IMG/VR virus record: IMGVR_UViG_3300025646_000185
Span: 1 to 32,877 of that record
Strand: one strand, 5' to 3'
Length of the DNA: 32,877 bases
From: a virus
Positions 1 through 32,877 of this stretch are shown here, one piece after another. Numbering within the stretch: position 1 is the first letter of the stretch; every line of letters begins with the position of its first letter. The position numbers and the translations under genes are program-made. The notes under the pieces were generated by a model. The model was not told the origin of the DNA, made no database searches, and was given only the letters and a program-made list of their open reading frames with translations.

Positions 1-1989
1 CAAGGTGTATTACAAAGAATAGCAGATGATGAAACTAGATTTTTTAAATATTTTACTTCAACAAGAGGTTTATCATTTATAACTAAACAAAATTTATTAT
101 CCTTAACTTCGGTTAGAACACAAGCTAGTCAAGGTCCCTCTAATCAAGGGGTATATTTACCTACTAACACTCTAGCCCAATTAGCAGTTAACCCATTTGG
201 AGGTCATTTAAATTTTTTAGGAGTTGATCCTACAGGTTTAATAGGAGGAATTAGAAAATATGGGGATTTAGTTAACCCTCCTTTGGGTGTTGGAAATATA
301 GCAGAAGCTGATAATAATAGATTAGTTTCACTAAGTAAAGATTTAGGTTTTATTAGTAGAGAAGGAGAAGAACCTGAAAATCAAGAACCTGGTAGATTAA
401 GACAAGCTTTGCAAAAAGCTAGAGAATTCCTCTCAAACGGTAAAACCACTCTGTTTAGTTACCCTGGAGGTCCAGGATCAGCTGAAGGAATAGGTCAAAC
501 TAATATTTATAGATACTCATTTACACCTACTAATACCAATATTCCTTCAGAAGGTCCTGGAATTTTATCACCTCTTGGGGTTAGTAATTCATGGTTTACT
601 TTTACTCAATTAGTTGATTCTGTATCTTTCCCTGAATTGACTACGGGTGGAGGGGTTACATTTAATCTTGATTTTAATACTTCTGTTTATAAATCAGGTT
701 CATTAGAGGAAAGAGAAGGTTTAAACACTTATTTAGTAGGTAAACAATATAGCGGTTTAGAAGAATTAAAAGAAAATAGATTTGATGAAGAATCATTCTT
801 AAAAGTAACAAATGGTGTAAGTGATACTTACAATCAATTAACTAATTTTAGTTTATCTCAAGCTACCGATGACTACTATGGAGTAATTGAAGGTAATTCT
901 TCCCCAACTTTAAGAAATTCTACTTCTGTTTATAAATCAGGCTCATTAGAAACAGATATTGATACTGTAAGAAGAGATAATCCTAGTGTTAGAGTATGGA
1001 ATCAAGAATTTTTTCAAGATAGTGATATTGATACAGATTCTGCAAAAGGAACTGGAGAAATAAAAGAGGATTTTAGAAGTGTTCTTAGAAGAAAATTAGG
1101 ATATAATCTCCCAGGCCAATTAGCATATTCAGGTGTGGGTAGTGGCAAAGTATTAGATACTAGAGTTAACCAAGGAAATCCTGGAAACCCCTTTAAAGAT
1201 GTTTCTTTTTATGCTAATGGTTCAGGTATAGGTCCTATTGATAGAATTAATGCTTTGCCTATATATAAAAGTACTAATGTAGCTCAAGAAATAGAAGATG
1301 GTAAAGCTGTTAATGATTTGATTAAATTTAGAATAGCTTCTGTTAACAATGATAATCCTTCTGAATCTGAATACATACATTTTAGAGCATTCATAGATAG
1401 TTTTTCTGATTCATATGGGGCTCAATGGTCAGGAGAAAGATATCCTGGTAGAGGCGAAGAATTCTTTAGATATAGTGGGTTTACTAGAGGAATTTCATTA
1501 TCATTTACAGTAGCGGCACAATCTAAAGAAGAACTTATGCCTATGTATAAAAAGCTTAATTTTTTAGCTTCTAACATTATGAATGATTATTCAGATTCTG
1601 GTTATATGAGAGCACCTTTTATTAAATTAACTATAGGAGGTTATTTGTATGAACAGTTTGGATTTTTAAAAGGAATTAATTATGGTTGGGAAATGGCGGC
1701 TCCATTTGAAATAGGAATTAATGATTTTGGTAATGATGATCCTAATGTTAAAGAATTACCCCATGTTATAAGAGTAACAGGATTTGAATTTCAACCTATC
1801 TACGAATTTTTACCACAAAAACAAAGGAATAGTTACAGTAATGGAGAAATACGTTCTTATGGTCCTGAAAGATATATAGCAATAGCTAATGGTTTAGGAT
1901 CTAAAAATAATAATTATGATACTGATGCTAATGGTATAACTAATACTAATACTAATAATGTTGGGGTAGGTTCTTCTCAATTAGATTAA
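1..1989 (+). CDS. Large virion structural protein, 5' end outside window
   Basis: The reading frame is open from base 1 to the TAA at 1987-1989, about 662 residues, so the start lies upstream. A TTG at 283 could be mistaken for a start, but the frame continues through it without a stop. I do not recognise a named family. The C-terminal third (about 1380-1850) looks like a compact tail or baseplate domain, and the middle is rich in Gly, Asn and Ser. The motif TSVYKSGSLE occurs twice, encoded at about 679-707 and 922-950. The next gene starts one base after the stop and encodes a LysM-like baseplate-type protein, so a tail or baseplate role is inferred from context. Confidence 0.7.
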   Translation, partial: QGVLQRIADDETRFFKYFTSTRGLSFITKQNLLSLTSVRTQASQGPSNQGVYLPTNTLAQLAVNPFGGHLNFLGVDPTGLIGGIRKYGDLVNPPLGVGNIAEADNNRLVSLSKDLGFISREGEEPENQEPGRLRQALQKAREFLSNGKTTLFSYPGGPGSAEGIGQTNIYRYSFTPTNTNIPSEGPGILSPLGVSNSWFTFTQLVDSVSFPELTTGGGVTFNLDFNTSVYKSGSLEEREGLNTYLVGKQYSGLEELKENRFDEESFLKVTNGVSDTYNQLTNFSLSQATDDYYGVIEGNSSPTLRNSTSVYKSGSLETDIDTVRRDNPSVRVWNQEFFQDSDIDTDSAKGTGEIKEDFRSVLRRKLGYNLPGQLAYSGVGSGKVLDTRVNQGNPGNPFKDVSFYANGSGIGPIDRINALPIYKSTNVAQEIEDGKAVNDLIKFRIASVNNDNPSESEYIHFRAFIDSFSDSYGAQWSGERYPGRGEEFFRYSGFTRGISLSFTVAAQSKEELMPMYKKLNFLASNIMNDYSDSGYMRAPFIKLTIGGYLYEQFGFLKGINYGWEMAAPFEIGINDFGNDDPNVKELPHVIRVTGFEFQPIYEFLPQKQRNSYSNGEIRSYGPERYIAIANGLGSKNNNYDTDANGITNTNTNNVGVGSSQLD

Positions 1990-1990
1990 A

Positions 1991-2287
1991 ATGAATAGAT
2001 ATTCTAATATACCACAAACTACTTATAATAATAAACGAGCATACAAAACTGTTCGTTATCCTGAAATCCCTTTAGATGAAAATGATACTTATGTTATTTC
2101 TCAAGCAGGGGATAGATTTGATATACTAGCTTTTGAATATTATGGAGATTCTTCACTATGGTGGGTAATCTCTATTGCTAATGAAAATTTTCGACAAAAT
2201 TCAATGGTAGTACCTGAGGGTCAACAGATACGTATACCTTCTAATTTATCAAATATTATGTTTAATTTTGAAAGAATAAATCAATAA
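1991..2287 (+). CDS. LysM-like baseplate wedge protein (gp53-like role)
   Basis: A 98-residue protein. From about residue 33 it has the pattern of a phage tail LysM domain: YVISQAGDRFDILAFEYYGD, then SSLWWVISIAN and later VPEGQQIRIP. Such small LysM proteins help build the baseplate or tail in contractile phages (T4 gp53 carries a LysM-like domain, and the P2 gpX family is similar). It starts one base after the upstream structural gene, and its TAA shares its last base with the ATG of the next gene, so the three are probably translationally coupled. The LysM call is strong. The exact equivalence to gp53 is inferred. Confidence 0.75.
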   Translation: MNRYSNIPQTTYNNKRAYKTVRYPEIPLDENDTYVISQAGDRFDILAFEYYGDSSLWWVISIANENFRQNSMVVPEGQQIRIPSNLSNIMFNFERINQ

Positions 2288-3408
2288 TGGCTATTATAGG
2301 AGAAAGTTTTGAAGAATATGTAAACCAACAAATTGAGATAAGACAAAAAATTTATGGTTCTAAAACCAGAACCCCTGAACAATTAACTTATCTTAATGGA
2401 AGAACAGCTTGGGTAAGATTAATATCTTCGGTTAATATTAAAAATAATCCTAGTGGTTCAAATGATGAAGGTACTCAAAAACTTCAAGCATTAGGTTTAG
2501 ATGATTCTTATTTAGGGTCTAGATTAGCTAAAGAATATATTTTATTTGCTGGTACATCTAATGCCAATAATTCTACTACTTTAGAAGATTTTGGTGGAAC
2601 TAGTCAACAATTTTTAGTAGGTCAACCTTCTATTCAAGATTTAAGAAAAGGAATTGATTTTAATAGAAATGTTACCTCTAATAAAGCTTATGGTTTAGGA
2701 GGAACTGAATATGGTTTGCAACCGATGCCTACTTTAGGTGATGTTGAAATTAAATATAAAAATAGAGGTTCTTTAAGAGAAGCTAATTTAACTATAAAAT
2801 GTTTTAATCATCAACAATTTCAAATAATTGATACTTTATATCTCCATTTAGGGTATACTGTTTTATTAGAATGGGGAAATTCTTCTTATTTTGATAATGA
2901 AGGTAATTTTGTATCTAACAATAGATTTAGCATGCAAGATATAATGTTTGATTCTTTAGTTACCCAAACTCATTATCAGATATTACAATCTATTTTATTT
3001 AAAAGAGAAAAATCTAATGGTAACTATGATGCTTTTTACGGAAAAATATCTAATTATAGTTGGGATTTTAATGATGGAGTATATAGTATTAGTTTAAAAT
3101 TAGTAAGTTTAGGAGATGTTATAGAATCTCTTAATATGAATTATTTATCACCCAATCTTAAAATACAAGATAATTCAGATAATTCAGAATTAAATGAAGA
3201 AGAAAAATCTATCCAAACTGAAAGAGATAAAAACGATATTGCTAGGTTATTTTATTATGCTAAAAAATCTCGAACATTCCTAACAGAACAAGAACAAATA
3301 GCCCAAAATCTTTTAGGAGCTTCTTTTCAAAATGCTGATCAATTCGTTGAACAATCTAAAGAGAGTCCATATTATGCGGCTACTGTAGGGACTAGAGGGT
3401 TAAAATAA
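2287..3408 (+). CDS. Probable baseplate/tail structural protein
   Basis: A 373-residue protein starting at the ATG that overlaps the preceding stop by one base. I recognise no family by motif. The middle (about residues 145-285) reads as a beta-rich structural domain. It includes LYLHLGYTVLLEWGNSSYF, a pattern that recurs in baseplate proteins of marine T4-like phages as I recall them. The C-terminus is charged and probably helical. Its place between the LysM protein and a hub-like protein with a peptidase domain argues for a baseplate or hub component. It ends six bases before the next gene, and the two might correspond to a single longer protein in relatives. Confidence 0.6.
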   Translation: MAIIGESFEEYVNQQIEIRQKIYGSKTRTPEQLTYLNGRTAWVRLISSVNIKNNPSGSNDEGTQKLQALGLDDSYLGSRLAKEYILFAGTSNANNSTTLEDFGGTSQQFLVGQPSIQDLRKGIDFNRNVTSNKAYGLGGTEYGLQPMPTLGDVEIKYKNRGSLREANLTIKCFNHQQFQIIDTLYLHLGYTVLLEWGNSSYFDNEGNFVSNNRFSMQDIMFDSLVTQTHYQILQSILFKREKSNGNYDAFYGKISNYSWDFNDGVYSISLKLVSLGDVIESLNMNYLSPNLKIQDNSDNSELNEEEKSIQTERDKNDIARLFYYAKKSRTFLTEQEQIAQNLLGASFQNADQFVEQSKESPYYAATVGTRGLK

Positions 3409-3414
3409 AATAAT

Positions 3415-5445
3415 ATGAGTTCTATAACATATAATATATCATCATTAAAAGATATTGCTGAGAAAGCAGGATTTAATATACCTGAATATTCTGAGGTAGA
3501 TAAAAGAGAAGGTGCAGATTTTGTTACTGTTGATTTTGGAGAAAGTGATAAAACTTATATACGTTTTGCTGCACTTTTAGAATTTTTAGAAAAAACACAA
3601 CAAATTTATACTAAGCAAGGTGATCCTTTAATTAAATTTGATTATAGAATTGGAGTTAGTTATATGGTAACTAATAAATGGGTTATTTCCACCAACCCCA
3701 ATATATGTTTAATAAATCCAGGTATTATAACTTTAAATGAAGAATTAAAACAATTAGGAGATATAGTAGAAAATAATAAACTTATTACTTCCATCGTTAC
3801 TATTTTAGGAGGAATCACTGCATTATCACCAGCTGTAGCAGCCCTTCAACTCTTAGGAACTAAACAAGAACCAATTTTTACTATTTTAAATGGCTTACCC
3901 AAATTTAAAGATGATAACTTCAAAGAAGAAGTAGGAGATATAATGAATATTTTCTTAAATGTAGACTTTGTTTTTCAAATTCTTTTAGAAAATATAGACA
4001 ATAAAACTGGTAATGTTTCTGTATATAAAATTTTAGAAAAAATATGTGAATCAATAAATGTAAGTTTAGGAAATTTAAGTTCTATAACCCCTTTTATAGA
4101 TGAAAGAACTAATTTATTATCTATTATTGAAGAAGGTGGTTTGCCTCAAAAAGATAAAATTTTAGACAAATTAGGATTAAATAAAATTAATATCCCTTTC
4201 CAACTTTTTGGTTATAATAGTATAAATTCTCTTTCACCCCAAGCAGGATTTGTTAAATCTTTTAATCTAAAAACAGAAATTACAAATGATTTAGCTAGTA
4301 TGATTACTATTGGGGCCCAAGCTTCAGGAGAAATTGTAAAAGGGATGGATGCTACAGCTTTTGCTTCTTGGAATAGAGGGTTAATAGATAGGGTGATTCC
4401 CGAAAAGAAAGAAATTAATAATAAAGAGGATTCAAATTCTGAAGATGTAGAGGATCCTGAAAAAAAATTACTTGAAAAATATAAAAATGGGTTAAGTAAT
4501 TATGTAAATTTATTAAATGCATATAATGATGCTAACATTAAAATTGATGAAATTGATTCCTATACTTCAGGTTTAAAATCGTTAATACAATATGAAAAGG
4601 AAAAAATTAAAATAGAAAAGGAAACTAAAAATAATGGTAAAACTATAGGAGTTACTCAACAAGGATTTTTACCTATAAATCTTAATTTAACTTTAGATGG
4701 GATTTCAGGTCCTGTTATTTTACAACAATTTGAAACTGATGGTAGATTTTTACCTCATCCTATATCTGATACTTTAACATTTTTAATTAAGGGGATTTCT
4801 CATAGAATATCTAATAATATTTGGACTACTTCTATTGATAGTTTATCTGTTCCTAAATTTGTTAAATCTAAAAGTAATACGGATAGTGTAGTTTTAACAT
4901 CAACATCCGTAGGAGCATCTTTAGGAAGAACTAATATTTCTTCACAAGAAAATTTAACACCTAGTGGTCCAACCCCTAATGCAGATCGTTTAAGAGAAAC
5001 TTTAAAACAATTGGATTATCTAGAAAAAGGAGAAGAAATTTCAAATGGAGGAGATATAACAACTGAAATGGCTGATTTAGCTATTGCTGTGTTTAATCAA
5101 ATAAAAATTTCTTACCCAACTATTAATATAGTAGTTACTGGAGGTAATGATAGGTATCACCAACAATTAAATACCAATAGTAGACATATAAAAGGAAATA
5201 GTATTGATTTTACAATACTCCCTGCAAATCCTACAAACATAGCTAATGTTAAAAAAATATTGCAAGGTTTTGCTGCTGGTGGTAATGGGTTTGTAAGATT
5301 TTTAGATGAATATAAAGATCTTTCAGCAGCAGCAACAGGTCAACATTTCCATTTGTCTTGGGGTCAAGGTACTGAAGGTAATTCTGCATTAAATGAATCT
5401 ATAGCTTTAGCTCAAAATAATCAAATAGAAATTTATACAGTATAA
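3415..5445 (+). CDS. Baseplate hub-like protein with C-terminal M15-type peptidase
   Basis: A 676-residue protein. The last 120 residues or so have the signature of zinc D-Ala-D-Ala carboxypeptidases of the M15/VanY type. NSRHIKGNSID at about residues 590-600 matches SxHxxGxAxD, and GQHFHLSWG at about 641-649 provides the second metal-binding HxH. The family cuts peptide cross-links of peptidoglycan. Placed on a tail protein, the domain would open the wall during DNA entry. The N-terminal 480 residues are unrecognised. They contain a hydrophobic stretch at about 122-147 and a charged, probably coiled segment at about 335-405. The gene lies in the structural operon, which favours a virion role over free endolysin activity. 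Confidence 0.75.
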   Translation: MSSITYNISSLKDIAEKAGFNIPEYSEVDKREGADFVTVDFGESDKTYIRFAALLEFLEKTQQIYTKQGDPLIKFDYRIGVSYMVTNKWVISTNPNICLINPGIITLNEELKQLGDIVENNKLITSIVTILGGITALSPAVAALQLLGTKQEPIFTILNGLPKFKDDNFKEEVGDIMNIFLNVDFVFQILLENIDNKTGNVSVYKILEKICESINVSLGNLSSITPFIDERTNLLSIIEEGGLPQKDKILDKLGLNKINIPFQLFGYNSINSLSPQAGFVKSFNLKTEITNDLASMITIGAQASGEIVKGMDATAFASWNRGLIDRVIPEKKEINNKEDSNSEDVEDPEKKLLEKYKNGLSNYVNLLNAYNDANIKIDEIDSYTSGLKSLIQYEKEKIKIEKETKNNGKTIGVTQQGFLPINLNLTLDGISGPVILQQFETDGRFLPHPISDTLTFLIKGISHRISNNIWTTSIDSLSVPKFVKSKSNTDSVVLTSTSVGASLGRTNISSQENLTPSGPTPNADRLRETLKQLDYLEKGEEISNGGDITTEMADLAIAVFNQIKISYPTINIVVTGGNDRYHQQLNTNSRHIKGNSIDFTILPANPTNIANVKKILQGFAAGGNGFVRFLDEYKDLSAAATGQHFHLSWGQGTEGNSALNESIALAQNNQIEIYTV

Positions 5446-5446
5446 G

Positions 5447-6289
5447 ATGTATTATCCTAAATCTCAAATAAAAACAAATCTCTATACTGAGGATGAAAAA
5501 TATATTAGGAGTGATAATAACCAACCCTATAAAGGATATTACTATCAAACCTCTAAAGGGGAAAATTACACAGGTAGAACCCCAGAGGATGGTCCTAATA
5601 TACTATTAATACCTCGTTCCTCTATAGAAGAAACAGGACCATTATTTTCAATTCCAAATAATAACATTATTATTGGATCAAATAAATATTTAATTTTAAA
5701 AAATATTAATTCGGATCAAGTAAAAAATATCCCCCAAAATATATTTCCAACCCCACAACCTCAAGACTACATTAACGAATCATTTGTAAGGTACTTTGCT
5801 AAAAAACGAAATGAGAAAAAATATTTAGAAATAGATAAAGAAACTTATGATAAATTATTTTCACAAGATCCAACTTACCTATTTGAATTATACAAACCAT
5901 TAAAATTAAATTGGCAAATAAGTGGAGATAAAGCAAAAGCTTACCAAACTAATGAAACCCAAACATCATTATTAGCTCGTAGGGAAAGATTAGAAGGTTT
6001 TATTGAATACTTTAAAGGTAATTTTAATCAACTATATGCTTTATATACCCAAGGAAATACCTATGTAATAGCAAGTAATGGTCAATCTTACACAGGATTT
6101 TATCATATAATGTCTGATGGGCAAGTAATGACAGGAAAAAATCATACTAATAAAGGGATTAATCTAGTACTGAGAGAAGATTATGTAGAACAAGAACAAC
6201 CACTACTTAACCCAGGAATAGCATTAGGAACAGATTCAATTCAGTCAATAGATTCTGCAAATATTTCTAATAATATTACATTATTTTAA
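5447..6289 (+). CDS. Repeat-containing virion structural protein, unknown
   Basis: A 280-residue protein beginning one base after the peptidase-bearing gene and ending the structural run. It has a duplicated short module. QPYKGYYYQTSKGENYTGRT near residues 26-45 and QSYTGFYHIMSDGQVMTGKN near 213-232 share the order xxYxGxYxxxxxGxxxTGxx. Such YxGxY modules occur in phage structural proteins, often in host-contact or tail-associated parts. No enzyme motif is visible. The C-terminal 30 residues are Ser/Asn-rich and low in complexity. A structural role follows from context and the operon; the exact function is unknown. Confidence 0.6.
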   Translation: MYYPKSQIKTNLYTEDEKYIRSDNNQPYKGYYYQTSKGENYTGRTPEDGPNILLIPRSSIEETGPLFSIPNNNIIIGSNKYLILKNINSDQVKNIPQNIFPTPQPQDYINESFVRYFAKKRNEKKYLEIDKETYDKLFSQDPTYLFELYKPLKLNWQISGDKAKAYQTNETQTSLLARRERLEGFIEYFKGNFNQLYALYTQGNTYVIASNGQSYTGFYHIMSDGQVMTGKNHTNKGINLVLREDYVEQEQPLLNPGIALGTDSIQSIDSANISNNITLF

Positions 6290-6299
6290 TTTTTTTTCA

Positions 6300-6310
6300 T
6301 ATATTTATAG
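6300..6310 (+). promoter_or_regulatory. Candidate late promoter TATATTTATAG
   Basis: The box TATATTTATAG follows an eight-T run and lies 39 nt before the ATG at 6350. Almost the same arrangement (T run, TATATTTATAG, CAAATAA) occurs at 8621 before the other MKDFDL gene. No TTTG sits 20 nt upstream, unlike the early-type promoters in this window, so it may be read by a phage-modified polymerase. Inferred from recurrence only. Confidence 0.45.
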
Positions 6311-6311
6311 C

Positions 6312-6346
6312 AAATAACAAATAACAAATAACAAATAACAAATAAC
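6312..6346 (+). repeat. Five tandem copies of AAATAAC in a 5' leader
   Basis: Five perfect 7-bp units fill the space between the TATATTTATAG box and the ATG at 6350. The corresponding leader at 8632-8649 holds a decayed form (AAATAAT followed by AAATA units). A perfect short tandem array in a leader is prone to slippage and could change the spacing between promoter and start. Confidence 0.9.
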
Positions 6347-6349
6347 AAA

Positions 6350-6817
6350 ATGAAAGATTTTGATTTAAGAAAATACCTAGCTGAAGGTCGCTTATTAAAA
6401 GAAGTTACCTTTTACCAAGAAATGGAAACAGCTAACCCAGGATGGAATAAGGATTCTGTTATGGATTTTATAGAAGATGAATATGAAAAACAAGCAGATT
6501 GGGATTCTGATGTTGACGTTAGTGGAGATTACGAAGAGCATCAAGAATACTTAAAAGATACTGAAGCTCTTTTCAATAAGTTAGAATCCGGATCTTCAAC
6601 AGTAAAAGTTGGTGATAAAATCTCATTTTTTTCTAAAAGTGATAATAGTTGGATGGATGGTACCATTACTGGAGAAACCCTTATGAAAGGTAACTTTATG
6701 TTTTCTGGCAATGTCCTTCCAGATAACATTCCTGCTTGGGTAATAAAAAGTGATGAATCGGGTTTTAAAACTTCTTATCCTAAATATCAAGAAGGAAAAA
6801 TGTTTAAAAAAAAGTAA
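6350..6817 (+). CDS. Putative internal head protein with capsid-targeting-like leader
   Basis: A 155-residue acidic protein. Its first 12 residues, MKDFDLRKYLAE, are almost the same as MKDFDLKKYLKE of the gene at 8650, although the remainders look unrelated. The T4 internal proteins begin with a comparable short leader (MKTYQEFIAE in IPIII, from memory), which directs them into the prohead and is cut after (L/I)xE by protease gp21. Here LAE at residues 10-12 and LKE at 16-18 fit that consensus. After the leader lies an acidic helical stretch and a beta-rich part with VKVGDKISFF. An internal, injected protein is an inference; no function is recognised in the mature part. Confidence 0.6.
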   Translation: MKDFDLRKYLAEGRLLKEVTFYQEMETANPGWNKDSVMDFIEDEYEKQADWDSDVDVSGDYEEHQEYLKDTEALFNKLESGSSTVKVGDKISFFSKSDNSWMDGTITGETLMKGNFMFSGNVLPDNIPAWVIKSDESGFKTSYPKYQEGKMFKKK

Positions 6818-6853
6818 ATAACTTCTAAATATTTTTTAAAATAAATTACAATT

Positions 6854-6879
6854 AAGCTTGGTTACCTACCAAGCTTTTT
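6854..6879 (+). terminator. Rho-independent terminator
   Basis: A 9-bp stem AAGCTTGGT / ACCAAGCTT (6854-6862 with 6868-6876) with a 5-nt loop, followed by a T run ending at 6879. It closes the 6350 gene. The CTTG inside the left arm is positioned as the -33 element of a following promoter-like box. Confidence 0.8.
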
Positions 6880-6888
6880 GTATCTTCC
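6857..6888 (+). promoter_or_regulatory. Possible promoter overlapping the terminator
   Basis: CTTG at 6857-6860, 20 nt spacer, TATCTTCC at 6881-6888, upstream of the polymerase gene at 6907. It is a weaker match to TTTG-N20-TAnnTTTR than the others (two mismatches in the -7 box, one in the -33), but it has the same geometry as the terminator/promoter elements at 8961 and 20729. Confidence 0.4.
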
Positions 6889-6906
6889 CGTTCTATAATA
6901 AAAGTT

Positions 6907-8169
6907 ATGTATTGGTTAGTTGAAAGTGAAGAACAATTAAAGGAATTTGAACAACAACAATATCAAGAGGTATTTGTTGAAGTTATTCCTTTTGATAATA
7001 GAGAACATCCTTATGAAAATGAGGTGTGTGCTGTTTATATTTTCCCGCTAAAATCAACTAAAGGATTTATATTACCCGTTTCCCATAGTGAAACATTATC
7101 GCTTAAATTAAGCGAGATAGAACGTATTTTAAACGCATTTGAAACGGTATATGTTAGGGATAAGAAAGAATTTATGCATTACTTTCTATTAAAAGCTGTT
7201 TACAACACCCCACCCTCCCCCAATACGTATATACAACCAACACAAGCACATAACTTTTTTTATAATAAATTTAAAACCAAAACCGATATAAATAGAATAA
7301 TACCCATTGTTAAACACTATGAGTATTGTAATACTGTTTATGATGCGATAAAACCAAATATAGGAAAAAATGTCAACGAATTTTTCAACACAAAAGCCTG
7401 TTTGGTGTACAACAAGTTGGAGAAAAGTGGAATACGAATTGATAAAGAAAAATTTAGTTCGTACTTTTACTCTACCGATAGAGAGTATGTTTACACCCAA
7501 TACAACCTCAACACACTTACTACAAGACCATCAAATAAATTCAAAGGAGTAAATTATGCAGCCCTCAATAAAGATAACGGGGAACGAAAATCTTTTATCC
7601 CGAGTAATGATTATTTTATTGATTTTGATATTAGTGCCTACCATCCTACTATTTTATCTAGGTTGGTCGATTATAGTTTTGATAATGGAGATATTTATGA
7701 TGCTCTTAGTGAAGCTTATCAGATGGATAGAGAAGAGGCAAAAATCTTAACTCTAAAACAAATTAATAGTTCTGCTTTAACTGAATATGAGAATTTAGAA
7801 TTTTTTAGAAAAGTAACTGCTTTTAAAGATAAATTGTGGAATGAATTTCAGTATGGGGGTTATGTGGAGGTACCAATTTCAAATCATAGGTTTTATAGAA
7901 GTGAGTTAGAGAATATGAATCCTGGAAAACTGTTGAATTATGTTTTGCAGGCTACAGAGACGGCTTTGAATGTAAAATTAATGTGGGAGATATTTAGAGT
8001 TTTGAGGGGTAAAAAAACTAAATTAATATTAGTGGTATATGATTCATTTTTGTTTGATGTAGATAAGGAGGAGAAACAAACCGTAAAAGAAATATTAGAG
8101 ATATTTAAAAAATATAAATTAAGTGTAAAATTTAAACAAGGAATAAGTTATGATTTTAATGGAAAATAG
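6907..8169 (+). CDS. Small family A DNA polymerase
   Basis: A 420-residue protein with the family A polymerase blocks in order. LEKSGIRID (171-179) corresponds to the helper segment before the palm. TTRPSNKFKGVNYAAL (205-220) resembles the TGRLSSxxPNLQNIP block. Motif A is FIDFDISAYHP with Asp241. Motif B is shortened, with Arg275 and Lys279 in REEAK. QATETALNVKLM (348-359) corresponds to the QGTAAD helix. Motif C is VVYDSFLFDV with Asp379. The N-terminal part resembles the Pol I exonuclease fold, but the first DxE has become VEV (24-26), so proofreading there is probably lost. It is much shorter than Pol I (928 residues). The overlapping gene at 8150 may be a partner. Confidence 0.8.
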   Translation: MYWLVESEEQLKEFEQQQYQEVFVEVIPFDNREHPYENEVCAVYIFPLKSTKGFILPVSHSETLSLKLSEIERILNAFETVYVRDKKEFMHYFLLKAVYNTPPSPNTYIQPTQAHNFFYNKFKTKTDINRIIPIVKHYEYCNTVYDAIKPNIGKNVNEFFNTKACLVYNKLEKSGIRIDKEKFSSYFYSTDREYVYTQYNLNTLTTRPSNKFKGVNYAALNKDNGERKSFIPSNDYFIDFDISAYHPTILSRLVDYSFDNGDIYDALSEAYQMDREEAKILTLKQINSSALTEYENLEFFRKVTAFKDKLWNEFQYGGYVEVPISNHRFYRSELENMNPGKLLNYVLQATETALNVKLMWEIFRVLRGKKTKLILVVYDSFLFDVDKEEKQTVKEILEIFKKYKLSVKFKQGISYDFNGK

Positions 8170-8611
8170 TCATATGTATGACGTAGAACAGGGGTGGAAT
8201 TCACCCATAAACCAGATTGATTTGGAGAATAGACTAGTGTGTACTTTTTCTACTTTAAATGAAGTAGAGAATGTAGTGGGTTACATAAAGTCTACTTATG
8301 ATATAAAGTATAATAAAATGTTTATACTTCATGTTCAGAGTAATGACGAGTATGCCGTTACGTATAACGTAGAACAGGGTAATGTAAGCAATCTGCCTGA
8401 AAATACTATTTTAGTTCATAGAAAGAAAGATTCAAATACTTTATATACGATAAATGCTTTGAATGAGTTAATTAAGTCTTTAAATGGGGGGGTAGTTGAT
8501 ACTAGGTTTCCTATAGAATGGAAACACTATAGAAATACTATTTTACTTACCCAACATAATGAGTTAAAGCAGTTGAAAACAAAAATACATAAAATTATTG
8601 ATTTGAATTGA
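8150..8611 (+). CDS. Unknown protein overlapping the polymerase gene
   Basis: A 153-residue protein with no recognised family. It overlaps the last 20 bases of the polymerase gene in another frame. In-frame ATGs also occur at 8162 and 8174, so the true start is uncertain. The C-terminal half has a distinctive block, NTILVHRKKDSNTLYTINAL, followed by a helical basic tail. I recall similar blocks in proteins of marine T4-like phages but cannot give them a function. The overlap suggests coupled translation with the polymerase, which makes an accessory replication role possible but unproven. Confidence 0.65.
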   Translation: MILMENSHMYDVEQGWNSPINQIDLENRLVCTFSTLNEVENVVGYIKSTYDIKYNKMFILHVQSNDEYAVTYNVEQGNVSNLPENTILVHRKKDSNTLYTINALNELIKSLNGGVVDTRFPIEWKHYRNTILLTQHNELKQLKTKIHKIIDLN

Positions 8612-8620
8612 TTTTTTTTG

Positions 8621-8631
8621 TATATTTATAG
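8621..8631 (+). promoter_or_regulatory. Candidate late promoter TATATTTATAG
   Basis: The same T run plus TATATTTATAG plus CAAATAA arrangement as at 6300, placed 18 nt before the ATG at 8650. An ATTG lies 20 nt upstream, so a weak housekeeping-type reading is also possible. Confidence 0.45.
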
Positions 8632-8649
8632 CAAATAATAAATAAATAA

Positions 8650-8934
8650 ATGAAAGACTTTGACTTAAAAAAATACCTTAAAGAAGGTAAATTGTATGAG
8701 ATTGAGTCTTTAGATGATATTAAGTCTATAGAGGTTACTTACACTGAACGTGGGCGTTTTTATAAAATTGATGTTGAATATAAAGATGGTTCTAGTGATA
8801 ATTTTAAAGATATAAATGCTTTAGGTATTGATTTGCCTTATCGTTATAGTAATTCTAGTTTAGAAAAAATTGCTAAAGAAATGGAGCAAAAAGGTATTAT
8901 GTTTAATTATAATGATGCTTTTGATCCTTCTTAA
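8650..8934 (+). CDS. Putative internal head protein with capsid-targeting-like leader
   Basis: A 94-residue protein that begins MKDFDLKKYLKEGKL, matching the leader of the gene at 6350 in 10 of the first 12 residues; after the leader the two proteins differ. The (L/I)xE cleavage consensus of the T4 prohead protease is present as LKE at 10-12 and LYE at 15-17. The remainder (about 77 residues) is mixed alpha/beta, with IKSIEVTYTERGRFYKIDVE. The two genes share promoter box, leader repeat type and N-terminus, so they look like members of one regulated set. Packaging into the head is inferred from analogy with T4 IP proteins. Confidence 0.6.
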   Translation: MKDFDLKKYLKEGKLYEIESLDDIKSIEVTYTERGRFYKIDVEYKDGSSDNFKDINALGIDLPYRYSNSSLEKIAKEMEQKGIMFNYNDAFDPS

Positions 8935-8960
8935 GAAAAAAATTATAAAATGATTGTAAG

Positions 8961-8987
8961 AGGGTTTGGCTATGTCAAACCCTTTTT
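8961..8987 (+). terminator. Rho-independent terminator fused to a promoter
   Basis: An 8-bp stem AGGGTTTG / CAAACCCT (8961-8968 with 8976-8983), loop GCTATGT, and a T run ending at 8987. It terminates the 8650 gene. The loop is identical to that of the terminator at 20729. The TTTG at the top of the left arm doubles as the -33 element of the next promoter. Confidence 0.9.
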
Positions 8988-8996
8988 GTATATTTA
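8965..8996 (+). promoter_or_regulatory. Bacteroidota-type promoter inside the terminator
   Basis: TTTG at 8965-8968, exactly 20 nt, then TATATTTA at 8989-8996, followed by the AAAAAGGTT leader and the ATG at 9017. The -33 box lies in the hairpin's left arm and the spacer contains the loop, right arm and T run. Confidence 0.8.
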
Positions 8997-9016
8997 TGTT
9001 TTGAAATAAAAAGGTT

Positions 9017-9223
9017 ATGATAAAAATTAATTCAAAATTCCAACACTTTATCGGTAAAAAAATTGAATGTATTAGTCGAGGTAAACGATACGTTGGAACT
9101 TTACAATTTGCAGGTGTTAATGGTTTGCATGGACAATTCCAAGTAACTGTTAATAGGATGCCAATATGGCCTGTTAATCCAAACACAATTAAACTATATC
9201 AACATTGGTCACAAGAATTATAA
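9017..9223 (+). CDS. Small unknown early protein
   Basis: A 68-residue basic protein, first gene after the promoter at 8965 and preceded by the conserved AAAAAGGTT leader. The segment ISRGKRYVGTLQFAGVNGLHGQFQVTVNR reads as a small beta-barrel (SH3- or KOW-like) fold, but no family is recognised. It is followed after 4 bases by the gene at 9228, so it heads a four-gene operon. A nucleic-acid-binding role is possible from its charge and predicted fold, but this is only a guess. Confidence 0.6.
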   Translation: MIKINSKFQHFIGKKIECISRGKRYVGTLQFAGVNGLHGQFQVTVNRMPIWPVNPNTIKLYQHWSQEL

Positions 9224-9227
9224 AATT

Positions 9228-9572
9228 ATGAAATCAATTAATCCAGAACAAATTTGTTACATTGAGACATTTGTTAAATCAAAAACAAATTGGTATAAAA
9301 TTATACCAGAAAGAAAAACATGGTGGGGTAAGGTTAAACCTGAGTGTGTAGTAGGTATGAGTAGTCTTCTGAAAGATTACAATTCAATTGAAGAATTTTT
9401 AAAAGCGAATTCAAATTATAAAGTTGAAGATGGTGTAATTTATCATAAACCTCATATTGAAATGTATTTTAGTAATCAAGCTACAATTACTAAATATTTT
9501 GATTCAGTATATGAAATGAATGATTTTATCGGTGATGAATTAAGTGGAATCAATTTAAAAATTATAGGATAA
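9228..9572 (+). CDS. Unknown early protein
   Basis: A 114-residue soluble-looking protein without recognised motifs. The N-terminal part contains KTNWYKIIPERKTWWGKVKPE, rich in Trp and Lys. The stop TAA shares its last base with the ATG of the next gene at 9572, so translation is probably coupled. It is the second gene of the operon driven from 8965. Nothing in the sequence gives a function. Confidence 0.6.
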   Translation: MKSINPEQICYIETFVKSKTNWYKIIPERKTWWGKVKPECVVGMSSLLKDYNSIEEFLKANSNYKVEDGVIYHKPHIEMYFSNQATITKYFDSVYEMNDFIGDELSGINLKIIG

Positions 9573-9835
9573 TGAATAAAGGTATATTTAAAATGGTTTT
9601 TGCTATAATAACATTGATATTTATAGGTTCAATGTTATTCAAAGCTAGATTAATAATTGGTAACTTTTCAGATAATAAACCTGTTTATGAAATTAAAGTA
9701 CCAGATTATAATGGTGGGTATAATTCATACCTTACATCAGAATACTCAATTGAAAATGGATGTGTAAAATTCATAGATGAGTTTAAATTCGAACAAGAAG
9801 TATGTGATAAGTTTACAATCTCAAAATGGAAATAA
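9572..9835 (+). CDS. Small membrane-anchored protein
   Basis: An 87-residue protein with one N-terminal hydrophobic segment (about residues 7-29, IFKMVFAIITLIFIGSMLF within it) after a short charged start. The remaining 58 residues are polar and would face the periplasm if the segment is an uncleaved anchor. Two cysteines (about 69 and 79) could form a disulphide there. The ATG overlaps the preceding stop by one base. The next real start (ATG at 9837) follows immediately. An accessory membrane protein; function unknown. Confidence 0.6.
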   Translation: MNKGIFKMVFAIITLIFIGSMLFKARLIIGNFSDNKPVYEIKVPDYNGGYNSYLTSEYSIENGCVKFIDEFKFEQEVCDKFTISKWK

Positions 9836-9836
9836 A

Positions 9837-10157
9837 ATGAAATTTAACGATAACCCGTATTATTCACCCGAAAAGTGTAATTTAGAAATTTTTATAGATA
9901 TTGATACAGCAGGTTCTTATGAATTTGATATGTTTGCAATATGGAAAAAACTTGATGATAATACACTTTGGTGGGACACTGACAGTGGTTGTAGTTGTCC
10001 CGTACCATTTGATAATTCAGACAATGGTCATGATTTAAAACCAATTACTAAAGAAACTTGGTATTCATTTACAGAAGCATTAAAAAATCATTATAACATA
10101 TCACAGCAAGATATTTTAAGAATTCAAACTAAAGTAAAAAATTATTTGAATATATGA
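9837..10157 (+). CDS. Phage protein with DSGCSCPxPF motif, unknown function
   Basis: A 106-residue protein. The frame is open from 9777, but the ATG at 9837, one base after the preceding stop, is the sensible start because the earlier one lies inside the previous gene. It carries WWDTDSGCSCPVPFD, a motif I recall from a widespread family of small phage proteins of unknown function found even in actinobacterial phages. The clustered cysteines could bind metal, but the family's role is not known to me. The last codons contain the TTTG of the next promoter (10145), so coding and regulatory sequence overlap. Confidence 0.7.
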   Translation: MKFNDNPYYSPEKCNLEIFIDIDTAGSYEFDMFAIWKKLDDNTLWWDTDSGCSCPVPFDNSDNGHDLKPITKETWYSFTEALKNHYNISQQDILRIQTKVKNYLNI

Positions 10158-10176
10158 AATATTTTTCTTATCTTTA
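10145..10176 (+). promoter_or_regulatory. Bacteroidota-type early promoter
   Basis: TTTG at 10145-10148, 20 nt, TATCTTTA at 10169-10176. The -33 box lies inside the end of the upstream gene. It drives the gene at 10196 and is nearly identical to the cassette at 10437. Confidence 0.8.
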
Positions 10177-10195
10177 AATATAAAATAAAAAGGTT

Positions 10196-10399
10196 ATGAA
10201 ACATAAAAAAGAATTTGCGGTGTTTGAAACAAAAACATCAACTTGGAACAATGGGGCAAGAAATCTTGTTGGTGAATTAATTAAAGATGGTTTTGAAACT
10301 ATTGAAGATGCTGAAGATTTTTTGATTGATAGATTAGACAAAATTTCTGACAAGAGTGTTAGATGTTTCATATTACCTATTTATCAAAGTAAAAATTGA
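10196..10399 (+). CDS. Small unknown early protein
   Basis: A 67-residue protein transcribed alone between two promoter cassettes (10145 and 10437), preceded by the AAAAAGGTT leader. The sequence AVFETKTSTWNNGARNLVGE followed by an acidic helix GFETIEDAEDFLIDRLDK suggests a small alpha/beta fold. No family is recognised. As a single-gene early unit it is typical of small phage host-takeover proteins, but no function can be assigned. Confidence 0.6.
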   Translation: MKHKKEFAVFETKTSTWNNGARNLVGELIKDGFETIEDAEDFLIDRLDKISDKSVRCFILPIYQSKN

Positions 10400-10436
10400 A
10401 TATAACATCTATTAAGTCTATGTTTCACAAAAAAAA

Positions 10437-10468
10437 TTTGGATATATGAAATATTTTTCTTATCTTTA
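10437..10468 (+). promoter_or_regulatory. Bacteroidota-type early promoter
   Basis: TTTG at 10437-10440, 20 nt, TATCTTTA at 10461-10468, then the AAAAAGGTT leader and the ATG at 10488. The upstream 35 bp (about 10402-10436, with ATAACATCTATTAAGT and GTTTCACA) recurs before the promoter at 11211. Confidence 0.85.
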
Positions 10469-10487
10469 AATATAAAATAAAAAGGTT

Positions 10488-11135
10488 ATGAAATTAGTAT
10501 TAGAAAAAGGACAAAGATTATTCTTCACATCAGATACTCATTACGGACATCGCAACATCTGTAGTGCTACCACTCAATGGGTGCCTGCCGATCGAAATAC
10601 TCGTCAATTCAATTCATTGGAGGAAATGAATGATACATTGGTAAACAACATCAATGAAACGGTTGGTGAGAATGATATCCTAATCCATTTAGGTGATTGG
10701 TCATTTGGTGGTTTTTTCAACATTCAAAGATTCAGAAATAGAATTAATTGTAAGAATATCCATATAGTATTAGGTAATCACGACCACCACATTGCTAAAA
10801 ACAAATGGGGTGTTGCTGAATTGTTTAAATCAGTTCATCACTATTTGGTATTGAATGTAAGACGACCAAGCGGTAATGGTAGAGTTGATAAATTCAATTT
10901 TGTATGTATGCACTTCCCAATCGCAAGTTGGATTGATATGAATGCTGGCTTTATTCATTTACATGGGCACGTTCATTTACCATCATATGACAGGTTAGCT
11001 GAAGGCAAGGCGATGGATGTAGGTGTTGATGGTAACGGATTGTATCCTATCAGTATGGATAAAGTGTTACAAATTATGAGTAAACAACCAATTAAGAAGT
11101 TGAGTTTACCTTCAGACCATCATGAAATCGATTAA
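10488..11135 (+). CDS. Calcineurin-like metallophosphoesterase
   Basis: A 215-residue protein with the full set of metallophosphoesterase motifs: SDTHYGHRN (15-23) for DxH, HLGDW at about 67-71 for GD, LGNHDHH at about 95-101 for GNHD, a single His in CMHFP, and HGHVH at about 158-162. The family uses two metal ions to hydrolyse phosphomonoesters or phosphodiesters, often of nucleic acids or nucleotides. It starts after a strong early promoter and is followed by a separate promoter and a Pnk-like kinase gene. A role in RNA end repair or 2',3'-cyclic phosphate removal is plausible but inferred from neighbours. The enzyme class is secure; the substrate is unknown. Confidence 0.85.
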   Translation: MKLVLEKGQRLFFTSDTHYGHRNICSATTQWVPADRNTRQFNSLEEMNDTLVNNINETVGENDILIHLGDWSFGGFFNIQRFRNRINCKNIHIVLGNHDHHIAKNKWGVAELFKSVHHYLVLNVRRPSGNGRVDKFNFVCMHFPIASWIDMNAGFIHLHGHVHLPSYDRLAEGKAMDVGVDGNGLYPISMDKVLQIMSKQPIKKLSLPSDHHEID

Positions 11136-11196
11136 CAAATAAATCTTATAGATTGCTTATAACATCTATTAAGTACATGTTTCACAAATAATAATG

Positions 11197-11225
11197 TTTC
11201 ACAAAAAAAATTTGGATATGTGAAA
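11197..11225 (+). promoter_or_regulatory. Possible operator: inverted repeat TTTCACA/TGTGAAA
   Basis: TTTCACA (11197-11203) and TGTGAAA (11219-11225) form a 7-bp inverted repeat that brackets the TTTG at 11211. Another TTTCACA lies at 11180-11186. The copy at 10423 is imperfect. A repressor could bind here, but in AT-rich DNA chance is a real alternative. Confidence 0.3.
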
Positions 11226-11242
11226 TATTTTTCTTATCTTTA
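11211..11242 (+). promoter_or_regulatory. Bacteroidota-type early promoter
   Basis: TTTG at 11211-11214, 20 nt, TATCTTTA at 11235-11242, then AAAAAGGTT and the ATG at 11262. It drives the kinase operon 11262-12315. Confidence 0.85.
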
Positions 11243-11261
11243 ATGTATAATTAAAAAGGTT

Positions 11262-11663
11262 ATGAAAAAATTATTCTTACTTCGCGGATTGCCAGGTAGC
11301 GGTAAATCAACATTGGCGAAATCATTATCAATAGAAACGACCTGTCATGTTGAAGCTGATATGTTCTTCATTAATGATAAAGGTGAATACAACTTTGATG
11401 CTTCTAAATTAAAGGAAGCACATGAGTGGTGTAGAAAAGAGGCTGAAGAATATATGAAACCTTATGGCTTTAATACAGTTATTGTTTCAAATACATTTAC
11501 CCAAGAATGGGAAATGAAACCTTACTATGAATTGGCTGAAAAGTATGGTTATGTAGTATTCTCATTAGTAGTTGAGAACCGTCACGGTGGAGTCAACGAA
11601 CACGGAGTACCTGATGAGACTTTGGATAAAATGGAAAAGAGATTTGAATTAAAACTTAGATAA
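11262..11663 (+). CDS. P-loop polynucleotide-kinase-like protein
   Basis: A 133-residue kinase-type protein. The Walker A motif is GLPGSGKST at residues 9-17, directly after a beta strand at the N-terminus. It continues with HVEADMFF (a DxD-like substrate position), a helix, VIVSNTF, and an end HGVPDETLDKMEKRFE that matches the kinase-domain end of T4 Pnk and related AAA_33 kinases. T4 Pnk (301 residues) has a C-terminal HAD phosphatase; here that half is missing, and a separate HAD phosphatase lies at 17232. It probably phosphorylates 5'-OH ends of RNA or DNA. Substrate and pathway are inferred from the Rnl1-type ligase at 14081. Confidence 0.75.
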   Translation: MKKLFLLRGLPGSGKSTLAKSLSIETTCHVEADMFFINDKGEYNFDASKLKEAHEWCRKEAEEYMKPYGFNTVIVSNTFTQEWEMKPYYELAEKYGYVVFSLVVENRHGGVNEHGVPDETLDKMEKRFELKLR

Positions 11664-11665
11664 GG

Positions 11666-11893
11666 ATGAGACGAGAACTATGTTTTAAACAGGGTATTAT
11701 AAGCGGTGATATGGTAAGAGATGTGCTATCAGTTTGGCCTCATCTTAAAAACTCATTTGAACAGAGAAAATCATATGATGAATATTACTACTCAGATAAA
11801 GTAGTTGTTGATATTTCAATAGATGACTTACAAAAATTAAGTGAACTTTATATCAACATTAATATTAACTTTCAAGAAATACGTTTGGATTAG
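11666..11893 (+). CDS. Small unknown protein in kinase operon
   Basis: A 75-residue protein starting two bases after the kinase stop. It has no recognised family. The sequence includes MVRDVLSVWPHLKNSFEQRKSYDEYYYSD (in part), rich in aromatic and charged residues, then a short beta/alpha end. It is followed after two bases by 11896. Because it is sandwiched between the kinase and another small gene it may belong to the same function, but nothing in the sequence shows this. Confidence 0.6.
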   Translation: MRRELCFKQGIISGDMVRDVLSVWPHLKNSFEQRKSYDEYYYSDKVVVDISIDDLQKLSELYINININFQEIRLD

Positions 11894-11895
11894 TT

Positions 11896-12315
11896 ATGAA
11901 ACAAATTAAAGATGCACTTCAATATGCTTTAAAGTTATTAAAACACGAAGCAGAGCAAGGTAGATACCCAGAATTAGCATTTCAAGAAAATGGTGGTAAA
12001 GGTTTTCTACCAATTTCCAAGGCTATTGATTTAATTGAAATTGATAACCAACCTATTAACTTCAACCTTAACTGGAAAGTAAAAGTAAAAGTAACCGAAT
12101 CAGGTTACAAACAATGGTTAGACCATGAAAACCAATTCTGTGAATTCTCACCATCAATTGAAAAACAGGAACTAAAACATCTTAAAGAAAAGGAAGATAA
12201 GGATGGATATGTTACTTTTCAATTATGGGAATTGATGGAAATCTTTGGACATCATATGAGAGTGGGTTTTTCAAATCCAATTGACACAAATATTATTCTT
12301 TTACCAGAAAATTAA
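11896..12315 (+). CDS. Unknown early protein
   Basis: A 139-residue protein, third gene of the operon from the promoter at 11211. The N-terminus is a helix (KDALQYALKLLKHEAEQGRY). The C-terminal half (NWKVKVKVTESGYKQWL, then GYVTFQLWELMEIFGHHM) reads as an alternating beta/alpha fold. No family is recognised. The last bases of the gene, around TTAACAGAATAA, belong to a stretch that recurs with the following promoter at about 14018-14040. The gene's end therefore seems to be part of a repeated cassette boundary. Confidence 0.6.
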   Translation: MKQIKDALQYALKLLKHEAEQGRYPELAFQENGGKGFLPISKAIDLIEIDNQPINFNLNWKVKVKVTESGYKQWLDHENQFCEFSPSIEKQELKHLKEKEDKDGYVTFQLWELMEIFGHHMRVGFSNPIDTNIILLPEN

Positions 12316-12324
12316 CAGAATAAA

Positions 12325-12356
12325 TTTGGATATCTCAATTATTTTTCTTATCTTTA
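12325..12356 (+). promoter_or_regulatory. Bacteroidota-type early promoter
   Basis: TTTG at 12325-12328, 20 nt, TATCTTTA at 12349-12356, then AAAAAGGTT and the ATG at 12376. About 50 bp including the upstream ATTAACAGAATAAA are closely repeated at 14018-14080. Confidence 0.8.
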
Positions 12357-12375
12357 AGTATAAATTAAAAAGGTT

Positions 12376-13065
12376 ATGAAAAACATACACATATTACCAA
12401 CAGATAAACCAAGTAGGTTAGTTCGATTTTTTAGTAATAAATATCATTTATGTAAAGAGGTATTACCAATACAAGATGAAGAACGATACCAACACATTTA
12501 CATTACTTCTTATGAAGAAGTTAAAGATAGGAATTGTTGGGTAATAAATGGTGTAGAAATTTTTAAACCATCAGATTTACCTGAATATTCATTGGAATAC
12601 TCAAATAGGTATTGGGAAAAAATCATCCTAACAACAGACCAAGACTTAATCAAAGATGGTGTACAAGCTATTAATGATGAGTTTTTAGAATGGTTTGTTA
12701 AGAATCCTAGTTGTGAATTTATTGAAATATATTATCAAACCACAGGGCTTAAGGATGGTATTTGGCAATATGATTACAAAATCATCATTCCAAAAGAAGA
12801 ACCTAAACAAAATTCTTGTGATATAATTTTTGAAATAGCAGCTTTACTTGATAATGAACAAGAAACACTTTTACAAATAGCTAATAGAAAGTTAATGTCT
12901 AATGATTGGTTAAATGGTGCTGAATTTGGTGCCAAATGGCAAGCTGAAAAGATGTATAGTGAGGAAGCAATGTATAAATTAATGGATGATTATCAAGATT
13001 ATTTATTTAAAACAAACGTGCCTGTTAAAACTTTTAAAGAATGGTTTGAACAATTTAAAAAATAA
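12376..13065 (+). CDS. Conserved Bacteroidota-phage hypothetical protein (MKNIHILPTDKPSR type)
   Basis: A 229-residue protein with the opening MKNIHILPTDKPSRL, the block QHIYITSYEEVKDRNCWVIN, and KKIILTTDQDLIKDGVQAI-type motifs (here EKIILTTDQDLIKDGVQAIN). I recall this set from many hypothetical proteins of phages and mobile elements in Bacteroidota; their function is unknown. The C-terminal part, with WLNGAEFGAKWQAEKMYSEE and a final FKEWFEQFKK, is a helical segment that often ends these proteins. Recognition is from memory of the family and supports the host assignment. It is followed after three bases by 13069. Confidence 0.65.
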   Translation: MKNIHILPTDKPSRLVRFFSNKYHLCKEVLPIQDEERYQHIYITSYEEVKDRNCWVINGVEIFKPSDLPEYSLEYSNRYWEKIILTTDQDLIKDGVQAINDEFLEWFVKNPSCEFIEIYYQTTGLKDGIWQYDYKIIIPKEEPKQNSCDIIFEIAALLDNEQETLLQIANRKLMSNDWLNGAEFGAKWQAEKMYSEEAMYKLMDDYQDYLFKTNVPVKTFKEWFEQFKK

Positions 13066-13068
13066 GTT

Positions 13069-13671
13069 ATGATTGACAACATAAATTTAATAAAATCATT
13101 ACTCAATTTTGAGAATGAAGGTGATTTCTATATGCTTTATGTATTTAAGCGTAAGAAAGACCAAACTACCGATAAAAGTAACCACCAATCAGTAAGAACT
13201 ATTAAAACATACACAATTGGTTCAATTGAGTATCTTGAAAAAAGATATGATGAAATCAAACAACTTTGTGAAATGTTTGAGGCAAGAGCTTACATTCATA
13301 TTCAAAAACAAAACCATAAAGATGTGGCAATGAATATGATTAAGGCAATTGTAGACAGAGTAGAGAGTGGTCAAATCAATCAACAACACGTTTTTGATTC
13401 AGTTGTAGGTCAATTGAAAACTTATGAAAAGAGTTGGATCGTCGATATTGACACTAAGGATATTATAGAGATTGGTAAAATTACATATGTAATTGATCGC
13501 TTATGTAGACCTTTAGGTAGTAAAATTATCATAACTATTCCAACTAAAAGCGGAGTACATTTAATTACTGAAAGATTTGATGTGATGGAGTTTAAGAAAC
13601 ACTACCCTGATATCGATATCCAAAAGAAGAACCCAACTTTACTTTATTTACCAACAAGTTTAGAGTTATGA
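13069..13671 (+). CDS. Unknown protein with possible primase-like (AEP) motifs
   Basis: A 200-residue protein. Three spaced blocks resemble the catalytic signature of archaeo-eukaryotic primases: VDIDTK at 125-130 (DxD), PTKSGVHLI at 158-166 (the sGxxxH block, with His164), and ERFDVMEF at 168-175. The N-terminus is alpha/beta with VFKRKKDQTTDKSN. Order and spacing fit only loosely, and the protein is short for a primase, so it may be a degenerate relative or something else. It ends PTLLYLPTSLEL. The DNA encoding this end is duplicated 216 bp downstream (13851-13878). The stop overlaps the ATG of 13668. Confidence 0.55.
   Translation: MIDNINLIKSLLNFENEGDFYMLYVFKRKKDQTTDKSNHQSVRTIKTYTIGSIEYLEKRYDEIKQLCEMFEARAYIHIQKQNHKDVAMNMIKAIVDRVESGQINQQHVFDSVVGQLKTYEKSWIVDIDTKDIIEIGKITYVIDRLCRPLGSKIIITIPTKSGVHLITERFDVMEFKKHYPDIDIQKKNPTLLYLPTSLEL
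13635..13662 (+). repeat. Direct repeat, copy 1 (28 bp)
   Basis: The 28 bases encoding the end of the 13069 product (beginning AACTTTACTTTATTTACC) are repeated exactly at 13851-13878. The copies flank the small membrane gene at 13668, so that gene sits within a direct-repeat duplication and could be lost by recombination. Confidence 0.9.
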
Positions 13672-13835
13672 AAACAAATTTTCAAAGATTGATGACAGGT
13701 ATTAGTATATCATCATTTGTAGCCTCTATAATTATAGGAATAGACACTATAGTAGGTCATGGAAATAGTTGGTTTGGATTGATTTTACTAATAATAGGTA
13801 TTATAACCTCTCAGTTTTCTGATGACATTGTATAA
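13668..13835 (+). CDS. Small two-helix membrane protein
   Basis: A 55-residue protein; its ATG overlaps the preceding TGA (ATGA). There are two hydrophobic segments, about residues 12-30 (ISISSFVASIIIGIDTIV within it) and 36-47 (WFGLILLIIGII), with a charged end SDDIV. It resembles the 49-residue protein at 13881 in size, two-helix layout and the SWFG/GWFW turn, so the two may be diverged duplicates. Too short to assign a function; small membrane proteins of this kind in phages can be holin-like or affect host membrane processes. Confidence 0.55.
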   Translation: MKTNFQRLMTGISISSFVASIIIGIDTIVGHGNSWFGLILLIIGIITSQFSDDIV

Positions 13836-13839
13836 AAAA

Positions 13840-13884
13840 ATGAACTTAGAAACTTTACTTTATTTACCAACAAGTTTATTATGA
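13840..13884 (+). pseudogene. Chimeric 14-codon remnant ORF
   Basis: MNLETLLYLPTSLL followed by TGA. The first 15 bases equal the start of the RNA ligase gene (14081-14095), and the following 28 bases (overlapping by four) equal the end of the 13069 gene. It looks like a scar where the ligase start was joined to that gene's tail during a duplication, not a functional gene. Its stop overlaps the ATG at 13881, so it might still couple translation to the next gene. Confidence 0.6.
13851..13878 (+). repeat. Direct repeat, copy 2 (28 bp)
   Basis: Exact second copy of 13635-13662, lying inside the chimeric remnant between the two small membrane-protein genes. Confidence 0.9.
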
Positions 13885-14030
13885 TAGATAAAATTTTAAA
13901 CGGATTAGCCATGTCACTATTTTTTTCAACAGTTATATTATTTATAGGTTGGATATTTTCTAATATAAGTGGTTGGTTTTGGTTTATAGCACTTATATTA
14001 TTCGTATTTGTAAATGAATTAACAGAATAA
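13881..14030 (+). CDS. Small two-helix membrane protein
   Basis: A 49-residue protein with two hydrophobic helices (about residues 8-27 and 31-44) joined by SNISG and ending in NELTE. It starts at the ATG overlapping the remnant's stop (ATGA) and ends just before the promoter at 14032. The end TTAACAGAATAA is part of the sequence shared with 12311-12324. It is probably a diverged paralogue of the 13668 product. Function unknown. Confidence 0.55.
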   Translation: MIDKILNGLAMSLFFSTVILFIGWIFSNISGWFWFIALILFVFVNELTE

Positions 14031-14031
14031 A

Positions 14032-14063
14032 TTTGGATATGTGAATTATTTTTCTTACATTTA
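14032..14063 (+). promoter_or_regulatory. Bacteroidota-type early promoter
   Basis: TTTG at 14032-14035, 20 nt, TACATTTA at 14056-14063, then the leader ending AAAAGGTT and the ATG at 14081 of the RNA ligase gene. Confidence 0.8.
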
Positions 14064-14080
14064 CATATAATTAAAAGGTT

Positions 14081-15103
14081 ATGAACTTAGAAACTCTACA
14101 TAAATACCAATCAGATGGTTTATTGTATTCACAAACTCATCCAACCCTACCTTTAACTATTTGGAACTATACTGAAAAGGTTCAATATGAAGGTTTGTGG
14201 GATGAAGTTACTTTGTCTTGTAGAGGTTTAGTAACCGATGATAAAGGTAACATTGTGGCAAGACCATTCCGTAAATTCTTTAATATTGAAGAAGGTAAAC
14301 ATACACCAACTTCTGAGTTTGAGGTTTATGAAAAGATGGATGGTTCACTTATCATTCTATTTTGGTATGATGGTGTATGGGTTGTAGCAACAAGAGGTTC
14401 ATTCACATCAGACCAAGCAGTTGCTGCATCTAAAATCTTCTTTGATAAATTAGAGCATAACTTTTCAATTGGTATCACTTATCTTTTTGAATTTACTGCA
14501 GGTTGGAACAGAATTGTGGTAGATTATGGTGATGAAGATAACTTAACTCTGTTAGGTGCAATCCGAACTGATGATGGAACTGAAGCAATATACAAAACCT
14601 TGAAACTAATTGCACGTGGTGCTAATTGTGATGTAGTAAAAAGATATGATGGTATCTCAGATTACTCTACATTAAAAGGTATGGTTGAAGATAACCACGA
14701 GGGCTTTGTAGTTCGATTCTCAAATGGAGATAGAATGAAAGTGAAAGGTGAAGAGTATATCAGATTACATCGAGTAATGACTAACCTTTCTACTACTGCA
14801 GTATGGGAAGTATTGGCAAATGGTGGTTCAATGGATACTTTGTTGAAAGATGTTCCTGATGAGTTTTACGATAAAGTAAATGAAGTAGTTAAAGACTTAT
14901 CTATCAGATTTGAAAACATCAAAAAAGATTATATGTCTTACTTCCTTGATATTACTAACCGGGTAGTTTCAACTAACCGTAAAGGATTTGCGGAAGAAGC
15001 TAAAAGATATAATCATCCATCGCTACTTTTTGGTCTTTTGGATGGTAAAGATATCAATCAATCAATTTGGAAAATATTAAAGCCAGAATTCAGAAAACTT
15101 TAA
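14081..15103 (+). CDS. rnlA: T4 Rnl1-type RNA ligase
   Basis: A 340-residue nucleotidyltransferase close in size to T4 RNA ligase 1 (374). Motif I is EKMDGSLI with the AMP-accepting Lys85. Upstream are SCRGLV (46-51) and RKFFNIEEGK (64-73), the usual pre-motif block of Rnl1. Downstream are WVVATRGSF, then FEFTAGWNRIV, NHEGFVVRF (motif IV) and the lysines of KVKGEEY (motif V). The enzyme activates with ATP and joins 5'-phosphate to 3'-OH RNA ends; in T4 it repairs tRNA cut by host anticodon nucleases. It is the only gene between two promoter cassettes. A kinase (11262) and phosphatases (10488, 15366, 17232) lie nearby. Identification is strong. Confidence 0.9.
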   Translation: MNLETLHKYQSDGLLYSQTHPTLPLTIWNYTEKVQYEGLWDEVTLSCRGLVTDDKGNIVARPFRKFFNIEEGKHTPTSEFEVYEKMDGSLIILFWYDGVWVVATRGSFTSDQAVAASKIFFDKLEHNFSIGITYLFEFTAGWNRIVVDYGDEDNLTLLGAIRTDDGTEAIYKTLKLIARGANCDVVKRYDGISDYSTLKGMVEDNHEGFVVRFSNGDRMKVKGEEYIRLHRVMTNLSTTAVWEVLANGGSMDTLLKDVPDEFYDKVNEVVKDLSIRFENIKKDYMSYFLDITNRVVSTNRKGFAEEAKRYNHPSLLFGLLDGKDINQSIWKILKPEFRKL

Positions 15104-15110
15104 TTAAAAA

Positions 15111-15142
15111 TTTGGATATCTGAATTATTGTTCGTATATTTA
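15111..15142 (+). promoter_or_regulatory. Bacteroidota-type early promoter
   Basis: TTTG at 15111-15114, 20 nt, TATATTTA at 15135-15142, then AAAAGGTT and the ATG at 15164. It heads a seven-gene operon that ends at 17834. Confidence 0.8.
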
Positions 15143-15163
15143 TATTATTAAAAATAAAAGGTT

Positions 15164-15376
15164 ATGATTAAAGGTTTAATAGAAACTATAGCTACTCAAG
15201 TTTTGGCTAGTGAATTTAATGAAATGTTAATTGAAGATAACATATCTCATATTGTTATAAATTCTACTCCTAATTTATTAGATATAGGATATTATCAAGT
15301 TTTTTTACCAATATTAGGAATAACTGTTAATTATTACAATGGAACTTTTTCAAATTTAAAGTCAGATGAAGAATAG
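15164..15376 (+). CDS. Small unknown protein
   Basis: A 70-residue acidic protein, first of the operon from the promoter at 15111. Its end overlaps the next gene (15366) by 11 bases, which suggests coupling. The sequence alternates short beta and helix segments (NISHIVINSTPNLLDIGYYQ) with no recognised motif. Function unknown. Confidence 0.6.
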   Translation: MIKGLIETIATQVLASEFNEMLIEDNISHIVINSTPNLLDIGYYQVFLPILGITVNYYNGTFSNLKSDEE

Positions 15377-16049
15377 AATTACATTTATATCAGATACACA
15401 TACTAAACACGAACTATGTGAAGCAGATTTACCAGGTGGTGATATCTTAATCCATTCTGGTGATATTATGGGTAGTGGTTATCGGTGGACTGAGTTACAA
15501 GACTTTTTATATTGGTTTAATAGTTTAGATCAATACAAACACAAAATCTTTATTGCTGGTAATCATGATAGATTGTTTGAATCAAATTACAATGATGTTA
15601 CCCAAATGGTTAGAGAGTATCCAAATATTAATTACTTACAAGATTCATTTTGTAATATTGAAGGATTAAGAATTTGGGGTTCACCATGGCAGCCTGAATT
15701 TTTTGATTGGGCATTTAACTTACCACATAATGGTGAAGATTTAAGAGAGAAGTGGAGTTTGATTCCAAACCCAATTGATATCTTAGTGACTCACGGGCCT
15801 GCTTTCGGTCATTTAGACATATCAGGTTATGGTAATCAGAATGTAGGTTGTGAATTACTTAGAGAACGAATTAATGTAGTAAAACCATTAATACATTGTT
15901 TTGGACATGTTCATGGAAGTGCAGGTTATAAGTTTGATGGAACAACTCATTATTTTAATGCTTCAGTATTAGATGAAAGATATGAGTATAGAAATAAACC
16001 AATGACAATTGATTTAGATTTAGAAACAAGAGAAATAGAATTTGTATGA
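15366..16049 (+). CDS. Calcineurin-like metallophosphoesterase (MPPED-like)
   Basis: A 227-residue protein with ISDTHTKH (8-15), LIHSGDIMGSG, IAGNHDRLFE, LVTHGPAFGHLD and CFGHVHGSAGY, the full metal-ligand set of the metallophosphoesterase fold. The layout (early SDTH, HGPxxGHLD, GHVHxxxGY) matches the MPPED1/239AB-type subfamily, whose members hydrolyse phosphodiesters such as 2',3'-cyclic nucleotides in vitro. It is unlike the 10488 enzyme in sequence, so the phage carries two distinct ones. The start overlaps 15164 by 11 bases, and the stop overlaps the next ATG (ATGA). A role in RNA-end processing is inferred. Confidence 0.85.
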   Translation: MKNRITFISDTHTKHELCEADLPGGDILIHSGDIMGSGYRWTELQDFLYWFNSLDQYKHKIFIAGNHDRLFESNYNDVTQMVREYPNINYLQDSFCNIEGLRIWGSPWQPEFFDWAFNLPHNGEDLREKWSLIPNPIDILVTHGPAFGHLDISGYGNQNVGCELLRERINVVKPLIHCFGHVHGSAGYKFDGTTHYFNASVLDERYEYRNKPMTIDLDLETREIEFV

Positions 16050-16477
16050 AAGAATATCTAGTTAAAGTTTACGAAGACAGGACAGAGTGGTACCTAAACG
16101 GCAAACTTCACAGAGAAGATGGTCCTGCCATTGAATGGGCTGATGGTGATAAATCATGGTACTTAAATGGTAAACTTCATCGAGAAGATGGACCAGCTCG
16201 TGAATGGGCTAGTAGTGGTAAATCATGGTGGTTAAACGATAAACGCCACAGAGAAGATGGTCCTGCCATTGAATGGGCTGATGGTAGTAAATCATGGTTC
16301 TTAAACGGTAACCGTCATAGAGAAGACGGCCCTGCAATTGAATGGGCTGATGGTAGTAAAGAATGGTGGATTGAAGGCAAGCGATTAACCGAAACTGAGT
16401 TCAATCAAAGAACAAAATCATGCTCAGGTAAGATAGTAGAAATAGATGGTAAAAAGTACAAATTAACTGAGTTATGA
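16046..16477 (+). CDS. YwqK-like repeat protein (four 23-residue repeats)
   Basis: A 143-residue protein. After MKEYLVKVYEDRTE come four repeats of 23 residues of the form WYLNGKLHREDGPAxEWADG, then a cap WWIEGKRLTETEFNQ and a conserved tail ending KIVEIDGKKYKLTEL. The repeats resemble the MORN-like YwqK family, sometimes annotated as an antitoxin component, but there is no toxin partner here. Two near copies follow at 17888 and 18247, with the first 75 bases of this gene almost identical to 18247. Strong DNA similarity between repeats would allow copy-number change by recombination. Function unknown; a binding surface is the usual expectation for such repeats. Confidence 0.75.
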   Translation: MKEYLVKVYEDRTEWYLNGKLHREDGPAIEWADGDKSWYLNGKLHREDGPAREWASSGKSWWLNDKRHREDGPAIEWADGSKSWFLNGNRHREDGPAIEWADGSKEWWIEGKRLTETEFNQRTKSCSGKIVEIDGKKYKLTEL

Positions 16478-16587
16478 GTGGATTAGAATTATATATAGCA
16501 TTACTACCAATAATAGTTGGTATAATCGGTATTGCATTTGAATTACAAAAGATTCGTAAACTATTAGAAAGGAATGAGAAACTTTAA
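16474..16587 (+). CDS. Short single-helix membrane peptide
   Basis: A 37-residue peptide, ATG overlapping the previous TGA (ATGA). One hydrophobic helix (about residues 4-22, LYIALLPIIVGIIGIAFEL) is followed by a basic amphipathic tail QKIRKLLERNEKL. The gene overlaps the next one (16574) by 14 bases. The tight couplings on both sides support a real gene. It could sit in the inner membrane with its tail inside; no function is recognised. Confidence 0.5.
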   Translation: MSGLELYIALLPIIVGIIGIAFELQKIRKLLERNEKL

Positions 16588-17053
16588 TTACATAAAAGTA
16601 TTTAATTCACCTTTTAAAAGACCGAAACTGAAATGGTATTTTGGTAAGATTGCAATTGGGACACCTTACTTCTTTCCAAGAAGGTGGATTAATAATCCTG
16701 ATAAACCAGGTTACCAAAAAGCAGTTCCAAAAAAGATTGGATTTGATTTTGTTGGATTAGGATACAAAACTAAATGGGATGAACATGATTATAGATTTGA
16801 ATATGGTCCGCTTATTTCATTTGTATTCTTTAAATGGCAGATTGCTCTAATGTTAGATGTTCCATATCCAGAACATTATTGGGTTTGTTGGTTGACTTAC
16901 GAAAATGATACAGATAAAGATTTGTTATCTACAGAAGCACGAATTAAAATAGCAAAAGAAATTAATCCTGAAGTTTGGTTATCGAGTCAAGGAATTGGTA
17001 AACAAGAAACAATTTGTTATTGGGATAAAGTTTTAAAAGATAAGTGGTTATGA
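16574..17053 (+). CDS. Conserved phage hypothetical protein, aromatic-rich
   Basis: A 159-residue basic and aromatic-rich protein with KLKWYFGKIAIGTPYFFPRR, then FDFVGLGYKTKWDEHDYRFE and HYWVCWLTYENDT. I recall similar hypothetical proteins (GxPYFxPRR, GLGYKxKWD) in phages of Bacteroidota and other hosts, without a known role. The ATG overlaps the membrane peptide gene, and the stop overlaps the ATG of 17050 (ATGA). The last third is helical. No catalytic motif is evident. Confidence 0.65.
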   Translation: MRNFNYIKVFNSPFKRPKLKWYFGKIAIGTPYFFPRRWINNPDKPGYQKAVPKKIGFDFVGLGYKTKWDEHDYRFEYGPLISFVFFKWQIALMLDVPYPEHYWVCWLTYENDTDKDLLSTEARIKIAKEINPEVWLSSQGIGKQETICYWDKVLKDKWL

Positions 17054-17235
17054 AACGAGAAATAATTGATAAACTAAAAGACTTCATTGATGCATTTGAA
17101 ACTGAGTATGGTGATGTTGAAGGATTTGAAATCAGTTTGGAACATCCTATTGTGGGTGGTGAACGACAGAGTTTTGCAGACATCAAAGAGTTTGTAGTAA
17201 AAAGAATTGTAAGAGAAGAAATTGAATTAAAATGA
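17050..17235 (+). CDS. Small acidic unknown protein
   Basis: A 61-residue protein. The frame is open from a GTG at 17044, but the ATG at 17050 that overlaps the preceding TGA is the likely start, in line with the ATGA pattern of the operon. It is helical and charged, with KLKDFIDAFETEYGDVEGFE followed by IVGGERQSFADIKEFVVKRI. The stop overlaps the HAD gene's ATG. It may be a partner of that phosphatase; no family is recognised. Confidence 0.6.
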   Translation: MKREIIDKLKDFIDAFETEYGDVEGFEISLEHPIVGGERQSFADIKEFVVKRIVREEIELK

Positions 17236-17834
17236 AAGTAATATTTTTAGATAATGATGGAGTAATCTGCCTTTCTAACAATTGGGGTAGTAGATTCAAA
17301 AAGCAGAGGGCATTCTTTACTAAAGATAATCCACGTAAAGGTCTTGCAAAGAATGGCCCTGTTGAGGTTCGTTTTGATAACTTTGATAAGAAAGCAATTG
17401 AAGTTCTTAATTCAATCTTAGAAGAGACTGGAGCAGAGATAGTAGTATCATCAGATTGGCGACTTCATGCAAATCTCGAAGAGCTAGGTGATTACTACCA
17501 AGCTCAAGGTATCATCAAACGTCCAATTGGAGTTACTGAAAGATTTAAGGATATCTTCCCAAAAGAATGGTCTGTGTTAAGATTCAGAGCTGATTTGGAA
17601 TTAGAACGAAGTATGGAAATTCAACATTGGGTAGATGCACATACAGAAATTACACAATGGGTTGCAATTGATGATTTAGATATGAGTGTTAAGTTCTTAG
17701 GAGCTCATTTTGCTGCAAAAGATGCATCTGATAAAAAGCCAGGTTTAAAAAACTTTGTTCATACACCTCGTATTAGAGAAGGTATCAAACAAACAGGAGT
17801 TAAAGAAAAAATAATTAACTTTTTAATAAAATAA
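17232..17834 (+). CDS. HAD phosphatase of RNA-repair (Swiss-army-knife-like) type
   Basis: A 200-residue HAD-superfamily enzyme: motif I FLDNDGVI with Asp7 and Asp9, motif II VVSSDWR (71-77), a candidate motif III Lys96 or nearby, and motif IV AIDDLDM with Asp147, Asp148 and Asp150. The SSDWR motif and overall layout resemble the HAD domain found in Swiss-army-knife RNA repair proteins. Such enzymes remove phosphate from RNA 3' ends or other phosphomonoesters. In T4 this activity is fused to the kinase in Pnk; here it is separate from the kinase at 11262. It ends the operon from 15111. The fold is certain; the RNA substrate is inferred. Confidence 0.8.
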   Translation: MKVIFLDNDGVICLSNNWGSRFKKQRAFFTKDNPRKGLAKNGPVEVRFDNFDKKAIEVLNSILEETGAEIVVSSDWRLHANLEELGDYYQAQGIIKRPIGVTERFKDIFPKEWSVLRFRADLELERSMEIQHWVDAHTEITQWVAIDDLDMSVKFLGAHFAAKDASDKKPGLKNFVHTPRIREGIKQTGVKEKIINFLIK

Positions 17835-17835
17835 A

Positions 17836-17867
17836 TTTGGTTCCCTGAAAAATTATTCGTATATTTA
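17836..17867 (+). promoter_or_regulatory. Bacteroidota-type early promoter
   Basis: TTTG at 17836-17839, 20 nt, TATATTTA at 17860-17867, immediately after the HAD gene. The leader ends TAAAGTT before the ATG at 17888. Confidence 0.8.
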
Positions 17868-17887
17868 CAATGTTAAAAAATAAAGTT

Positions 17888-18250
17888 ATGAAAGAATATC
17901 ATGTAAAAGTTTACGAAGACAGGACAGAATGGTTCTTAAACGGTAAACGCCACAGAGAAGATGGTCCAGCTCGTGAATGGGCTGATGGTGATAAATCATG
18001 GTATCTTAATGGTCAACTTCACCGAGAAGATGGACCTGCCTATGAAGGGGCTAGTGGTACTAAATCATGGTTTATTAATGGTCAACGCCACCGAGAAGGA
18101 GGCCCTGCCATTGAATGGGTTGATGGTAGTAAAGAATGGTGGATTGAAGGCAAGCGATTAACCGAAGAAGAATTCAACCAGAGAACAAAATCTTGTAACG
18201 GAAAGATAGTAGAAATAGATGGTAAGAAATACAAATTAACAGAGGTATGA
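17888..18250 (+). CDS. YwqK-like repeat protein (three 23-residue repeats)
   Basis: A 120-residue paralogue of 16046 with three repeats (WFLNGKRHREDGPAREWADG, then a variant ending YEGASG, then one with HREGGPAIEWVDG), the cap WWIEGKRL and the common tail. The ATG at 17870 is only three bases after the -7 box, so the ATG at 17888, which gives the same MKEY start as the paralogues, is chosen. The first 25 codons are close to those of 16046 and 18247. The stop overlaps the ATG of 18247. Confidence 0.75.
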   Translation: MKEYHVKVYEDRTEWFLNGKRHREDGPAREWADGDKSWYLNGQLHREDGPAYEGASGTKSWFINGQRHREGGPAIEWVDGSKEWWIEGKRLTEEEFNQRTKSCNGKIVEIDGKKYKLTEV

Positions 18251-18678
18251 AAGAATATCTAGTTAAAGTTTACGAAGACAGGACAGAGTGGTACCTAAAC
18301 GGTAAACTTCACAGAGAAGATGGTCCGGCTCGTGAACGGGCTGAGGGTACTAAAGCGTGGTACCTAAATGGCAAACTTCACAGAGAAGATGGTCCAGCTC
18401 GTGAATGGGCTGATGGTACTAAAGAATGGTGGTTAAACGGTGAACTTCATAGAGAAGATGGTCCTGCCATTGAATCAGCTAATGGTAGTAAATCATGGTG
18501 GTTAAACGGTAAACTTCACAGAGAAGACGGCCCAGCTCGTGAATGGGCTGATGGTTATAAATTATGGTTTCTAAACGGTAAAGAATTAACCGAAGCTGAG
18601 TTTAATCAAAGAATAAAATCTTGTAACGGAAAGATAGTTGAGATTGATGGTAAAAAATACAAATTAACAGAAATATGA
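18247..18678 (+). CDS. YwqK-like repeat protein (four 23-residue repeats)
   Basis: A 143-residue third paralogue with four repeats. They carry more substitutions in the EWADG part (ERAEG, EWADG, ESANG, EWADG), and the end is WFLNGKELTEAEFNQR. The N-terminal 75 bases match 16046 almost exactly, so the two genes share a recent origin or gene conversion. The LHREDGPA core is strongly conserved, whereas the residues after it vary between repeats, as expected if these vary the binding surface. The stop overlaps the lipoprotein gene's ATG. Confidence 0.75.
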   Translation: MKEYLVKVYEDRTEWYLNGKLHREDGPARERAEGTKAWYLNGKLHREDGPAREWADGTKEWWLNGELHREDGPAIESANGSKSWWLNGKLHREDGPAREWADGYKLWFLNGKELTEAEFNQRIKSCNGKIVEIDGKKYKLTEI

Positions 18679-18935
18679 AACAAACACTTATAGCAGTAAC
18701 AGTTGCTTTATCACTTGCATCATGCACCGAAAATGCTCGTGTAAAACGATTTGGCGGAAATGGTGATATTGAATTAGAACCAGGTCAAAAATTAGATATG
18801 GTAACTTGGAAAGGTAATGCTTTATGGATTCTAACATCTAATAGACCAGATTCAGTTAAACCACAAACTTATCAATTCTCTGAGAAATCATCTTGGGGTG
18901 TTATTGAAGGTAATTATACAATCATAGAAAAATAA
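18675..18935 (+). CDS. Small lipoprotein
   Basis: An 86-residue protein with a lipoprotein signal: MKQTLIAVTVALSLASC, lipobox LASC with Cys17, so it would be lipidated after cleavage. The mature part has GGNGDIELEPGQKLDMVTWK then NALWILT and a Ser-rich centre. I recall a similar short lipoprotein in other Bacteroidota phages, with unknown role. It is coupled to the YwqK-like gene by ATGA. Once attached to the host membrane it might exclude superinfecting phage or block a receptor, but that is inference. Confidence 0.7.
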   Translation: MKQTLIAVTVALSLASCTENARVKRFGGNGDIELEPGQKLDMVTWKGNALWILTSNRPDSVKPQTYQFSEKSSWGVIEGNYTIIEK

Positions 18936-18971
18936 ACAAAATCAATAAAAACCAATTTAAAAAAGGAAAAC

Positions 18972-19256
18972 ATGAGAGAAAATGAAGTATTACAACCTGC
19001 AATTGAAGTAGCAGAACAACCAATGGACGAAGCAATGACAGAATCAGCATCAAAAAATTATCGCCGAAGTGATAGAGAAGTGTTAAGAGACTACGAAATC
19101 GGTATTAAATTTTTATCAGGTAGAGGATGTATCATTAATGTAGGATGTAAACAAATTGCATTTGAAGATAATCAAAAGGCAATGGAAGCATTAAATGCTT
19201 ATGTATCAAATCCATTTGAAGAATCAGAAAAGTGGAATCAAATTTTTAATCAATAA
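18972..19256 (+). CDS. Small unknown protein upstream of SPFH gene
   Basis: A 94-residue acidic protein preceded by AAAAAAGGAAAA, a better ribosome-binding-like stretch than the AAAAAGGTT leaders. It has a disordered acidic N-terminus (EVAEQPMDEAMTESASKNYR) and a compact C-terminal half with IGIKFLSGRGCIINVGCKQI, FEDNQKAMEALNAYVSNPFE and an end WNQIFNQ. No family is recognised. It lies 21 bases before the SPFH gene with no promoter in between, so they may be co-transcribed. Confidence 0.6.
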   Translation: MRENEVLQPAIEVAEQPMDEAMTESASKNYRRSDREVLRDYEIGIKFLSGRGCIINVGCKQIAFEDNQKAMEALNAYVSNPFEESEKWNQIFNQ

Positions 19257-19277
19257 TCAATTTAAATTTTATAAGTT

Positions 19278-20702
19278 ATGTTAACATTTATCGGACTATT
19301 AGTAATCACCTTAGGTATTACAGCATTAATTTGGAATAACATCAAACGACAAAAAGATGCTGAAGATATTAAAAACCAAGAGTATAATGAGAGTAGAAGA
19401 GATTCTTATTACCACAAACGCATAGTAAATATGCCAGCCTTCCCAATTGGTATGAAACCATTATATCTATTCATTATAGGTATTGCTATCATTGGATTAA
19501 ACGGTTTATTCTTTTGGGCAAATGCAGGAACAGCATACGCAGTTCAGTATCCTTGGGGTGGAGATAAAATGATTAAAACTCAAGGTTTGAAATTTATGGG
19601 ATGGGGTAGAGTTATTCCTCTATCATATGAAATTTCAATTAAGGATATTATACCACAGGTAGATTCAGATGGTGATGAAAAACGTATACCAGAATCAGAA
19701 GATGGTATCTATAATCGTAGGTCATCATTGTGGGAGTTCTCAGATGCAATTAAAGCAAAAATTGCAACAGCAGTTGTAGTTGGTATTAATGTGGATGATG
19801 AAGAAGTATTCCTTAATATGGCAGACCGTAACCGAAGTGAATCTAAATTAATTCAAGGTAGGGTAATTCCAAATATTGATGCGGCTTTAAAGAATACTTG
19901 TAAGTTAATGGATGCACAAGAATATATCTCAGGTAAAGCATCTGATTTTGATAGATACTTTAGAGACCAATTAGAAAATGGTATGTATTTAGTTGAAGAA
20001 TATACAGCAGAATCCTCAGACCCAGAAGTGATTGGTGATACTACAACTATTAGAACCATTAAAGCATCTAATACCAATAAACAAACCAAATATAGAATCA
20101 AACGAGATGAACAAGGTAATATTATGCGAGATAATAAATCTAATACCTTAAAACAATATGGTATTGTTATTTATCAGGCACAGGTTACAGGTATTGATTG
20201 GGAAGATTCATTTGATGAAAGATTACAATTACAAAAAGAGCAGGTTGCTCAAACTCAATTAGAAAAGCAAGAAGCTGAAAAAGAATTCTATAGAGCAAAG
20301 AAAGAGATTGCTAAAGGTGAATCTGAAAAGGCAGCTGAAAGAGCTAAGTTGGAAAAGGAACAAATCAAATTGACTATTGCAGCTGAAACGGAAGCTAAGG
20401 TTGCTGAACAGAATCTAATTGCAGAACGTAAAAAGTTAGAAGTAGCTAAATTGGCAGCACAATCTAAGAAAGTGGCAGCAGATGCTCAATACTATGAAAA
20501 CTCTAAGTTGGTTAGTGCGGGTTTAACTCCACAAGAAAAAGCTCAATTAGAATTGGATAAAGCAATTGGTGTAGCAGCAGAGTTTGCTAAAATGTCAACA
20601 CCACAAGTTATCATTAATAATGATGGTAATGGTAAAGGTGGTGATTTAACCAATGCACTTATACAAGCTGAAATGGCTAAACGGTTAATTAATAAACAAT
20701 AA
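19278..20702 (+). CDS. SPFH/band-7 (prohibitin-like) membrane protein
   Basis: A 474-residue protein. Two N-terminal membrane helices (about 1-18 and 57-78) are followed by a domain typical of band-7 proteins (about 85-310), then a long Glu/Lys/Ala-rich coiled coil (about 315-420, QLQKEQVAQTQLEKQEAEKE and similar), and an end GGDLTNALIQAEMAKRLINK. This layout (anchor, SPFH domain, AE-repeat coil, variable end) is that of prohibitins and flotillins, which form rings and interact with membrane proteases such as FtsH. Phage-encoded versions occur in several large phages; their role is not established. It is the largest gene of the accessory region. Confidence 0.8.
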   Translation: MLTFIGLLVITLGITALIWNNIKRQKDAEDIKNQEYNESRRDSYYHKRIVNMPAFPIGMKPLYLFIIGIAIIGLNGLFFWANAGTAYAVQYPWGGDKMIKTQGLKFMGWGRVIPLSYEISIKDIIPQVDSDGDEKRIPESEDGIYNRRSSLWEFSDAIKAKIATAVVVGINVDDEEVFLNMADRNRSESKLIQGRVIPNIDAALKNTCKLMDAQEYISGKASDFDRYFRDQLENGMYLVEEYTAESSDPEVIGDTTTIRTIKASNTNKQTKYRIKRDEQGNIMRDNKSNTLKQYGIVIYQAQVTGIDWEDSFDERLQLQKEQVAQTQLEKQEAEKEFYRAKKEIAKGESEKAAERAKLEKEQIKLTIAAETEAKVAEQNLIAERKKLEVAKLAAQSKKVAADAQYYENSKLVSAGLTPQEKAQLELDKAIGVAAEFAKMSTPQVIINNDGNGKGGDLTNALIQAEMAKRLINKQ

Positions 20703-20728
20703 AAACTCTGTGTTTGTAACTATATGGG

Positions 20729-20756
20729 GGAGATTTGGCTATGTCAAATCTCCTTT
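20729..20756 (+). terminator. Rho-independent terminator fused to a promoter
   Basis: A 9-bp stem GGAGATTTG / CAAATCTCC (20729-20737 with 20745-20753), loop GCTATGT identical to that at 8969-8975, then a short T run. It closes the SPFH gene. The TTTG at the top of the left arm is the -33 box of the next promoter. Confidence 0.85.
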
Positions 20757-20765
20757 GTATATTTA
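20734..20765 (+). promoter_or_regulatory. Bacteroidota-type promoter inside the terminator
   Basis: TTTG at 20734-20737, 20 nt, TATATTTA at 20758-20765. The first ATG lies only five bases beyond the -7 box, so the transcript could be leaderless or begin at the start codon. Confidence 0.75.
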
Positions 20766-20769
20766 TAAA

Positions 20770-20907
20770 ATGATGAAAAAGTTAAAAGAAATAGAATTAA
20801 CACAACACGAATGGTTTGATGCTCTTAAAGTGCCAACTCCTCATCGAAATAAGAAAAAATATTTTCGAAAAGAAAAGCATAAAAAGGTTTGGAGTAGCGA
20901 GGGATAA
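20770..20907 (+). CDS. Small basic protein, possibly leaderless
   Basis: A 45-residue, strongly basic protein (MMKKLKEIELTQHEWFDALK then VPTPHRNKKKYFRKEKHKK). The frame is open upstream, but the terminator and promoter cross that part, so the start is the ATG at 20770 or 20773. With the -7 box ending at 20765 the expected transcription start falls at about the ATG, which implies a leaderless mRNA. Basicity suggests nucleic-acid binding. The TTTG of the next promoter (20888) lies inside its end. Confidence 0.55.
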   Translation: MMKKLKEIELTQHEWFDALKVPTPHRNKKKYFRKEKHKKVWSSEG

Positions 20908-20919
20908 TTCGTATATTTA
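20888..20919 (+). promoter_or_regulatory. Bacteroidota-type early promoter
   Basis: TTTG at 20888-20891 within the end of the previous gene, 20 nt, TATATTTA at 20912-20919, then a leader ending AAAGGTT before the ATG at 20947. Confidence 0.75.
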
Positions 20920-20946
20920 TGTATTAAAGAAATAAAAATAAAGGTT

Positions 20947-21222
20947 ATGTTAAAAAAAGAGTATCACAAACAAATTAATAAAAGGTTTTATGCCTTTGTA
21001 GAAAATGAATTTCCTCAATACACTATTGATAGTGGTGAAGGATATGGGAGAATTTATCTAATTCCTAAAGAAGGGATTATGGATGATTCAATTATGTATC
21101 ATCAATCTGAACATTATGTTCAAGTTTTAAACTTTGCTTCTGAACAAGCTAAACAAGATTGTTTAAGAATGCAGGATTATATAGTTAACAATATTGTACC
21201 ATTTGTAAATCTTCACTTATAA
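20947..21222 (+). CDS. Unknown early protein
   Basis: A 91-residue protein, first of the operon from the promoter at 20888. It is alpha/beta, with KRFYAFVENEFPQYTIDSGE, then GYGRIYLIPKEGI and a helical C-terminus. No family is recognised. Its TAA overlaps the ATG of 21222 by one base. Function unknown. Confidence 0.6.
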   Translation: MLKKEYHKQINKRFYAFVENEFPQYTIDSGEGYGRIYLIPKEGIMDDSIMYHQSEHYVQVLNFASEQAKQDCLRMQDYIVNNIVPFVNLHL

Positions 21223-21434
21223 TGAATTTATACGACCAATTAAAACCAGAATTTAGAGAACAATTAGAAAAGGATAAAGAAACATATCCTATATCGTGTG
21301 GTGGTTTAGTTAATACCCTTAAAAATAAAAAATTTGTAATAGAATTAACAATAGGAGAAGTTGGAGATTTAGTTAGATTTCTTCCATCTCTTTCTTTTGA
21401 TATTAACGAAATTTATAAAGCTTTTAATAAATAA
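21222..21434 (+). CDS. Small unknown protein
   Basis: A 70-residue protein coupled to 20947 by a one-base overlap. It starts with a helix (MNLYDQLKPEFREQLEKDKE), followed by LVNTLKNKKFVIELTIGEVG and an end DINEIYKAFNK. No family is recognised. The following lipoprotein gene starts five bases after its stop, so the three probably form one operon. Confidence 0.6.
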   Translation: MNLYDQLKPEFREQLEKDKETYPISCGGLVNTLKNKKFVIELTIGEVGDLVRFLPSLSFDINEIYKAFNK

Positions 21435-21438
21435 AAAT

Positions 21439-22137
21439 ATGAAAGATATAGTTAGATTGTTTTGGTATTCATTACTGTTTTTTGCTCTTGCAAGTTGTGA
21501 AAAACATGACCCTTATGCTGATACCCCTGAAACTGCTTGTCCTGGGGGAGAGTGTGAATATAGTTTTAAAATTAACCCCCAACAACAACCCAATGCCTAC
21601 TTAGATGAAGAAGGTTATTGGCATGTTTATACTGGAGGTCTTCGATATTTTCAAATTATTGGTGAATTAGAAGAACCCTATGATTTTTACCACATAAATG
21701 AGATACCAGATGTAAGTACAGCAATGGATTCAGATTATTGGGTAACCTTTGGTAACATTTCATTTACTACCCCCATGTACGGTATTTTAAGTTGGTATAG
21801 TACCCCAGGCATGAATACCCCTTTACCTATAGGAGATACAACTTATACTATTAATGAATTAATTTTAAATGATCAATCCATTACTAACTTAGTAGGATAT
21901 GAAATTACCCCTAATACTTGTTTAGATTGTCCCTATTCTAGTGGTTTATTTGCAGTTTATTCTAAATATAATACTCATCCTACATTTAATATTTTTAACT
22001 TAGGTGAATTGAAAGGTGATACTGCTACTTTTTTTATAGAAATTAGTTATGCTTATGAATGGCAATATTCAATGAATACTCATGCCTCTAATGCAAATGT
22101 AACTTATAAAACTGATTTAAAAGTAATTTTTGAATAA
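21439..22137 (+). CDS. Lipoprotein of 232 residues, unknown role
   Basis: The frame opens at 21397, but the ATG at 21439, just after the upstream gene, gives a clean lipoprotein signal: MKDIVRLFWYSLLFFALASC, lipobox LASC with Cys20. The mature part starts with EKHDPYADTPETACPGGECE, containing two further cysteines and a CPGGEC motif, then a beta-rich body and one more CLDC pair (about residues 182-185). Paired cysteines suggest disulphides outside the cytoplasm. Phage lipoproteins in other systems (for example Llp of T5) block receptors against superinfection; a similar role is inferred only. It ends before a hairpin at 22145. Confidence 0.7.
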   Translation: MKDIVRLFWYSLLFFALASCEKHDPYADTPETACPGGECEYSFKINPQQQPNAYLDEEGYWHVYTGGLRYFQIIGELEEPYDFYHINEIPDVSTAMDSDYWVTFGNISFTTPMYGILSWYSTPGMNTPLPIGDTTYTINELILNDQSITNLVGYEITPNTCLDCPYSSGLFAVYSKYNTHPTFNIFNLGELKGDTATFFIEISYAYEWQYSMNTHASNANVTYKTDLKVIFE

Positions 22138-22144
22138 TTTACAT

Positions 22145-22165
22145 AGCCTATCAATTTGATAGGCT
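22145..22165 (+). terminator. Hairpin, possible weak terminator
   Basis: An 8-bp stem AGCCTATC / GATAGGCT with loop AATTT, eight bases after the lipoprotein gene. The stem is good, but there is no T run after it (CCTAAAAATAATAG), so it may terminate weakly or stabilise the mRNA 3' end. Confidence 0.5.
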
Positions 22166-22180
22166 CCTAAAAATAATAGA

Positions 22181-22330
22181 ATGAAAAAAATTGATCTTAT
22201 TATTAATATAACAGCAATAATTGCTGGGATTACAAATTTTTATTTTCCTAATCTTATAAGCTATTGGTTAGTTTCATTTAGTTTAGGGTGGTGGTTAGGA
22301 AGTATTATAATTGATTTAAAAAAAGGATAA
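22181..22330 (+). CDS. Small two-helix membrane protein
   Basis: A 49-residue protein starting MKKIDLIINITAIIAGITNF, with two hydrophobic helices (about residues 5-20 and 27-44, the second with LVSFSLGWWLGSIII) and a basic end DLKKG. It resembles in size and layout the small membrane proteins at 13668 and 13881. It lies between a hairpin and the promoter of the replication block. Function unknown. Confidence 0.5.
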   Translation: MKKIDLIINITAIIAGITNFYFPNLISYWLVSFSLGWWLGSIIIDLKKG

Positions 22331-22335
22331 TAAAA

Positions 22336-22367
22336 CTTGTATTTTATAATTATAATTCGTATATTAC
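22336..22367 (+). promoter_or_regulatory. Promoter for the replication block
   Basis: CTTG at 22336-22339, 20 nt, TATATTAC at 22360-22367; one mismatch from TTTG and one or two from TAnnTTTR. It lies 32 bases before the SSB gene at 22400. No other promoter was seen between 22400 and 29466, so it may serve several replication genes. Confidence 0.6.
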
Positions 22368-22399
22368 TGTATATAAACATTAAAAATTAATAACAAATT

Positions 22400-23242
22400 A
22401 TGGATTTAAATGTAATTAAAGCCCGCTTGGAATCACTGAACAAGCAATCAAACAGCAGTGGAAGTGGAGGTAATAACAAAAATATTTTTTGGAAACCCTC
22501 AATAGGTAAACAAACAATTCGTGTTGTTCCTTTTAAGTATAATAAATCAAACCCTTTTACTGAAATGCAGTTTTATTATGGGATTGGTTCTAAAAAAGTA
22601 ATGGCATCACCTTCAAATTGGGGTGAAAAAGATCCTATTGCTGAATTTGCAAAACAACTTCGTGGTACTAATGATAAGGAAAATTGGCGTTTAGCTAAAA
22701 AACTTGATGCTAAAGTTCGTGTTTTTGCTCCTATTATAGTTCGTGGTGAAGAATCTGAAGGAGTTAGATTATGGCAGTTTGGTAAAGAAATTTATCAAGA
22801 ATTTTTAAATATGGCTGCTGATGAAGAAGTAGGTGATTTCACTGATATCCTTTCAGGTCGTGATATTAAATTAACAACCGTGGGTCCGGAAGTTACTGGT
22901 ACTAAATACAATAAAACTTCAATAGGACCTTCAATGAAGATTACTACATTAAGTGATGATGAAACTCTACTTCAATCATTACTTGATAACCAACCAGATC
23001 CTATGAAAGTATTTAAAGCTCTTTCTTATGATGAAATGAAACAAGCACTTCAAGAATGGTTATCACCTGAGGATAATGAAGAAGAAGGAGATATTGTTTC
23101 TGAGCCTGCTGAGGGTTTTGATTCAGATGAAAAAGAAGAAACTAAATCAAATTACTCATTAAACGTTAAATCAAAAACTACCAAAGCGGATGAGTTTGAT
23201 AAAATGTTTGATGGTGATGAAGATGATGATTTACCATTTTAA
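22400..23242 (+). CDS. T4 gp32-like single-stranded DNA-binding protein
   Basis: A 280-residue protein (T4 gp32 is 301). It has a basic, Asn/Ser/Gly-rich N-terminal arm, then a core with IFWKPSIGKQTIRVVPFKYN, FYYGIGSKKVMASPSNWGEK and VRVFAPIIVRG, matching the gp32 core fold. It ends in a strongly acidic tail (MFDGDEDDDLPF) of the sort that binds other replication proteins. The protein has no cysteine at all, so the zinc ribbon of T4 gp32 (three Cys, one His) is absent. It is the first gene of the replication block; UvsX follows after 10 bases, as expected for partners in recombination. Confidence 0.85.
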   Translation: MDLNVIKARLESLNKQSNSSGSGGNNKNIFWKPSIGKQTIRVVPFKYNKSNPFTEMQFYYGIGSKKVMASPSNWGEKDPIAEFAKQLRGTNDKENWRLAKKLDAKVRVFAPIIVRGEESEGVRLWQFGKEIYQEFLNMAADEEVGDFTDILSGRDIKLTTVGPEVTGTKYNKTSIGPSMKITTLSDDETLLQSLLDNQPDPMKVFKALSYDEMKQALQEWLSPEDNEEEGDIVSEPAEGFDSDEKEETKSNYSLNVKSKTTKADEFDKMFDGDEDDDLPF

Positions 23243-23252
23243 TTTATAAAAT

Positions 23253-24335
23253 ATGTCAAGAGGAAAAACTAAAAAATCTTTATCGGAAGCAGTCTCTTCA
23301 GAAATTAAAGCAAATTTTAATTTAGATAGTTTTAAAAATAAAAAAGGACTTACATCAAAAGCTAAATTTAAAGAACAAACTTGGATTCCACTTTCAGAAG
23401 CATTCCAAGAAGTCACATCAGTTCCAGGTATTCCTCAAGGTCATATTGTATTGCTTCGTGGGCATTCTGATACGGGTAAAACTACTGCTTTAATTGAAGC
23501 AGCCGTATCAGCCCAAAAGCGAGGCATTTTACCTGTGTTTATCATTACTGAAATGAAATGGAACTGGGAACATGCTATCCAAATGGGTCTTGAAGTGAAT
23601 GAAGTTGTTGATGAAGAAACAGGAGAAATTTTAGATTATAATGGTAATTTTATTTATGTTGACCGTGAAAGTATTAATACTATTGAAGATGTAGCTGCAT
23701 TTATTCTTGATTTACTTGATGAACAGAAAAAAGGTAATTTACCTTATAATTTATTATTTTTATGGGATTCAATAGGTTCAGTTCCTTGTGAATTATCAAT
23801 TCGTTCAAACAAAAATAATAATGAATGGAATGCTGGGGCTATGTCAACTCAATTTGGTAATAATGTTAACCAACGTATTGTAATGTCTCGTAAGGAAAGT
23901 AATCCTTATACTAATACTTTAGTATGCATTAATAAAGTATGGACTTTAAAACCAGAATCTCCAATGGGTCAGCCCAAATTAATGAATAAAGGGGGATATG
24001 CTATGTGGTTTGATGCTACATTTGTTGTTACATTTGGTAATGTGATGTCTGCAGGTACTTCTAAAATTAAAGCTATTAAAGATGGTAAACAAGTAGAATT
24101 TGCTAAACGTACTAACATTCAAATTGATAAAAATCACATAAATGGTGTTACTACTAGAGGTAAAATTATAATGACCCCTCATGGTTTTATTGAAGATACT
24201 GATAAAGCTTTAAAAGTTTATAAAGATAACCATGCTGATGCTTGGAAAGCAATTTTAGGGGGTGTAGATTTTAATATTGTTGAAGAAGATCAAGATTATA
24301 CTGATATTACTTCATACGAAAACGAACCAGAATAA
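23253..24335 (+). CDS. uvsX: UvsX-like RecA/Rad51-family recombinase
   Basis: A 360-residue protein (T4 UvsX is 391). Walker A is GHSDTGKTT at 70-78, preceded by GIPQGHIVLLR. Walker B is NLLFLWDSIGSV (about 165-176). It continues with LSIRSNKNNNEWNAGAM, the VCINKVWTLKP block, and KGGYAMWFDATFVVTFG, all typical of phage RecA-like proteins. The enzyme forms filaments on single-stranded DNA and drives strand exchange, needed for recombination-dependent replication. The gene lies between SSB and the exonuclease, with very short gaps, so they are co-transcribed. Confidence 0.85.
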   Translation: MSRGKTKKSLSEAVSSEIKANFNLDSFKNKKGLTSKAKFKEQTWIPLSEAFQEVTSVPGIPQGHIVLLRGHSDTGKTTALIEAAVSAQKRGILPVFIITEMKWNWEHAIQMGLEVNEVVDEETGEILDYNGNFIYVDRESINTIEDVAAFILDLLDEQKKGNLPYNLLFLWDSIGSVPCELSIRSNKNNNEWNAGAMSTQFGNNVNQRIVMSRKESNPYTNTLVCINKVWTLKPESPMGQPKLMNKGGYAMWFDATFVVTFGNVMSAGTSKIKAIKDGKQVEFAKRTNIQIDKNHINGVTTRGKIIMTPHGFIEDTDKALKVYKDNHADAWKAILGGVDFNIVEEDQDYTDITSYENEPE

Positions 24336-24338
24336 AAT

Positions 24339-25364
24339 ATGAATAGAAAAGAATTACTTAAGCTTCTTGATAATCTTGAGGAGCAAGGTGAAGAGACTGT
24401 AGAAGGACAAAGAGTTCTAATGATAGATGGTTTAAATTTGTTCTTTAGAAACTTTGCAATGCTTAACATGGTTAATCCTGATGGAATACATATTGGGGGG
24501 CTTGGAGGATTTTTTCGTTCATTAGGTGCTTTAATAAAACAAATTGAACCTACTAGTGTTTATGTAATATTTGATGGGGCAGGTTCTGCTAATAATCGTA
24601 AGAACCTGCTCCCCGAATATAAATCAGGAAGAAATCTTCAACGTATTACTAATTGGGAAGTATTTGATAGCCATGAAGATGAAGATGATGCCAAAATAGA
24701 TCAAATCATCCGTATAATCCAATACTTAAAAACTTTACCTGTTAAGACTATATCTATTGATAAAGTAGAAGCAGATGATATTATTGCTTATTTGAGTAAT
24801 ATTTTACCTAAACAAGAAAAAGATAAAGTATTTATTGTTTCTTCAGATAAAGATTTTATTCAACTTATAAGTAAAAATGTTATTGTTTATAGACCTATTG
24901 AAAGAGAATTTTATACTGAAGATACTGTTAAAGAAAAATTTAATATGTCCCCTTCTAATTTTATTATTTATAAAACTCTTATGGGTGATAATTCTGATAA
25001 AGTTAAAGGTGTTAAAGGTTTAGGTGAAAAAAAGTTATATAAATTATTTCCTGAATTACAGGAAAAAGATTTAACATTAGATGATATTTATAATATTTGT
25101 GAATCTAAATTTAAAGATCATGTAGTTTATGCTCGAATTATTCAAGAAATTGATTCATTAGAAAAAAACTACAGGATTATGGATTTATCAAATCCTATGT
25201 TAGATGAAAATGATAAAAAATACTTACAACAAGTTGTTAAATCAAAAGAATTAAATTATATTCCTAGTCAGTTTATAGCTATGTATAATGAAGATAAGTT
25301 AGGAGGGATGATTAGAAATGTAGAGTTTTGGATTAAAGAAGTTTTTGAAAAATTAAAAAATTAA
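24339..25364 (+). CDS. rnh: 5'-3' exonuclease / RNase H (T4 Rnh-like, FEN family)
   Basis: A 341-residue protein (T4 RNase H 305). It has VLMIDGLNLFFRNF near residues 27-40 (first catalytic Asp), YVIFDGAGSANNRKNLLPEY (second Asp and the basic helix), VEADDIIAYL (about 143-152), IVSSDKDFIQL (about 166-176), then MGDNSDKVKGVKGLGEKK, the helix-hairpin-helix that holds the remaining metal ligands. In T4 this enzyme removes RNA primers from lagging strands. It starts three bases after uvsX and is followed after six by the helicase. Confidence 0.85.
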   Translation: MNRKELLKLLDNLEEQGEETVEGQRVLMIDGLNLFFRNFAMLNMVNPDGIHIGGLGGFFRSLGALIKQIEPTSVYVIFDGAGSANNRKNLLPEYKSGRNLQRITNWEVFDSHEDEDDAKIDQIIRIIQYLKTLPVKTISIDKVEADDIIAYLSNILPKQEKDKVFIVSSDKDFIQLISKNVIVYRPIEREFYTEDTVKEKFNMSPSNFIIYKTLMGDNSDKVKGVKGLGEKKLYKLFPELQEKDLTLDDIYNICESKFKDHVVYARIIQEIDSLEKNYRIMDLSNPMLDENDKKYLQQVVKSKELNYIPSQFIAMYNEDKLGGMIRNVEFWIKEVFEKLKN

Positions 25365-25370
25365 AGTTAT

Positions 25371-26738
25371 ATGACACTTGTATCATTAGACCAGTATGGG
25401 CACAATTTCCAGATAAAAGTTATATCTGTTTTACTAACTAATAAAGAATTTTTGACTAATATCCATGATGTAATCTCAGAAGAATATTTTTCAAATCAGG
25501 CACATAAATGGGTTATTAAAGAAATTTTAAAGTATTATGATAAATATCATACTACTCCTTCAATGGATGTACTAAAAGTAGAATTAAAAAAAGTAACAAA
25601 TGAGGTTCTTAAAGTTTCTATTAGAGAACAACTTAGGGAAGCTTATGAAGCCTCAGATGAAGATTTAAATTATGTAAGAGAAGAATTTGCTACTTTTTGT
25701 AAAAACCAACAATTAAAATCAGCTTTACTCAATAGTGTAGATTTATTAAAAGCAGGAGATTATGATTCAATTAAATTTATGATTGAAAATGCTTTAAAAT
25801 CAGGACAAGATAAAAATGTTGGACATGAATATAATAAAGATGTAGAATCTCGTTATAGGGAAGATCATAGAACTGTTATACCTACTCCTTGGGAGAAAAT
25901 TAATGATTTACTTCAAGGAGGTTTAGGTAATGGAGATTTTGGTTTAATATTTGGTAATCCTGGAGGAGGTAAATCTTGGACTTTAGTTGCTTTAGGAGGA
26001 TATGCTGTACGTTTAGGATATAATGTTATTCATTATACTCTAGAATTAGGTGAGGCATACGTTGGTAGACGTTATGATGCTTTTTTCACTAATATTCCAG
26101 TAGATCAAGTAACTAAAAATAGAAATAAAGTTGAAGAAATTATTACGGGTTTACCTGGAGAGTTAATTATTAAAGAATTCCCAACAGGTAAAGCAACAAT
26201 TAATACAATTGAATCTCATATTAAGAAGGTAACTGATTTAGGTATTAAACCTGATTTAGTAATTATTGATTATGTTGATCTTCTTTCAACAAAAAAACGT
26301 ACTGTTGATCGTAAAGGGGAAATTGATGATATTTATATTAGCACTAAAGGACTTGCTAGAGAATTAAACATCCCAATTTGGAGTGTTTCTCAAGTAAATA
26401 GAGCAGGTGCAAAAGATGATATTGTAGAAGGAGATAAAGCTGCAGGATCATATGATAAAATCATGATTACTGATGTTTGTATTTCTCTTTCAAGAAAACG
26501 AAAAGATAAAGTTAATGGGACAGGTAGATTTCATTTTATGAAAAACAGATATGGAATGGACGGTTTAACATTTAGTGTCAAAGCTGATACTTCTACAGGT
26601 CATTTTGAAGTTGGTGATTATGATCCTGATGAAGAATCTGAAGTAGATACTAATTCAACCAACTCAAATAGTTTTGATAACTTTGATACATTTGATAAAC
26701 AAATGTTGAAGAGTAAATTTTTTCAATTAAACTCTTAA
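25371..26738 (+). CDS. Replicative DNA helicase, gp41/DnaB-like
   Basis: A 455-residue protein (T4 gp41 475). The N-terminal 150 residues form a helical DnaB-type domain. The RecA-like domain has Walker A FGNPGGGKSWT (about 194-204), the H1a-like HYTLELGEAYVGRRYDAFFT, Walker B PDLVIIDYVDLL (about 295-306), a motif with IPIWSVSQVNRAGA, and MKNRYGMDG near the arginine-finger region. The hexamer unwinds DNA ahead of the fork and would work with a primase and the polymerase at 6907. The Ser/Asn/Asp-rich C-terminal tail is variable. Confidence 0.85.
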   Translation: MTLVSLDQYGHNFQIKVISVLLTNKEFLTNIHDVISEEYFSNQAHKWVIKEILKYYDKYHTTPSMDVLKVELKKVTNEVLKVSIREQLREAYEASDEDLNYVREEFATFCKNQQLKSALLNSVDLLKAGDYDSIKFMIENALKSGQDKNVGHEYNKDVESRYREDHRTVIPTPWEKINDLLQGGLGNGDFGLIFGNPGGGKSWTLVALGGYAVRLGYNVIHYTLELGEAYVGRRYDAFFTNIPVDQVTKNRNKVEEIITGLPGELIIKEFPTGKATINTIESHIKKVTDLGIKPDLVIIDYVDLLSTKKRTVDRKGEIDDIYISTKGLARELNIPIWSVSQVNRAGAKDDIVEGDKAAGSYDKIMITDVCISLSRKRKDKVNGTGRFHFMKNRYGMDGLTFSVKADTSTGHFEVGDYDPDEESEVDTNSTNSNSFDNFDTFDKQMLKSKFFQLNS

Positions 26739-26757
26739 TTAATTAAAATTATTAAAA

Positions 26758-27741
26758 ATGGCAAAGTTAGATTTAACTAAGGAAAGAATTATCTATAAAC
26801 CGTTTGAGTATGATCAAGCTTATGATTATTGGCTTAAACAACAACAAGCACATTGGCTGCATACTGAAGTACCTATGATGTCTGATTTAAATGATTGGAA
26901 ACAAAATTTAAATGAAACAGAAAAAAATATTATAGGTTCTATTTTAAAGGGATTTGCTCAAACCGAAACAATTGTTAATGATTATTGGTCAGGATTAGTT
27001 ACTAAATGGTTTCGTAAACCAGAAATTATTATGATGGCCACAACATTTGGAGCATTTGAAACTATTCATGCTGAGGCTTATTCATTGTTAAATGAAACTT
27101 TAGGGTTAGATGATTTTTCTGAATTTTTAGAAGATGAAACTACAATGGCTAAAATTGAAAATTTAATGAATGTAAGAGATTCTTTTAATGGTGAAGTTAA
27201 CTGGCACGAAAGAGCCAAATCATTAGCAATATTCTCAGCATTTACAGAAGGAGTAAATTTATTCTCTTCTTTTGCAGTTTTATTATCTTTTAAAATGCAG
27301 AATAAGCTTAAAGGAGTAGGACAAATTGTTGAGTGGAGTATTAGAGATGAATCTATGCACTCTGAAGCAGGTTGTTGGTTATTTAGAACTTTAATTAAAG
27401 AAAAACCAGAATTAAAAACACCTGAATTAGAAGCAGCTATTAATGAGGCCGCTCTTTTATCTCTAAAACTTGAACTTGATTTTATTGATAAAGTTTATGA
27501 ATTAGGTGATTTAGAGGGTTGTAACAAGTATGATTTGCAGAATTTCATCAAAAATAGAGTAAATACTAAATTAGGAGATTTGGGTTATAAACCTATTATA
27601 GATGATATTGACATGAATGCTGTTAATAGAATGAAATGGTTTGATGCTCTTTCAGCAGGGAAACAACATTCTGATTTCTTTGCCACAAGGGTAACTAATT
27701 ACTCTAAAGGACATATGCAATGGGATGAAAGTATTTTTTAA
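26758..27741 (+). CDS. nrdB: Class I ribonucleotide reductase, small subunit
   Basis: A 327-residue ferritin-like protein (E. coli NrdB 376). Diiron ligands read by alignment spacing: Glu70 (in FAQTE, where E. coli has Asp), Glu101 and His104 in FETIHAEAY, Glu164 (FTEGVNL), Glu198 and His201 (RDESMHSE). The 31- and 34-residue spacings equal those of E. coli. Tyr108, four residues after His104, is at the radical-tyrosine position. With NrdA it reduces ribonucleotides to make dNTPs for the phage. It precedes nrdA, the reverse of T4 order, and has a 12-base gap. Confidence 0.9.
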   Translation: MAKLDLTKERIIYKPFEYDQAYDYWLKQQQAHWLHTEVPMMSDLNDWKQNLNETEKNIIGSILKGFAQTETIVNDYWSGLVTKWFRKPEIIMMATTFGAFETIHAEAYSLLNETLGLDDFSEFLEDETTMAKIENLMNVRDSFNGEVNWHERAKSLAIFSAFTEGVNLFSSFAVLLSFKMQNKLKGVGQIVEWSIRDESMHSEAGCWLFRTLIKEKPELKTPELEAAINEAALLSLKLELDFIDKVYELGDLEGCNKYDLQNFIKNRVNTKLGDLGYKPIIDDIDMNAVNRMKWFDALSAGKQHSDFFATRVTNYSKGHMQWDESIF

Positions 27742-27753
27742 ATATATATAATA

Positions 27754-29466
27754 ATGGATAATAACTTAATAGCAGATTATAAACAATGGGAGAGAGGTAA
27801 AGACTTTCCTGAAAATATGGATGAAGTAGCCTTATCAACTATTTCTAAAGGTTACCTTTTACCAGGGGAAACACCCCGAAAAGCGTATAGACGCGTAGCT
27901 AATGCTGTAGCTGAAAGATTAAACAGACCAGATTTAGCTAATAAATTTTTTAAATATATTTGGAATGGATGGATTGGACTTGCAAGCCCTGTTCTCTCAA
28001 ACACGGGAACAGACCGTGGATTGCCAATCAGCTGTTTTGGCATCGATACTCCGGATTCAATCAGAGGTATTGGTCTCACAAACGCTGAACTCATGCGACT
28101 TACCTCTTATGGTGGAGGGGTTGGAATCTCAGTCTCAAGAATTAGACCAAGAGGAACAGAAATTAAAGGAAATGGAAAATCAGAAGGAGTAGTTCCTTGG
28201 TGTAAAATTTATGATTCTACAATTATTGCCACTAATCAAGGTTCAGTAAGAAGAGGAGCAGCTTCAGTTAATTTAGATATTAATCATCTAGATGTAAAGG
28301 AATTTTTACAGATTAGAAGACCTAAAGGAGATCCTAATAGACAGTGTTTAAATTTACATCAATGTGTAGTTGTAGATGATCCTTTTATGAAAAGGTTAAA
28401 TGATAGAGATCCTGAGGCTATGAATTTATGGCTTGAAATTTTAAAATCTAGAGTAGAAACAGGTGAACCTTATATTATGTTTAAAGATAATGTTAACAAA
28501 CATAATCCTTTAGCATATATGATGAATAATTTAAATGTTTCTATGACTAATATTTGTACTGAAATTACACTTCATACAGATGAAGAACATTCATTTATTT
28601 GTTGTTTATCATCTTTAAACTTAGCAAAATATGATGAGTGGAAAGATACAGATGTGGTTGAAACCGCTGTTTATTTTTTAGATGGTGTGATGGAAGAATT
28701 TATTGAAAAAACTAATGGTAAAGAATCAATGATTCGTACTCATAGACATGCTAAAAAAGGTAGAGCATTAGGTTTAGGAGTAATGGGGTGGCACTCATTT
28801 TTACAACAAAAGAATTTACCTTTTAATTCAATTGCCTCTACAGCATGGACTCATACTATTTTTAGTGATATTAAAAATAAAGCAGAAGCTGCCTCTCGTC
28901 AACTAGCTCAAGAATATGGAGAACCTATTTGGTGTAAGGGTACAGGTATGAGAAATACCCATTTATTAGCAATTGCACCTACAGTATCTAATTCAAGAAT
29001 TAGCAATTGTTCAGCTGGAATTGAACCTTATCCTGCTAATGTTTATGTATTTAATGGAGCTAAAGGTACTTTTATAGTTAAAAATCCTTATTTAGAAAAA
29101 ATATTAGAAGAAAAAGGATATAATATTAGCAAAGTTTGGGATCAGATTTTAGCTGATAATGGTTCAGTACAAAATTTATCTCATGAAATCTTAAGTGAAA
29201 ATGAGAAAGAAGTATTTTTAACTTTTGCTGAAATAAATCAATTAGGATTAGTACAACAAGCAGCTATCCGCCAAAGATATATTGATCAAACTCAATCACT
29301 TAATTTAGCATTTTCTCCTACTGATTCCCCAAAATGGATTAATCAAGTTCATATGGAAAGTTGGAAATTAGGTATTAAAACTCTTTATTATTTAAGAACA
29401 GATTCAGTAATTAAAGGTGATATTGGTTCAAGAACATCGGATGGGTGTCTTAGTTGTGATGGTTAA
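27754..29466 (+). CDS. nrdA: Class I ribonucleotide reductase, large subunit
   Basis: A 570-residue protein, much shorter than E. coli NrdA (761). All key residues are kept: Cys94 (PISCFG), Asn266-Cys268-Glu270 in MTNICTEI, a cysteine in FICCLSSLNL for the redox pair, the Tyr-Tyr pair in KTLYYLRTDS near the end for radical transfer, and a C-terminal CLSC for reduction. The N-terminal ATP-cone is missing, so overall inhibition by dATP is not expected. This is common in phage enzymes and keeps dNTP supply high. A strong terminator follows at 29500. Confidence 0.9.
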   Translation: MDNNLIADYKQWERGKDFPENMDEVALSTISKGYLLPGETPRKAYRRVANAVAERLNRPDLANKFFKYIWNGWIGLASPVLSNTGTDRGLPISCFGIDTPDSIRGIGLTNAELMRLTSYGGGVGISVSRIRPRGTEIKGNGKSEGVVPWCKIYDSTIIATNQGSVRRGAASVNLDINHLDVKEFLQIRRPKGDPNRQCLNLHQCVVVDDPFMKRLNDRDPEAMNLWLEILKSRVETGEPYIMFKDNVNKHNPLAYMMNNLNVSMTNICTEITLHTDEEHSFICCLSSLNLAKYDEWKDTDVVETAVYFLDGVMEEFIEKTNGKESMIRTHRHAKKGRALGLGVMGWHSFLQQKNLPFNSIASTAWTHTIFSDIKNKAEAASRQLAQEYGEPIWCKGTGMRNTHLLAIAPTVSNSRISNCSAGIEPYPANVYVFNGAKGTFIVKNPYLEKILEEKGYNISKVWDQILADNGSVQNLSHEILSENEKEVFLTFAEINQLGLVQQAAIRQRYIDQTQSLNLAFSPTDSPKWINQVHMESWKLGIKTLYYLRTDSVIKGDIGSRTSDGCLSCDG

Positions 29467-29499
29467 AAAGTCTTAAGTATTTTTTGTTGTTATTTAGGG

Positions 29500-29527
29500 A
29501 AGGGAGTACAATAGTACTCCCTTTTTT
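29500..29527 (+). terminator. Rho-independent terminator after nrdA
   Basis: A 10-bp stem AAGGGAGTAC / GTACTCCCTT (29500-29509 with 29514-29523), loop AATA, followed by a T run to 29527. It separates the replication block from the lysis genes. Confidence 0.9.
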
Positions 29528-29538
29528 AATATTTATAA
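29528..29538 (+). promoter_or_regulatory. Candidate late promoter for lysis genes
   Basis: AATATTTATAA directly follows the terminator's T run, 28 bases before the ATG at 29566. It resembles TATATTTATAG at 6300 and 8621 and has no TTTG 20 nt upstream. Inferred from resemblance and position. Confidence 0.35.
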
Positions 29539-29565
29539 TAAATTGTTTCACCTAAAAGTTTTTTT

Positions 29566-29823
29566 ATGAACAAATATATAAAAAATAAACTTATGGCATT
29601 TAGAGACATGTTTAAAGACAGCAATGATCTTAACGAAAAAAATATCGTTGGGTTTGCTTCATTTGCAGTAATGGTAATTTTTGCGGGTGCTGATGTTGTA
29701 ACAGGCATTTTAGGTAAAGAACTTATCATTAGTGATACTATTTTTAACTCATTTGTTATTATCACTTTGGGTTCATTTGGTATTGATGGTATAACTAAAA
29801 TATTTAAAAAAGGAGAAGAATGA
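29566..29823 (+). CDS. Holin-like two-helix membrane protein
   Basis: An 85-residue protein with a polar helix at the start and two hydrophobic segments (about residues 29-45 and 53-72: GFASFAVMVIFAGADVVTGI, then IISDTIFNSFVIITLGSFGI) and a basic end TKIFKKGEE. The stop overlaps the endolysin's ATG (ATGA). Size, two helices and position just before the endolysin point to a holin, which would let the endolysin reach the wall. A second ATG at 29593 is possible as start. No specific holin family is recognised. Confidence 0.6.
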   Translation: MNKYIKNKLMAFRDMFKDSNDLNEKNIVGFASFAVMVIFAGADVVTGILGKELIISDTIFNSFVIITLGSFGIDGITKIFKKGEE

Positions 29824-30431
29824 GTTTAAAAAGTCTACAGAAAAAAATTGGTGTTACATCTGATGGTTTGTTTGGCCCTGGTACATTAAAAGCTGCAATG
29901 GTTCACTATAAAATGAGTCCTGTAAGAGCAGCTCATTTCTTTGCACAAACTGGACATGAAACAGGTAATTTCAAACTATTTACTGAAAATTTAAATTATT
30001 CAGCAAAATCATTAAAAGCAGTATTTGGAAAATATTTTCCAGGTGAGTTAGCTGAATCATATGAAAGAAAACCAGAGAAGATTGCTAATAGAGTTTATGC
30101 CTCAAGAATGGCTAATGGTGATGAAGCTTCGGGTGATGGTTGGAAATATAGAGGTAGAGGTGCTCTTCAATTAACTGGCAAAGCAAATTATCAAGCATTT
30201 GCTGAATATTTAAAAAAACCAGAATTAATTGAATCACCAGATGCAGTTGCAGAAGAATATTCATTTGAATCAGCATTTTTCTTTTTTGATAAAAATAATC
30301 TATGGTCAATTTGTGATGCTGGGGTTAATGACGATACTATTCTTAAATTAACAAAACGAATTAATGGTGGGACTAACGGATTAGATCATAGAAAAGAATT
30401 AACTTACAAATATTATAATTGGGTGAAGTAA
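29820..30431 (+). CDS. Endolysin, GH19 chitinase-like
   Basis: A 203-residue protein. A short N-terminal stretch (KSLQKKIGVTSDGLFGPGTL) looks like the end of a peptidoglycan-binding repeat. The catalytic domain follows: AAHFFAQTGHETGNF with Glu47, TENLNYSAKSL, GDGWKYRGRGALQLTGKANY and a C-terminal RINGGTNGLDHRKE, the pattern of GH19-type phage lysozymes. It would cut peptidoglycan glycan chains at lysis. There is no signal peptide, so it depends on a holin. It is coupled to the holin-like gene and the spanin-like gene by overlaps. Confidence 0.85.
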   Translation: MSLKSLQKKIGVTSDGLFGPGTLKAAMVHYKMSPVRAAHFFAQTGHETGNFKLFTENLNYSAKSLKAVFGKYFPGELAESYERKPEKIANRVYASRMANGDEASGDGWKYRGRGALQLTGKANYQAFAEYLKKPELIESPDAVAEEYSFESAFFFFDKNNLWSICDAGVNDDTILKLTKRINGGTNGLDHRKELTYKYYNWVK

Positions 30432-30700
30432 TGATAAAAATGCCGGTATCATATAAGGAATTTAAAAAAGACCCAGTAAAGGCTTTGTTATTTATAACAT
30501 TATCTGCTATTGGTTATCTTTATATTGATAACAAAATGAATTATCAAGGGCAAGTTGAAGCTTGTCAAGAAAGAACAGTTTTATTAGAAACTAAAGTAGA
30601 AACATTAACAGAAAGAATGATGAAGGCAGATTCTTCGTTAGCGGTTGCAACCACAAAGTTAAAAGTATTAGCACAATTAAATAAAATAGAGGATATATGA
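30431..30700 (+). CDS. Inner-membrane spanin-like protein
   Basis: An 89-residue protein. Its ATG at 30431 overlaps the endolysin's TAA (TAATG); a TTG at 30419 in the same frame is less likely. One N-terminal membrane helix (about residues 17-35, with LLFITLSAIGYLYI) is followed by a coiled-coil stretch (QERTVLLETKVETLTERMMK). It is followed by a lipoprotein gene overlapping by four bases. Membrane anchor plus coiled coil, next to a lipoprotein, is the pattern of an i-spanin. It would fuse inner and outer membrane during lysis. Inferred from layout. Confidence 0.6.
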   Translation: MIKMPVSYKEFKKDPVKALLFITLSAIGYLYIDNKMNYQGQVEACQERTVLLETKVETLTERMMKADSSLAVATTKLKVLAQLNKIEDI

Positions 30701-31074
30701 AAAATGTTGTTTTTGTATTGTTTTTAGTTATTATAGGTTGTAATTCAAAACCCCTTTCAACCCCAATAGATTATTCTATAGAATCATTATATGATTCTCC
30801 TAATGATAGTTTAGAGGAAATGATGGAGTTTATAAGTTTTGTAGATAGTAGTGGTTTAGTGGAAAAGGTAAGTAATGATTTTACAGAATTGAAAGAAACC
30901 AATGAAAAACTTGAAACAACTCTTGAAGAAACTAAGCAAGAACTTGCAACAACAAAAGAAGAACTTGTTGAAACTAAAGTTACTCTTAAAAAAGCAGAAA
31001 ACATTGTTAAAGCTATCACAGGTGATAGTTCTACTAATGCTACCGGCTTTGAGTTACTCCCAATCAAAAAGTGA
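30697..31074 (+). CDS. Outer-membrane spanin-like lipoprotein
   Basis: A 125-residue lipoprotein: MKNVVFVLFLVIIGC, lipobox VIIGC with Cys15. The mature part has an acidic start and then a long coiled coil with repeats of the form LEETKQELATTKEELVETK. Position after an i-spanin-like protein, lipidation and the coiled coil fit an o-spanin. It is larger than usual o-spanins, and a second gene (31004) overlaps its end in another frame. The head and stop overlap neighbours, which indicates coupled translation. Confidence 0.6.
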   Translation: MKNVVFVLFLVIIGCNSKPLSTPIDYSIESLYDSPNDSLEEMMEFISFVDSSGLVEKVSNDFTELKETNEKLETTLEETKQELATTKEELVETKVTLKKAENIVKAITGDSSTNATGFELLPIKK

Positions 31075-31396
31075 GAAATATCCAAAGCAAACAGTAATTA
31101 ACGGAGATACTGTAGTAATTCTATCTTTATCGCAAGCTAATGAAATGAATGAATCCTTTATGGAAATGCAAGCTAAAATTGATTCTATAAACTCAATTGC
31201 AGATACATTACAGAGTGTAGTTATAAATAAAGATTCTGAAAATAAAAACTTGCAAGTTGAATTAATTCAAACAGAAAATCGTTTAGATAAACGATACATC
31301 AGAAAAGAAAGATTTGATACTGTTAGTGATGTTATATTAGGGATTGGAATATTTGCTACATTTTTTCTTATAACTAATCATTTGAATCAATATTAA
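31004..31396 (+). CDS. Overlapping-frame membrane protein with signal peptide
   Basis: About 130 residues in a frame different from the lipoprotein gene it overlaps. The frame is open from an ATG at 30902, but that part is a Lys/Leu-rich out-of-frame reading of the lipoprotein's coiled coil. A TTG at 31004 gives a good signal peptide (MLKLSQVIVLLMLPALSYSQ); an ATG at 31037 gives a shorter protein. The rest is a coiled coil (NEMNESFMEMQAKIDSINSI) and a C-terminal membrane helix (ILGIGIFATFFLI). Start uncertain. Possibly another spanin-type part. Confidence 0.5.
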   Translation: MLKLSQVIVLLMLPALSYSQSKSEKYPKQTVINGDTVVILSLSQANEMNESFMEMQAKIDSINSIADTLQSVVINKDSENKNLQVELIQTENRLDKRYIRKERFDTVSDVILGIGIFATFFLITNHLNQY

Positions 31397-31398
31397 CA

Positions 31399-31409
31399 TA
31401 TATTTATTC
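31399..31409 (+). promoter_or_regulatory. Candidate late promoter
   Basis: TATATTTATTC followed by TCAAATAAA, close to the boxes at 6300 and 8621, ten bases before the ATG at 31419. There is no TTTG at the 20-nt spacing. Inferred. Confidence 0.35.
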
Positions 31410-31418
31410 TCAAATAAA

Positions 31419-31865
31419 ATGCAATCAAAAATGGAATTATTAAAATCAGCGTGGGTGCTTACAGCAATGACATTAAGCACTACCTGTGCTTTTATAGGTT
31501 CATATTTTATGAATTTAACAGCAGATAATACAGAACAGTATCTTGCTGTAGTAGCAGTAGTTCTATTAGATGGATTTTTTGGTCTTATTGCTGGGGTTAA
31601 AAGAGAAGGATTCAAAACATATAAAGCATTAAAAGTTTTAAAAACATTATTTGCTTGGGTATTAATACTAACAGTAATTCTTTCAGTAGAATTAGGATTT
31701 AAAGGCACATCTTGGTTATCAGAAACCATTTTGATGCCTTTTATTATATTTCAACTTATATCGGCATTGAAGAACGCTTCTATGTCTGGTTTCATCAAAA
31801 CAGAGTTATTGAATAAGATTCTGGATAAGATTGACCAACATAAAGGTGAAAGAGATGGAAAATGA
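31419..31865 (+). CDS. Phage holin family 4-like membrane protein
   Basis: A 148-residue protein with about four hydrophobic segments. It includes LDGFFGLIAGVKREGFKTYK, then ALKVLKTLFAWVLILTVILS, and a C-terminal amphipathic part. The loop GxxAGxKRExF with the following helices resembles the phage holin family 4 (toxin secretion/phage lysis holin). It is preceded by a smaller holin-like gene at 29566, so the window holds two candidates; one may be an antiholin or have another transport role. The start at 31419 could also be the ATG at 31431. Confidence 0.7.
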   Translation: MQSKMELLKSAWVLTAMTLSTTCAFIGSYFMNLTADNTEQYLAVVAVVLLDGFFGLIAGVKREGFKTYKALKVLKTLFAWVLILTVILSVELGFKGTSWLSETILMPFIIFQLISALKNASMSGFIKTELLNKILDKIDQHKGERDGK

Positions 31866-32130
31866 GACAATTATTACTTTATTAATATCATTAGTAGGAG
31901 CACTTGGTATAAAAGAGATATGGTCAATTTGGAAAAAGAAAATTGATGTAAGTGCTATAGCTAATAAAGATAAAAGCGATAAAAAAGTTGATAGAGTTAC
32001 TTTATTAGAACAACGATTAGATGAGTTATACGAAGAAAATGCTGAATTAAAAGCAAAAGTTGCAAGGTTGGAAGAAAGATTATTACACATAGCCAAAACA
32101 AGAACTTCTAAAAAAATTCCTAATACTTAA
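31855..32130 (+). CDS. Membrane-anchored coiled-coil protein (spanin-like)
   Basis: A 91-residue protein. The frame opens at 31831, but the ATG at 31855, after AAAGGTGAAAGAG, is the better start. There is one N-terminal membrane helix (ENETIITLLISLVGALGIKE), then a basic linker and a heptad-like coiled coil (LLEQRLDELYEENAELKAKV). It overlaps the holin gene by 11 bases. This is again the form of an i-spanin, so two such proteins (30431 and 31855) flank the lysis genes. Function is inferred from layout. Confidence 0.6.
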   Translation: MENETIITLLISLVGALGIKEIWSIWKKKIDVSAIANKDKSDKKVDRVTLLEQRLDELYEENAELKAKVARLEERLLHIAKTRTSKKIPNT

Positions 32131-32137
32131 AAAATAT

Positions 32138-32168
32138 TTTGAAAAAATAAAAATTTTTTATATATTCA
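32138..32168 (+). promoter_or_regulatory. Possible promoter for the last gene
   Basis: TTTG at 32138-32141, 19 nt, TATATTCA at 32161-32168, six bases before the ATG at 32174. The spacing is one shorter than elsewhere, and the -7 box has one mismatch. Confidence 0.45.
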
Positions 32169-32173
32169 TAGTT

Positions 32174-32877
32174 ATGAAACAAAAATTATTCCCTTTTTTA
32201 ATAGCTTTATCAGCTCTATCAGTAAGTGCTTCTGCAGCTTTTTATTCTGTTAGTGGTTTAAGTAAATTGTTTGCAGGTGCCTCTATTGCTGTAATTATAA
32301 TGGCTTCTTCCCTAGAAGCTGGAAAATTAGTAATTGCTTCTTTACTATATCAATATCGAAAAACTTTACCACTATTACTTAAGCTTTATCTTACATTAGC
32401 TTGTATAGTATTAATTGGAATTACTTCAATGGGTATTTATGGCTTTTTATCAGCTGCTTACCAAGAAACAGCTAGTAAAGCAGGTAATATTGATGCTCAA
32501 ATTGCTTTAATAGAAGTCAAACGAGATAATATTAAGGAACAGTTGGCGGTATATAATGCTGAAAAAAGTACCATTAACGGGGCAGTATCCGATTTACGTT
32601 CTGGTTTATCTAACAATACTATACAATATAAAGATAGAGAAACAGGTCAAATTATTACAACTACTTCTAGTTCAACTCGTAAAGCTTTAGAAAAACAATT
32701 AGATCAAGCTATTGAACGTCAAACTGAATTAAATAGGAAAGTAGATGAACTTAATACCCAACTATTTAATTATGAGACTGAAATTGTTGAAGTTAAAACA
32801 GGTAATGATTTAGCAGGTGAATTAGGCCCACTTAAATATCTTTCAGGACTAACAGGTGTTCCTATGGATAAGATTAT
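32174..32877 (+). CDS. Membrane protein with coiled coil, 3' end outside window
   Basis: The frame is open to the end of the window, 234 codons visible. Three hydrophobic segments at about residues 5-25, 32-54 and 64-93 (with ALSALSVSASAAFYSVSGLS, AVIIMASSLEAGKLVIASLL, LACIVLIGITSMGIYGFLSA) are followed by a helical coiled-coil part with SGLSNNTIQY and RKALEKQLDQAIERQTELN. The start MKQKLFPF is the first ATG after a promoter-like box. Similar 'DUF-type' membrane/coil proteins occur in large phages of marine and Bacteroidota hosts; their role is unknown. Confidence 0.7.
   Translation, partial: MKQKLFPFLIALSALSVSASAAFYSVSGLSKLFAGASIAVIIMASSLEAGKLVIASLLYQYRKTLPLLLKLYLTLACIVLIGITSMGIYGFLSAAYQETASKAGNIDAQIALIEVKRDNIKEQLAVYNAEKSTINGAVSDLRSGLSNNTIQYKDRETGQIITTTSSSTRKALEKQLDQAIERQTELNRKVDELNTQLFNYETEIVEVKTGNDLAGELGPLKYLSGLTGVPMDKI

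What the first reader, a model, noticed from the sequence alone, without database searches (positions are those of the whole stretch)
6350..6400. Capsid-targeting-like leader shared by two otherwise different proteins
The genes at 6350 and 8650 begin MKDFDLRKYLAE and MKDFDLKKYLKE and then diverge. T4 internal proteins share a comparable N-terminal leader that sends them into the prohead and is removed by gp21 after (L/I)xE. LAE and LKE here fit that cleavage consensus at residues 10-12, and a second such site follows in both. Both genes also share the same promoter box and leader repeat. They may be proteins packaged in the head and injected into the host, a place where T4 keeps anti-restriction factors.
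Basis: partly seen in the sequence, partly recalled or inferred. Interest (0 to 1): 0.7.

Follow-up and report, generated by a model that had tools for sequence, protein, structure and literature searches.

The report
Prohead-targeting leader on phage cargo proteins
Two unrelated small proteins of a marine flavobacterial T4-type phage start with the same 17-18 residue tag; the same tag sits on about 80 different proteins of related phages, next to the genes that build and cut the phage head, and most likely sends them into the new head, so that they can be injected into the next host.

Summary
In detail: the genes at 6350 and 8650 share 9 of 11 residues after Met (shuffles reach at most 6), then diverge, and both carry two (L/I)xE sites (E12; E18 or E17). 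The leader is not private to this pair. A search on residues 1-10 finds it on about 80 body-distinct proteins of T4-superfamily phages. There the unforced residue 12 is E in 74/81, and a further (L/I/V)xE follows in 77/81 (shuffled mean 37). Leader genes fill the gap between prohead protease gp21 and scaffold gp22 in 18/25 loci, up to three in a row. The syntenic ortholog of the 6350 protein keeps the body (51% identity) but has another leader, joined at the predicted cleavage site; that leader contains the C-terminal motif of 15/16 gp22 scaffolds. Some ORFs hold two leader-cargo units. The nearest isolate, Flavobacterium phage immuto, has the same leaders plus gp21, gp22 and gp23.

Best reading: a capsid-targeting propeptide that works like that of T4 internal proteins but belongs to a different sequence family, with exchangeable tags. 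Packaging, cleavage, injection and cargo function are inferred, not shown. No cargo matched a convincing known family. New variant of a known kind.

The parts
6350..6817 (+). leader-bearing cargo gene 1 (155 aa)
   Evidence: ortholog with another leader in L148
6350..6403 (+). leader family A of gene 1: MKDFDLRKYLAEGRLLKE; predicted cleavage after E12 (codon 6383-6385) and E18 (codon 6401-6403)
   Evidence: sequence; conservation; leader/body junction at E18
8650..8934 (+). leader-bearing cargo gene 2 (94 aa)
   Evidence: identical copy in IMG/VR record 3300025655_000245
8650..8700 (+). leader family A of gene 2: MKDFDLKKYLKEGKLYE; predicted cleavage after E12 (codon 8683-8685) and E17
   Evidence: sequence
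6300..6349 (+). shared promoter-like box TATATTTATAGCAAATAAC and 7-mer repeat before gene 1
8621..8649 (+). same box with AAAT repeat before gene 2
5447..6289 (+). left border of cargo slot 1; relative of the last gene of phage immuto (gp032); same neighbour in L148
6907..8169 (+). family A DNA polymerase-like gene (immuto gp001, 36% identity): right border of cargo slot 1, left of slot 2
8150..8611 (+). relative of immuto gp002 (54% identity); followed by a leader-A gene in both phages

Best explanation
The first 17-18 residues are a capsid-targeting propeptide. Shown: they are a module independent of the body, conserved at protein level, ending in (L/I)xE sites, and placed on many unrelated small acidic proteins whose genes lie between gp21 and gp22 or in arrays elsewhere. 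Inferred: during head assembly the leader binds the gp22-type scaffold core and carries the protein into the prohead; the gp21-type protease cuts after LxE12 and/or LxE17/18, releasing the mature body; the body stays with the packaged DNA and enters the next host with it. The body varies freely because only the tag is needed for packaging. This works like T4 IPI-IPIII. Related phages use further tags for the same kind of cargo, including one (motif C, RMQKLAG[IL]) that copies the C-terminal tail of the scaffold. Bodies are probably early host-takeover or anti-defence factors (weakest step).
For: 1) The search fixed residues 1-10 only; residue 12 is E in 56/60 and then 74/81 body-distinct proteins, and a second (L/I/V)xE occurs in 77/81, mostly at E17-E19, against a shuffled mean of 37 (max 50). 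2) 257 Gb of prokaryotic genomes gave 3 pattern hits, none followed by LxE12; IMG/VR gave 47 and 72 stretches. 3) 18 of 25 gp21-gp22 intervals hold 1-3 leader genes, several overlapping the gp21 stop. 4) gp21 (PF03420) in 12/23 and gp23 (PF07068) in 10/23 leader-bearing records despite fragmentation, with GELDHP and SSRG motifs, and LxE-type sites in the N-termini of gp21, gp22 and gp23. 5) Leader swap on the syntenic ortholog of the 6350 protein...RLLKE|VTFYQEM versus ...TVLTE|NTFYQDM. 6) The swapped-in leader contains the tail motif of 15/16 gp22 proteins; 15 other ORFs carry it, 0.0 expected from shuffles; two of them start with leader A and end with the gp22 tail. 7) ORFs with an internal leader (L017, L038, L029). 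8) Synonymous codon variation in the leader. 9) Nearest isolate immuto has the same leaders and head genes, and a leader-A gene in the slot of window gene 8650 with an unrelated body. 10) T4 facts: gp21 cuts after L/I-X-E; the IPIII CTS is 10 residues, 4 and 7 for targeting, 8 and 10 for processing (PMC9026906); T4 ipII and ipIII start MKTYQEFIAEA.
Against: No virion proteome or cleavage data. The window is a fragment without gp21 or gp23. Leader A has no significant sequence match in isolate phages by tblastn and resembles the T4 CTS (MKTYQEFIAE) only by eye. In T4 the lysines of internal proteins contact the DNA (PMC3012670), whereas these bodies are acidic (mean -0.095 charge per residue, n=97, against -0.022). 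The loci were chosen for holding the leader, so the 18/25 figure is enriched. A well-conserved body (the CPxATQ Cys-rich protein) also occurs with no such leader in other phages, so the leader is not needed for every use of a body.
Confidence: 0.85

Rival explanations
1. The leader docks the proteins on another part of the virion (baseplate or tail), where they act without being cut.
For: The two window genes lie right behind baseplate genes.
Against: Many leader genes elsewhere sit beside gp21/gp22 or terL, not baseplate genes; the LxE sites are conserved beyond residue 10; one alternative leader equals the scaffold tail.
Confidence: 0.06
2. The leader is a prohead targeting signal that is not cleaved; LxE is kept because it is part of the scaffold-binding surface.
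For: T4 IPIII with Asp at position 10 is still targeted but not processed (PMC9026906), so targeting and cutting are separable.
Against: The second LxE drifts in position (E17 to E27) while staying present, as a protease site would and a fixed binding surface would not; the leader/body junction of the swap falls on it.
Confidence: 0.06
3. Plain paralogs: one gene family duplicated and the bodies diverged beyond recognition; the N-terminus is just the slowest part.
For: Tandem arrays of leader genes in some genomes.
Against: The same body occurs with unrelated N-termini and the same N-terminus with bodies of very different length (complete proteins of 67 to 1222 aa), so leader and body assort independently.
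Confidence: 0.04
4. The conserved segment is a translation or recombination element at the DNA/RNA level, not a peptide signal.
For: The two window genes share upstream sequence too.
Against: Codons vary synonymously across leaders (TTT/TTC 37/23 at F4; CTA/TTA/CTT at L15); upstream sequences of other leader genes differ; leaders also occur inside ORFs.
Confidence: 0.02

Closest known systems
T4 internal proteins IPI, IPII, IPIII and Alt with the capsid targeting sequence (CTS)
   Same: Short N-terminal leader shared by unrelated bodies; MK..(Y/F)... then aromatic-(I/L)-A-E; gp21-type protease and L/I-x-E sites; cargo set highly variable (PMC3012670, PMC12373910).
   Different: Leader is 17-18 residues or longer with two sites; not recognisable as homologous by search; very many bodies; tandem arrays; fused two-unit ORFs; acidic bodies; several exchangeable tag families.
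Giant phage (SPN3US, phiKZ) ejection proteins with propeptides cut by a gp21 relative
   Same: Glu-specific propeptide removal; two SPN3US proteins have identical N-termini while their bodies diverge (PMC5694885).
   Different: Several of those propeptides exceed 100 residues and phiKZ sites are S/A-x-E; here about 17-30 residues and L/I-x-E.
Flavobacterium phage vB_FspM_immuto (Immutovirus)
   Same: Nearest isolate: largely collinear with the window, about 20 related genes; MCP 60% identical to that of a leader-bearing contig; carries leaders A, B and C and gp20-gp21-gp22-gp23.
   Different: Its leader genes are annotated as hypothetical or misnamed (gp077 'cob(I)alamin adenosyltransferase'); no virion proteome found.

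Membership tests
T4-type internal head proteins (CTS bearers) | Short N-terminal leader shared by proteins with unrelated bodies | tested here: met
T4-type internal head proteins (CTS bearers) | Leader ends in a gp21-type (L/I)xE site | tested here: met
   E12 in 74/81, second site in 77/81; sequence level only
T4-type internal head proteins (CTS bearers) | Genome encodes a gp21 (S77) prohead protease and gp23 | tested here: inconclusive
   absent from the window fragment; present in 12/23 and 10/23 leader-bearing records and in immuto
T4-type internal head proteins (CTS bearers) | Leader homologous to the T4 CTS MKTYQEFIAE | tested here: inconclusive
   similar layout, but no significant match to any isolate phage by tblastn
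T4-type internal head proteins (CTS bearers) | Leader directs the protein into the prohead | not testable with these tools
   needs a packaging assay
T4-type internal head proteins (CTS bearers) | Leader removed by gp21; mature protein in the virion and injected | not testable with these tools
   needs virion mass spectrometry
GmrSD-type anti-restriction proteins (function of IPI-IPIII) | Inhibits a type IV restriction enzyme | not testable with these tools
   no convincing family match for 76 leader proteins; fold search of the 8650 model gave nothing clear

The most novel reading that the evidence does not exclude
These phages run an open cargo-loading code: several exchangeable short tags (A: MKxFDLKKYLAENKLLKE; B: MKxSELKxLIKEEI..LNE; C: the gp22 scaffold tail RMQKLAG[IL] moved to the N-terminus, the C-terminus or between domains of cargo) can be added to almost any protein to load it into the prohead, and protease sites then trim the tags and split multi-unit cargo polyproteins. 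Tag C would mean loading by scaffold mimicry.
Probability: 0.5. Interest if true: 0.75.

Novelty: new variant of a known kind. Interest (0 to 1): 0.62.

Why it matters
A tag that marks proteins for packaging turns dozens of 'hypothetical' marine phage genes into candidate injected effectors that can be listed from sequence alone. In T4 all three internal proteins are now known inhibitors of type IV restriction enzymes (PMC12373910), so the lists are candidate anti-defence genes against Bacteroidota hosts. The leader swap and the scaffold-tail tag give a direct handle on an open question: which part of the scaffold core or shell internal proteins recognise.

Tried and rejected
Leader by tblastn in isolate phages: no match, too short; found instead through gp23 and gp22 neighbours. 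PHROGs, Pfam and NCBIfam scans of window proteins and 76 leader proteins: only scattered weak hits. The body of 6350 in isolate phages: no credible hit. AlphaFold: 6350 protein mean pLDDT 40.9 with two sequences, not used further; 8650 protein 65.3, no Foldseek match with E below 0.1, VIA best Z 5.1, below the tool's own guide for trust. The 76 residues that remain of the 8650 protein after residue 18 equal the length of T4 IPI* (PMC3012670); taken as coincidence. Promoter core TATATTTAT as a mark of this gene class: rejected, it is spread over the window. Literature searches for this leader or for a gp22-tail tag found no description; the library lacks most subscription papers.

Full report
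Observation. The two ORFs exist where stated. Residues 2-12 agree at 9 of 11 positions; shuffling all window ORFs gives at most 6 in 300 trials. Beyond residue 15 BLASTP finds nothing shared. Both have two (L/I)xE sites: LAE12 and LKE18 in the 6350 protein, LKE12 and LYE17 in the 8650 protein. The 25-base box plus repeat upstream is unique to the two genes, but its core TATATTTAT is found seven times in the window.

The window. It is a 32,877-base virus record, 30% GC. About twenty of its genes have relatives in Flavobacterium phage vB_FspM_immuto_2-6A, largely in the same order and up to 77% identical. It holds no gp21 or gp23; in immuto those lie some 30 kb before the matching stretch. In immuto the polymerase-like gene and the gene after it (gp001, gp002) are followed by gp003, which starts MENFDLKKFLVENRLTYNSKLINE; window gene 8650 holds the same slot with an unrelated body.

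The leader is a module. A DNA pattern covering residues 1-10 hits 47, and in a looser form 72, stretches of IMG/VR, against 3 in 257 Gb of prokaryote genomes, none of them followed by LxE12. Widening to a protein pattern on residues 1-10 gave 81 body-distinct proteins. Residues 1-10 were forced by the search, so their conservation is no evidence; residues 11 on were not. E12 is present in 74/81, L15 in 76/81 and a second (L/I/V)xE in 77/81, against a mean of 37 and a maximum of 50 when residues 13-32 are shuffled. The second site lies at E17-19 in most and at E24-27 in the MKNFDLRKFLVENKLTxxSxLLKE subtype; a site that moves but stays is what a protease site should do. Codons in the leader vary synonymously.

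Head neighbourhood. In leader-bearing contigs the order is terL, portal, a few small genes, gp21, gp22, gp23. Of 25 distinct loci showing gp21 and gp22, 18 have one to three leader-A genes between them, 25 in all, several overlapping the gp21 stop codon. These loci were mostly picked for holding leaders, so the fraction is inflated, but the position itself was not selected for. In other contigs leader genes form arrays: seven pattern matches within about 3.3 kb in G002/G016 and a run of about eleven genes in G018 where leader A alternates with a second leader, MKHSQLKKLIKEEI...LNE. gp21 relatives keep the GELDHP and SSRG motifs, and gp23 N-termini carry LLE, LLEG, ILEN and QLV[TVAS]E sites; that the last corresponds to the T4 gp23 cleavage region is from my knowledge of gp23, not aligned here.

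Leader exchange. The 6350 protein has a syntenic ortholog in L148 (same neighbours on both sides, plus one more small gene). Its body is 51% identical from residue 15 on, but the leader is MKLLNEQFARMQRLAGLITESEYKTVLTE instead of MKDFDLRKYLAEGRLLKE; similarity resumes at the LxE. The new leader contains RMQ(K/R)LAG(I/L), which ends 15 of 16 distinct gp22 scaffolds, including those of immuto and of the more distant Microcystis phage Mel-JY01. Fifteen other distinct ORFs carry it, none expected from shuffles: at the N-terminus (immuto gp083 and others), at the C-terminus (among them two proteins that begin with leader A), or between domains just before an LNE. A second test used the conserved CPxATQ Cys-rich protein: 56 distinct N-termini precede the same body, about 17 of them leader A, others of ENWRxYLxE or LRDILLKE type, fused domains, or none.

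Fused units. L017 encodes one ORF with leader A at its start and again at residue 287; L038 has leader A at its start and a second one internally, and L029 has an internal one; the second unit is preceded by an LKE or LQE stretch. This argues against a signal that works only at the start of translation and fits cutting by the head protease, though lost stop codons cannot be excluded.

How it works. By analogy with T4, where the first 10 residues of IPIII suffice for packaging, residues 4 and 7 act in targeting, 8 and 10 in processing, and gp21 cuts after L/I-X-E (PMC9026906), the leader would bind the scaffold core, be cut after LxE, and leave the body in the head for injection. Scaffold contact is the part that the gp22-tail tag makes concrete, but no binding was tested.

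Cargo. Bodies are more acidic than other ORFs and lack convincing family matches; one immuto protein with leader B matches DUF5661 and weakly T4 RegB. T4 Ip1-3 share only their leader and each blocks a different GmrSD enzyme (PMC12373910). Immuto also carries 7-deazaguanine DNA modification genes (DpdA, QueC/D/E), a setting in which anti-restriction cargo would make sense. That remains a guess.

Verdict.

Noticed in passing
L046:2160-5287 and immuto gp072, gp080, gp094, gp095: Second leader family MK[HK]S[QE]LKxLIKEEI..LNE on consecutive unrelated small genes, interleaved with leader A genes.
   Followed up: partly
gp22 C-termini, e.g. L080:10240, L160:30868, L161:24970: Motif RMQKLAG[IL] ends nearly every gp22 and recurs at N-termini, C-termini and domain borders of other proteins.
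   Followed up: yes
L167-L246: CPxATQDLELNTKNRD Cys-rich protein (called high potential iron-sulfur protein) in over 580 viral stretches, with many different N-terminal tags, some of the form MKLLIENWRQYLSEE; next to capsid protease genes in an Actinomycetia phage (L145).
   Followed up: partly
window 16046-16477, 17870-18250, 18247-18678: Three paralogs made of short repeats (NGKLHREDGPAxEWADGxKSW), two of them beginning with the identical MKEYLVKVYEDRTEWYLNGK.
   Followed up: no
window 6907-8169: 420-aa protein matching only the C-terminal part of the DNA polymerase PHROG; immuto has two separate family A polymerase genes (gp001, gp199), possibly a split polymerase.
   Followed up: no
NC_055915 gp067 and gp077 (L160:29627-30868 and 21632-22633): Probable misannotations: gp067 'DNA polymerase phi-like' is the gp22 scaffold; gp077 'cob(I)alamin adenosyltransferase' is a leader-A protein.
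   Followed up: partly
window 8150-8169: The ORF at 8150 overlaps the end of the polymerase-like ORF by 20 bases.
   Followed up: no
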